From assembly GCA_002104935.1 (NCBI GenBank), contig MCGT01000018.1, positions 248,001 to 312,000 of the forward strand: a DNA stretch of 64,000 nucleotides, read 5' to 3'. A model generated the notes under the pieces. It was not told the DNA's origin, ran no database searches, and was given only the letters and a program-made list of their open reading frames with translations. The DNA comes from Hesseltinella vesiculosa (lineage: Eukaryota; Mucoromycota; Mucoromycetes; Mucorales; Cunninghamellaceae). This document shows positions 1-64,000 of this stretch, piece after piece. A program made the position numbers and the translations under genes. How positions within the stretch are numbered: the stretch's first letter is position 1; every line of letters starts with the position of its first letter.

Positions 1-285
1 GTCGCCAACGCCCTCGTCAATGTCACCAAGTCCATCCCGTTTCTGCACGGTGAATACCGTCTTCTTTTCCCCTCGTCATCTTAACCGCATCTACACTCCT
101 CTTTGCCTTGACCTCTTGCTTCGCTTCGTCACTGCCAAATATATTTTCCACTTTCAATGTCAAAAGTTTTTTTTAGGCCGTCGATGCAATTTTTTTAATT
201 CATTCAGAATAAAAAAGCGAGGAAAAAAAAAGGGACGGCTATGGTATAAGGTAAATGCAATGGGAGAAGAGGAGAAAGAAAAGAG
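1..285. repeat. Downstream flank, duplicated at about 4272-4560
   Basis: This stretch is closely similar to about 4272-4560. Both share 'aatgtcaccaagtccatcc', the 'aataaaaaagcgagg' stretch and the A-rich tail. A plus-strand reading encodes VNVTKSI.FLH in both copies, which could be a relic exon, but stops and indels interrupt it. I treat it as non-coding 3' flank of the family gene that was duplicated along with it. Confidence 0.6.
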
Positions 286-2442
286 CTAGAATGTGTAGTG
301 TGGGGTTCGGGAGGAAGGGGGATGGTAGTGCACAAGTTCATCAAAGTGCGGGGATCGTAGGGTGGGACGCGAAAAATCATGGTTGGCAGGGTGCGAGGCT
401 GCGGCTTTCTTGTTACACCATTTTTTGTACACATGGCGCACTTCCAAAATGGCATCGACATTTGCAATCAACCCTGGCACGTCCTCAAGAGAAAAAGGAA
501 CTTCAAACTTCCCAACTTCAAAGAACACATATGCACCATCGGCATGGAGAGTAGCGAGATAAAAGGTGAGATGGCCACCTAAAAAAAAGGAATAACATAA
601 GTAGTCGGCTACATATTTGATTAGTTGCCTACCAAAAGCTTGGAAACAAATGCAACAATCCAAGTCATGAATATCTAAAGCATCCTTGGCAAAGATTCCC
701 AATCGCGTCAGATCGACTGCCAAATCTTGCTTTTTAGACCCTTTCACTTTCACTTCTCCGAATCCATTGGTAGCAGTGACCATCGATTGTTCCACAAGGC
801 AGACGATTGAATCGGGTCGTCTGCTACTGCCTGTTCGTTCATGGTCCAACGTCTTGTGATCAAACCTAGAAAAAAAACAAGCATGGTCAGAGAAAGGATT
901 TTTCTGGTTTTTTTTTTTTGCTTACCATCTAAAAATTCTCTTGTTGTCAGGGTCATGGAAAATAGGACGCAATACCGGGTCAATATAAGTTGCGCAAAGT
1001 TCCAGCTCCGAGATAGTGTTAAGCAAAGGGCGTTTGGGCAGGTTCTTGATGCTGTGATGTTAATAATAAGTAAGTCTACGGTAAACTTTGCATAAACACA
1101 GACATCGGTAGATTTACCAATTGGTAAAAATGTCCAAGATGACACGGTCGTTGTCATCCATATCACGATCCAAAATGGCTTTCAAAACATTGTCAAGGGC
1201 TTGTTGTCGAGTCACACTTCCCCTCTGAAGAGTCTAAAAATTAAAAAGGCTTTAGCAAGACTTTCTTACAAGAAGTAATTTACAAACCTTGAGTGTAGAT
1301 TGCATTAGAGGTACGGTATCTGTGGTCACATCGATGGCTGAATCAACATAATGATTCACAAGAGAGCGGTGGATATGTTCAAGAACAACTTCACCGAAGC
1401 ATTCGACAGCAAGACTGTCGTGCTGTTCAGGTTTGATAAGAAGCATATGTGATAAGGCCCTACATACAACAATCAATACCAAAAATATCTCTTAACGCTC
1501 TCACATACGCCCTTACAGGATTTGCTGAAGCTGGGTCACTGTGTCCAAGCCATTTTTTGCGTTGTCAACACATTTCTTCATGAAGCTATTCCATTTTTGC
1601 GTGATATCGAGATTTCCGATCATCCATGATGAAGTGGGTAGGCCAATATTGATATTGGTGTCTCGGATGATAAGCGGCACCTCGTTAAGCGATAGAAGGG
1701 CTCTGGTAACGGCGTGATCGGGTGGTAGCGTCGGTGCCTGAGGGCGTGGTAGTGTCGGTGCCTGAGGGCGTGGTCGCAGGCTTTCTTCAAGCTGAATTTT
1801 CGTAAAGAAAAAAAAAGCTGTGAGAAAGTAGCAGGGGCAACTAAAAAATGAATAGGGATGGAAGAAGCACTTACTTGACCGGCTGCTTTCCTCTTGATCT
1901 GAACAGAGAAAAAAATGGAGTGAGCAAAAGGTATGTGTGATAAAAGATAAGCAAAGGATGAATAACCTACCAGGTCAGTGCGAGCTTGTGAGCTGGAGGA
2001 TGGCATGGCTTCAGACTTGTTCACAATAGTTCCGTAATTGAGAGTTCCAGATACGTAATTTTGGGCAATATGGTTATTGGTGATATGTTTCTTGTCTTGG
2101 AGGTGCTCTGCCACCGATTGTTTTGCTGCGGTTTCGGGCAACTGCAGCAAAATAAAAAAAATGCTTGATAAGAGTATGAACATGAGCATTGTTATGTATT
2201 ACCTTGGTTTTTTTCAGTTGATGAACGTATTGACGAACTTCACGATGAAGCTGTGGGTTCTTGGTAAGCAAAGAATCGAGGCTGTTAGAGAATTCGTGCA
2301 GCAGGGAAGAGATTTTATCGTGGTCTTCGTTTTTCCAATCGACAAAGTATGGGAACGTCCATTGTTTAACACAATGGGATTCAAAGAATGCTGCATTGAA
2401 AGTAGACGGAACAATGGCCGGTTGAGAGTCAAGAATTGACAT
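286..2442 (-). CDS. Lineage-expanded fungal protein with PD...ExK motif, function unknown
   Basis: A complete multi-exon gene can be read from the ATG at 2442 to the stop at 286. Exons join in frame through introns with GT...AG ends, for example about 2143-2202, an intron ending before the small exon IKRKAAGQ, and one at the AFG|GGHL join. The protein starts MSILDSQPAIV and is roughly 500 aa. Its C-terminal half carries SELELCATYIDPVLRP, then RRPDSIV, then about 19 residues later GFGEVKVKG, followed by a helix DLTRLGIFAKDALD. A P-D...E-x-K arrangement followed by a helix is the signature of the PD-(D/E)XK nuclease fold, but that is motif-level inference only. I recall similar uncharacterised proteins in many copies in Mucorales genomes. 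Exon 4 has a 24-bp in-frame tandem repeat (PRPQAPTL twice, about 1730-1778). There is a truncated copy at 4611-5348. An array of ~233-bp repeats lies directly upstream of the start. Confidence 0.7.
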
Positions 2443-2574
2443 TGTGAGCTGTCGACACAAAGAGAAAGGAAGAAAGAAAACAAGAAAAGAAAAGAATAAA
2501 AACCTCGCGTTGGAGCCCACCCGCTTTTTATTGTTTTTTTTTTTTCATCTTTTGTTATTTTTGCTTTTGGCTAT

Positions 2575-4045
2575 GTTGTTTGAAAACGAATGAGGGCTAT
2601 CCTGATGAAGGCGACCAATGACCTCTCATGCCGAAGGATCAAAGAAGGCATTGACTGGTCTGCCCTCTGTTTATTCACTGTGAACTTGGAGGCCGTCCTC
2701 GGCTTCGACAAATCCCATCCAGTATGTGGTGAGCTGCTTGTCAGCTTTGTTGCAACTGCTTGGTAGTAATCAGGAATAGACAACCATCAGCAAATATGCA
2801 AGACTATGTTCGTTTGAAAACGAAAGAGGGATAGGCTGATGAAGGCGACCAATGACCTCTCATGCCGAAGGATCAAAGAAGGCATTGACTGGTCTGCCCT
2901 CTGTTTATTCACTGTGAACTTGGAGGCCGTCCTCGGCTTCGACAAATCCCATCCAGTGTGTGGTGAGCTGCTTGTCAGCTTTGTTGCAACTGCTTGGTAG
3001 TAATCAGGAATAGACAGTCTTGCATTCTCTTTGGAGATGCCCTGGTTGAGGTCATGTATTCTTATTTTTTTTTTTTGGTCACTCATCGCTCTTATTTTCC
3101 TAGAGAAACCCGCTTTTTATTGTTTTTTTTCATCTTTTGTTATTTTTGCTTTTGGCTATGTTCGTTTGAAAACGAAAGAGGGCTATCCTGATGAAGGCGA
3201 CCAATGACCTCTCATGCCGAAGGATCAAAGAAGGCATTGACTGGTCTGCCCTCTGTTTATTCACTGTGAACTTGGAGGCCGTCCTCGGCTTCGACAAATC
3301 CCATCCAGTATGTGGTGAGCTGCTTGTCAGCTTTGTTGCAACTGCTTGGTAGTAATCAGGAATAGACAACCATCAGCAAATATGCAAGACTATGTTCGTT
3401 TGAAAACGAAAGAGGGATAGGCTGATGAAGGCGACCAATGACCTCTCATGCCGAAGGATCAAAGAAGGCATTGACTGGTCTGCCCTCTGTTTATTCACTG
3501 TGAACTTGGAGGCCGTCCTCGGCTTCGACAAATCCCATCCAGTGTGTGGTGAGCTGCTTGTCAGCTTTGTTGCAACTGCTTGGTAGTAATCAGGAATAGA
3601 CAGTCTTGCATTCTCTTTGGAGATGCCCTGGTTGAGGTCATGTATTCTTATTTTTTTTTTTTGGTCACTCATCGCTCTTATTTTCCTAGAGAAACCCGCT
3701 TTTTATTGTTTTTTTTTCATCTTTTGTTATTTTTGCTTTTGGCTATGTTCGTTTGAAAACGAAAGAGGGCTATCCTGATGAAGGCGACCAATGACCTCTC
3801 ATGCCGAAGGATCAAAGAAGGCATTGACTGGTCTGCCCTCTGTTTATTCCTGTGAACTTACTGGCCATCCTCGGCTTCGACAAATCCCATCCCGTGTGTG
3901 GTGAGCTGCTTGTCAGCTTTGTTGCAACTGCTTGGTAGTAATCAGGAATAGACAGTCTTGCATTCCCTTTGGAGATGCACTGGTTGAGGTCATGTATTCT
4001 TATTTTTTTTTTTTTGGTCACTCATCGCTCTTATTTTCCTAGAGA
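2575..4045. repeat. Higher-order array of ~233-bp repeat units (five units)
   Basis: Units begin at a 'gttcgtttgaaaacgaa'-type sequence at 2575 (slightly degenerate), 2808, 3160, 3394 and 3747. Start-to-start spacing alternates between about 233 and about 352 bp, giving a ~586-bp dimer of two units plus a ~115-145-bp spacer with a T-tract. The dimers are nearly identical. Each unit has the same open minus-strand reading frame (SIPDYYQAVATKLTSSSPHT...). This frame opens repeatedly because the units are copies, so it is not evidence of expression. The last unit (3747) carries a 1-base deletion and substitutions. Confidence 0.9.
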
Positions 4046-4059
4046 AAAAGAATTTCCCA

Positions 4060-4610
4060 CTTCCAAGGAATTCTCTGCTAAGGTTGTCGTTCTAGAATTC
4101 AGTATTGTCTTTGTCTGCACTACATTGTTACCTCTGTCAACACCTGGCCCTGGCTTATGCTACGTCCTGGTACACCGTCTCTCTCCTTTTCTCTCATCCT
4201 CGGCTCCTTCATCGCCACCATTTGGTCAGTCGGGCCACTAGCACCAAGCCTACGACGAAGTGCTTTTCACTGTCTCCAACGTCCTCGTCAATGTCACCAA
4301 GTCCATCCAGTTTTTGCACGATGAAGACCGTCTTCTTTCCCCCTCACCATCTTAAACCGCATCTAAACTCTTCATTACCATGAACTCTTGCTTCGCTACG
4401 TCACTGCCAAATAAATTTTCTTATTTTCAATGTCAAAAAAAAAAAAGGTTTTTTAGAGCGTCCGATGTAATTTTTTTAATTCTTTCAGAATAAAAAAGCG
4501 AGGAAAAAAAAAAAGGACAGCAATGGTATATGAGATCATTCAATGGGAGAAGAAGAAAAAGAAAATATTATCTGGCATTACAGGATGTACTAGAGTTTGG
4601 TCACATGGCC
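4060..4610. repeat. Second copy of the family gene's downstream flank
   Basis: From about 4272 the sequence parallels 1-285. The corresponding copy-1 interval from about 290 to 1760, which encodes the C-terminal half of the family gene, is missing here. The 4060-4270 part has no counterpart inside the window, because copy 1 would run off its left edge. A plus-strand reading YDEVLFTVSNVLVNVTKSI is open but flanked by stops, so no gene is supported. Confidence 0.55.
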
Positions 4611-5348
4611 CTAGTCATTTTTTTGCATTGACGATGATGAGGTCGGCGCGTTGGGACGCGGTCGTGGACTTTCTTCGAGCTGAATTTTCGTTTAGAAACA
4701 AAAAAAAAAAAAAGCTATGAGAAAGCAGCTGCAGCAGAGGTAACTAAAAAAGAAAATGGAATAGGATGGAGAGGGGAGCAATTACTTGCTCCTGTGCTAT
4801 TCTCTTGTTTTGACAGAGCAAAAAATAGAGTGAAAGCCATATGTGACAAAAGAAAAGCTAGGAAAGGGTGACCTACCAGTGCAGTATCAGTTTCTGAGTT
4901 GGAAGATGGCAAGGTCTCAGATTTGTCTGCATTCTTTCCATGGTCCACATCTTGTTCATATCTGTAAGTCACTATATGGTGATGTGTGACGGTCATCTTG
5001 TTGTGGAGGTGCTCTGCCACCAATTGTTTTGCTGCGGTTTCGGGCAACTGCAGCAAAATAAAAAAAATGCTTGATAAGAGTATGAACATGAGCATTGTTA
5101 TGCATTACCTTGGTTTTTTTCAGTTGATGAACGTATTGACGAACTTCACGATGAAGCTGTGGGTTCTTGGTAAGCAAAGAATCGAGGCTGTTAGAGAATT
5201 CGCGCAGCAGGGAAGAGATTTTATCGTGGTCTTCGTTTTTCCAATCGACAAAGTATGGGAACGTCCATTGTTTAACACAATGGGATTCAAAGAATGCTGC
5301 ATTGAAAGTAGACGGAACAATGGCCGGTTGAGAGTCAAGAATTGACAT
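4611..5348 (-). pseudogene. Truncated second copy of the PD...ExK family gene
   Basis: Exon 1 (5348 to about 5108) is almost identical to exon 1 of the intact copy at 2442, and exon 2 is recognisable but diverged. Exon 3 has lost its splice acceptor: where copy 1 reads ...tctgttCAG|ATCAAGAGG, this copy reads ...tctgtcAAAACAAGAG. After the start of the old exon 4 (LEESPRPRPNAP) the frame runs into a stop at 4611. The entire C-terminal half, including the PD...ExK region, is absent. The sequence then joins the duplicated 3' flank. This is a duplication followed by an internal deletion of about 1.4 kb. Confidence 0.75.
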
Positions 5349-5479
5349 TGTGAGCTGTCGACACAAAGAGAAAGGAAGAAAGAAAACAAGAAAAGAAAAG
5401 AATAAAAACCTCGCGTTGGAGCCCACCCGCTTTTTATTGTTTTTTTTTTTCATCTTTTGTTATTTTTGCTTTTGGCTAT

Positions 5480-6050
5480 GTTCGTTTGAAAACGAAAGAG
5501 GGCTATCCTGATGAAGGCGACCAATGACCTCTCATGCCGAAGGATCAAAGAAGGCATTGACTGGTCTGCCCTCTGTTTATTCACTGTGAACTTGGAGGCC
5601 GTCCTCGGCTTCGACAAATCCCATCCAGTATGTGGTGAGCTGCTTGTCAGCTTTGTTGCAACTGCTTGGTAGTAATCAGGAATAGACAACCATCAGCAAA
5701 TATGCAAGACTATGTTCGTTTGAAAACGAAAGAGGGATAGGCTGATGAAGGCGACCAATGACCTCTCATGCCGAAGGATCAAAGAAGGCATTGACTGGTC
5801 TGCCCTCTGTTTATTCACTGTGAACTTACTGGCCATCCTCGGCTTCGACAAATCCCATCCAGTATGTGGTGGGCTGCTTGTCAGCTTTGTTGCAACTGCT
5901 TGGTAGTAATCAGGAATACACAGCCAACAGCACATAAGCAAGACTATGTTCGTTTCAAAACAAAAGAGGGCTGAACTGATAAAGGCGACCAAAAGATCAA
6001 AGAAGGGCTTCATTCCGCCGCATTGGTATAAAACTCCGCCGGCCACACCC
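5480..6050. repeat. Second ~233-bp repeat array (three units, last degenerate)
   Basis: Units start at 5480, 5714 and 5948, each 234 bp apart. The first is near-identical to the 3160 unit, the second has the substitutions 'cttactggccatcc' also seen in the 3747 unit, and the third is strongly degenerate (gtttcaaaacaaaagag). The array lies upstream of the truncated gene copy, just as the first array lies upstream of the intact copy. The gene 5' end plus array were therefore duplicated as one block. Confidence 0.85.
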
Positions 6051-6227
6051 TGCTACCATGATTTGATTTGTGAAGAGAGCTTTTTGCGTTAACATTTATT
6101 TACAATTTATGGAAGAGGGGGTTTTTTTTTTCTTCTCCTTCTTTGATGTGTGCGATACTAAAAGAGTGAATGGGGTAGATATTTGTAATGACTAAAAAAA
6201 AAGGGGGAAGGCAGGCGGGAAAAAAAA

Positions 6228-8707
6228 CTAATAACCTTCGACGTCGACAAACATTCTTGGGGCAATGTTCATGGCCATGAGTTCTTGGAAAAGCAATTTA
6301 CAAGCATAAGGAATATGGATTTGAGAAACACGAGTCTTGTTCTTGCACGCGCGACATTCAAACTTGTTTTTCTTCAAGTTGGCAATGGCCATCAAACCAC
6401 AAATATCACACACATGCACACGGTAGGCGTCCGAGGCATCAAATAAGCGTTCCTTCAAAAATTGAGCGACGCCATGGGAAATCATACTACGAAAAAAAAA
6501 AAAGGATGAGTTTTGGCTATGCGATTTTTTTTTTTTTTTTTTGCATAAATACCAATCGCGTTCCATTTCACCAAAACGAAGACCACCATCTCTTGAACGA
6601 CCTTCGACGGGTTGACGGGTAAGGATCTGGACAGGCCCACGAGCACGACTGTGAATCTTGTCATCGACCATGTGCTTCAAACGTTGGTAATAGGTAGGGC
6701 CCAAGAACACCTGGGCGTTGAGCTTGCGGCCGGTGAAACCATTGTACATGACTTCAAAACCACGCGACTGGTAACCCTGGGCAATCAAGGCTTGCGAGAT
6801 GTCTTCCACCGTCACATCCGTAAAGGGCGTAGCATCACCTTCATTGCCGGTCAGCGTCGATACCTTGCCCAGCAAACACTCGACCAAGTGCCCAATGGTC
6901 ATACGAGAGGGAATGGCGTGGGGGTTGATGATCAGATCAGGCGTGATGCCTTCAGCAGTGAAGGGGAAATCTTCTTGGCGGTAGGTGATACCGATGGTAC
7001 CCTTCTGACCGTGACGGGAGGCAAACTTGTCACCCATCTGGGGCACACGGGTCGAACGCACACGCACCTTGACAAACTTGAGACCGTCTTGGTTGGTGGT
7101 CAGCATGACTTGGTCGACAATGCCGGTTTCCGTGCTGCGAAGAGGCGTCGAGGCGTCGCGCTTGCTGTGGGTTTGTGTGCGCTGGCCCAGCTCTTCCGAG
7201 TCCTTGGCAATGGGGGCCGTCTTGCCGATAATGATATCATCGCCCGACACACGCGTGCCAGGCGCGATCAGACCGTCATCTTCCAGCTTTTCATAAGTGC
7301 CATGCTTCAGGCGCAACGTGGAGTCGCGTGTTGGCTTTTCGAACTCTTCCATCATGAGCTGGCCAGCCTTCTTTTCGGCATCCATGTAGGTTCGGAAGAA
7401 CAAACTGCGGAACAGGCCACGATCAATACTGCTTTGGTTCATGATGACGGAATCTTCTTGGTTGTAGCCCGAGTAACACAGAATGGCCACCACGGCATTT
7501 TGACCGGCAGGCAGTTCACGGAAGCGAAGGAATTCCATCGAGCGGGTGGTGGTCAAGGGCTTTTGAGGGTAGTAAAGGATGTTGGCGAGAGTGTCCATGC
7601 GGGTTTGGAAATTCGTCAGGTAGACCCCCATGGCCTGTTTACCCATGGCAGACTGGTAGGTGTTACGAGGAGACTATAGGGGGGAAAAAAAAAAGTGTGA
7701 GCGTCGGTCGGGCTGGGCACGGCAAGCTTACTTGGTTGTGATCGGGGAAAGGAATGATACTGGCACAGATACCAAGGATCATACTAGGATGAATTTCACA
7801 ATGGGTCCATGTATGGGAGTAGTTGCCGGTCTGGCTCTTGACACGGCTGGCTAGGCCACGGGCGTCTTGAAGTGGAGCCCCATACTGCGAGGCCATGAGC
7901 GACTCGTTCAGGTCTTCGGGCGTCATACAGATCATGGCGGTTTCTTCTTCATCGGCATCAATGTATTCCACAATCCCGTCGGAGATCAGGTTCTGCCAGT
8001 GGTATTCATCTTCAGGATCCTGAAGGCGCGCCAGATGGTGGCGGGTCAGACACAGCTGTTGGTTTTCCACCAAGAACAAAGGACGGCAACAGCGGCCCGA
8101 GTCGGTGTACATGCGCAACTCCTTTTCACGAATATCCTGCACAATGCTGACTTCAGGCGAGATGTCGACCGAGCGCCGCATCTGCTTCAACGCATGGACA
8201 AGCTCACCAGGGTCACGATGGATACCGATCCACACACCGTTGACAAACACCTTTGTGGCGTCGGCAATGTTGTGGGGGCTGACTTCTTCCAGATTTTCCA
8301 TGGCCCATTCTTCCAAGAACATGACAACCGGCCGAGCAGACGAGCCCACAGAAATATACGACATGAGCGCCAGATTCTTGACCAGCCCACACGCTTGACC
8401 TTCGGGTGTTTCGGCCGGGCAGACAAGGCCCCAGTGAGTGTTGTGCAATTGACGGGGTTTGGCGATCTTGCCGTCACGACCAATGGGGGTGTTGCACCGA
8501 CGCAAATGGGACAAGGTCGAGGCAAAGGTATAACGATTCAGCACCTGCGACACACCAGCACGGGCTTGCATGGCTTTCTTTTGGTCACCCCAGTTACCGG
8601 TGGCCAAGGAGTACTTGAGGCCGTTGGTGATGGTGTTGGATTTCACGGCAAGGGTCAGGTTGAATTCTCGACTGGACTCAATGCACTATTTTTTTCAAAG
8701 AGGCATA

Positions 8708-8742
<35 letters not shown>

Positions 8743-10424
8743 ATGAGAGCTCCAGGGAGGGAGGTTGGTACCTTTTGCAAATATTTGGCGACATCCTTGG
8801 TCAACTTTCGGAAGAGTAGGCGGAACAGACCAGCCATCAGAGGACCAGCAAGATCCATTCGCTTTTTGCCATAGTGATCACGGTCATCGAGCTCTCGGCG
8901 CTCCATGGCGGCCAAAAGAAGACGATGGATCATATAGCCAAAGAAGTAGGCCTTGCGGGTTTCCGTTCGGTAACCAGTGCCGACGTGGGGAAGCAACTCC
9001 TTCTGCAAGATTTCAGTGGCATACTTGACACGGCGATCGCGGGTGGCGCCGACCGTGGTACCACGCTTGCCGATGTAATCCAGAGCCACGTCTTGGTCTT
9101 GAATGACAAAGGCTTCTTCAATCGAAGGCTTCAACATTTCCAACATGTCAAAGTCATTGCGGTCGTAACAGATATGCTCAAGCACGTCGCGATCAGACAC
9201 CTGACCAAGAGCACGGAACACGACGACGATGGGAATATCAGAGCGAATGTAGGGCAGAGTAGCACGCATGCACTGGCCACTGGAGCCACGGTCGGAGGAG
9301 GGCCGCATCATCTTGATGGACAAGGGCGAGGCATTCTTGGAGCCTTTTTCGGACTGTGAGCGGATTTCGGCCGAGTATTGAATGTTGGAAGGCGGTGCCT
9401 TGGAAAAGACATAGACGGTATTGGTGGCCATGCGTTCCTGGGCAATCAACACCTTTTCTGAACCGTTGATGATGAAGTAACCGCCCATATCAAACGAGCA
9501 TTCGTTCAGGTCGTGCATTTCGCTCTCTGGCATGTCGTGTAAAATACAATACGTCGATCGCAGCATGATGGGAATCTACACAAAAAACCATCCCGGCTGT
9601 CAGTCGGTCTTGATTTCGACTGTGTGTTTTACCTTGCCAATGAACACCTTGGTCCATGGTGTGTCTTCAGGGTCGGTTTCATCCACAAAAATGTCATTGA
9701 TGTTTTTGATGGGTTTGTTGGGATCCTGAGGCGTGGCGAGCTGTGTGCGTTTTTTCATATCGACATACAAAGGCGATGCATACCTAGAAAAAAAGACCCG
9801 TTGAATTGGATGTTCACTGTGCCACGCTGTATTTTCCATGAGCGCTTACGTCAAGTTACGAATACGAGCTTCTTGTGGAAACATGGGCTGCGTGCTACCA
9901 TCAGCTTCGGTCATGGTGGGTTTAGATAAATAGATTTGTCCAAAATCAATGATATATCGTTTCTAAGCAGCAATAAAAAATATATAAAAATCAAGCGAAT
10001 GCGTTGTTTTGGAATTGTCAAATTTACAGCCACATCGCCATCCCCTCCAACATGCTGCAACACCAGATTGGAGTTTTCATCGACCAGTTCTTGCATGGTG
10101 TTTTGGACAAATTCATCAAAAGAATCAAGTTGTTGGCGAACAAGACCTTTTTCATCAAAGAACGAAGAGATCACTGTCCAACAATCTTCTTGTCTATAAA
10201 AAAAGTAAGAGGATAAACAAAAAAAAAAAAAAAGAAAACGACACCACCCACATCGTTTTCTTTTTTTTTTTCACCCAAGTCATTACGTGATGGGTTCATC
10301 ATAGCCAGCATCTCCTTCAGCCATATAATAATCTATAGTATGAACAATATGAGAAATGATGTCAACGATGCATTCGACAAGACTTGCCGGCATCAGTGTT
10401 GAAGTTGTTGTAAGTGTCATCCAT
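6228..10424 (-). CDS. RPB2: RNA polymerase II second-largest subunit RPB2
   Basis: RPB2 forms one half of the Pol II active-centre cleft in the nucleus. Recognisable blocks in order are [14 protein letters not shown] and [11 protein letters not shown] (protrusion/N-terminus), [18 protein letters not shown] (fork), [33 protein letters not shown] (hybrid-binding region), and a C-terminal zinc ribbon with CDICG and CRACKNK ending in MFVDVEGY. Several short introns interrupt it; one at about 6490-6560 contains a long A/T tract and joins MERD to CMISHG. The start at 10424 (MDDTYNNF) needs a GC-AG intron at 10333-10387. A later Met ([11 protein letters not shown]) in the next exon is the alternative start. 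The length is about 1,200 aa, as usual for the family. It is divergent from the TTI2-like gene. Confidence 0.97.
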
Positions 10425-10962
10425 CTTTTTTTTAAATTAAACTTGATTTGCTAGCAAAGATCGATAGGTCAATCAAATAGGCAATAAAAAGAGCTGGAAG
10501 GGGTACTTGATCGTCACTAGGATGAAATGCTCCAACAACAAGACAGGGCAAGAATTAGAATTAAAAGAAAAAAAAAAAGAAAGAAAACAAGCACGCCTAT
10601 GAAAAAAAGCTTTCTTTGTTTTTCCCAGAATGCACTGTGGAAAACTCAAAGTCAGCATCCAATCAAAGTACTTGACTCCATACCGCCTGCTGACAATGCT
10701 GACAGGATGGCGAGCCCTTTCCATGGTTGCCCACTCGTGATAGACTGTGCCCATGCCACGTCGCTTCTCCCGCGCAAAAGCGCTGGGAAACACGCACAAT
10801 TTCTCGGGCGATTCACGACAAAAAAAAAAAAGACCTCGAGTCACTTTTACTGCTGCTCACCGGTGAGCGGCCGTCACCTCCACGCCATCGACCTGGCCAA
10901 TAAGAAAGCGGCCCAGATAAGATTTTGACTGGCTTCTTCACTTTATTTTTTCTTCTTCACCA
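10425..10962. promoter_or_regulatory. Divergent intergenic region between RPB2 and the TTI2-like gene
   Basis: This 538-bp stretch separates two divergent start codons, so it must contain both promoters. It holds several A/T tracts and a pyrimidine-rich stretch just before the 10963 start. No canonical TATA element or coding exon was recognised. The short open frames here lack conserved content. Confidence 0.5.
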
Positions 10963-12277
10963 ATGGAACGACAGCAGGCGTTTATTGATTACTACATCAC
11001 TCATCATTGTGACCATGGACCGGCCAACAAGGAACAACACATCAAGGAAGAACACCTGAACAATGTGCTAGACACCTGTGTCAAACCGTTTTTTCCTGTC
11101 ACAACCGTCATGGTTCAACACGATCGGGCTCGGCCCGTACGATCCACCGGCCCAACGGACGATTGGAATCCCCCCTGGAAGGATCAGCACCATGGTTTCA
11201 CCGCTGTTGATGTGCTTGAATGGTTCATTCAAGCTGCCTCGGCTGGCGACCTGGTCCAGGACCTTCCCAAGCTGATCCCTCCTCTGCTCCGCATCATGGA
11301 CGATCCCACTGTCGAATACAAACTTTGTGGCGTCACGCTGCTCCGCAAGCTCATTGCCAGACTCCCTGCCACCATTATTGTCCAGTATGGCTTGGACAGT
11401 GTTTGGATGGATGTAAGCTAACTGACTTTTCCTCCATCCAAGTCTCATTTGATTTCTCCTCAGTCGCTCTTCCGATGCCTCTCCTACATGACTGACAATC
11501 GAGATTTTGACTTGCTGAATGAGACCTATGGGTGCCTGATGGAGCTGATCCTCAAGACGAATCCAGCAGCGTCGCAAAAACGGGACGAGCTGCTACACAA
11601 GGTCTTGATGGACGGGATCGTCGTTGGCCTCCGTTTTGCAGGACACAAATCCAACTACGTGGGCTTGTTTTTAGATGTCCTCGTGACCCTTGTGGTGGAA
11701 CTCGACGCGTCGATTGTGCCTTATATCAATGTAATTGCAAAGAAAAGCTTGGCGGAGACCTGACTATTTGCTTCGTTGGTAGGTTTGTCTGGATGCCATT
11801 CACCAAGGAACGCATGGGGTGGATGTGCAGCTGAATTTCAAAGCCTTGATCTTGCTACAGCACGTCATGCAGGTGGCCTGGCCAAGGTAAGGTTTCCCAG
11901 CTTCTGAAGGTAGCAACCTCATGTCTTTCTTCTGCAGAGTTCCATTCCATGGCCCATCCATATTGGAAATCTTGGTGACCGTGTGGCTAACGCGAATGGA
12001 CGGAACAGGTACCCTTTCACGAACAAGCCCCTCCTGCTCAGACCGATCTTCCTCTTTTATTCCAGATCCTGAAAGCCAGCAGCTGTGTCAGCAAGCCAAA
12101 GACCTCTTCAATAAACTGCAATGCTATTGCCAGCATCAGAAACAATTCGAGGTATACCCGCCAGCATTTGGCTTCATCCTGAGCCTCACCCTTTTTTTTT
12201 TCACTTTCACACAGGCCAACATCCAAGCCCTAAAAGCCATGAACCCAGACGCTTTGGTACCACTCTTTAACGCCTGA
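10963..12277 (+). CDS. TTI2: TTI2-like HEAT-repeat protein (TTT complex)
   Basis: The protein starts MERQQAFIDYYITHH. It contains the helical-repeat segment LPKLIPPLLRIMDDPTVEYK and LCGVTLLRKLIARLP, then SLFRCLSYMTD, NETYGCLMELILKTNP, and ends AMNPDALVPLFNA. This pattern of paired helices resembles TTI2, the smallest member of the Tel2-Tti1-Tti2 complex that helps PIKK kinases (TOR, ATM/ATR) fold and assemble. About five short introns are needed, with joins near 11413-11462, 11731-11783, 11887-11939, 12008-12064 and 12150-12215. The family assignment rests on pattern recognition of HEAT repeats; a generic ARM/HEAT protein is the alternative. Confidence 0.65.
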
Positions 12278-12475
12278 TACATGGATTGGATACCCTCTCT
12301 CCCTTATAAATAATACCCATCAAATGAAAACCCAACTTTTTTTTTTTACGAAACTCAATGGGCCGCCGCAAGCCACAGAGTCGCAGTAAAAAAAAAAAAA
12401 AAAGGGCACCAGAAAAAAAAGGCGGCGGCCGCATTCTTTTTTTTTTTTTCTTTTTTCCAATTTAAAACTTGTGCC

Positions 12476-15400
12476 ATGGTTAAAGCCTACCTTCGCTATG
12501 AGCCTTTAGCAAGCTTTGGTGTGATCAATTCCACCTCATCTACGATTTGCTACGATGACTCGGGAAAATGGGCCGTGACGCCTGCTTTAGAAGATGTGAT
12601 CGTCTGGGATCTGCGTCGTGGTGTAGAGGTAATCCAAAAGAAAATTAGACGGGCCTGGTTTCTTACGGTTCCCTTCTTTGCAATGGGTCTTAGGTCAATC
12701 GATGGCATGAATTCGGAAACAAAGCAGCTGTCACCAGCCTCGCAAAGAGCGCCAATGGCAAGGATTTCGCTGTCGGGTACGATTTGTTCTTGCCATGGAT
12801 CACCATGGACTCACCCCGCCTTTTTTTATATCATTCTCATACTAGTTATTCGGATGGCACGATTCGCATTTGGAACATGACAACACACACATCGACTGTG
12901 ACATTAAGTGGCCATCGCTCAGCTGTCACGGCATTGGCGTTTGACCAATCTGGTACCCGCCTAGCCTCTGGTGCCAAAGATACAGACGTGATTGTGTGGG
13001 ACGTGGTGGCTGAAGCCGGGTTGTATCGTCTCAAAGGCCACAAAGACCAGATCACCTGCCTCAAGTTTTTGGCCAACCCTGACACTGGCAGCGACTCGGC
13101 CAACGAAGGCTACTTGCTCTCCTCGTCCAAGGACACTCTGCTGAAGCTTTGGGACCTGGCAGCTCAGTTCTGTCGAGAAACCTTGGTGGCCCACCGTAGT
13201 GAAGTCTGGTCCTTTGACATCAACAAGGAGCAGTCCCTGATTCTGTCCGGCGGAGCCGAGCCCACGGTCAAGGCCTGGAAGATCCATTGGGACGTCCTGG
13301 ACCTGCCTCTGGATGACCTGACCGCCATCAACAAGCCAGTCGACGACAACATGGACATTGACACCGACAAGGACGAAAAAGCGAAATCGTCGGCCATGAC
13401 CCCGGCCTCGCTGAAAAAAGCCATTACGTTCTACGGCGACCTTCCCCGCCACTCCACACAACGTATCACCACAATTCAGTTCCATCCCTCCGGCCGCTGT
13501 CTTGGTGTGCAGGCCAACGACCGCTCGGTCGAAATCTACCGCATCCGCACCCATGACGACATTGTCAAGAAACTGCACCGCCGCCGCAAGCGCGCCAAGG
13601 AAAAGGGCAAGCAAATCGACGACACGTCGGACGAAATCAAGCTTGAGGACGAGATCTCCTCGCAGGTCATCATCCGCACGCCTGCCCGTGTCTCCTGCTT
13701 TACGTTTTCACCTGTGCAGCAGCTAGAAAAGTCGGGCCACGTTGAGATCTTGGTGGCTCTTACCAACAACACAATTGAAGTGTACCATGCGCCCTACCAT
13801 ATTGACAAAAAGGCCCAAGAGCACAGTGAAGTGGTCAAGGCCTCTTCTTTAGATCTGCCCGGCCATCGCTCCGATGTACGCACCCTGACCTTGAACAGCG
13901 ACGATGATATGCTCGCCTCCACCTCGCAAGGTATAGCAGAACGACTCATTTCGTCTCCGGGGTTCCTAACGCTCGCCTCTTTTCTCTTGTAGACCTCTTG
14001 AAGCTGTGGAACGTCAAGACGAGACAGTGCATCCGTACAATGGAATGTGGGTATGCTATTTGCAGTGCCTTTGTACCTGGTGACAGACATGTAAGTTCTT
14101 TTTATTTTTGCCTGTGCCTGCTGGAGGAAAGGTGCTGACGAGTGCGTCTCTATTTTATGATTCAGGTCTTGCTTGGTACCAAAACAGGCGAACTGGAACT
14201 ATACGATATTGGCTCAGCACAGTTGATTCAATCGGTCAAAGCTCACGAAGGTGCCATTTATTCGCTGGCCATCCGCCCTGACAAACGAGGCTTCACCACT
14301 GGCAGTGCTGATAAGGACGTTAAATTCTGGGATTTTGATCTCGTCGAAACCAACAAGGTAAAAAAAAAAAAAAAAAAAAAGCTCGACATGCAAGTGGCTC
14401 GGTGTTCACACAAATTCTGCTTCTTTCCTGTAGGGCTCGACCCTGTCTTTTACCCATATGCGTACGCTCAAAATGTCTGACGAGGTGCTCTGTGTCCGCT
14501 ACAGTCCTAACCAAAGTCTTTTGGCTGTCTCCTTGCTCGATACCACGGTCAAGGTGTTCTACCATGACACACTCAAATTCTTCCTGTCCCTATATGGCCA
14601 CAAGCTGCCAGTGATGGATATGGATATCTCTTCCGACAATGCCTTGATCGCCACTTGCTCGGCTGACAAGAACGTCAAGCTCTGGGGTCTTGATTTCGGT
14701 GATTGCCACAAGTCGTTGTTTGCTCATCAAGACAGCATCATGTCCATCCGCTTTGTCTGGGGCACCCATTACTTCTTCACTGTCAGCAAGGACAAAACCG
14801 TCAAATATTGGGATGGCGACAAGGTAAGAAAAATGGCAATGGAAGAGCGAGGACTCTGACGCTTTTGCTTGTGCGCTAGTTTGAAAACATCATGAAGCTT
14901 GAAGGCCATCATGGTGAAGTCTGGACCCTGGCTGTGGCCAAACACGGTGCCTTTGTTGTGACAGGCTCACATGACCGATCCATCCGTATTTGGGAAAAGA
15001 CCGATGAACAGGTAAAAAAAAAAAAAAAAATGAATGCATGGCAGCTGACATTGATTCACTTGATGACCTTGCTTGTTTTTTTTTCTACAGTTATTCTTGG
15101 AAGAAGAACGGGAAAAGGAGCTGGAGGAATTGTATGAAACTACGCTGGTTAGTCAAATGGAAAAGACTGGCGTGGAAGATATGGAAGTCGATGCTGCGGG
15201 GATCCAAACCATGGAAACCTTGAAGGCTGGTGAACGCATCATGGAAGCCATCGACTTGGCCGATGAAGAACGCAAAGGCTGGGAAGCATATGAAGAGGTA
15301 AAAAGCGAAACCCAATAGAAGTTGGGCTGAGGATGGTACTGACACGTTTTTATCCACAAAGTCGAAAGCCAAGGGTTTGCCTGGCGTGCCTCCTCCACGC

Positions 15401-15910
15401 AACACCATTCTGGTTGCCATGGGTGACATTGCTCCTGAACGCTACGTCCTCGACACCATTCAAAAGATTCGCGCCAACGATCTTGAAGAAGCTCTGCTGG
15501 TGCTACCATTCTCAAAGGTGATGTCCCTGTTTTACTACATTGATGTGTGGGCCAAGAAGGTAAGACACCGCAAAAAGATGAGATGAAGCCCGAGGCTTAT
15601 CCGGTTTTTTTTTTTATCATGGATTTAGAACTGGAACATCATTCTTGTGTCGCGCATCTTATTCATCCTGGTCAAAACGCATCACAACCAAATTGTCGCC
15701 AATCGTTTGATCCGCCCTATGCTTGAATCCATCCGCTTCCATCTTCGCAGCCAACTGCAACGACAAAAAGACATCATGGGTTATAACCGTGCTGCCCTGG
15801 GTTATTTACAACGGGACTGGAAGGCCAAGAACACGTCGGAATTCATGGATGATGCTCCAGAGGCTGCGGATGATGACAAGAAGCGCAAGTTTGTCCAACT
15901 CACTGCTTAA
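12476..15910 (+). CDS. UTP12: WDR3/Utp12-type WD40 protein of the small-subunit processome
   Basis: The protein starts [17 protein letters not shown]. It carries two series of WD40 repeats: [42 protein letters not shown] and, after a lysine/acid-rich insert (about 13340-13680), [29 protein letters not shown] and [10 protein letters not shown]. It ends in the Utp12 helical domain ([18 protein letters not shown], stop at 15910). This is the layout of yeast Dip2/Utp12 and human WDR3, a U3 snoRNP/UTP-B component needed for 18S rRNA maturation in the nucleolus. The length of about 950 aa is usual. Several short introns interrupt the 3' two-thirds, some with A-tracts directly after the donor. Confidence 0.93.
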
Positions 15911-16881
15911 GGATGGCCTGCCTCGGTGTTTTTATTTCTTTACTTTTTTCAATGCCTTGATACCTGCTCCTCTACATTGGAGATCCTGTTGCTGCTACTC
16001 CTTTTTTTGTTTATTTTTTATTTCGTTTCATCCATCATTTTCAATAAAAGCATTTGCATAGACCAAGCTGAAGCGTGAGAGGATCGAGCTGACTCCTTTT
16101 GGCAAGCACTCCGAGCGTCTGTTTCCCGTGTCACCTGGACACGGTTGCACCAACTGTAAACAATGTCAGGGCCCGAGATCAAGGAGAAACGAAAAACGAA
16201 GGTCCACATTTGCCAGTTCCAGGAAATGGACCTTTTTTTTCCTTTTTGGAAAACCAGATCCATGCTAAACATTGCCGATTTCCTCCGCCTCCTTCAAACC
16301 GGAGAAGCCGTGGCAACACAAGATCCAAACACTCCATAGAGATGATTTCCCATCTTCGATATCTTGCACCAGTCATAAGCAAGCGTTGCATCTTATCTTC
16401 TTGGCCATCTTATTCCTCGATCGTCCTGGCCATCCAGACCGCCCGCAACCCCACTCAAAAAATTAGTCGCAACACGCCCAGCCAATGTCATCCCACCTGG
16501 TCTCTTTGGGTATCATCAGGACGAGGAGGATGAAATGTACTGAGCGGCACCCAAGTTATATTGATAGAGCAGGTGCTTGGCTTGTAAAAAAAAAAAAAAA
16601 TAGAAATGGCCCGAGGATGTGTATCTTTTTTCATATGAACCAGGCGGAGTCATGTCGAAGTTGAAAATTTTTCTAAACAGCCAGTGGCAAGCAAAAATTT
16701 TTTGATTGTGTTACGAGTAAGCCAATGAAATTAGCCCAAACCTTGCAACTTTCTCACAGTGCAAAACCAAAAAAAAATTGACAGGCGTGGACCCTTAATT
16801 TTTTTTAAGAGCTCCTTTTTGCTGACAGCGGGTTTTTTTTTTCTTTTTTTCTTCACCATTATTTTTTCAATTTTTACAAGC
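15911..16881. other. Intergenic region, possible unresolved small gene
   Basis: About 970 bp between two plus-strand genes. Open plus-strand fragments occur at about 16264-16345 (MLNIADFLRLLQTGEAV) and about 16440-16535 (VATRPANVIPPGLFGYHQ, then an acidic end DEEDEMY and stop). They lie in different frames, and I could not join them with a convincing intron. It may be a small spliced gene or plain 3'/5' flank. Nothing else is recognised. Confidence 0.25.
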
Positions 16882-18757
16882 ATGACACCTATTGAAGAGG
16901 ACATCACGCAACAAATCTATACCAATGAGCGTCGTCCACAAATGCCCAGCACCATGACCTCGGACACCACCGTTGCACCCTTTCGACGCTCCAGCCGATG
17001 CAGTGATATCTCAATGACCACCATCAAAAACAAAGCCCTGCGGAAAGCCAACTACGAGGATGCCGAGTCTTCGGATGGCACTTTGGACGAAGAAGAAAAC
17101 GAAACGTTTACTCGTACCGAGTTCTCTTTGCCCCCTGTCGACCGCGGCTACCATGCCATCATGACCCTTATCTGTGGCTTCTTTGTGGAAGGCCTGGTAA
17201 CCACTCTCAGCCTGCCGCTCTGATTTTGCACGTTGTTTTTAATGGTTTTTTCTTTTTTTTTTTTTTTTTGATTGCATGTAGTCTTATGGTCTCCCATTTG
17301 CCTATTCTGTCTTTCAAACCTACTATCACACACATGAATTCCAAGACGCCAGCTTGACCACCCTTGCTTTGGTCGGGACCTTGAATTCAGGGCTTACTTA
17401 CATTGGTGGTGGCTTGCTGGTGCCTCCCTTGGGTGCCTTCTTGAGCCTCAAACAGCTCATGTACATTGGTTCCATCACCATGGTCATTGGTTTCCTCGGC
17501 GCTTCCTTTGCTACGTCAGCCTGGCATTTGGTGTTGACCCAGGGTAAGAATCCGATGGCTGCACGCCCAGCCTTCACTCACTGCTCCTTGTTCACGTTTA
17601 GGTGTCATTCTGGGCATTGGTGGCAGCTTTGGTAAGACGACAAAACGCTTGTACATACATGTTTGCTCATTGCTTTTCTTGCAGTGTACAATGCCTTTAT
17701 GCCTTTTGTGCCAATGTGGTTCTTCAAGCGAAGGGGTCTTGCCACAGGTAAGCCGCTTCCCCCCCTTTTTTTTTTATAATCCACCTGTGATAACTCACAA
17801 GGTTTTTTTCTAGGCTTGATCTTTTCCGGTGCTGGCGTGTTTGGCCTCACGGCGCCCATTGCTATTGAAAAGGCCCTGGCGACTATTGGCTTCCGCTGGA
17901 CGCTGCGCATCTTGGCTCTGTTCACCCTTGTCTTCTCTCTTGGCTCCACCATCATGGTGCGTCCCCGCTATATGCCCGATGCCACCAAAACCAAACACCG
18001 TGTCCAGCTCTCCGTCAAGGATTTCCGCTTCCTTATCAGCAAGAAATTCCTTATCTTGGGTCTCAGTGTTCTTTGTCAAGGCATCGGCTACTTTTTGCCC
18101 AACTTGTTTGTCCAATGTACGGGCCGGAAGAAAAAAAAAACCAGGAGGGAGTGGCACTGATTCACCTTTTTTTTTCTAGCTTATGCTCTCTCGGTGGGTG
18201 TATCCGATCAAATGGCCACATACCTTGTATCGATTATGAACGCAATGACCATTGTGGGCCAACTCTTCATGGGCTACGTCTCTGATCGTATCGGCTATTA
18301 CCATGCCATGGTGATTTCCTCGACATTTGCCTCGCTGTCAACCTTTCTGCTGTGGCGGTTTGCGGGCTCCTCCTTGGCAATGATCATGGCCTATGTGATT
18401 GTTTACGGCATCTTTGGCTCCGGGTTCTCTACTTGCTTCACATCGATGGTTGCCGATGTCAGTGGCGATCCTTCGCAGTTTGTTCTTGTCAGTGGCATGT
18501 TCATGATCCTACGCGGCCTCGGCAATGTAAGCCCGCTTTTTTCTTTCTCCGCCTCTTGTGCATGCATCACCCCGCTGACGCTTACTGCTCTTCTCTTTTT
18601 CTAGGTGGTGGGTAACCCTCTGGGATCTGTGCTATTGACAACGAGCAATATTATGAATGGCTGGCACGACATTACTTATTTTGTGGGTAGCTTTTTGATG
18701 GCCAGCGCGATCTTTGGGTCTCTGCGCGGCCTCCTGACGCTCCGCACCCCTGCTTAG
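16882..18757 (+). CDS. MFS transporter, monocarboxylate (SLC16/MCH) type
   Basis: A soluble N-terminus (MTPIEEDITQQIYTNER..., about 85 aa, Ser/Thr- and Glu-rich) precedes PPVDRGYHAIMTLICGFFVEG, the typical entry to TM1 of fungal monocarboxylate-permease homologues. Further matching features are SYGLPFAYSVFQTYY, WFFKRRGLATG (the loop 4-5 signature of this family), the central loop RPRYMPDATK and a second half beginning KKFLILGLSVLCQG, with YVSDRIGYY as the loop 8-9 motif. About twelve TM segments are visible and the end is LRGLLTLRTPA. Six introns are short; one has a long T-tract (about 17222-17280). The substrate cannot be told from sequence; carboxylates, riboflavin or others are known within this family. 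Confidence 0.85.
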
Positions 18758-19144
18758 ACTTTTTTTTGACATCTCTTACCCCCCTCTCTCTCTCTCTCTC
18801 TCATTTTTGCATACGTTTAGCCTATAATAAACGCACCTGTACTTTTAAACATGACAATCCCAAAGGGCCGTCTGCACTTTTTTAAGCCCGACCGCCGTGC
18901 TTTTTTCGTAGGCTTGTGCTCGTCAATATGTGCAGATCAAAGGATTGGCTTGGTGGATGGGCTGTTTACTGGAATACATAGTCTAATTCAAATGGGGGTA
19001 TAGGTGACACGGCTTCGGTAAGGCTAATGGAGAGAAGCGAGTGGGCCCGGCTTTGCTTTGCTCAGAGGTGGGCTGTCAGTTAATAAAAAAAAAAAGGTGT
19101 TCAGCGGTTGCTCTTGGGCTGCGACATGCATGTTATTCGGATAC
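18758..19144. other. Convergent intergenic region with (CT)n microsatellite
   Basis: This lies between the stop codons of the MFS transporter and the mitochondrial carrier. A (CT)n run lies at about 18784-18802 and an 'aataaa' polyadenylation-like signal near 18826. No gene is seen. Confidence 0.6.
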
Positions 19145-20132
19145 CTAGGATTCAAATAGATGCCAATCCAGGCAGATCTTGATGGTCTTTTCATACATGC
19201 CCAGGAAGATACAGCCGCCAAGAGAGATCCACAGCATGCGGGGGCCCATGCCGGCAAGTAGGACCTTGGGGCCTTCTTCCTTGAGCATGGTACGCATGGT
19301 CGAGATCATGCCTGGGTCGGGAGCACTGGGGTGGTGTTTCTGGGCGAGGATGATGCGTGTCTTGGTGACATCGAGGGGGGTGGTGAGAGCCGCCGCAATG
19401 GCACCCGAGGCCGAGCCGAAGATCGAGGCCTCCCAAGGCTCCAGCCGCTTGACATGCTTGTGCTTGGCATAGGCGACCTTGAAATATTCGTAGAGCGGGA
19501 ACTGGATACAAGTGAAAGGGATCTCGCGCGCGACGGTCGAGGAAAACCCGCGGAAAAATCCCAGGATGCCCTCGGTCTGCAGTACATATTTGACAGCAGT
19601 CGAGGTAGTAGGGAATTGGCCGGTTTGAAGGCGCTGCTTGATCACTTCTGTCGGGACTCGCACCGTACAGGCTGTCTACAAAATAGGATAAGAATACACC
19701 GATTTACAGGGCAAAAAAAGAAGAAGAAGGGTAGAACAATACCATTTCGCCACATGAGGCAGCGATCATGTGTACCATGGCACGGGAGTCGGTCCAAGGA
19801 TAGAGCAGACGCTTGACAGCTTCGTAGGTGACAAAAAACAAGGAGGCTAAGGGTGATATAGCCAACACGACAAACAGGTGAGATGGAATGAGAGATCCAG
19901 GCCAGATCAATTAGGGCATTCGTTTTTTTTTTGTTATTTTACCGTTGGGAGCGCTGCCAAACGTGGTTGCCAGGAGCCCAGAGTAGACACCTCGATAGAG
20001 ACCAGCCGGCTGGAAACCATGGGCCTGCATTCTTGTTTTCAATGTGTCCAGGGGATGAAGAAGCACATCAACCGTCAGGCCAGCTACGGCACCTGACACT
20101 AGTGCTTGTTTCAAAGTCGCTTGGCGTTCCAT
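19145..20132 (-). CDS. PET8: Mitochondrial S-adenosylmethionine carrier (SLC25A26/Pet8-like)
   Basis: The protein is a mitochondrial carrier with three repeats. Px[DE]xx[KR]-type signatures are [22 protein letters not shown] and [11 protein letters not shown]. It begins [23 protein letters not shown] and ends [19 protein letters not shown]. The short length (about 270 aa), first-repeat [16 protein letters not shown] and [13 protein letters not shown] in repeat 2 match the SAM carrier that brings S-adenosylmethionine into mitochondria in exchange for S-adenosylhomocysteine. Two introns are needed, at about 19850-19955 (which contains a T/A tract) and about 19676-19745. Confidence 0.85.
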
Positions 20133-20291
20133 GACAACACCATGAAATGGGAAGAAAAAAAAAAATCGGAAGAGAAAAAAAAAACTTTATCCGGAAACAT
20201 GGCCTTGGACGCCAGGTACGCATGAAGGGCATTCTATTTTTTTATTCAGAGGTATTCTTTCTTAGACCCTGCGCATCAAGCATGTGGTTGT

Positions 20292-21213
20292 TTAGGGCCA
20301 TTTGAGGATTTCAATCTTCAATTCGTCTTCCCAGCCAGAGCAATAGGTAGCCTGTGCAGAGTTGGTGCACATGCTGTCGACATGGTCGGTAACCCAGGCT
20401 TCCAAGGCCTTGCGGTAGGACACGATCAGGTCATTGGTGTAGGCAGGGATGCTTTGGTCTTTTAGTAGCGAAGCTCCTCCATATTTGATGGTGGTATCCT
20501 GGATAGCTTTCTTTGTGTCTAGACCCAAGGGCTGGTACAAGGGGCCGCCATACACGATCGAATCACGCAGGACGCTTTGAATCCGGCCGACAATGCGGTC
20601 CTTGATCTGTAAGAATAATAAAAAACAAGGAAAGAGGTCAGTTGGCGAAGACGAGCAAGCCATTGGCTGCCTACCAAGTCCAGGAAATGGCATATGGAAG
20701 GCGGGTTGCCGCATCTAGTAAAAAAAAAAAAAAAAAATAGGTTGGCGGGTGCCTGAAGGAAAGGGCAGGCGATTACCTATAATTCATCAATTCGCATTCT
20801 TCCATGGTCCAGGATTGACCTTCGGGAGGCATTTTACGTTTGAGGCGAGGAGGACTGCTGCAGTCGCCTTTGAAGGGCTTGTCTTCGTTGAACATCACAT
20901 TGTAAATCTCGGATTCCAAGTTGTCGGTGGTATTTTGTTCAAAAGTCTTGACGTTGCCTCGGACAGCAGCGGTGAGCATGGATTCTAATTCATTGGCAGG
21001 CACGGCATCGACGAGGGATTCGGGAAGGGCATGGTAATGAATAGGCCGGGTGAGAGGTAGGTCGAGCTGAGCAAACAAGTGATGGACCAAAGGTCGGTAC
21101 TGGTCACTGAAGGCTTTGGCAATGGCGTGTCGACAGGGAGGCTCGCAGGCATTGATGAAGGAAATCTGCAGTAATAAAAGCAGAATACCCACCACTCGTG
21201 CAATCAATGACAT
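20292..21213 (-). CDS. Secreted protein of unknown function, conserved cysteines
   Basis: The protein starts MSLIARVVGILLLLLQISFINA, a clear signal peptide, then CEPPCRHAIAKAFSDQY. Further exons add CGNPPSICHFLDL and IKDRIVGRIQSVLRDSIVYG, and the end is YCSGWEDELKIEILKWP. There are about nine cysteines, an N-glycosylation sequon (NTTD), and no TM segment after the signal. I recall similar uncharacterised secreted proteins in Mucoromycota but know no function. Two introns (about 20610-20674 and 20714-20777) join in frame. The promoter overlaps the 3' flank of the upstream Fanzor gene, whose stop is 203 bp away. Confidence 0.75.
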
Positions 21214-21415
21214 TCTAGAAAAAAAAAAAGCAATTAGGAGAAGGAAAAAGGGAAGAAAACCTGGATTCCCCCTTTTTTATTTGCCGCCTGCACTAGGGAA
21301 AAAAGAAAAATCAACATCCAATCAAATTGCCCCTTCCCCATACCCTAACCAAACATTTTTTTTTACCTGCAAAAGCATTAAACCGTTCTTATCAAGGGAC
21401 AGACGATAACCTTTT

Positions 21416-22807
21416 CTAAAAGGTTGCTCTATCTAAAAAAAATAAAACATGCCTAAAACTCGGGGGATGGAGGGCGAGGGAGGGGACAAAGGCAAGGAGT
21501 CGATGGCGGTGATCAAAGTAGTGACGAGCAATGGCAAACATGTTGGGCGCAGCGGAAGTGTCACGATCCAGCACCACTCGGCACAAATCGCAGCGCAAGA
21601 GGCCGTATATTTTGCTGCCATAAATGTAAAAAGGCTTGAGCTTGTCATGGCAAATGCAGCAACGCTGTATGGATCGATAAAAAAATTGAGTCAGTGACCA
21701 AGTCTTCACTTCTCTCCACTGCACTTGTTCAGCACCTTGCTGGTGTTGAATTCCCATATGGATACCACCAACAAGCGTCCTTGGCTTTGCCATTCCTCGA
21801 GATTGTTGAAGACCAAATTGGATGGCCCAGGTAACTGCTTCTTCAAGGGGGGGTTGCCACTTTCTTGCCTTTAAGGCCGTCGCCAAACACAATCATCGGC
21901 ACACGGTCGGGGGAGGCTACGTGTTTGGTGACTCTGTGGCTCAGTCGCGTAGTTGCCTTCATTGCTGGAGCAGATCTATAAAAAATAAGGCATTCAGAGG
22001 TCTGTTGCCGGTCTGAAAGTTGATTTGTTTTTTTTTTTTTTTTTACCGTCGTTCCGTCATTTCAAGGTGAATGCTGTTGAGCTGACCTTGGACAAACATG
22101 CGTTCTTCCTTAAGGTCATTCAAGGATGCTTCAAGACGAGCAAGTTTCTGATCGAGCTGGTACACAGTGGTAGGTAATGCTGGTCCAGATGCCGACTTCA
22201 TGGCCTTTTTATAGGACATGATTCGCATATTCGTGTTTTGTATGGTGCGTTCCAAGATCGTAAGATTCTGGCGTAAGACTTGCGTCGTTTCGTGAAGCTT
22301 GAGGGTACGCTTGTGTCTGGCACGCTTGCGTCGTTTTCTCCGATTGCGCTTCGTTTTGGTACGCTTTTCTTTCACATACTTGCGCGAGATGCCAGCAAGG
22401 ACATTTGACACATAGCTACACCGCGCTGCCTGCCACGATACGCGTTAAACTTGGCGACCGAGTGTTGGTGCCCATAAAAGGTGAAGAAAATACCGAGGCG
22501 GTCCAGAATGTAGCGACAGCGCTTTTCGTATTCGTGGGGAGATGGATGACGAGGTGGGATGGCGGATTCAATTTGCTGGTAGCTGAGGGAACGGCCATTG
22601 TGTGGGTCCAAAAAAATTGTTGTCTTCTTTCGTTGTTCCAACTCTTGCATTCGTTTCTGCGTTCCACATTGTGCGCGATACTCCCGAGCAGAGACCTTGT
22701 AAACAGGAAATGGTTCCCGAGGGGAGGCTTCTGGGAGTGGGTCGTTGCTAGCGGTTGAGACGAGAGACACAGTGGCTGGGACATCCAGTGACATGAGGCT
22801 GGCTTCG

Positions 22808-22847
<40 letters not shown>

Positions 22848-24961
22848 TATAGAACAAATTGTCTTTTTCCACAAACATAGCACTGTCCACGTCAGGAGTA
22901 CCAGGTGCACCCGTTTTCAGTGTTAATGCACCAGTGTCACGCGTAAGTTCTCGCAGCATGCTATCTGGCTGTCCAGCAGCACCATCACCGTCGTCGTCGC
23001 TTTCATAGGCGCCTTCATCATAACTGTCGCTGCCATCACCAGCACCATCCTCAGCCTGGATTTGACGGGGGAATGGGGTTCCACAAGCCGCTGTGATAAT
23101 GGCCCGTCGGCCAGGGTCCACGGCTGTCATTCGGAAGTGGTCCATGAAGTCGGGTGGCACGTCGTCCATGTGGGGTAACTTGATGGTTGGCCGATTGATC
23201 CGGGGACGGCGGTGGAAATGGAACGAACATGACACGCCGTCCGACCCGGATGCACCAAAAAAGTGCGGGTTGAGCATGATCGACTCCAACATTTCATCTG
23301 AGCTAATTAGAAAAAAAAAAAAAAAAAAAAGAGTAGGGAAAATAGATGAGATTCGACTACACCTTGCCACCCCACCTCTGCCTTTTACCTTGAAAATCCA
23401 AACATGTCCATTTTAAACACCTCGAAAAAAATGGGGAGCGATCCCAAGAAGCTAGCCTGATTGTTGTCAGAGGTAGCGGTTGTAGGGGTGGTGACTGGCC
23501 GGGTGCGGGGCGTAGGACGGGAAGGGCCAGCGACTTGTCGGTCGGCTGGGAACTCTTGACTGGTGTGCGTGTACGACGTGTATTCCGTCAGGCGAGTGAT
23601 CGTCTTCGCAGTGATTGGGATTGCACGGCGATCCAGACCTGGCTCTGGGAGGATGGTGAAGTGAGGTACCTTGACAGGGTTTTCATTTTCTTGGTCCTTG
23701 TAATCTTGATAAGCAGACGCAATTTGAATCAAGATTTTCAGAGTCATGGTTGGATCTTCTTGCAGCTTTCCTTCGTCAATCAAGCCCATGCCAGGCGGCT
23801 TCATAGCCAGGACTTGTCGTGTGATTAAGGCAATGGCTTCATCGGCAGGCGTGTTCGTGCTTTGCGATTCACCCGTAGAGATGTCATGTGGATGGCTCGG
23901 CGAGGGATGGGTGAGGGATGGTGATGGTGGATGTGGGACATCCAGCGAGGGTGAGTTGTTTTCAGCGGTGGTGGTGGTATGTCACCTATTTTAAAATGCG
24001 AAAAAAAAGTGAGTTTTCCCCCCCCCTTTCCGTTTTACGCTCAGTTCCCAGTTTACCTCATGTCCTTGGACAGCAAAGAGGAATTTGATGAACTGCTTCA
24101 CCTTGCGATCAAACTTTTCGGCCAAGCAATTGGTGTAGGCCGTTTCCAATGCATCAAGACAAGGAGTCAAGGTATCGGCGATAAATTTGTGCCCATGGAA
24201 GTGGGCTGGGTCATAGCGGATGCTAGGGTGGTCGCGAGCAAAGGCCATCCAATGAAAGAAGGCAAGGGGGCAGGCGTGCGCGGGTATTTTCACTGGTAAT
24301 GGGGTTGGCAGGATCATTTCGTGAGGCTGGGCTGCGAGGGTACACCAGCTGGGTAAGAGAATAAAGGCCGTTGGCGCAGATGAGGTAATTGTCGAATTCA
24401 TCAGGGAATGACAGAGCAAAGTGATTCAAAAAGATCTGCACACGCACCAAAATGTTCTTCACGCACTTGCTGGTGGCTTCGATGTTTCTTTTGAGTGACA
24501 GAGCGTATGGCAAGTTGACAGCCGCGTCGAAGCCAACCTTTCGAGCAAAGGTTGCATGGCCTGGCATCCATTCCCGAAGAAAGTCGGCCTTGTTGACTTT
24601 GTGCATGGGACAAGCATGGCTGGCAGCAGTCATGTGACCCATGTTGCCACAGGCCTTGCCTGACGCGCCTCTTGGCGACGGCGTTCTGCTTGGGCACGAG
24701 GATCAGCAGACCCAGTACCTGAAGCATAAAGTGGTGAGGACAACAATCACTGGTTTCAACGGCTGACTTACGCTCGCGATATATTTTGGCTTGTGTCCAT
24801 ATAGCAAGGACTTGCTCTTCGGTAAGTTCCCACTCACCACGTCCGTGCTGAAGAGGGGCCAGATGAACCAACTCTTCTCGTGCACGCGCGAACGATGTGT
24901 CGTCCATAAAGCATAAAGTCTCGTAAAAGGCTTGAAGGTGATCTTTGGGGAAATATTGCAT
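21416..24961 (-). CDS. Fanzor (eukaryotic TnpB-like) RuvC nuclease, possibly decayed
   Basis: From the ATG at 24961 (MQYFPKDHLQAFYE) exons encode a zinc-knuckle-like segment CGNMGHMTAASHACPMH, a helical region (SLKRNIEATSKCVKNIL; NGLYSLTQLV), SIRYDPAHF, KFDRKVKQFIKFLF, and then a split RuvC nuclease. RuvC-I is MTAVDPGRRAIITA (Asp codon 23116-23118). A 13-14-residue Asp run follows, then YKVSAREYRAQCG, a basic coiled region (about 22040-22400), VPMIVFGDGLKGK, and SIWEFNTSKV. The zinc ribbon has CCIC (about 21651-21662) and CDLC (21581-21592), and RuvC-III is LDRDTSAAPNMFAIARH (Asp 21560-21562). This order is that of Fanzor/TnpB RNA-guided nucleases. Three places change frame without a good intron: about 24290-24370, about 22379-22440, and the C7 tract at 21847-21853. 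It may therefore be a pseudogene, or the assembly may carry indels. No terminal inverted repeats were seen. Confidence 0.8.
22808..22847. repeat. (TCA)n trinucleotide repeat coding poly-Asp inside the Fanzor gene
   Basis: About 13 consecutive tca/atc units. In the minus-strand reading frame of the Fanzor gene they encode an uninterrupted run of aspartates between RuvC-I and the next conserved block. The run is open in frame, so either selection or recent expansion has kept it a multiple of three. Confidence 0.9.
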
Positions 24962-25485
24962 TTTGCTGAACAAGAAAAAAAAATACAGAAAAGAGAAGGA
25001 ACAAAAAAAAAAGAGCAAGACGAGAAAATGAGCTTCTCTGCTCACGCTCACACAGGCCCTGCTCATTCCTATTATATTCACGCTAATATATTTTTTTAAA
25101 AAATGTGTGAACAGATCAACTTCTTGTCCAGCTGATGACCAAGCTTACGAATAGCATGCCATCATTCAATCTGTGGGTCAAGGCACTCGTAAACATGAAA
25201 GCAAACTTCGCTTCAAACTTCTCAAATTGGCACTGTTCTCATTTAAGAAAGCCTTGCTCCTGATTTTGTGGATTACACAGTGAATTGAGCGATGGTAGTG
25301 GGTTTAGTGACAAATTCACGTTCTTCTTTCTGACTGGCTGCGCTATTTTTTCGCAACATTTTTCCCGTAGTGCTGGCTGGCTGTGGGTGGGTGGGCCACA
25401 AAAAAAAAAAAAAAAAAAGGGTTCTCCTTTTTTTAAAGTCTCTTTTTTCGTTTGTTACCCTTTTTTATCCAATCGACTCGTCATC
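24962..25485. promoter_or_regulatory. Divergent intergenic region between Fanzor and SAPS genes
   Basis: 524 bp between two divergent start codons. It contains A/T tracts, including one of about 20 A at 25400, and pyrimidine-rich sequence before the SAPS start. No TIR, coding exon or clear TATA box was recognised. Confidence 0.45.
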
Positions 25486-28400
25486 ATGTTTTGGCGCTTT
25501 GGTTTCCATAATCCCTCTGCTGTGGATACCTTGTTAGAACGAGAAGATGTCACATTGGAAGAAATCCTGGAAGAAGAAGAACTCTTACAAGAAGCCAAGT
25601 CTCATAATCAAAAACTGATTAACTTGTATCCTTTTTTTTTATTGTTTACATTTATTTGTCGTCAATCAACACGTCAAAAGAGCAGGACAACAAAAGGAAT
25701 CAAGGTGGAAAAGAAGGATAGGGAGGGTCATCCATGGCCAAATCGAAAAAAAAAAACGATACTCATCCTCACGGACGTTTTTCCTTGTCGTCTATCATCC
25801 TTGACTCTACCGTGTTCTCCTTTTTAGTTTATGTCAACCAGCCATATGTGAAAAACTCCTTTACTACATTACAGCCAACGATTTGGAAGATGGTCAAAAG
25901 AAATTCAAGCAAGTGACTCGCCATTGCTAAACAAAAAAGCTACGGCTAGACTCACTGGTCTTTCTATTTTAGATTCCCTTTCTTATCTTCGGAATTGATC
26001 GCCTGTGAAATTCCCCAGCTTGTTGAATTGATTGTGTTGGAACAACGCGACCTTTTGGACACTTTCTGGTTGTTTTTGGACCGCCCTGTGCCTGCCAAGG
26101 ACGACCCGTCTGTCGACTATGGGCTGGAAACCCTCCTCTCCTCCTATTTTGCCAAAACCATCACCGTCTTCTTGACCAAGCAGCCAGCCGAGGTCAGCTT
26201 TTCTTTTTTTTTTTACATCGTTGCTTGCATTCCTTACTTTTTTCTTTTGACAGATGGTCGAATTCATCGAATCCAAGCCGGAAAACCTCACCAAGATCCT
26301 AAACCACCTACACAATTCTGCCATCATGGATTTGCTGTTGACCTTGGTTCGGATGGAAGAGCTACCAGAAGGCAAGGGCATCGTCCAGGCAAGTCCTCAC
26401 CCATTTTTATTTCTCCGCCGGCCTCCTTATTCACCTTCCTTTTCATGACAGTGGTTGAGTGATGGCGGGCTCTTGAGCAATCTGGTGGATCGATTGGATC
26501 CAAACTTGGATACCGAGGTAAAGTAGAAAAAAAAAAAGCGCATAAAATCATTGCCAAGCATTCATTTTTTTTTTTTTTTTTTTGGACAGGAACATTCTAT
26601 TGCACAACAATGCATCTGTGAAATTATACGCATGTCTCAAACCAGCCTTTTAGAGCAACCCAGCATTGGTATCAACGATCTGATCACCAATCTCAAAAGG
26701 TGAGCCACCCATTTCACTCGCATCGATCCTCACCCGCCTTCTTCCACAGTGAGCCTATCGTACGAAAACTGGCTGGATTCATGCTCGATGCCAAGGCTCC
26801 CAATGCCACATCCACCCTCATCAATGGCGTGGCCATCATCATTGATTTGATTCGCCACAACAATAGGTAAACAGGAAATCCATGGAAACGCCAGGATCAA
26901 GCAAACGACTGACCTTGCCATAGTGACATGGAAAATGACCCCATGCTGAACAGCGCGTATGGCTACGCCAACAACAGCATGATGCGTCAAACCCCCGTAT
27001 CATTGGCCGAATTGCTTAAAGTCCTCGCCGATCATGTGGTCGACTTTAATAACCTCTTGACACATCCTCGCTCCGTGGTAGGCTCAGAGGAAAAAACAAG
27101 CAGCTGTGGGCCACTCACCGTTATTTTTGTTGTCAACAGACCGGTCCTACAAAAACATCCATTGGCGAGCAAATGCCTTTGGGTTTTGAACGATTAAAGA
27201 TCTGCGAGCTGTTTGCCGAGCTGCTACACTGCTCCAACATGTCGAATCTGAACGCCAGCGATGACGAATCAAGGACACCTGAAGACAAAATGGACGAAAA
27301 CGACGAAGCGACACAAACGCCGGCGGCCAAGCCCGACGAGACAAAAACAGAACCCCCTACCTCTCCCGCCGAGTTACCCATGGGCGACTATCTCAAACTT
27401 CAACTTGTGGAAAACAAAGTCTTGCCGACTTGCATCGTACGTACTTTAGAGATGAGAAAGCGGCAGTGTCTCATTTTCTTTTGCAGGACCTGTTCTTCTC
27501 GTTCCCTTGGAACAACTTTTTACACTATGTCACGTACGACATGCTCCATCAAGTCTTCAATGGTCCCATGGATAAGGAATATAACCGACTGCTTGCCTTG
27601 TCCATCTTGAAGGACGGCCAGCTCACCACCAAAATGGTCCAAGCTCAAAAAGACAACGACACTGAATGGTAACCACCCTGCCGGGGAAAGCCCCTGAGGT
27701 TGCTGATCGCCCTTGTGTTTTCCAGGTCCAAGCCGAAAGGCATGCGTCTTGGCTACATGGGCCATCTGACTTTTATTGCCGACGAGGTCATCAAGCTGTT
27801 TGAAGGCTACCCAGAAGCCATCGTCCAAGACATCCGAGAGAACGTCGACCTGGACTTATGGCAACAATACTGCGAAACCGAGCTTCGAGAAACAAAGGAA
27901 CGCGACTGCCTGCCTCTCGGTGGCGACCGACCTGCCGACGGTGACGCGGTCATGCATGACGATGACGACGAAGAAGATGAACTCGAAGCCGCCTCTGCCA
28001 ACCCCGTAAGCTCGTTGCCCAACTTTCTTTTTTTAGCATCACTTTGCTGACCGTCGACGAATCTCTTTAGTATTCGCGTTACCTAGCTCAACGTGATATG
28101 GATGGTGGTTTGGATGACGATGAAGATGACGCGCACTGGATCACGTAAGCCAAAAAAAAAAAAATGCTTCGTTCAGGGCTGTGTCTAAACGCGTCCCGAG
28201 TTTTCTTTAGTGGGCGAAACGACAACATTTTTTCCAACAGCTTCAACAATGCTCTCGACGACGAACGACACAACGTCAACGGCATGGATGATGAAGCAGA
28301 ATACGACAGCGACGAGGAACAGGTAAGCCGGCCTCACACGAACCGAACAGGAAAGCTCACTTGTTGTCAAATAGATGGATCGAACCATTGCACAAGACTG

Positions 28401-28773
28401 GTCACGCAGCTTCACAGAATTCCCGCCTGCCAACGTGCTACGACGTACGCAGAGCCATATCGAGGATGGCTACGACGAAGAAGAACCCATCGATGGCCAG
28501 GACGCCTCCCCAGTAAAAGACGAAGAAGATCCTTTTGGCGACTTTGCCTCCAGCGACACACACGGCTTCCAAGACGATGACGAGGCCTGGGGCATGTCCA
28601 ACAGCATAGAGCAGCTCAATCTCTCCAAGGACGGCGCTACCGATGCCTTTGGCGCCACCTCCGATTTTACCGACCAGCACTTTGTGCCTGCCATCCGTAC
28701 AAAAGAAGAAGACAACAAATACAACAAAGAATTCTTAACTCACCATGAAGATGAGCAAGAAGGCGAAATATAA
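25486..28773 (+). CDS. SAPS-domain protein, Sit4/PP6 phosphatase regulatory subunit
   Basis: The protein starts [20 protein letters not shown], diagnostic of SAPS proteins (yeast Sap185/Sap190, human PPP6R), which act as regulatory subunits of Sit4/PP6-type phosphatases. It continues [18 protein letters not shown], then [18 protein letters not shown] after an intron, [30 protein letters not shown], and [17 protein letters not shown]. The C-terminus is acidic and Asp-rich (27950-28770). About a dozen introns are needed. The first (25626-25827) has the U12-type donor GTATCCTT. The length of about 850 aa fits the family. Context gives no further clue to its partner. Confidence 0.93.
25626..25827 (+). 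other. Probable U12-type (minor spliceosome) intron
   Basis: The donor reads GTATCCTTTT, a perfect match to the U12 GT-AG 5' splice consensus and unlike the GTAAG-type donors around it. A branch-like TCCTTGAC lies at 25798-25805, with its A about 23 nt from the acceptor CTTTTTAG (longer than the usual 10-20 nt). Splicing here restores the conserved SAPS frame: AAC TT joins T TTA TGT to give [15 protein letters not shown]. Confidence 0.75.
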
Positions 28774-29244
28774 AAAGAACATGCCCCTCTCCATCTCCCT
28801 CTCGCATCTTTCGACCGCTTTCCTATCTTTTCTTTTCTTAGCCTGTTTCATTTATTTGCACATCCTCCTCTGCCACCTCATTTCGCACTCTCCTCCTGTA
28901 CACATTTGCCACTGCGCCACGCTCTCCCTTGCTTTCTCATTATTTTCACCTCGACGATTTGTACTTTTTTTTTCTCTTCTCCTTCTCCTTTCCACCTCCC
29001 CTCGTCCCCGCTTTAGCTTATATTGCTTTTTTGCTGGTAGTCTCTTACTATGGTTATTCTTTTCTAGTTGTAAAATACTTTTTTTTTTCTCACTGTGGAG
29101 ATGTCGAGAGGAAATGGTTTCTGCCATCAGCGGAACATGGCAAAAATGAAAGTCCGACATCCCTGCTTTCCCAGAACGACTGGGCTGGTTGGAGCAGACT
29201 TGTTCATTTATTGGTTATAAAAATACAAAGACGAGGAGGCTGTT
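28774..29244. other. Convergent intergenic region, pyrimidine-rich 3' flank
   Basis: This is the shared 3' flank of the SAPS gene and the Xaa-Pro peptidase. It is dominated by C/T-rich sequence (tccacctccc, ttctccttctcc). Long open frames here are low-complexity artefacts. No gene is seen. Confidence 0.6.
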
Positions 29245-29696
29245 TTAAAAGAGTGGGGGGTACAGGTCTACAACGGAGTCGGCCTCCATCAAGCGCTCGA
29301 TAGCGTCTACAGATTTGGGAACAATCGTCAGGTTGTCGACGCCTTGTTTGGTGATGACCACGGTATCTTCGATACGGATGCCGCCCACCGCGCTGTACTG
29401 GTTGATCTTGTCAATGTCAAAGCAGGCGTCGTAGCCAGGGGCCTGTAGCCAAGGCCGCATCGCGACCTCATTGAAATACAATCCTGGTTCAACCGTCACC
29501 ACCATATTGGCTTCCAATGGTCGATTGCATAAAAATTCAGATCGTTCTTCATGGTCGTCGTGGACAAATCGGTGGCGGCTTTCAAAAAATCCAAAAATGG
29601 GATGAGTTTTTTAAGAAAATCTCCTTGGTGGACTTACCCTCCGACGTCGTGGACATCCAAGCCAACAGAATGGCCCAGGCCTATTTATAAAAACAT

Positions 29697-29756
<60 letters not shown>

Positions 29757-31034
29757 GACAGTTACTGTGGAAATAAAAAGCATGGACCACTCCGAGGTAC
29801 ATGAGCTCATCGACGTCACCTTGCAAGATGCCAATGCGGATCAATTCTTCACAAAGGACACGCTTGGCCAAAAACTCCATATCAGCCCACATGACTCCTT
29901 CTTTCAAGTGGGACAAGACAGTCTATTTTGATTCCGATGCATTAAAAAAAAGACGTCATCTCCTTTTTTTTTTCTTCTTCTTACCTCTTGCATTCGCAGT
30001 ACGATTTCATAAATGGTTCTAGCTTCGGGCGAGAATTTTCCATTGGCAGGATAGCACCGGGTAATGTCTGTTCCATAACATGAACGTTCGCCACCAGCAT
30101 CGACCAAAACAATGGTATGCTCGTCATTCGGCAGAGGTTCATGATGCAAAGTCTCGTGTAAAATGGCAGCTCGTCTGCCTGACAGGACAATGGGGATCTG
30201 CAAGGGGAAAAGGTGGAGTCAGCGTCACCCTCGGTTTTTTTTTCGTTGGCTTACATAGGCTTCACGGGACAGGCCATGCAGGACAATGAAGCAGCGGAAC
30301 AAGGCTCTGAGCTTGTGTTCATGGCGGTGTTTTCTTGTGGATTGCATGAGGGAGATGTGGGCTTTGGAGCTGGCATGGCAGACCTGGCGGAGTAGTTTGA
30401 TTTCCCAGGGATGTTTGATCAGCCGGCATTCGTCCATCACAGGTCGTAGGTGGGTTTTGTTGAGAGAAGGGTGGTGGTGTTTCGGTAGCATGGAGGTGTC
30501 GGTGATGTCAAGGGTGTAGATGGTCGAGGGATGCAAGGCATCGAGAATTGTGTGGAGGTCGTTTTCTTCGTGCACCTGATCCACATCATAGCGATCTATT
30601 AGCTGCGATGGGCTGCCAGGAGGGGATTTCCACATTGATTCGTATTCGTCCATGGTTGGCGCAAAGAGATGCACTTGATTCGTGTTTACCTCGATCACCA
30701 CGTGATATCCTGGCTCCTCCACACCTTGGCGAAAAAAAAAAAAAAGGTAAGCTTTGCCACCTTTTGCCCATCAATGCAGAATTAGGTTGCACATAGGCCA
30801 TGTCAGCCGTTTCTTTTTGGTTGTACCTGAGAGATAAAAAAAGTAGCTTTCTTGCCGGTATTCTAATTCGACGTCGGTATCAAATCGAAAGGGGCTCATG
30901 GCACCTCGATGGTAGATGAGCGGTTGGTCACCGATGTCTTTGGAGCCACGAAGCTGCTGGCATATTTTGGCACAGTTTTTCTTGGTGGGGATTTTATGTA
31001 CTGGTCGTCGAAGCGTATAGTTATGTGGAGGCAT
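29245..31034 (-). CDS. M24B metallopeptidase, Xaa-Pro dipeptidase (prolidase) type
   Basis: The protein starts MPPHNYTLRRPVHKIPTKKN. It has the N-terminal creatinase-like domain (YRQESYFFYLSG) and the pita-bread catalytic domain with all five metal ligands visible: VLVDAGGE and YGTDITRCYP (two Asp), SLGHSVGLDVHDVGG (His), TVEPGLYF (Glu) and GGIRIEDTVVIT (Glu). It hydrolyses dipeptides or peptides with proline in the second position. The absence of an obvious targeting signal suggests a cytosolic enzyme. The overall architecture matches PEPD; a cytosolic aminopeptidase P is the alternative. Five introns are needed, one of which holds a 56-nt homopolymer (29700-29755). Confidence 0.88.
29700..29755. 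repeat. 56-nt T homopolymer inside an intron
   Basis: An uninterrupted T run on the plus strand, i.e. poly-A in the minus-strand peptidase transcript. It lies within the intron that separates HAFYFH from LGHSVGLD. Runs of 10-30 nt are common in this window; this is the longest. Confidence 0.98.
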
Positions 31035-31619
31035 GAGTGGCGATGGGCAGAAAACACTAATAAAAAAGCAAAGAAGAAAAGAATGAGAAAAAAAGGAAAG
31101 AAAGGAGTGGAGCACAAACAAGGGACGAGTTTTTTTATGTTGGTTGCACGTTTATCATTTTTTTCAAGTGATCTTTTGAACCCTCTTTCCGCTTTTCTAT
31201 ACTCGGGAAACTGACCTAGTTTGGGATGAATGACCCATTTTTCTTTTTTAGCACACACGGCAAACGGGAGAAAAAAGGGCTTCCTTTCTTCAAGAACATC
31301 TCCATCGACCCTTCCTTTCTCCTCTCCAGAGCCAACATCATGCATGTCTACCCGAGGAAATGATTTGTTTGGATGTACAATGACAGCAGCTAAAAAAAAA
31401 CGCCCTGGATCACTCGAGTTGAACCAAACATTGAGTGGAATCATCCCAAGCCTTACAGTTTTTCCGAATACGGAAATGGGATTAAGGGAGGATGTGGGAC
31501 AAGCGAAAAAGAGGGTGATACAGGTACGAAAAGGAGGAAGCAAAAAAAAAAAAAGAGCCTTTTTTTTTTTATACAAAAAAAAAACAGGATTTCGGGATCG
31601 AGGGAGGAACGGAACGGAT
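31035..31619. other. Intergenic, unusually long open minus-strand frame
   Basis: 585 bp between the peptidase start and the stop of the upstream PLD gene. A minus-strand frame stays open across it (MIPLNVWFNSSDPGRFFLAA ... KRSLEKNDKRATN), partly through low-complexity A/T sequence. No conserved motif is recognised. It could be 5' UTR with an upstream ORF or a small unknown gene. Confidence 0.3.
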
Positions 31620-33030
31620 TTAGGCATCGTACAGGATTTGCCAGAGATGCTGGAATTCCTTGCTGTAGGCTTCAGCAACCGAGGCAATGTTCGTAATCAA
31701 AATGTTTTCCTTGTTATGATAGCGGGCCCTAGAAATGACAATAAAGTTGGTCTTGGTTCGGTTCATTCTTATTTTTACCCAATGGACCAATTAAAGCTGC
31801 CAGTAATCACGATGCTGTCATCAATGACCGCAAACTTGTTATGCATGAATTGTGCGCTAAGAGCAAAAACTGTCAACAAAAACCATTGGTTTTGTTTCGC
31901 TTACTTGTCATCGATCTTGATGGGAATATTGTAGTCATCTCGCAAACGTACGACATCACTTCCTGTGGAAAAAAAAAAAAAAAAAAAAAAGTCAAATCAG
32001 CGCCGCGCCTCACTTTGCTTACCCTTGGCATCCAGCTGGCCATCATCTGCCACAACCTTGACATCCACCCCACGTTCCTTGGCATCGATCAATGCGTTGG
32101 CTGTCTTGTTGTCGGTCAGGGAAAAGATAGCCACATGTAGAGTCTTTTTGGCCGAGGACAGGGCAGCATGGAACAGCTGGGAAGCACAAATGGTCAGGAT
32201 GGATTTGTCTCAGACTACACTTACGTCATAGCTTTCTTCATTGGGGAAAAAGGCAGGGATACAGTAGGTGCCGGCGGGCAAAGGTCCGAGAGGGGTGGGA
32301 TGGAAGGCGCTGTTGCTGGCGTTGGGGCGGCGATATTCATTGCGGCGGTAGCGGCGCTTGGCTGGGGCCCATTGACCTTGGCCAGGACGGCCGCCCATGC
32401 CTCGTTCGCGAGGCGCATTGTCCTCTTCTTCTTGGGGTGCCTGTTGATCGTCTTCGTCATCACCACGATCATAGGTGTTGTAGTCGGCAGCCATCTTGTG
32501 GTGATGGTCGAACTCGGCCCGTTCGGGACCAAAAGGATCGTCGGGCCGTTCATTCTCGTCCAGCCGCTTTCCTTGGTTGGCGACCGTGGCCCAGGACAGA
32601 CGAGGCTCGTTTTCTTCATCGTCGTCCTTGGCTTCGTCCTTGGCTTGGGTGAATTCGGGGGCGTCGAAGCTGGCACCAATAAACGTCGCCACTTGGGCCT
32701 TGAGCAGCGACAGCACCTTTTTGTCTTGGGCGTCGGCCATTTGCTGCTCAGCGGCCTTGAACAGGCGGTTGAACACACCCACGTCTTCCGTCACCGGACG
32801 GTCTCTTTGGCGTAGCTGGATCAGGGAACCAAGGTGCTTGCTGGCTTGTTGGCGCACCTGTTCATTCTCCATGATGGTGCTAGCCACCGACATGGACTAC
32901 AAAAAAAAAAAAAAACGAACCTGTCAGCGTTTTTTTTTCTGATCCTGACCACGCGGCAAACCTTTTTCAAAAAGTCGGACAGATTGAGTTCGGTGTCGTG
33001 ACTCCAGGGTAATTGCTCAGACTTGGTCAT
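31620..33030 (-). CDS. Single-HKD phospholipase D-family protein (PLD6/Nuc-like) with long N-terminal region
   Basis: The start MTKSEQLPWSHDTELNL leads into about 260 residues of Gln/Asp/Arg-rich, partly disordered sequence (RQQASKHLGSLIQLRQRDRP; KRYRRNEYRRPNASNS). The catalytic domain follows: FHAALSSAKKTLHVAIFSLT, DAKERGVDVKVVADDGQLDA, and the HKD motif MHNKFAVIDDSIVITGSFNW. A single H-x-K-x4-D...GSxN motif places it with PLD6/Zucchini and bacterial Nuc, which work as homodimers on phosphodiester bonds of nucleic acid or cardiolipin. It ends EFQHLWQILYDA. Introns at about 31728-31794, 31856-31905, 31964-32022, 32178-32223 and 32897-32960 join in frame. There is no mitochondrial anchor helix like that of animal PLD6. 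The substrate is unknown. Confidence 0.8.
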
Positions 33031-33321
33031 GCTGGATGAATGAAGAAATGTGGATGAATGAAGAAAGAAGAAGAAGAAGACAAACCGCGTGCCTTTTTTC
33101 TTTTTTTTTTTTTTTTTGGCACCAGCATCTGTGTTAGTGTGTTTCCATTTCCGCCTGGACTGCCGATGGGAAATAGGCAATCCACTCTTTTGTGCAACCG
33201 TCCATGTCAGTCAATGTCAGTGCGAGGCAGCAGCAAGAAAAGCTATGACTGATTTTTTTTATTATTGGACTGAAGAAATGAGGACTCCTGGTAAACTTTG
33301 GATGGACTAAAAATAAGAGGA

Positions 33322-34135
33322 CTACTTGGTATTAAGGAGGGTGAATTTCGGGGTAATGGTATCCTTTTGCTTATTAGCAGCGTCGCTGAGAATGTCATTG
33401 ATCGTCGAGGCGTCAAGACGGCTGGTGATGGTGGCAGCATTGGTGGTCAGCACAGTGTCAATGACGGCAAGCGCATCGTTGGTCATAGCTGAAAACTCAT
33501 ACAACTTGACAGCTTCTTCACAGGCCAGGATGCCAGGATGGTGCTTGTTCACAAAGCTGATCACACGGTCGCGATTGGTTTCAGATTGGCAGCAATCATT
33601 CTTGACCCCGCGTTTACTAGCAAACATGCGGTCTTCAGCCGTCAATGCTAATAAAAAAAAATGATGAGACATACCTACGTCGTGTTTTGGCTGGGAATCA
33701 CCTTTTCGGGCATCTTTCTGAATCCAAGAGTGGAAGGGGTGCTTCTCACGGTTGTTGGGGCCGCGGTTCCCAAAGACATCGTACTCAGCATACAGCACCT
33801 TGGCACGCAAGCACAGGTCGTACAATCGATAGTTTAATTCAGTCACCGACACGTCCGAATCTTCCAAGCCCTGGCTATAAATTGAAAGCAAGCGCAAATA
33901 CGATACTTTCAAATCTTGCAAAGCCAAGCTTGCCAACGCCTAATCAAAATCAGGGAAAAAAAAAACTGTGAGTATCGTTTCCCTTTTCTTTTCATCTTAC
34001 GTCATCAGTCAACACCAAGGACGGGACGGTGGTTTCCATGAGATCCTTGACAACCCTGGCTCGCGCTTTGAGGATATCTTCAGAGGCGATCTTAATTACA
34101 CTAACAGGCTTGGTAGCGGTGTTACTAGCACTCAT
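33322..34135 (-). CDS. Protein of unknown function
   Basis: The protein starts MSASNTATKPVSVIKIASED. It continues KVSYLRLLSIYSQGLEDSDV, YRLYDLCLRAKVLYAEYDVF, then VISFVNKHHPGILACEEAVK, and ends KDTITPKFTLLNTK. It is about 230 aa, mostly helical in appearance, with no signal peptide or TM segment. Two introns (about 33940-34000 and 33652-33672 plus flanks) interrupt it. I do not recognise a family. It lies upstream of the PLD gene on the same strand with a ~290-bp gap. Confidence 0.6.
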
Positions 34136-34568
34136 GTTGCTGGGGAGATAAAAGAGGAGAAAAAAAAATACAGAGAAAAAAGACAAGCTCAGCACCACTT
34201 CTTTTATCACTGGCGTTTCCATGAGGACTAATAGAACCTGTGAATGAGCCTGTGAAGCGTGGCTGGCTTTTAAATGGTTTTCTATACTGTAAACGGAAGC
34301 CATGCGCACGAAGCATTCACTTGCGTCAGCCAAGACCGCCCAAGAACCGCTAATAGCAAGTACATGGCCTTGTCAGCGTGCTAGGACCACCTACGCAACT
34401 CGGACGACTTCGAATCTACAATCGCTGCTGATATGGAAATACACCACCAGGGGGTTTTTTTTTTAGAAAAATCCGCTCCACCCTTTTTTTTGTTTTTTCA
34501 ACACTTTTTTTCTTTTGCTGCGACTAGCTCAAAAAAAAAAAAAAAAAAAAAAGTGCATCAACGTAATA
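34136..34568. promoter_or_regulatory. Divergent intergenic region before the DCAF4-like gene
   Basis: 433 bp between two divergent starts. Pyrimidine-rich and A-tract sequence (about 22 A at 34530-34551) directly precedes the DCAF4 start. Nothing else is recognised. Confidence 0.4.
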
Positions 34569-36032
34569 ATGCCCCTAGACATACCCGGTTATTATTATGA
34601 TGAAGCCAAGAATCGCTACTTCAAAGTTGAAAAGACAGGCCCCCACAGCATGGCCACCATCACCCAGCAACGCCGTGAACAAGATCAGCAATGGAAACGT
34701 CAGAAACGATTAGCCAAACGAAAAAAGAAGGACAAACCGTCACTTTCCATGTACAAGTTCACCCGCAGCCGATCGCTGGCGCCTTGCCAGGATCCTCGCT
34801 CATTACTACTGCAGGCCACGCGATCTTGGACAACAAGCCTCCAATGCCAGACGCCGGTGCGATTGGAAGGACCTCCTGGCAGCCATGCGCTAAAGACGAA
34901 TCGATTAGCATTTGATCATGGCACCGGCCAATGCACCATGGCCAGCCTGGATGGCCGCTTAGTCCGCTATAGCTACCAGTGCGATCCCTTCTTTACCGCC
35001 TGGCCGTGCAGCGCAGCGTCTTGGTCCGTCGATGCGCAAGTCACGTCGATGCAGTATGGCCCTATCTACACCCTCAGCAGCCAACAACAAGTCCAACCGA
35101 TCCTCGGCTGCACTATGGGCTCTGGCCCGACCAACCCCAATCGGCTCTGGCGCTACCTGTTGCCTCTGCCTGAGCCTCTGACCGAGGACCAAGCAGACCA
35201 GCTCTGGCAACACCGCTCTGATTCGACCGCGGTGCAACTTGAACCCCAACGGGTGGCGCCCATCGTCGACCCTGTGCTGCTGCCCGAACCCTTGTGGGAC
35301 AGCAGTTTTGCCGTTGGTCGAGACACTTTTTGGTGCAGCCATTGGTCACCAGCCCACAACGTCATCCTCGTCGGGTCCACACGCCACCTGACCGTCTTGT
35401 CCAGCGGCTTCGACATGCTGGCCCGGATCTCAAGCTCGTCGGAGGTCTTTGCCACCTCTCAGTCGTCCTCCCAACCTAGCCTGGCCTGGGTCGGCTGCCG
35501 CAACGGAAAGCTGTCAGCCGCTGACCGCCGTGTCCGTGCCTCTTTTGTGCTCCACTTTCGCCACCGCACCGCCATCACCCACCTACGACCCATGGACGAC
35601 TGGCACTCGGGCCACGATTTACTGGCGGCTAGCATGGATGGCCAGCTGTCGCTCTGGGACCGCCGCTTTCCAAAGACGCCCACCCGCTCGCTGCAGGACC
35701 ACCAGAACGAACACACACGCGACCTAGGCTTCGATGTGGACGTCACCGACACGTTCACGGTCGCCATGGCGGGCAACGATCACCGCGTTCGGATCTGGTC
35801 CCTGTTGGACCACCAGCCCACCGTCATGCCTAGCTGGACAAGCCCTGCCCTCAGCGGCGCAGTGCCTTCGGTCTCTCTCCTTGCCAACCCGCCTCCCATC
35901 CAACCTGCCTGGTCCCACTTGATCCCTGATATTCAAAACGCCCGCGCCGGTCGCCGACCTGGCCTGTTGATCTGCTCCCAGCATCCTCATGCTGAATCTC
36001 CTTCCTTGAACTGGTATACCATTCGGTCCTAG
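34569..36032 (+). CDS. DCAF4-like WD40 protein (DDB1-CUL4-associated factor)
   Basis: The start MPLDIPGYYYDEAKNRYFKV matches the N-terminal signature of DCAF4 (I-P-G-x-Y-Y-D...RYFK), followed by a Lys/Arg-rich linker. Five or more WD40-type strands follow, for example GQCTMASLDGRLVRYSYQ, LLAASMDGQLSLWDRRFP and TVAMAGNDHRVRIWSLLD. DCAF proteins are substrate receptors of CRL4 ubiquitin ligases. The gene is a single exon of about 490 codons and GC-rich, in contrast to its intron-rich neighbours. I took the ATG at 34569 rather than the upstream in-frame Met, since the upstream part is encoded by an A-tract. Confidence 0.8.
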   Translation: MPLDIPGYYYDEAKNRYFKVEKTGPHSMATITQQRREQDQQWKRQKRLAKRKKKDKPSLSMYKFTRSRSLAPCQDPRSLLLQATRSWTTSLQCQTPVRLEGPPGSHALKTNRLAFDHGTGQCTMASLDGRLVRYSYQCDPFFTAWPCSAASWSVDAQVTSMQYGPIYTLSSQQQVQPILGCTMGSGPTNPNRLWRYLLPLPEPLTEDQADQLWQHRSDSTAVQLEPQRVAPIVDPVLLPEPLWDSSFAVGRDTFWCSHWSPAHNVILVGSTRHLTVLSSGFDMLARISSSSEVFATSQSSSQPSLAWVGCRNGKLSAADRRVRASFVLHFRHRTAITHLRPMDDWHSGHDLLAASMDGQLSLWDRRFPKTPTRSLQDHQNEHTRDLGFDVDVTDTFTVAMAGNDHRVRIWSLLDHQPTVMPSWTSPALSGAVPSVSLLANPPPIQPAWSHLIPDIQNARAGRRPGLLICSQHPHAESPSLNWYTIRS

Positions 36033-36214
36033 CCCTGCCTTTGTCCCTCTGCTTCGCGTCTCCATTTTGATACCCTGCCGTCCACCGAATCCACTCATTA
36101 AAACATGCAAACTCATTTTCATCATTTACTTCTGGATATGGAGGGGAATGGGGAGGATGGGAGACAGAGAGAAGCATGCTGTGCTACAATACAAGAAAAA
36201 GGAGGCAGGCTGGA

Positions 36215-39067
36215 TCAAGTGTTTTGCACAATTTTGATTTCATTCAGCAGCTCGTCACTGTTCAGCCAGGCCATATCGTCACCGAGGACAAAGTCGTCGT
36301 CATCGTCCCCTTGGTTCATGCCAGTGATGCTGAGATTCTTTTCATTGGCCAAATGCAACAGGCAAATGAAGCAGAACGGCACCGAGATATCACGCATGAC
36401 TTTGACCGGATACATTTTCTTCAGGTTGTGGATGACCTCGGTAAACTTGAGCTCACCATGCACCACTGCTGTGACTTGTTCTTGCGCTTGTTCCTATTGA
36501 AAAAAAAAAAAAACAGGGGCTGGTCAGCCGGTTGCTCTTTCCAATATCCGCTGGTTTTACTGGGGGAGGGAGAGTCAGGGCTTTCCAGAGATTTTCTTTC
36601 AATTTCTTGACATCCACACGCTTGGCCTTCTTGGCATAATCCATAAACGGCGGCTTGACTTTCTTGACTTGGCTACCCACCAAAGGGTCGTCGTACACTT
36701 GCGAGTCGTACAAATCCTGTGTGTCATCGTCATACATGGTATCTGGGTACATGGATGACATTTCGTCAAACGGCGTGCTGTCTGTAAAAATAGGGAGGCG
36801 TCCGTCAGCTCTTTTCCAATCGCCGACAACACACTTACCCATCTCAATGTGGTCAGGCTCGGTGGTATCAAGAGGAGGTTCATTATAGTCCAGATCATCT
36901 GCCCAGAAATCAGCGTCAGGGTTATCCAAAGTAGAAGGTTCTTCGGGTTCGTTGGTTTGGATGGGATCTAAAAAAAAAGAGGGGTAAGCCGCAGCTCTGG
37001 CCTTTTGTGATTGCCACTCACCAGGCAAGTCGTCCAAGTCACTTTGGCGGGAGCGTAAGAATTTCTTGGGGCGAAGCAACTAGGAAATGGACAGAAAAGG
37101 TTGAATGTTCTTCCACTTCGACCACTTGCACTTACGGTGATCTTGGGCTTTAAGAAGTAACGCAGAAGCTGTTTGGAAGAAAAGTGCTGATCGTCTGGGA
37201 GGAGCAGGGTGGCAGGGTCTCTGGTCATTTGCTGTTGGGTCAGGGTGATGTTGGTGCGTTTGTTTTTGCCAAAGATGTCTTCTTCTCGGACTTCTTCACC
37301 ATTCAAAAAGTCAATGGCTGTGTCGACTTGCAGCTTCTTCTTGTTGGTATGCTCCGGTGCGTCGCCTGGTCCTCCTGGTGACTCTGTCTCGGCCACTGAG
37401 GTATTATCTTGTGTGGAAGATGGCTCTGGTTTTTCAATATCTACAGCACCATGCATGAGAATCAGTGGATGACGTTTTTTTTGTTTTGTTTTGTTATTTC
37501 TTGGGTTACCTCGTCGGGCTCGTCGCAGTTTCCAATGTTCAGGCCCGGCCCAGGTCTTGGACAGGGTGGTATCAAAGTAGGAAAGGAGATCGGTTTCTTG
37601 CTGAGAGGACATGATGGAGAAAGGGTTGTCTTGGGGCTCATCGGGTTCTAGCTGGAGTGGTTCATGGTCTTGGTCGGGTTGGGTGTCGTCCAGCACGTCG
37701 GCAAACGGGTCAGCAAAGCCTTGGTCATGGTCATTGGCTTGCTCGTCTTCTTGGAAATCGAATGCATCAAAGCCATAGTCATAGTCTTCGTCGACGATCG
37801 GATTTTCAGGCTCTTGTTCGTCGGGATCCTTTTCTTTACTGACTTCGTTGAGCTCGTCCATGATGTCGTTGCCGTCCTTGAAAAAGTCGATGTTCATCAG
37901 GGTGGGACACACAACCAATTTGTCAAAGTCGTCATCCATGCGAAGTTTGGCTAAGGGAAAAGAATGAGAGGTTGGTTTTTTTTTCAGGGGAGTCCGCTTG
38001 CCTCGTAGGTTGGTGATGTCCATGATAGATTCGTGCGTCAGGGCATGTTGTCCCGGATCGTCAAAGAGAATGAGCTGACTACCGAGTTCCATTTCATCGA
38101 TGGGAGGCGTGGTCGCTGAATCGATGTCCATGTCGTCGGCAGAGGGTGAGTTGTTGGGCGGCTCGGCGACGGCATCGATGGGAATGGCAAGCTGCTGATC
38201 GTCGTCGTCCACTTGCTCGGGCCGGGCATCAGACGAGTCAAAGATGATTTTGCCGTCTTGATCCAGCGACAGCACGTTCAGCAGCAACCCGCGCGCACCG
38301 CCTTCGTCAAAATCCGCAGACGTCTTCTTGAACAACGGGTCGACCGAGAAATCCACGTCCAGTTTCTTGACGGCGAGGGAGGAGAAGTCCTTCAGCAGGG
38401 TTTTTTCAGATCGATTGCCCTGAGTGAAAGAGGGAAGAGGTGAGCTCGCATTGTTTTGCTGTGGAAAATAGCCGTTACTTTGCGTCGAGTTCGTTTTTCA
38501 GCCTCTTGTTCCCCATCGTCATTCGCATCTACATCAGAAAACAAATGATGGCTGCCATGAGGTCCAGCCCGGTCAAAATAACAAAAGACTTACTGCCATG
38601 ATCGGCCAGACCGGTCAAGAGTTTGCCTGTTTCCGAAGCCACCGAGTCCACACGGGAGGTATAGATCTTGACGCACCCATCTAGCGTGCATGAGGCTCGC
38701 TGGAAGTTGATGGTATCGCCATCACGAATAAATGTCATTTCATGGAAATAGTCGATCAAGGCAAAGTTCCAGCTGTTGGCCGCATTGATTTTCTAAAAGA
38801 CAGGCGTAAGACCATTCAGCAAAGAACCCATGAGAAACTTACATTGTCGGTCGCCATCTTGAGCCATTCTTCAAAGTTGGAATACATCTGTTCGGGGGAA
38901 ACGGTGGGCAGGACATTGTCGACTTGAATAGGCTCGCTGTTGTTGCTGATGGGTTGGCGTGATAATAAATCCCGATGCACCATGCTGTTGTCTGATCGCC
39001 GGTCTTGGCGAGATCGTTTGCGATTGTTATTGCGGAACGATGGCCGCTGGAGTGTTGATTGAACCAT
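36215..39067 (-). CDS. BRN1: Condensin complex non-SMC subunit 2 (Barren/BRN1/NCAPH)
   Basis: The protein starts MVQSTLQRPSFRNNNRKRSR. It contains YSNFEEWLKMATDN, KINAANSWNFALIDYFHEM and RASCTLDGCVKIYTSRVDSV, which are hallmark Barren N-terminal sequences, then an Asp-rich middle and a C-terminal winged-helix-like end YPVKVMRDISVPFCFICLLH followed by NEKNLSITGM. It is the kleisin that bridges SMC2-SMC4 and recruits the HEAT subunits for mitotic chromosome compaction. Several short introns interrupt it. The size of about 800 aa is usual. It is convergent with the DCAF4-like gene (183 bp between stops). Confidence 0.92.
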
Positions 39068-39699
39068 GATAACAGGAGCAAAAACAATCGATTAAGACAA
39101 AAAAAAAATAAAAATAAAAAAAGGCACTCTTGCGCGCCCGCCTGACTCGCCACTTTTGACACCTGTGTGCTGTGATTGGCCCGTGTGATCTGCCAAACGA
39201 AGCGAAGCGTCTCTTTGGGGTCGAAATGAAAGTGTCCATGGCTCATTCTACGCTGGGCCGTAAGAAGCGGCTCCTTCCCCTCCTTAAAAACGGCAGGATC
39301 GAGCCCATCCTCGTTTACAAAGCCAAGAGGCCCTCTGAAAAGGGTGATGCATCCCCGCCATAGAGAGTGTAAAATGAGAGGGGGCCATTGACCACAACCT
39401 TGCACGGGGCGTTGATTGGCCCCGGCCGTCTGCACCTTTGGACAATGAATCGGCTGTGCGCCAAAAACAAGCGTCCAGAAATGGAAACCTTTTCTTCCAT
39501 TTTTGACGCACAAGTAGAAAAAATGCTACTTTTTTTTTTTTTTCTGATTTTTTCATTTATTTCCTTTCTCTTTTACCTTGGCCATCTGATCATTCTGTCT
39601 CTGTTGTTGAACTGTCGCTGGTACAGATGCATGACCGATTGTCTTGAAACTTTGCAACAAAAGGAAACAAGAACGGGGATATTTTTTTAGAAGAGCCAA
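39068..39699. promoter_or_regulatory. Divergent intergenic region, BRN1 and membrane-protein gene
   Basis: 632 bp between divergent starts. It contains two 'attggcc' (CCAAT-like) motifs near 39174 and 39414 and A/T tracts. Open frames here have no conserved content. No gene is supported. Confidence 0.45.
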
Positions 39700-41637
39700 A
39701 TGGAACCTTTGACAACGAATGAATCATCGATCGGATATGCGTCTTACCAACAACAATACCTTGGTCATGGAGAATTTGTCCCCAATGACTTGGCGTCCAT
39801 TGTCCTATTTTTCTCCATCATCGGGCTTCTGGTGGTGTCGTTTGTTTTTTACTTTTGGTTTACAGAATGGCACAAGGTGCCTGCCCAGCAACGGCATGAA
39901 GAAGCGCTCGAACGCCAGAAAGAAGTGGATCAACTTGTCGAGAACCTCCAAGAGCAAGTCAAAGCTGTCTTCAAAATCCCCGTGGCCGCCCTGATCAGGA
40001 TCGTCTGCCGAGGCACTTTTTTTTCGTCCACCTACCCGCCTCTCACCCCCACTGTCCACTTCCGACAGAACGCCAGCCTGACCACCTACCTGTCGCCTCC
40101 GCCGACGACGGCCGTGGTGTCTCGAGAACAATACAATGTCTGGGCTCACCGTGTGCATCATGCGTTTTCGCTGCTGTTCCTCCTTGGTTTTGCCGTCGGC
40201 CTCATCACCCTCCTGGTCGGCGCCAGCGGCCCAGTCACCCATGCCACCAGCGCCACTCTCCAGGCTGCTCTGTTCCTCCTGGTCCTCTGCACCAACCTCT
40301 TCCTCATCACCCGCCAGCGCTATTACTATCGTCACCGGAAGCAGCTCTTTGGCGAGGATGATGCCCACCTCAATGCCGTTTACAAGACCCACTTCGACAG
40401 CTGGGACAACACCCTGGCCAATTGGATCCAACTAGCCATCCTGATCATCGAGTTTTTCCAGCTCCTGACCTTCCCTTTACGTGATCTTATCACCGTCAAC
40501 TCTTTCTCCACCTCCGACGACACGCCCTCCTCGTTTTCGCATTTCCTATCCATCCTGCTCAATGCTGGAGGCTTGATGCCAGACATGCGCACACCCGTCT
40601 GGTACACCTATACCTTGTGGACAGCTCTTGTCATGACGCTTTTCAGTCTTATTGTCGCTGTCCTTGTCCATGGTCTGAACGTGTGGCGCCCTTACAAGAT
40701 CCCCAACAGCTGGGTCCGCTGGTGCATCCCTGTGGCGGTAAGGCTCTTCACTTCCCTTTGCGTGCCAATGTTTTTCTTTTTTTTTTTTTCTAGACCCTGT
40801 TGTATATCCCGGTGCTTGTAAGTGAAGAGTGAGTGTGGACGACCGAGCACGGCTGACCTTTTTTTTTTTTTTGCTTAGACCACGTTTGTCAGCTCAGCTG
40901 CTTGTCAATCGTTGAATGTGCCGACGAACGTCTATGCGTCGACGTTGAGGTGCCACGCCCCTAATATATCACAGCAGTCTTACCTATGGATGTCCTTGAT
41001 TGGCTACATCGTGGCGTATTTTTTGATGACCATGTTTCTGACCAGCTACGAGCGCATCCCTGTCCACAACGAAATTGCCTTTAAATCCATCAGCGTCGCC
41101 TTTATCAAGAACATGGGTAAGCGGCCGGAGAAAAGAGCCATGCCGTTTTTAACTTGAACTCCCTCTAGGCTTGCTCTTGGCCATTGTGTTTTTACTCGTC
41201 GAGTCCACCACGAACAAAAACCGCATGCGGGCCATCTTGTCCATCATCATCCTCCTGACCATGATCTGCTACAATATCAAGACCAAGCCATGCTACGTTG
41301 ACAAGGTACACTCTCTCAGAAAAAAAAAACTGGGTACTTACGTTTTGTTGCTGCTGAAAAAAAAAAAAAAAAAAAAAAGATCAATTTCTTCCGTGTGGCC
41401 TCGTACAGCTGCATTCTGTGGACGTCTGTGCTGGTGGCCATCTTGAGTGACACCAATGCGGCACAAAACCTCGGGCCATTGTCTGTGCTCTGTGTCATCG
41501 TCAGTGGCTGGATCCTGATTATCGTGCTATTTATTATTCTCTATTGTGTTTACTACCGCATGTCTCGCCCTGTATCTCTCCTAGAAACCAAGACTACCCC
41601 GTCCGTCCCCTCCGGCCCTCCGTCCATCACTGTCTAG
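39700..41637 (+). CDS. Polytopic membrane protein of unknown function
   Basis: The protein starts MEPLTTNESSIGYASYQQQY. It is about 550 aa with at least nine hydrophobic segments, such as IVLFFSIIGLLVVSFVFYFW, FSLLFLLGFAVGLITLLVGA, LWTALVMTLFSLIVAVLVHG and LSVLCVIVSGWILIIVLFII. A charged loop lies after TM1 (RHEEALERQKEVDQLVENLQ), followed by a segment IKIPVAAL-like and RQRYYYRHRKQL. Four introns join in frame: about 40738-40793, 40812-40879, 41116-41168 and 41307-41379. The long second exon-intron junction contains a T-tract. I do not recognise the family. Similar multipass proteins of unknown function exist in Mucoromycota. Confidence 0.75.
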
Positions 41638-41771
41638 AGCCTCCCATTTCGGCCCATCCAGCATTCATTCAAATACTGAATAAATCAATGTCCTTTTTTT
41701 TTTCTTTACTGATCCGAGTCAATATACAGGAGATGAGAAGGGGAGAGAGATCAAGAGAGGGGAAAAAAAAT

Positions 41772-42854
41772 CTATTTGCTGTAGTCGTAGAAGCCCTTGC
41801 CAGACTTGCGGCCCAAATGACCTTGTTGCACCAGTTCATCCAAAGCCTTGGAGGCTTGCACCAAAGCAGGCTCAATTTTACCACCTTGAGCCCAGCCGTC
41901 ATTAATGAACTTCATGGTATCCAAACCCACAAACTAAAAAAAAAAAAAAAAGAGGAGTAAGGATTCCCCTTCAAGACATGGACGGTTCTTACATCGGCCA
42001 ATTCAAAAGGACCCATGGGCATACCAGCACCGAGCTTCATGGCGGTATCAATATCTTGGACAGAGGCATCACCACGATCCAATAGACGGAAAGCTTCAAA
42101 CATATAAGGCACCAACAGGCGGTTGACAATGAATCTTTGAAAGAAATCAGTCAGGCTGATCCCCCCCTTTTTTTTTCCAAGCGACTCACCCAGGCGTGTC
42201 TTTGCAAGAGACAGGGGTCTTGCCCACCTTTTTGGAAAAGTCATACAGATCTTGGAAGACATCGTCCGAGACAGCATCGGTGCGCACGACTTCAACGAGC
42301 TTCATGGCAGGCACAGGGTTGAAGAAGTGGAGACCGGCGAAACGGGCTTGACGGTCCACAGGGGTGGCCTGAGCAATGTCGGTGATAGGCAGCGACGAGG
42401 TGTTGGAGCAGAAGATGGCGTCCTTGGGCGCAGCCTTGTCCAAGGCTGCGAAGAGCGACTTTTTGACATCCAGGTTTTCTACAATAGCCTCCACCACCAG
42501 GTCGGCTTGGCTGACAGCACTGTTGGCATCGGTCGAAACGGCAATGTTGGCAAACACGTTGTCGACAAAGGCCTTTTGCTGCTGCTCGTCATCGGCAAAC
42601 TTCTTGCGGGCGACACGAGCCAAAGACTTGTTGATGATCTTTTCGCCATTGGCCAGGGCTGCATCGGAGGTGTCGACCATCGTCACCTTGCAGCCGGCTT
42701 GAGCAGCGACCTGCACAATACCAGAGCCCATGAGACCGGCGCCGATAATCGTCACGTTCTTGATATCCTTCAACATCGCCGTGCTGGTGGAGAAGCAGGC
42801 CTTGGCATTGCGCGAGTAAACCGAACGTTTCAAAGCAGAAGCAAACATGTTCAT
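41772..42854 (-). CDS. 3-hydroxyacyl-CoA dehydrogenase (HADH), mitochondrial
   Basis: The N-terminus [20 protein letters not shown] is Arg/Ser/Ala-rich, consistent with a mitochondrial targeting peptide. The Rossmann fold begins [20 protein letters not shown] (GxGxxG) and the acidic NAD-binding residue follows in TMVDTSD. The substrate side has [14 protein letters not shown] (Ser-Asn), [16 protein letters not shown] (catalytic His) and the C-terminal dimerisation domain [20 protein letters not shown] ending GKGFYDYSK. It oxidises L-3-hydroxyacyl-CoA with NAD+ in short-chain beta-oxidation. Two introns: about 41935-41992 and 42133-42190. A second Met (MFAS) two codons downstream is an equally good start. 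Confidence 0.93.
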
Positions 42855-43666
42855 CTCTATGGGAGACAGGTGGTGAAGAAAAGAGAAAAAACAAAAAACA
42901 ATCTACGAGAACGAGGTTGGTCTCCGCTTTTTGCTGACAAAAGAAATCACATGCAATGCCGCCAACTTTTTTTTTTTCTGCATTTGGCCTGGTGTCAAAA
43001 AGCAGGCTCTTTAGGCTTGTCCTTCATGCTGGGTTAATACCCACCTCTTGCAATTTTGAACCCGTGTACGCAACGATGGGTCAATTTATTCAGAGAAATG
43101 GAGCCCTGTGCGTTTTTTTTTACAGGTTGCCTGGAGGGTCCCCTGGCCAAAATGGCCGATTTTTCATTTTTTTTTAGCTGGGCGATCCGAAGCGTCCAAA
43201 CAACCTTGAGCAAACCTGGCTGGGCAACCTATACGAATCGACGAGATTTTTTCACCACCATCATCCTTCATGCATTTGTGCACCCTTACAAAATATCAGA
43301 TCGATCGGATCACCCAAAAGTGCTGCAGAGCATTTGACTTCTTTTTTCGAGATGATGAATCATAGTTTGGCTGGAGGTTCAATCTCCGCGAAGCTCCTTT
43401 TGATGCCTGGCTGGCGCACACAGGGCAGCCTACCAGCCTCGATCGTGTAAAGTACGCCAGTCCAATGCCGACACCGTTTAAGTCAATGTCAATTTGTTCT
43501 TTCGCTGCCGTGCCTGTTGCGATGTCGCTCTCTGAGCTTGGCTTGACGAAAGCAGCTAGCCGCCCTGACCAATCACAACAAGGCTCAGGCGGCCAAAAAA
43601 AAAAAAAAATGGACACCCGCGTTCGTTTTTTTTTTTTTTATTCTATTTTTTTTTCTCTTGATCGTA
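42855..43666. repeat. Intergenic region with degenerate dispersed repeat
   Basis: The stretch 43190-43410 shares blocks in the same order with 52790-53000: 'tggctgggcaacct', 'gattttttca', 'ttcatgcat', 'aaaag.gctg' and 'tctccgc'. The stretch 43120-43200 shares 'tcccctggc.aaaa' and 'gcgatc.ga' with 53165-53240. No coding potential is seen. It could be a decayed LTR- or MITE-like element. Confidence 0.5.
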
Positions 43667-45091
43667 ATGGCCGAGCCCACAGATGACATTGATAGCCATT
43701 CAGGCTTTCGTCTAAGGTAACGAAATACAGCCACTTACCTTGTCCCTCTCTTTTTTATTGCTATTTACTGATCAGTCATCCACTGTCTTTTTTCTCTCTC
43801 TTTTTTTTTTTTTTTTCGTTGGCTTTCGACTAGGGAACGATTTTTGGACGATGGCAAAGTCACCAGCTTTTTAAAAAAGGATCCGCTGGTACAATGCCAC
43901 GATCTGACATCCCATGTAGCACTGTGGCATTCGATCCATGTTGGCGTCAAGCCATCCAGTAACTGGGCCACTATTGCCATTGTAGAGCGGATTCTCCCAG
44001 GCGATGACGGCATTCTGGTCGTCCGTCTCACAAACATGCGCGGCTACGTCTTCTATGTCTTCTTTTCTGGAAAAGCAGCTGATCAATTCAAGAACAAGAT
44101 CAGAATGGGCTCCATCGTCGGCTTCACCAAGCCCACGATTCTTCGACCTGGGGATGTAAGACGTCTTCGACCGTCCGCTTCGACCGACCCACCCCCCTTT
44201 CTTTATCGGTTTTAGGTAGACTCGGCTGTCGGCTTGCACGTGGCTCATTTGTATCAAGTCTGGCTGATAGGCACGAGCAAAGATCTGGGCCAGTGCGAAG
44301 CCTACGTCAACAACACAACACAATGCCCGGCCACCCTCGACCAGCGGTCAGGCACCCTCTGCGACAAACATCTCGTCACGATCTGTGGCAAATCCAAAAA
44401 CACGCGCATGGAATTTGCGTCGGGCGACAGTGGATTGGAAATCGGCTGGGCCACCACCAAGCTCGCACGAAACGGCCAAACCAAATACCAGCGCATGGAC
44501 GTCGCCTCCCAGGCCAGCAAGAACATGAACAAAACCTTCACCTATGTGATCCCCGGCAAGGGTCCCATCAACACTCTAGGCAAACTCATCCGCAAAGAAG
44601 TCGTGCAAGATCCCAAAAAGGTGGCCAAGGAAAAAAAAGCCTGGACGTAAGCAGACCCAAGCGAGGGATAAAAGTGAGCCTGACGCCTTTCGCTTCCGCT
44701 GGCCATGCAGCCAATTTTTAGAAGGAAGAAGCGACCCAGGCGCCATGATGATTCGGAAACTCAAAGGCATCGAGGAAAAAGAAGCAGGTAAAAGAACCGC
44801 ATCCGCCACACCTCTCTTGGCTTCTTCCAACTCACTTTTCATTCTTATAGTCAATGTACTATCAAAAGAAGCCTTTTTGAAGATCCACAACAAAACACCC
44901 ATGGAAAAGGAAGAAGCCCAAGCAAAGGCAAGTAAAAAACCCCATGGGAAAAAAACTTAGGTGCAGGAGTCTCACCACCTGTTTATTTTTCCCCTGCACA
45001 GAAACGATCGATCGATATGTTACTGGCACAGCAACAACGCAAGAAAGCAAAAAAACTCAACGATGAGGACCCCAAGTTCGTGTACCTCTGA
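43667..45091 (+). CDS. MCM10: MCM10 replication initiation factor, compact form
   Basis: After a short first exon (MAEPTDDIDSHSGFRL) the protein contains the MCM10 core: OB fold (HVALWHSIHVGVKPSSNWAT, MRGYVFYVFFSGKAADQFKN, GSIVGFTKPTILRPGD) and the zinc finger (LGQCEAYVNNTTQCPATLDQ, GTLCDKH). It then has QASKNMNKTFTYVIPGKGPI and a Lys-rich end (MLLAQQQRKKAKKLNDEDPK). MCM10 binds CMG helicase and DNA during origin firing. At about 350 aa it is shorter than yeast or human MCM10: the N-terminal coiled-coil region before the OB fold is nearly absent. Five short introns join in frame. Confidence 0.82.
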
Positions 45092-46887
45092 ACGTCCCCC
45101 CTTCATCCAGCTCTTTTCTATACAGCTGACCTGCATCAATAAACATCACCCTTGTACATAGCCACCTTTTTATTCTGTGCTAGACCATCGCTGGTGCGGC
45201 ATTTGAGAAAGGGAACCGCCCAGACAAAATTGATCCAACGAATTTTTGGCACGACCTCTTTGCCTCGGCCTTTTACAGTAGAGACTTGCTGTGAATCATC
45301 CGATTCTCTCAATCACTTCTAGCCAAGATTCGATCTCCGCACCCCACCTGCCCATGGATTCAATGCAGGTGAAAGGGGTTGCATTGCTTCTTCGCGTTTT
45401 TTGTTCTGCTTTTTTTCTCGACTCGCTAATGATGGATCATCCTCCTCACCTCTTGACCTTGGTACACGGAAAGAACTTGGTGCTTTTTGATGAAACGACG
45501 ATTCCACCTTTCAATACATCAATAGACAACACGTTTTTTTTTATAGAAAACACAAACGGACAAGGACGATCCGACGGTGAAGGGCACTGCAGCATCTCCT
45601 TTCATGAGGCATGTTACTGAATCGGGAAAGACCGTATCTCTAGATCTCACAGACGTTTCCTCGTGCTCGAACCTGGTGGCTCCATACGGAATCAGCCATG
45701 TCATGTTCAAAGTCGCTTTGAATTGTTCATTCTGGGATCGATCGTCAGTACACAAGGCAGCTTGTCAAGCAAGTCACGCATGGTCCCAAAACGCACCATG
45801 GTACAAATAATAAGAATGCCTTGAAGCAACTAGAACAAATGAGGATGATGTTGCCAGCTGGTATGGATCACTGATGACTTTTCAGCTTGGGACGCTCTCG
45901 ACTTGTCTTTTAGCAGTAAGAGGCGATACCATGATCAGTCAAAAAACCTCAAAGACATCCAATCAAATGGGAAAGGTAATGTCGGAGGCGCAGCGGCGCG
46001 TCTTCCCTCTCTCTTTCTCTCATTACCCTTACTAGGTTTTTAAAAAGCCAAGGCTCTGTATGACTTTGAGCATCCACAACACAAGCTTAGAAAAAGCAAG
46101 TCTCTCCGACAAATGTTGTAAAGGCTTTCTGGAGTGTTAGCGACACGAAGATTTGAGCAGGTTGCAAAGACAAGGGTTGACCATCATGACTCACTCTTTT
46201 TTTTTAACAAAAAAAAGACAATCATTTCTTCCTTTTTTGTACAAAATGAACAAGACAAGGACACTCAGTCATTTGGATCGTAAGCGTACCTATTCTATAC
46301 TTCCTCCCACCTAACGACCGAATCTGATCGTTGTAACCACAGTGCGTTCCCTCATTGAACATGTGATCGATCTTGATTCTCAGACAGTATCTGGATTCCA
46401 TGAACACGATCAACGATAAGGGACCTCTCATTGAAAGCTCACTGGCCCCCTTTTTTTTCCTTGCTCCGTTTTTTTTTTTTAATAGGGATTTTCGATGGCC
46501 GCTCTGTTGGACTACACGATCAAGGGCGTGTTTGAACCCCATCATTCCTTGGTATCTTTTGTTGTCATATCCTGGTAAGCAGTAGTACCATTCTTTATGC
46601 ACTTTTTTTTTTTTTTTTTTTTGCTTTTTTATTCTTTTTTATTACTACAAAAGCGAGACGTGAATGTGGTTGGTTGAAGAGAGAGGACGTTTGAAGAAGA
46701 AGAAAAAAAAAGAGGTCCGCATTTTAGTGATAGAGACAGTGAAAATTCCATAATCACCCACCAAAGCATTTTTCTCATTCCCTCTTTTTTTTCCACACGT
46801 AGCTTTTGATTTTTATATTTTATTTATTTCCCCTCTTCCCTCGTTTTTATTTATTCTATATTTTTTGTTCCCTTCTTCTTCTGGAAG
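45092..46887. other. Long intergenic region, no supported gene
   Basis: About 1.8 kb upstream of the cyclin gene. It holds short open fragments, for example 45427-45530 (MMDHPPHLLTLVHGKNLVLF) and 45550-45810 (GTAASPFMRHVTESGKTVSL ... NAPWYK). I could not join them with a proper splice pair. The last 300 bp are pyrimidine/T-rich and likely the cyclin promoter. It may contain a non-coding transcript; nothing is recognised. Confidence 0.35.
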
Positions 46888-49062
46888 ATGCAGTCGAAAA
46901 ATGGGGAAAGCGACTATTCCCTTTGGACCCATAGTCATCCACTCCCGTCCATCCCCGACAATTTGGTCCAGCCTTTGCGTGAAGCGTTACCTAAACTAGA
47001 CCAGGCCCTTTCCAGCACCGTTCCTTCTGAAGCTGTGCCTCTGTGTCAGCAACTCTTCCACACCTGGTTGCTGACCCACCAACAGGACGCCCTGCCTCCT
47101 CCACCCAGAGCAAAAACGGCCATGAGCATCGCCGCCATGTACCCTTCACCCATGCCGCCCTCTTCCAACTCCACCTCATCCTCGTCACCTCCATCACACC
47201 TCCATCCCGCACCAGCCCCAGCTCACACGGTCTCGAACGATCATTACAAAAAGGGTCAGGCCAACAGCCGCCAATGGTTTCCGTTCAACACCAAACGCAA
47301 GCCCTCTTCGGTGGCCCCGATGCTTCAGGATCAGGGCAGTGACGAAAAAAAAAATATTTCCGATGACTACCCTCACCAACCGGCTGTTTGGACAGGCCAT
47401 GTGTCCGCCTCCACCTCCACTTCCTCGGCCGCCACCATCAACACCGCCTCCACCCTGCAGCCGCAACGGTACCGCCGCAACATCTCGTTTATTTTATCCA
47501 AACTTGGCACCAAGATGCGCCACTGGATGCAGTCGCAAAAAGCCTTGCCCGCCCTGGACCACCGTCAACCGGTCCGCAACATGACCGCCCCCGACCTCTC
47601 CCGCGCAACTGTCTCCATCGCCAAACTCCCCACCAGCCACACCTATCGCTCGGATGCAACCGATGCCACCATCTCCATGGCCAGCCCTGCCAACCTTGAC
47701 TCACTGACAATGAAAAAAGGCAGCCTGCCGGTTGAGTTGGTCGAGCTTGCCAAGGATCCCTCACTCCACTCTCAGATGGCCATGCAAGACGAGCTAGACG
47801 ACTCGGACGACTCGGCCGACGATGACTCCATTGGGCCCATGACCAGCATGGTCGACAAGGACCTGTACCTGTCGGCCTTTTCCCGGTATGACCAACTTCT
47901 ACAGAAGCCCCATCCCGACCTCCAGTCTCAGCAATCACGCACAGACGACCCCGGCCGTGGCCCGGCCGGCTACGCCTCCTTCCAGTCCGTCCTCCCCTCC
48001 CACATCACCAGCAGCCTCCACCAAGACGACCCACCCTTCAACTTTCCCCGCGACCGGCTGTACGACATTCCACGGCCCGACCATGCTGATGCCGTGGATG
48101 ATGCCAATCTCAAAACACCTTGGAGCCCACCGTCGTCCCTGGCCAACAAGCACCGTGCCCTGGTCACCACCAGCAAGACAGAGTCTGCCATTGACCACGA
48201 GCCGTCCGTGCCTTATTTGCGCCATGGCATCAAACGCGGTAGTGTAGACCTCAACGATCAAATCCAATATACCACCCGCTCTCTCTCCTCTGCTTCCTTT
48301 GCCTTGAACTGGCAACAATCTTTCCATGACCTTCAGCAACCCCGTGAACGCATTGCCATCACCCTGAAAAGGTAACTTGATGTCAAGAAAAGAGACGAGG
48401 TCTCATTTTTTTTTTCAAAGTGTGGCCTGGAGTTTGTATGATATCATGCGCAGAAATCATCGCAGCCAACGGTTTACCTCCGATACCGCCTATGTGACCT
48501 ATCCTGATATCAAACCAAGTGACTACAATGAAAAACTCTTTAGCGCCAAACCCACATCAGAATGGCGCGATGTCTTTAACCAAATGGCTTATGTCTTTGA
48601 CAAGGGCGAGGTAAAAAAAAAAAAAAATGTATCTCCACGTTTTATGCTCACACACCAGGGGGGGTTTTTTATTCTCTTTCAATTTTTTTAGCTCACGTCT
48701 GAACATGCGATTATCACCATGATCTACATTGACCGGATGCTGGAAAACACAAAGCAACAATTATGTGAAGTCAACTGGCGCCTGATCTTACTTGCTGGTC
48801 TGATCACCTGCGTCAAGGTCTGGGACGACTGTGCAGTCTACAATTTGGACTTTGTGCAAATATTTCCTGAATTGGACATCCAGCAAGTGTAAAGCTCGTA
48901 AAAAAATCGGGGACTCGACGGAGCAGCTCTGACTTTTTTTTTTTTTTTCATTCTTTCAGGAACATGATTGAACGGAGGTTTCTGGAACATATCGACTGGA
49001 ACGTCTCTGTGCGTTGCTCATTGTTTGCCAGTACGTACTTTGAACTACGCGAATACCAATAA
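46888..49062 (+). CDS. Cyclin Y-like cyclin
   Basis: A long low-complexity N-terminal region (about 495 codons in exon 1, Ser/Pro/Asp-rich, starting MQSKNGESDYSLWTHSHPLP) precedes the cyclin box spread over exons 2-4. The box reads SLYDIMRRNHRSQRFTSDTA, AIITMIYIDRMLENTKQQL, WRLILLAGLITCVKVWDDCA, VYNLDFVQIFPELDIQQV, MIERRFLEHIDWNVSV and ASTYFELREYQ at the end. The KVWDDxAVxNxDFxQIFP string is characteristic of cyclin Y, a membrane-associated partner of PCTAIRE/Pho85-type CDKs. Unlike animal CCNY no N-terminal myristoylation glycine is seen. Introns lie at about 48374-48419, 48610-48690 and 48890-48959. Confidence 0.85.
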
Positions 49063-49328
49063 TAAACAAGGGCATTGCAAGAGACCTTTTTTTGGTGATA
49101 GAGCTGAGCGTTGCTGGAGAGACAAAAAGAGAAGAAGAAAAAAAAAGGGGAGGTTTATAAGAAAGGTGCTGGGTTAAACACCAAGTAAAAAACAATGCAA
49201 ACAAGTAACAAAATGAGAAATGAGCCAGACAAACGAGTGTATGTGTAGAAAAGAAAAAAGTGACAGGGGATATCTGTAAAAAAGCTATGACTGGAGAAGG
49301 GTAACATCAGGTGAAGAGACGGCCTCAG

Positions 49329-50140
49329 CTATTCACCTCGTCGTCTTTTGCTGGTCTGGTCGTCATCTTCGTCATTGAGTTCATCCAATTCGTCTTCCTC
49401 TTCATCATCAACAGGGAAAGGGCGTTTGGCATGATTTTCAAAGTCATCCTCCGTTTCGTTTTCGACGTCCGAGATCGCAATAGGGTTCTCGTCATCGTCT
49501 CCAAGGTCTTCTTCTGCATCATCTTCCAGATCATCGTCGTCGTCGTCGTCCAGGTCATCTTCCTCTTCCTCTTCATCGTCATCCTCTCCATTGCTGTCTT
49601 CTAGGTCGACACCCTCGTCCTCGAGAATGCTGGTCAGCCGCTTCTTCTCTTTCTGGATGTCGTAAGACATAGCGTCCATGCCATCTTGGATACAGTCGTC
49701 GTTCACCTCGGCATGGTCGTCACCATCAAGCTCAGGGTTGAGATAATGGACTTCAAATAGACGGTTGCATAGGCCGTCAAACAAGCCCTTCTTTCTGCTG
49801 AACAGGTGATCATACTTCTCTTCGCTACTTGCTTCTTCTGGAAGACTTCGAATGTGCTTGAGGATGCTATCACGCTTGGCAGCCAAGACAGACAATGACC
49901 AATTGTTCGCATGTTTCGTCAATTCGAGAAGCTGGGACAATAATGCTGTCTGGTAGGCCAATTCTTTGTTGTTGAAGCTATGGTAACAAAAAAAAAATAT
50001 CAAAAAGTGAATCATCCCTCTTCTTTCCCATGCGTTGTTGACTATGATTACCAATTCAACAGAGTCACTTCTGGTGGCTTTTGAGGAACCAGATCAATTC
50101 GTACGAGAAAATAACATGCAATTTTATAATAGTTGCCCAT
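49329..50140 (-). CDS. Acidic-tailed protein of unknown function
   Basis: The first exon (50140 to about 50053) gives MGNYYKIACYFLVRIDLVPQ and joins through an intron (about 49982-50052) to NNKELAYQTALLSQLLELTK. The middle is helical with basic patches (LAAKRDSILKHIRSLPEEAS; LFSRKKGLFDGLCNRLFEVH). The last ~90 residues are almost entirely Asp/Glu, ending with a basic SKRRRGE tail. Asp-rich tails occur in nucleolar and histone-binding proteins, but no family is recognised. The start is less certain because exon 1 is short. Confidence 0.55.
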
Positions 50141-50299
50141 GGATACTGATGAGTAAAACAGGTGTCAAACAAAGAGAGAAAGAAAAAAAGGACAGTCGCG
50201 CTGGCTTCCTAAGGAGGGAAAAGAAAAAAAAAAAGCCTTTCATTTTTTCTCTCGTTTACTCATTTTCTAGCTTTCCACTTTTCTTATTCATGATCAACA

Positions 50300-51099
50300 A
50301 TGCCAGCATCTGCCGCACGATTGATCAAGCCATACTTGAAAAAGGTGGTGCTGAAAGTGCATCCTGATTTCTTTGTAAAAGAGCCCATCAAGAAGCAACA
50401 CAATGCCGCCGCCCTGCAGCAGCTCTACACGATCCTACAGCCTGTGCTTCGTCCAGAACAGCCATCCACCAGCCCCAAGAGGCCTGATGCCCCTATGTCG
50501 CTCTCGTTTTACCTCAAAGGCGCCTCATCCATGAATCCCAGCGTCATGTTCACCTCCCCACGACATGTCTGGCCAATAGTGCATGACTTCTTGATCTTGT
50601 GCCAGCAACTGCACGTACCCGTGAATGCCATGGACCTGGCCGCCGTACAACAAACCCTTGATCACCAGAAGCGACACACCAACCCACGATCGCTCCATCA
50701 AGAATTCGCCACTGCCCTCTATCAGCAGGAACAGCGTCGGGCCGGTCAGCCAACACACTGGACACCCGCGATGATCCTTGAGCAGCCGCTCCTGATGTGC
50801 GATCCGTCCATCGACCAGCAGCGCCTGGCCAACCACCTTGCCCAATGGCTTCCGCAGCTCACACCTCACCAGTGGTGGGGCAGACTACCGACCCTTGTCG
50901 TTCCTGCCAACACGCACCCTCTGCCTGACCACCTTTGCAAAGGCATCCTTGTCCTTCACGATTCAATGACGCCAAAAGGTCCAGGGAAAACGACTTGTAG
51001 TGCCTCGCTCAACCAACCCTCTTTTCCTTTTTAGATATCCAAGCCTACCTCGATACACACCTACAAAGAAAGCTAAAAGAGTATCAAGACCAAGATTAA
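50300..51099 (+). CDS. DUF4460 / TCAIM-like protein
   Basis: The protein begins MPASAARLIKPYLKKVVLKV with HPDFFVKEPIKKQHNAAALQ next. This degenerate J-domain-like segment with HPDFF in place of HPD is characteristic of DUF4460, found in the mitochondrial protein TCAIM and its fungal relatives. The N-terminus looks weakly mitochondrial. One intron (about 50980-51034) joins SMTPK to DIQAYLDTHLQRKLKEY and the stop at 51097-51099. It is about 245 aa, so the second domain (DUF4461) of animal TCAIM is absent or reduced. The function in fungi is unknown. Confidence 0.7.
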
Positions 51100-51780
51100 G
51101 GATAAATGCGGCGCCTGTGAATCACGGTCCCCACCTCCGCGACACCGCCACCTCTCTCAAAGGTACATTGAAGAACCATGTGTGTCCATCCCACCTAACT
51201 TTTCTTCTTTTCAAATAGATACCCCCGTCGAGACCTTTTTTTTTTTTTTTTTTGCCCACCCACCCCGTTGCCAGAACAATAATTTGGCACTTTGACTTCA
51301 TTGGACGCTTATCGATGACACTACGAATTGGCCGTTGTGCATGCCCTTGCCGAATATCACTGCTGTTGCTGGCAATATCTACGAAGAACTCGTGCTACGA
51401 TTTGGTTGCCCTCGTGAAATCCTGTCCAACCATGGATCCCTGTTCATGATTGAAGTGCTGGCTCAGTCACCTTCAACCTCAACGTTCTGGTGTGGTTGTG
51501 AATGGAACCAAAATAAAGAATTGCTGGCTTTGTTTATTTTAGTCTGATTTTACACATCTTCGCCACCTTGGCCATCATGGAACCAAATTGGCAAGGGATA
51601 TTCCATTTGAGGCAAGTCAACCTGGGCACTGGCGTCTACGACTTGGCGGATGACGGCCAGCGCATTCTCCCCCCTTGCAACTTTGGACAACGTATAAGTG
51701 GCCATAATTTTTATGCAAAATAAAAACAGCAATTCATTACACTTTGACTCTACTTCAAAAAGTGACACATCTGCCATAGC
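51100..51780 (+). mobile_element. Decayed Ty3/gypsy integrase fragment
   Basis: Between about 51280 and 51460 the plus strand encodes, across frame shifts and stops, HFDFIGRLSMTL, then ALPNITAVAGNIYEELV-like and VLRFGCPREILSNHGSLF. This is the central integrase (rve) block of Ty3/gypsy retrotransposons (DFIGPL ... LPN.TA ... LRFGCPREILSDRGSHF). Frame changes near 51340 and stops near 51425-51500 show it is inactive. No LTRs or reverse transcriptase were found. The rest of the stretch has no recognised content. Confidence 0.7.
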
Positions 51781-51786
51781 AACAAC

Positions 51787-51806
51787 AAACCCTAAACCCT
51801 AAACCC
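51787..51806. repeat. Interstitial telomere-like array (AAACCCT)n
   Basis: Nearly three consecutive units of the 7-mer AAACCCT (TTTAGGG on the other strand), about 30 bp from the tRNA-Gly 3' end. It is too short for a telomere and far from a contig end. Confidence 0.9.
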
Positions 51807-51838
51807 AAATCGACAAAAAGGGCAAAAACAAAGTCTCT

Positions 51839-51908
51839 GCGAGGTACGGGAATCGAACCCGTGCAGGCAGCTTGGAAGGCTACTATTCTACCATTAAATT
51901 AACCTCGC
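51839..51908 (-). tRNA. tRNA-Gly (anticodon TCC)
   Basis: On the minus strand the 70-nt sequence folds as a full cloverleaf: acceptor stem GCGAGGT pairing with ACCTCGC, a D-arm with AATGGTAGAAT, anticodon arm GTAGC-CTTCCAA-GCTGC (one mismatch, anticodon TCC), and a T-arm CGGG-TTCGATT-CCCG. Box B reads GGTTCGATTCC. There is no intron. A T5 tract (as aaaaa on the plus strand, about 51825) follows as Pol III terminator. Confidence 0.95.
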
Positions 51909-54296
51909 TTCACGAGGTCTGCTTAATATGAAGCACTTACGAAATTTCCTTTTATGGTTCGGCCGCCGAAAACGCCGACGGGTCCGAAACATTTACCGGT
52001 GCGTCCTGTCCAATAAATGATAAACAAAAGGCGGAGTGTAAATATCAAGACGGTCGTTTTTTTTTTTTTTTGGAGCGCAAGGTCTAACTGGAAATTAGAA
52101 TAGATATTGTGTATTGATGTAGGTGGTTGCATGTATTCAATTGTTTGAAAAAAAATACGACTTCCAACTGACAGGGCAGAGGAAATGAGAAAACGACCCG
52201 AGGTTTGGTCTGGTCATAGGAGGCATAAGAAAGCTCAAACCGATCAAGGGCTACCGTAAATCCTTCGGCTCTGATGAAACCTTATCACTGGTGAAATGGA
52301 CGTAGCTTTTTTCTGTTTCCAAAAAGAGGGCTTTTCGGTTGGCTTGGTATCTGGGCAGTTCATGCGTAGTGAAAATTAGGACGGTGCCAGAGCCACCATT
52401 GAGGACACCATCAACTGCCACCAGGGTCGTGAAGCTTCAAAGGTGAAAAAAAAGGCAGCCGATAATTCAGAAGATACGAATAGAGTCTGGGTATATCCAT
52501 GTCATTTTTTCCAAAAAGCAATGCAAATTGGCCAGCTAACCTTCACCAATCGACCTGGTTTTTTTTCTGCACATTCCCCCCTCATGATTTACCGCACTCA
52601 TAGAACTTAGCACGCTGATCTGTTAATACAAAGGTGCTGTGGATGCTGTGGAGACGCGCCCTTTTTTTCATTTTTGAAAAAAAAAAAAAAAAAAAAACCG
52701 CTTGCCAAATTTGGCAGGCGCTTGGCAGAGCATGTTTTGGGTGGCTGTAGCTCTTTGCCACAAAGACCCAGAGGTTTGTGTTTGCCAAAATGAAACTGCT
52801 CAAAATTTGGCTGGGCAACCTCCGCCGATCTGTCTGATTTTTTCAGTGCCAACATCATTCATGCATATGCGCAGTTGTGCAAATTTTCATATCGATCCAA
52901 TAGCTCAAAAGCGCTGTGCAATGTTGCTTTTTTTTTTCAAGAAATAAGAACTTGGAACTGCCGTATTCAGTCTCCGCACTCACCCTCGGATTCCTGTTGA
53001 TGCACGCATACATATTGGTGATCAACCTTCTAACGCTTCCCTCCTCTGTCTGAGAGAGCTGTAATTTTATCATAGACATTTCTCATCATTTGGTACTGTA
53101 TGCAAAATTAGGGTAAACTGACTTTGGCACAATTTTGCGCTGTGGGTTTTGATCAGATACCCTGGAGCTCCCCTGGCGAAAAGATGGCTGTCAATAAAAA
53201 AAAAAAATAGGGCTGGCCTGCGCGATCGGATTGATCTAGAATTTTACAACATTTGATTGATGATCCTGAAAGAACCAGGCCGATCGATCGATGGCACCCA
53301 GCTAACTTCTTGTGTGCTTTGTTTCGACCAAAAAAAAAAAAAAAACGAAACCTCCCGTCGTAATTCAATCTCCGCGGACAATGGGGTCCAAAAACAGCTG
53401 TAAAAAAAAGGGGAGGTGGTCTCTTTCTTATCTTTCTTTTCAAAAATACCCAATGAATGCGCTTATGCGAGACGGCATCGTTTGAATGACGATGCCTGTG
53501 CACAGGGAATGGAAAGAATAGGTGAAGTTCTACAGCCTCAGCAAGCACAGACTTCTTTGAAAGTGATACATTGGCTAGCGTGTGAAATTTGAATTTTTTT
53601 TTTTTTTTGGCACCAAACGATAGAAATCCACTCGACTTTCGAGGTCATGGGCATAGTTCATTCGTACAATACCTGAGTTACAGAAGCCATCGACTTGACT
53701 ATCTACGAGGCGGTCGGGACTCGGGAGCTGTGAATTTGAATAAATGGGGTGGGTGCCAGCCGTTGATGGGCTCAAGTCTGTCATCCTCGGCCTCGTCAAT
53801 GCACGCAGCCAAGGCTTTAGAGATGATCACGATGAAGAGGGGTGTCAGGAATGTGAAGAAGAAAAGGAGGTAGAAGTAGCTAACGGCGAAGACGACAATA
53901 CATTGAATATTGGGCAGTTGCTGGGCAGTGCGGCAATAAAAAAAAAGGTTTACCCAGCGTATGGGCAGGCTAAAAGCTTTGCGCAGTAGAGGCGTCGGCA
54001 AATTTCTTTTTCAACTTACAACAAAAGACGGCTTATATACAAGCTATTTTGTTCCATTGTTCATTAAATTGGCTTTGCTTGTTTCGTTGCGAATGCCTAT
54101 TTTCTACCAATGTGCACGCCAACGGGATGCCCAAAAAGGAAACCACTGCGCAAGAAGCTCCAACGAATGACCGGCTAATATTTTCTCTTTTTCCCTTTTT
54201 TTTTTTTAGTGTAGCTTCGCTTTCCCCCTTGCCCCCCCCTCCCCATCCTTTAGGTGTTGATAGATAAATTACTCCCACACGACTCTTGTTAACAAC
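51909..54296. repeat. Gene-poor region with degenerate repeats
   Basis: About 2.4 kb. 52790-53000 and 53155-53400 resemble parts of 43120-43410 and each other ('tggctgggcaacct', 'tcccctggc', 'tctccgc'), a dispersed repeat family. 53260-53300 has a GATCGATC-rich stretch. Short open frames are frequent but lack conserved motifs, apart from the doubtful one at 53740-54020. Confidence 0.5.
53740..54020 (-). CDS. Possible small membrane protein exon (doubtful)
   Basis: A minus-strand open frame reads QLPNIQCIVVFAVSYFYLLF, then FTFLTPLFIVIISKALAACI, then an acidic DEAEDDRLEPINGWHPPHLF and a stop. It has one to two hydrophobic segments. Upstream, GTAAGT at about 54018 and GTAAACC at about 53950 look like splice donors. 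No start codon or complete model could be assigned, so this may be a gene remnant. Confidence 0.25.
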
Positions 54297-57200
54297 ATGA
54301 AGTATTTGGAAGTGTGCCAAGCGCTGTATGATTATGAAGCAAGAACTCCAGATGAAATTTCAATCCAAGAAAACGACATTATCTACATTGTCGAGAAAGA
54401 AGACGACGAATGGTGGAAAGGTGAATTGAAACAGGGTGATGAGCCTGGGCCTGTGGGTCTTGTGCCTGCCAGTTATGTAGAAGAGGTAAGAATGCAGCGC
54501 CATTGCCAAGGAAAAAAAACACACGAGTCAACACACTCAACCTCTTGGCATGGAGCACTGACCTCGTTTTTTTTTTTTAAATAGGTGACACCTGTTGGCA
54601 TGGTACGAGCTGAATTCGATTATGATGCCCAGCAAGAAGAGGAATTGTCTATTATCGAAGGTCAAGAAATGTGGGTGTACGAACGAGATGATCCCGACTG
54701 GTTTTTGGTCAAGCTAGACACTGGCGACTTGGGTTTAGTGCCCTCAAACTATGTACAAGACATCGACGAGGATGCCCCAGCACCAGCAGCTCCTGCCGTG
54801 GATCCAACTCCTCCTCCAGCACCTGTCACCATCACTCCTCCTCAGCCTACTGTGCAGCCGACGCTGGCCACCGCCTCACCCAGCACGCCTACCCGAGGCA
54901 CACCTGTTTCTTCGGTATGTTTCTTTGGCGAGCTTGCAAGTGGGAAAAAAAAATAATAATTCACACCCTCTTTTTTTTATACTAGCCCAAGGTCTTGGAT
55001 GTGGATGACGAGGCGCAGTCATGGACAGTTAATGTGTATGATGTGGCCAAGAAGAAGAAGAAGAAAAGCAAAGGCAACTTGCTGGTTGGTAATGGCTTGC
55101 TCTGCTTTGGCAGCGAAACCGACAAAGCCTCACCTGTGCAACAGTATGAGATTTTGGACGTCGACAAGTACCTGATGGACAGCAAGGTGCTGCATATTGA
55201 GATCAATGGGGCTCAATCAGCCGTCCTGGATCTTCAAGCCTCGTCGAAATCCGAAGCGAAAGCGATCATCAACAAGATATCCGAGTCGCGCCAGCTTGCC
55301 CAACGAGCCGGCACGCATGTCAAGAGCACCAGCCAGTCCAACGCTCGCATCGCTCCGCCCTCTGCTACCCTACCTCCTCCCACGAATGGTCGCCCCTCTG
55401 CTGCCGCCGTAGCCGCTGCCGATCGCTCGCCTTCCCCGCCACTGATGCACCCTCGCCCAGCCATTGCGCTGTTTGACTTCCAAGCCGAAGGCGGTGAAGA
55501 GCTGTCCGTCAAGGAAAACGAGGAGATCCTGGTCACCAACTACCGCCGCGACGATGGCTGGTGGCATATTCAAAGCATGGTCGACTATAACCATGGCATC
55601 ATTCCCAAAGACTATATTCAATTCACAGACGATGATAGCGAGCCTGCAAGGGACGTGCCTCAGCCGAGCTTGCCTCCCCGCCCATCCGTGACGATTGATG
55701 CTGATGGCGACGTTGTTTACACCGAAGCCCATGACGAAGTTGAACATTACTTTCAGTACCGTGACGACCCCGAGTACCGTGAGCACAAGGAGCTTGAGCG
55801 CCAGATTGCCGAGAACGAGCGCAAGGAAATGCAACGCCGCAAGGAAGACGAAGACCGCCGACGCGAAGAAGAAGACCGTGAACGTGATCGCCGCCGCAAG
55901 GCCCAGGAAGCTGCCCAGCGCCAAGAACTCGAACGTCAGCGCCGTATGGATGAAGAGCGTCGTCGAAGAGAACGGGTAAATTCTATGATAGAGAGGAAAA
56001 AAAAAAGAGGAAAAAAAAAGAGGAAAAAAAAAGAAAATCTTGCAACCTGACATCTTTTTTTTTTTTTTTTGACAACGTCAGGAACAGGCCAAGAATGAAC
56101 GTGACGATTTACCAAGTAAAAGGATGCGTGTAATGATTATAGGACACATCGAAGTCTGACCACCTTTTTATTTTGTAGAGCCAGATCCTGACCGGCTGCG
56201 AACCTGGACAGATCGTAGTGCCTCCTTCCGGGTGGATGCTCAATATCTTGCGTTTTCGGATGGCAAGCTACGGTTGCACAAGTCAAATGGGGTCAAAATC
56301 GACGTGCCCATTGAAAAGATGTCGGATGAAGACGTGCGCTGGGTGGAACGTCACAACAACATGGCCCTTGGCACCTTGTCGGGTAAGAAGCGCGTCGACA
56401 AGCCTCAAGAAAAGACGCCCGAGATGCCTACCCGTCCCGCCGGCCCGCTGTCTGCCTTCTCTGACAACCCTCCCAGCACAAGCGCCAGCCACAGCAGCAA
56501 TCGAAAGAAACCCAATCCCAGCTGGGACTGGTTTGATTGGTTCATGAAGGTGGGCATCCCCATGCAGCAAGCCTTGATCTACAGCTCAGCCTTCCAAGGC
56601 GACCGTCTGGACGACTCGGACTTGGACCGCCTGACCTACAAGCAATTCAAGAGCCTCGGCGTCAAGGAAAATCATATCCGCCGCATCGAACGGTACCTGG
56701 ACACCGGTAAGCTGGAGGCTCCCTCTGACGACGAAGGCGAGGGTCAAAATCACGATCAGCAGATCAAGGACGATGAAGCGTATGCCCGCGAATTGCAAAA
56801 CCAACTCATGAATGAACCGGTGACGCAAAGAAAAGGTAGGAAAAAAAAAAAAAAGGAGCGCGGAGCAGCTGTGATCTCACAATACCAAATAGAGAAGGAA
56901 GCCAAGGCCAAGACGGCCTCTAAACAAATCCATCCTGACCTCTTGGACCTTCTTGGCAGCGACTTTGATACCGGGGCATCGGCGTCCACCAGCAACAATG
57001 GCTTCAGCGATGATGCCTGGGCACCTCGACCAACCAAGGACGAACAGGAACAAAAACCTGTGCTCGACTCAATACCCTTGCAACCGCAACCATCAGCGGC
57101 ACCCCAGCCGATGCTGGCCCTACCAGCCCCTACACCCCAACCACCTGCATCTGCTCCTGCCTCCACCCCTGTGCCAGATGCCACAGCCAACAAGACCATC

Positions 57201-57973
57201 GATCCAACGCTACACCAATGGTCCAGCGCCTCTGCTCCTGCCACGTCGCCTGAAAAGACCCGGCAGAACGCGTCCCTGAATGACATCAAGATGCAGGACC
57301 AAATGCAGCGTTACCAGCAGCAGCAGCGCCAGCAAGCCTTGATTGACCAGCAGCAGCAAATGATTATGCAGCAGCAGCAGCACATTGCTAACCAGCAGAT
57401 CCAGCACCAGCAACTGCAAATCCAGCAACTGCAGCAGCCCCTCCTCACCGGCCAACCCATGGTGCTCTACCAGCAATCCCAAGTCACCGGCATGCCCATG
57501 CAGGCGCAGATGACCGGCCTACCAACCATGCAAGCCCAGATGACTGGCTTCGTACCCCAGCAGCAGCAGATGACCGGCTTTGTGTCGCCAGCCCCCACAC
57601 TTCCTCAAATGCATGCACCACAGCAGCCTGCCATGACCGGTTTTGGTGCTTCGCTGTCGCCATTCCAGGCCCAGCCCACCGGCTGGCAAGCCTCGACGCC
57701 TGACAATCCCTTTGGCTCAGGCAGCAGCACCACGCCTATGTATCAGCAATTGCAGCCTCAGATGACCGGTGTGCAGCAAACCGAGCTGTCTGGCAACCGA
57801 GACAAATATGCGCCTTTCCGTACACCTGGCGCCGATGTGTTTACCCCCTCTGGGTCGATGCAACGTAAGTCACCCTTCCTCACCCACAAGGTCGATCGAT
57901 ATTCACGCCTTTTTTTTTTTTCGACTTAGATGGCCAAGGGGGATTTGGCCAAAGACAAGGTCAAGGCTGGTAG
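54297..57973 (+). CDS. SLA1: SLA1-type endocytic adaptor (3 SH3, SHD1, SHD2)
   Basis: The protein starts MKYLEVCQALYDYEARTPDE (first SH3). The second SH3 is VRAEFDYDAQQEEELSI, a PH-like SHD region follows (SKGNLLVGNGLLCFGSETDK), and the third SH3 is AIALFDFQAEGGEELSVKEN. Next come an E/R-rich coiled coil, SHD1 (RTWTDRSASFRVDAQYLAFS) and SAM-like SHD2 (WFDWFMKVGIPMQQALIYSS). The Gln-rich C-terminus holds repeated QxTG motifs (QAQMTG, QQQMTG, QPQMTG), which fit the LxxQxTG sites of Ark/Prk kinases. It ends DGQGGFGQRQGQGW. Sla1 links NPFxD-bearing cargo and clathrin to actin assembly at cortical patches. Introns lie at about 54487-54583, 54915-54986, 55976-56080, 56116-56178, 56835-56860 and 57865-57928. 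Confidence 0.95.
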
Positions 57974-58201
57974 AACAAATGTCACCTTTCTTTTTTTTTT
58001 TTCTTGTCGCTCCATAAACCAACCAATTTTTGAAAACCGTGTTTACTGTAACAGAGGGATCTATCGAGGGGAAAAAAAAAAAAGAAAAAGGCTGTACAAA
58101 GTAGAGATGCATCGGGATGGCTTGGGTCAAAAAGGAGAGGACGTGCGGGAAAATAAAAAGAAAGGGTAGTGGTAAAAAATGGGTACAACAATAGAAGGGC
58201 T

Positions 58202-58617
58202 TTATGTCTTCTTGTCGCTCATAAAGTTGGCAGCCTTGATAGCATCTCTATTGCGTTTACGATGGTATGTACGGTTGGTGGGCTTGGTGGTTTTTTGTTT
58301 TTGCTTCTTTTCGTCCAGCAGATCCCAGAGCCACATTGGATATTGATCGTCTTCCAGAGCGACGGGATCCTTGCCGTCTTTCAAAAAGTTGATGCCTTTT
58401 AGTACTGTGCCGGCAGGTGTTGATGAGGCTTTTCTAGAAGGTTGTGTCGATGTGCCTAGTGTGGTCATAAAAGAAAAAGTCAATGGCCATTCGGAAAACA
58501 GCCGTCTTTATACATACCTTCAGGGGCAGCTTGTGAAGACACGAACGAGGTGGTATGAAGTAGCGATCGCTGTACTCGTAGGCAGGGACGCAATGACGCA
58601 CGGGCAGAAACCAACAT
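58202..58617 (-). CDS. MRPL37: Mitochondrial large-subunit ribosomal protein mL54
   Basis: Exon 1 (58617 to about 58520) encodes an Arg/Ser-rich presequence, MLVSARASLRPCLRVQRSLL. After an intron (about 58458-58520) comes the conserved core VLKGINFLKDGKDPVALEDD followed by YPMWLWDLLDEKK and a basic tail (NRTYHRKRNRDAIKAANFMS). The LKG.NxLKxGxDPVAxxDxxYPxWLW pattern is diagnostic for mL54 (yeast MRPL37). The length of about 120 aa is normal. Confidence 0.9.
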
Positions 58618-59631
58618 CTTTTAATGTAGATCAAGAAGGAAAAGACACAAACAAAAAAAAAAAAAAAAAAAGCGGAAGCCTTCGTTTTTTTTACAGTGCG
58701 AAGCAGTCCCTGCCTACAGGCAGTGTCCAAATCTTACAGGAAATGTTTGGTCGCTTTGCAAAAAAAAAAAAAAGTCACATTCATGGTACCATCATTCTGC
58801 TGCCTTCAAGCCAATGTCGCCGCAAGTGATCCCTCGTGCCTTGACACTCTCAAGGTTTTTTTGTGATCCAGAGGAATTTTGTTTCACTTTAATTTTGTCC
58901 TCGATGGGTATCGTGAGAAAAGACATAGAGACACTATTTGGCCATCGATGAGCTGTTCTTGTGCAAAAACCAGGCGGGATGATGCCATTCCTAAGGATTT
59001 AAAGTTTTTTCTTTCATAAGGGTGGGACCAAAAGTATTGGAAAGTTTGGAAGTCTTTAAGCCCAGGGGGTTTGGCCTTTGCATTTGATTGGAAGGGATGG
59101 CTATTTTTTATTTTTTTTTGAAATTGTGTTTTTGGAGGACGATCATATGAAGAAATTGACACCACGTTTGTTCAAAAAAAGCGTTGGGAAATCGACTGAA
59201 TTCTTCTATTTTTGGTATGGCTCCGAAAACTCAATCGAGCATGAAGAGATCTCGCAGAAGACGTTATCTTGTTTAAGAAAGAACACAGGACTGTGATTGG
59301 CTGATTTTGACGTGATCGAGCAAAAAAAGTGTGATGAGAGACCGGAGCTCAAAATCCTGCAGTGCACATAAAAAAAAAAAAACGACAGGTGGCAGTTGTG
59401 CCCTTTTCTTTTTCTCCCAATCTTTTCTTAATCTCTCTTATCTATACTTGAAAGCATTTTTCAGGTGTACTATTTGATTTTATTACCTCACCAAGAACAA
59501 ACAAAAGAACGCTGATAGAATCCGGGTCTCTGGCCACAACTAAAGAATTCGTCTTACTGCCTTTCCGCTGTTGATCACACTCTCCTCAACATATTTTTTA
59601 TTGTCGTCCTATTATCCAAGTTTGTTATATA
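58618..59631. other. Divergent intergenic region between mL54 and the permease
   Basis: About 1.0 kb containing both promoters. It holds long A tracts (58660-58672, 58762-58775, 59370-59382). Open frames at 58880-59290 were inspected on both strands for transposase motifs and none were convincing. The 150 bp before 59632 are T/C-rich. Confidence 0.4.
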
Positions 59632-61511
59632 ATGTCATTGAACGAAAAAGTATTGAAGCAAGATTTGGCTACGTCCATTGATACTGGTTCCATTGCTGAG
59701 ACCGAAGATGGCCAGACCCCACGCAACCAACTGCAACGAGGCTTGAAAGCTCGCCATATCCAAATGATTGCCCTTGGTGGTACCATTGGTAAGGCCCAAC
59801 GCTTATTTTTTTTTCCTCACCTTCTGACGCCTACATTCCATTTATAGGTACGGGTTTATTCATGTCCAGTGGTAAAGCGTAAGTCATTCACCGTTTCCTA
59901 TCGCTTCGAAACTAAGCCATGCTCCTTTTTTTTTTTACAGTATTTCCAATGGCGGTCCTGGCGGTGCTCTTGTAGGCTATGGGATTGTTGGTATCCTCGT
60001 TTATTTTGTTATGATGAGTTTGGGTGAAATGGCCACGTACATGCCTGTGCATGGTAGTTTTGGTCACTTTGCTGGCCGGTTTGTCGACCCAAGCCTGGGC
60101 TTCATGGTGTCTGTGCTGTACTGGTGTAACTGGGCCGTTGGTGTGGCTGTTGAGCTGACAGGTGTGGCCATGATCATGGAATACTGGATTACCAGCGTCA
60201 ACAGTGTGGTCTGGAGTATCATCTGTCTTGTTATTCTCGTCATTATCAACGTCTTTGCTGTCAAGGGCTATGGTGAAATTGAGTATGATCACTCGAAAAA
60301 AAAAATGGCATTGGCTCATTGGTCTATCTTTTTTTTTTTTTTTCCCTCGCTTAGATATTGGGTCAGTTTTATCAAGATCCTCACCATTGTGGCCTTTGTG
60401 ATTATCGGTATCTGTGTCGACACCGGTGCCTTGGGTGGAGACCATATCGGCGTGCGCAACTTCCATCTGGACGGCGGCGCCTTCCCCAATGGTTTCCTCG
60501 GTGTTTTCAACGTGTTCATCACTGCCGCCTTCAGGTAAATAGCCCCCTCCTCCGGACAAAATAGCCACGTTGGGTTACTCATGCCTCTCTCATAGTTACA
60601 ACGGTGTCGAAATGGTTGGTATTTCTGCTGGTGAATCGCAAAACCCTCACAAGACGATCCCCGCTGCAGTCAAGCAGGTGTTTGTGCGCATTGTGCTCTT
60701 CTACATCCTGTCCATGTTGATGATTGGTCTTTGCATTCCCTACAACGACCCCAACTTGCTTGACGGTGCCAGCAATGTCGCTGTGTCGCCTTTCACCCTG
60801 GTCTTCCGCCTTGCTGGCGCCCAAAGTGCTGCCGATATCATCAACGCCATCATCCTCGTCACCATGATCTCCGCCGGCAACTCGGGCGTGTACTCCTCCA
60901 GCCGCACGCTCATGCGTCTGTCCGAAGATGGCTACGTGCCCAAGTTCTTCTCGCGCGTCAACCGCTTTGGTGTGCCCATCTATGCTGTCCTGACCTCGTG
61001 TTTTGTCGGCTGTCTGGCCTTTTTGACCTCCTTCATCGGCTCGGGTGTCGTGTTCACCTGGTTGACTCGCCTCACCTCTCTGGCTGGTTTGATCACTTGG
61101 ATCTCGATTTCTATCACCCACATCCGTTTCCGTATGGGGTTGGCAGCTCAAGGCCGCGCATTGTCGACGTTGCCCTATGTGGCTCCTTTGTATCCTTATG
61201 CTGATCTGTTTGTGATTGTGATTGGTTCGATTGTGGTGTTTGGCCAAGGCTATGCTACCTTTATTGCCCCCATCAAGGGTGCTGAGGTGGTCGGCTCTTA
61301 CATTGGTCTGATCTTGGCTGTGGTGTTGTATGTGGGCCACAAGGTGATTCGCCGTCCTGCGTTCATCAAGGCCGAAGACATGGACTTTGAAACCGGTACA
61401 CTCAAGGTACCTGCCAACGGGTTGCAAGTGGACGACGACGATGATGCTTCGGATCTGAACGCTCCTCTTTGGAAACGCTGGTTCAACAAGCTGGTTGCCA
61501 TCCTTGCCTAA
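59632..61511 (+). CDS. Amino-acid permease, fungal YAT/APC family
   Basis: A cytoplasmic N-terminus (MSLNEKVLKQDLATSIDTGS) leads to RGLKARHIQMIALGGTIGTG, the family signature at TM1. Other family marks are SGKAISNGGPGGALVGYGIV, MSLGEMATYMPVHGSF, YNGVEMVGISAGESQNPHKT and SAGNSGVYSSSRTLMRLSED. Twelve TM segments are visible, and the protein ends APLWKRWFNKLVAILA. These match the plasma-membrane permeases of the Can1/Lyp1/Gap1 group that import amino acids with protons. Substrate specificity cannot be read off. Four introns lie at about 59791-59848, 59881-59939, 60285-60354 and 60536-60596. Confidence 0.93.
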
Positions 61512-61837
61512 AAAAAAAAAAGGAGGGGATTTAAACTCCCGCTTTTGCATTGGCTTCATCATTACCCATCACGCTGCATCTCATCCCTACTGTTTATTTC
61601 AACAATACTGCATCTCTGCTTGTTTCCATCTTTTTGCATTCATGACACATTCTTTTAGATACATTTTAACATCAAGGATTCTGGTTCAACAACAAGTCCA
61701 TTCTATTTTGAAAATAAAGTAGAAAAAAAAATGTTGAGGAGACGTGTTGATGCAACACCCTCCTAGCACTTTTTTTTTTTTTTTTTTGACACGGTTAAAA
61801 TGTTGTGTTTATTATTATTATTATTTTGGAATGGTTT
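61512..61837. other. Convergent intergenic region
   Basis: 326 bp between the stops of the permease and the thiolase. It contains an 'aataaa' near 61712, a T17-18 tract near 61772 and an (att)n run at about 61811-61825. No gene is seen. Confidence 0.55.
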
Positions 61838-63563
61838 TTAGAGCTTGGCTTCCAAAAATTCGGCACGCTTGGTGGACTTGGCCTTGTCGTAGTCTTCCTG
61901 GGTGATGGACCGGGCTTCGACGGCAGGGTTGTAGTTGGTCAGGGGTTTGCAGGCATTGGCATTGGCCTTTTTGTAGATGGTCACCACGACAGCACCACCC
62001 AAGCCCACATTGTGTTGCAGAGCATACTTGACATTAGGCACTTGACGGTCACCGGCCCAGCCACGCGCTTGCCACACCAATTCTGAAGGAGAAAAAAAAA
62101 ATGGGTCAACGAATGGCTTGCCAGTCTCGCCTCTCCTTACCAGAGCATTGGGCCAAGCCAGTGGCACCCAAAGGATGGCCCTTGGAGATCAAACCGCCAC
62201 TGGGGTTGACGACGTATTTGCCGCCATAGGTATTATCACCGCTGTCGATCAGGGTATGGGCCTTGCCAGGAGGGGTCAAAGCCAAAGCGTCATAGGTCAG
62301 GAGCTAATTCAGAGAGAAGATCAACGTTCCATTCGTTTCGTGTCGTGCGTTGGACTTACTTCGTTGGCGGAGAAACAGTCGTGGAGTTCAATGACTTGGA
62401 CATCGTTGGGGGTGATGCCGGCCTTTTGGTAGGCTTGGGCAGCGGCGCGGCGGGTCATGTCGGCACCGGCCCATTCGATAGGGTCCTTGGACAGCATGAC
62501 GGGGGAGTCGGTGGCCATGATTTGCGACACAATTTCGACAGCTTGGTCCTGCAGGCCATGTTTGATGACGAATTGTTCGTTGGCGACAATGACAGCGCCG
62601 GCGCCGTCCGAGGTAGGGCAGCATTGGAGCTTGGTCAAGGGGCCAAACACCTTGGGTGACTTTTCGATTTGTTCCAAGGTATACACGTCACGGAATTGGG
62701 AATAGGGGTTGCGCGAGCTTAAGAAGAAATGGGCCGAGACGATGTGAGATATCTCTGCAACAATCTCTCTCAAGTTACCTATGGGAATGATTCTTTTCAG
62801 CAATCTTGGCCATGTGTCGTTCGGTAGCACCATATTTGTTCATGTAGCCAATACCGGCGTTACCAAAGATTTGAGCAGCAGGAGGCGCCTTGGGTTCGAA
62901 GCCAACGCTTTCGATCATTTGCATGGTCACATGGTCTATAGGAAAAAAAAACGTTGGTGACCAGGATTTTTCTTTTTTTTGGCCTTCTTACCCATGGGGT
63001 TGGTACGGTCAGCAAAGGTCGAGGTCAGAGAGCCACGGGCCATGCGTTCAAAACCCAAAGCCATGGCACAGTCCACGCTGCCGGAGGCGACGGCGTTGCG
63101 GGCTTGCAACAAAGCCGTGGAGCCAGTGGAGCAGTTGTTGTTGACATTGATGATAGGGATTTGGGTCATGCCCAATTGGTACAGCACTAGCATAATCCGA
63201 ATGTGAGCGACACTTTTGATCAGGCAAAGCTCCTGAAAACGTACCTCGTTGGCCAGCGGTGCTGTCACCGTAGACATAACCACAAGCAGCATATTCCACC
63301 TTGTCATAAGTGATGTTGGCATCATTCAATGCTTTGACGGAAGCTTCCAAACCCATTTCTATGCATGCCAAAAAAAAAAAAAAGTGGTTAAAGTTCATGG
63401 CTGCCTGGGAAAATCGTGTGTCATCGTTGATTTACCAGGATAATCACTGTAAAGAAAAGAATGTTACTTTTTATCATGACTATGCTGGGATGCCAACTTA
63501 CACTTCACCACGAGGTTTGATGAACTTGGTCATGCCGACACCAATAACGAATACTTTAGCCAT
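61838..63563 (-). CDS. SCPx-type 3-ketoacyl-CoA thiolase, peroxisomal
   Basis: The protein starts [20 protein letters not shown]. It continues [20 protein letters not shown] and [20 protein letters not shown] (nucleophilic Cys), [14 protein letters not shown] (His and the HDCF motif of the SCPx group) and [20 protein letters not shown] (second Cys/His). It ends [11 protein letters not shown]; the last three residues AKL fit a type-1 peroxisomal targeting signal. This is the thiolase half of sterol carrier protein X, cleaving 3-ketoacyl-CoA (including branched chains) in peroxisomal beta-oxidation. The SCP2 lipid-transfer domain is absent. Seven or so short introns interrupt it, two of them very near the start. 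Confidence 0.93.
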
Positions 63564-63854
63564 GTTGTTTCTTTTTTTAAAAAAAAGGTGGAGAAGAAGG
63601 GGAATGAATTTTGTGTTTTCCCCCACCTTTTTATTTGCGAGGCGCCGGCTAAATCATTTGGGTGGCGAAACAAAAAAAGTGCTCACGCTTTTTGGGCTTC
63701 ACATGAAAAATTTCAATGGGTGACAAACATGATTCCTACGCTGAATTACAAATGCAGGCAAGCTGAGTGACATCTGGTTTAACGATTATTGTTCTGATTT
63801 TTATTTTTATTAGTCCATTACAAGGATGAGTTAAATTACAAGTGAAGGCAGCAG

Positions 63855-64000
63855 CTAGGGGTCGGCGAGCTCATCGATTTTTTCCAGCAACAGCTGGCAG
63901 CGGACATGCAGGATCATGTAGACAGCTTCGTAGCGTACATCCTTGGTCGTCCAATCGTCATGGGTATCGGCGGGTTCAAGTGTGCTGGTGTCGACTTTCT
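63855..64000 (-). CDS. 3' end of an unidentified minus-strand gene (partial)
   Basis: An open minus-strand frame from the window edge ends in a stop at 63855-63857. The 47 visible residues read VDTSTLEPADTHDDWTTKDV, then RYEAVYMILHVRCQLLLEKI and DELADP. It looks like a C-terminal helix and no family is recognised. The rest lies beyond base 64000. Confidence 0.55.
   Translation of the reverse strand, partial: KVDTSTLEPADTHDDWTTKDVRYEAVYMILHVRCQLLLEKIDELADP

Follow-up and report, generated by a model that had tools for sequence, protein, structure and literature searches.

The DNA that we analysed, a window of 64,000 nucleotides of Hesseltinella vesiculosa, contains a stretch (21416..24961) in which a first-pass annotation had recognised a gene for a Fanzor or TnpB-like RuvC nuclease, which raises the question of whether this locus is, or once was, an RNA-guided nuclease system and to what kind of genetic unit it belongs. 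Fanzors are the relatives, in eukaryotes, of TnpB and CRISPR-Cas12, the RNA-guided DNA cutters of bacteria. The explanation that we consider very probable as a whole is that the window holds a dead copy of a DNA transposon (family A) carrying a Fanzor1 gene, with a guide RNA made from the 3' end of the element and with cutting of flank-matching DNA beside CCAR.

The genome of H. vesiculosa (27.05 Mb in 85 contigs) was searched with the 21416-24961 stretch, which returned six near-full-length copies, namely the one in the window (contig C10) and those on contigs C55, C66, C22, C35 and C1, together with many end pieces. The six copies are mutually 97-99% identical over ungapped columns. The stretch is part of a mobile element that occupies 21291-25372, is wider than the gene first noted and is bounded by short inverted repeats, CACTA...TAGTG. 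The window copy sits in intergenic DNA. Its boundaries are the following:

21291-25372, minus strand: whole family A element, 4082 bp, defined from the six near-full-length copies and their flanks
Element ends, in gene orientation: CACTACGGGAAAAA at the 25372 side and TTCCCTAGTG at the 21291 side, defined by comparison of copies and flanks
21288-21290, no strand: direct repeat (target site duplication) CTG on the gene 3' side, CAG in gene orientation
25373-25375, no strand: direct repeat CTG on the gene 5' side, part of CCAG in gene orientation

Read in gene orientation, all seven family A insertions have CCAR upstream of the element and CAR right after TAGTG, R being identical at the two junctions. 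The direct repeats begin with CAR and range from 3 to 11 or more bp: four insertions, with full ends, are flanked by exact repeats of 3 bp; in L003 and L008 the repeats are longer and the 5' end is cut back; L004 is altered, with two extra bases. The 3' end is the constant side at every junction type, in family A as in two sister families of the same genome (B and D, described below). Of the 15 further loci with pieces of A type that were read, seven (L008, L087, L088, L090, L091, L098 and L099) retain pieces of both ends with no coding middle, the others having one end only. Among the four loci that had shown only a 5' end in the first search, L098 and L099 proved to be gene-less with both ends, and L096 and L097 to contain 5' parts only.

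The element codes only for the Fanzor and has no transposase gene inside. Since its ends start with CACTA, exact 3-bp repeats flank four of the seven insertions and the genome has seven matches to the transposase model PF02992, all above cut-off, the element might belong to the CACTA (EnSpm) superfamily, having captured a Fanzor, and be moved by resident CACTA-type transposases. We regard this as possible, though doubtful: the Tnp2-type (PF02992) transposase is encoded elsewhere in the genome and not in the element, the sole PF02992 locus that was read (L101) has ends that differ from those of family A, in the remaining three insertions the repeats are longer or altered and the 5' end is cut back, and the exact end pattern CACTANNGRAAAA is no commoner in the genome than its reversed control (113 vs 187). 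The exact pattern CACTANGGGAAAAA was likewise not enriched over its reversed control (17 vs 30), so that the assignment of CACTA ends rests on the copies and not on the pattern. No transposase with A- or B-type ends was found among the PF02992 matches, of which one locus was read, and a PF18758 search gave no match, as did its controls. Our literature search found no paper joining Fanzor with CACTA or with Mucoromycota; PMC12633428 turns up for Fanzor with EnSpm.

The preferred reading, that of a Fanzor1 transposon, can be followed through the gene itself. Only one of the six A copies, L005 on contig C35, is open; it encodes a protein of 1072 aa and has GT..AG boundaries at all five introns. 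Six exons are recognisable in the window copy:

24772..24961, minus strand: exon 1, start codon at 24959-24961, aligned with the open copy L005, GT..AG intron
24057..24718, minus strand: exon 2, CCHC-type zinc knuckle at 24607-24651; lacks 55 and 2 bp relative to the other copies
23389..23985, minus strand: exon 3; lacks 47 bp, a deletion common to L006
22047..23302, minus strand: exon 4, WED-type (S)DG motif, RuvC-I MTAVDPGRRAIITA with its DPG at 23089-23130, acidic insert with poly-Asp core at 22819-22845, helical middle
21736..21975, minus strand: exon 5, GDG motif and alternative catalytic Glu (WEFNTSK, 21736-21756)
21453..21664, minus strand: exon 6, C4 zinc ribbon (CxxC...CxxC) at 21581-21661, RuvC-III LDRDTSAAPNMFAIARH with its DRD at 21521-21571; loss of 1 base shifts the frame before the stop

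All the motifs named by the first-pass annotation, including RuvC-III and the knuckle, are present on the minus strand. The left edge given there to the gene does not hold, being the place where the shifted last frame stops by chance; the other copies have their stop codon at the equivalent of window positions 21453-21455. The window copy has six out-of-frame length changes, with the first stop after 92 codons of the spliced frame. Compared with the other copies, it lacks one base in exon 4 (in addition to in-frame changes), has two extra bases in exon 5 and lacks one in exon 6. It is a pseudogene of a Fanzor element and makes no nuclease. For this copy, the proposal that the locus 'is or was such a system' narrows to 'was'. 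Some details noted earlier were wrong because the copy under study is dead: the Pro of AAPN in RuvC-III is private to it, the five other copies all reading AASN, so that what survives is the missing usual Arg, in whose place family A has Ser; similarly, the long poly-Asp run after RuvC-I is mostly a private repeat expansion, the other five being 24-30 bp shorter there, and a shorter acidic insert is family-wide.

The remaining A copies are damaged in different ways, with a nonsense codon in L002, a 1-base loss in L003, a 7-base duplication and a 1-base loss in L004, and losses of 64 and 47 bp in L006. The 47-bp difference in the window copy and in L006 is a deletion, because family B keeps the corresponding coding segment, and since it breaks the frame and is found at two different sites, at least one of these copies moved after loss of its frame, by proteins made elsewhere. 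Exon 4 has dN/dS values of 0.15-0.44 in eight of nine within-family pairs (the ninth, 0.89, derives from only 4 differences), which indicates that it is under purifying selection; in the between-family comparison of exon 4 the synonymous sites are saturated. The high identity (97-99%) among six copies, the recurrence of the six-exon pattern in a sister family and the exon 4 dN/dS values together place the gene beyond chance.

The best Pfam match of the L005 protein was PF07282 (Cas12f1-like_TNB) at residues 991-1043, with E=1e-5 and 26.0 bits against a cut-off of 26.3; the window copy's own frame reached 18.7 bits (E=0.002) with the same model. A match to zf-CCHC_6 at residues 102-126 was below cut-off (E=0.0016), and the best NCBIfam match was IS607_TnpB (E=0.0068; 15.4 bits against a cut-off of 350). 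As a single-sequence query against the PDB, the L005 protein retrieved no TnpB-type chain at E<=1, and no homologue of the A protein was found in a large protein collection, where one search scored the 7996 best-sharing candidates. The same collection queried with L059, a canonical Fanzor of a further family (C), returned four proteins, including ones from Hesseltinella, Chlamydoabsidia and Absidia. When families A, B, D and C (L059) and two proteins from related fungi were aligned into a profile, the top solved structure was SpuFz1 of Spizellomyces punctatus (E=2e-8), followed by mimivirus L79, Cas12m, GtFz1 (E=7e-5) and further chains. Of the 30 rows, the top 22 (E up to 0.17) were TnpB, Fanzor, Cas12 or related chains and the remainder, from E=0.35, were unrelated; the solved chain of the Parasitella Fanzor1 was absent from this search at E<=10. 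A profile of A, B and D alone placed mimivirus L79 (3e-5) and SpuFz1 (4e-5) at the top. These leading matches (PF07282 in Pfam, IS607_TnpB in NCBIfam, SpuFz1 among solved chains by family profile) bear out the earlier assignment to the Fanzor/TnpB kind, and neither outcome set beforehand as fatal to it, a best profile match outside TnpB or a predicted fold lacking the RuvC core and zinc ribbon, was seen, the predicted models being of low confidence.

In the alignment underlying the larger profile, DPG, the Glu before the zinc ribbon, and the RD, A and N of RuvC-III are invariant, and families A, B and D each retain the Asp, Glu and Asp along with all four cysteines of the zinc ribbon. RuvC-I reads AVDPGRRAI in A and B, GVDPGHSE in D and GIDPG in C, and the alternative Glu lies six residues ahead of the C4 zinc ribbon (E-FNTSKR-C in A, E-FKTSKL-C in B); DPG and a Glu at this distance are published marks of Fanzors, as PMC10711439 describes them. 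The SpuFz1 chain residues aligned to the Glu and Asp of family A are 65 apart, which is the spacing of E541 and D606, both given among the SpuFz1 catalytic residues in PMC10432273. The motif of Bao and Jurka, [TS][TS]xx-C4 followed by RD, is found in L005 as TSKR-CCIC...CDLC...DRD. At the TDG columns of the WED domain, Asp-Gly is kept and Thr is not, with SDG in A, CDG in B and TDG in C and D. AlphaFold2 models of contiguous translations, namely of L059 (21 aligned rows) and of L005 exon 4, were of low confidence (pLDDT 50.8 and 49.6). The intronless gene beside TnpA that is typical of prokaryotic TnpB (IS605/IS607) was not what we found, the gene having six exons in a eukaryotic genome; as in Fanzor1, it is encoded inside a non-IS607 eukaryotic transposon, with introns, inverted ends, direct repeats and dispersed copies. 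On these sequence grounds the family A gene, open in L005, encodes a six-exon Fanzor1, which would act as an RNA-guided nuclease, within an overall explanation in which our confidence is high.

The usual Arg of RuvC-III is replaced by Ser in A, Cys in B and Trp in D. This odd motif and the large inserts could instead mean that nuclease function was lost and that the protein is a non-cutting Fanzor descendant, serving the transposon as a DNA-binding accessory; its length of 1072 aa, compared with the 600-700 aa given as typical of Fanzor1 in PMC11423790, and its weak profile scores point the same way. We judge this improbable, since the Asp-Glu-Asp set and the zinc cysteines are retained in three families, exon 4 is under purifying selection, and SpuFz1 is active despite reading Thr-Cys in place of Ala-Arg in the profile alignment. 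That the gene arose by chance or is an ordinary fungal zinc-ribbon host gene merely resembling TnpB, as the weak single-sequence searches (Pfam, PDB) and a match of the window's last frame to the C1 domain model (E=0.021) might suggest, has next to no probability left, being refuted by the multiple copies with inverted ends and direct repeats and by the Fanzor and TnpB/Cas12 chains that lead the profile search.

About 150 nt separate the stop codon from the element end in family A. This interval includes the following feature:

21349..21433, minus strand: probable omega-RNA core, a noncoding block 3' of the stop, conserved in family B and retained in gene-less derivatives

A 66-nt block compared between A and B had a local score of 53, a value reached by none of 1000 dinucleotide shuffles of B (mean 18, maximum 39), although protein identity between the two families is no more than about 45-49%. 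Most gene-less A derivatives keep the noncoding block, L008 without its hairpin. It is probably the omega-RNA scaffold. The predicted fold of the L005 3' region has three stems, the last of which contains the 3' repeat (z -1.69, with 9 of 200 shuffles as good), thereby resembling the Fanzor1 RNAs described with three stems in PMC10711439, and the covariation seen here does not prove the structure. RNAalifold on alignment A2 gave none of 22 pairs with both sides changed, and in alignment A6 the first hairpin had one of seven (UA to CG, A vs B), a count that leaves out a pair change in L087, where the aligner leaves a gap. The A6 covariation score was reached by 5 of 500 shuffles, and sliding the structure by +1 and by +2 gave higher scores; B and L087, each folded singly, did no better than shuffles.

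The Fanzor families A, B and D all have CACTA/TAGTG ends, each with its own insertion motif. Family B, with 23 loci, has the same six-exon pattern as A and proteins 45-49% identical to it; its copy L027, modelled at 1013 aa with one GC-AG intron, matches PF07282 at 32.9 bits, above the cut-off, and the same model gives 20.8 bits for family D (L102) and 38.4 bits for L059 of family C. At family B 3' ends GA follows in all 13 resolved cases (14 sought), and YGA lies seven bases upstream in eight of nine 5' ends with intact TATGG; the 5' end is cut back in two cases, and in three it was not found. A GA-initial repeat of 3-10 bp is present in four of ten B insertions with both flanks. In family D, TCR follows the 3' end in nine of nine, a motif scored from the 3' flank only, so that TC might belong to the element; this count leaves out L112-L115, which have D-like terminal letters and other upstream sequence, and L111, which has no end by the pattern used. 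The genome is rich in such sequences: the TnpB zinc-ribbon model has matches at 122 places at E<=0.1, and 45 of these exceed the curated cut-off. The element adds new Fanzor families to a class of systems already known. A 2023 survey of eukaryotic RNA-guided nucleases in Science Advances reportedly covers such genes and may already list Fanzors of this species.

In the mechanism that we propose, the omega-RNA would extend past the 3' inverted repeat into flanking sequence, and in this way every insertion would supply its own guide. The family A Fanzor with this RNA would cut flank-matching DNA beside CCAR, at the empty site, whether vacated by excision or present on the sister chromosome, and repair of the cut empty site would copy the element back. 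Movement would need a transposase from elsewhere, and the window copy would have been mobilised by such an external supply. According to PMC10432273, the experimentally determined TAM of S. punctatus begins with the conserved flank that precedes the 5' repeat, and gene-less ghost loci there have retained the omega-RNA; as the CA upstream of the 5' repeat there begins the CATA TAM, CCAR is the predicted TAM for family A. A bolder reading, which we hold to be very unlikely, takes the insertion motifs CCAR (A), YGA (B) and TCR (D) as TAMs at which the nuclease helps to choose or open the target for one-ended integration. A fixed nick would be made beside the motif, the 3' end joined exactly and the 5' end loosely, and the loose joining would produce the variable-length direct repeats and cut-back 5' ends. 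If this were true, the Fanzor would be an active part of integration and not only the keeper of the element.

The most useful product of the analysis is the set of family-specific insertion motifs, the window copy itself being ordinary. Natural insertions predict the motif needed beside each nuclease's target (CCAR, YGA and TCR), here for a single genome with three diverged families, and the motifs allow cheap and sharp tests of how Fanzor target recognition follows transposon site choice.

Hesseltinella vesiculosa, a fungus of the Mucorales, shares its order with the hosts of the Fanzor1 elements MCi-2, MCi-4, ROr-4 and PBl-3. These elements are described in PMC3627910. MCi-2 has, like family A, fuzzy 5' ends and repeats with a fixed start motif and variable length, but it is described there as without recognisable inverted repeats and with 11-12-bp repeats ATAATTNNNN(N); MCi-4, ROr-4 and PBl-3 have MuDR-like ends and 9-bp repeats, whereas family A has CACTA ends and CAR-initial repeats. 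Spu-1/SpuFz1 of S. punctatus is also a single-gene element with inverted repeats, many copies and no internal transposase, according to the accounts in PMC10432273 and PMC3627910, and it resembles family A further in ghost loci that have lost the gene but retain the RNA region of the 3' end, in a conserved motif upstream of the 5' repeat and in the same order of Asp-Glu-Asp and zinc ribbon. It differs in its ends, in a CATA TAM with a TA repeat where family A has CCAR, in a single exon for 633 aa as opposed to six exons for 1072 aa, and in the CCHC knuckle of family A, none being named in the SpuFz1 descriptions available. The SfAV-type Fanzor1 of an ascovirus, as portrayed in PMC10711439 and PMC3627910, is similarly non-autonomous, with Fanzor1 only and with short inverted and direct repeats, and its repeats are predicted to contribute to the RNA scaffold; unlike family A, it has a TTAN target, a viral host and other ends. 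PpFz1 of Parasitella parasitica, as presented in PMC11423790, is likewise a Mucorales Fanzor1 with an extra RuvC insert; that insert is a folded, cyclophilin-binding segment of about 100 residues and the TAM is ATN, whereas the insert of family A is acidic and of low complexity.

The conserved noncoding block that follows the family A stop codon (window 21349-21433, together with its counterparts in the gene-less derivatives) is bordered on one side by a T-run ending in AG and on the other by CAG-GTAAAA, and these two borders give it the appearance of a small exon. Judged from its sequence, the block, probably an omega-RNA core, could alternatively be an additional 3' exon. In the modelled family B copy (L027), intron 4 is probably of the GC-AG type, where family A has a GT-AG intron.

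Insertions L003 and L008, both of family A, and L031/L075 carried long direct repeats of about 8 to 11 bp, and their 5' element ends were shortened by a few bases. These cut-back ends resemble the fuzzy 5' ends of the Mucorales Fanzor1 element MCi-2, as described in PMC3627910.

Matches to the zinc-ribbon model PF07282 were found at 122 places in the whole H. vesiculosa genome at E<=0.1, 45 of them marked over the cut-off, and by sequence the genome contains several Fanzor families besides A, B, C and D. The following features were recorded:

C5:121300-124680, family D Fanzor (L102)
C85:531000-537500, CACTA-type transposase gene (PF02992; L101) with subterminal CACTAGCCAGGCGCAGG repeats
window 19145-19675, gene for a mitochondrial carrier (E=2.6e-35 against PF00153)

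In the family D Fanzor, an acidic stretch precedes the WED region, and all nine family D 3' ends (L102 and L103-L110) read TGTAGTG, then TCA or TCG. The mitochondrial carrier gene lies to the left of the family A element, at a distance of two genes.
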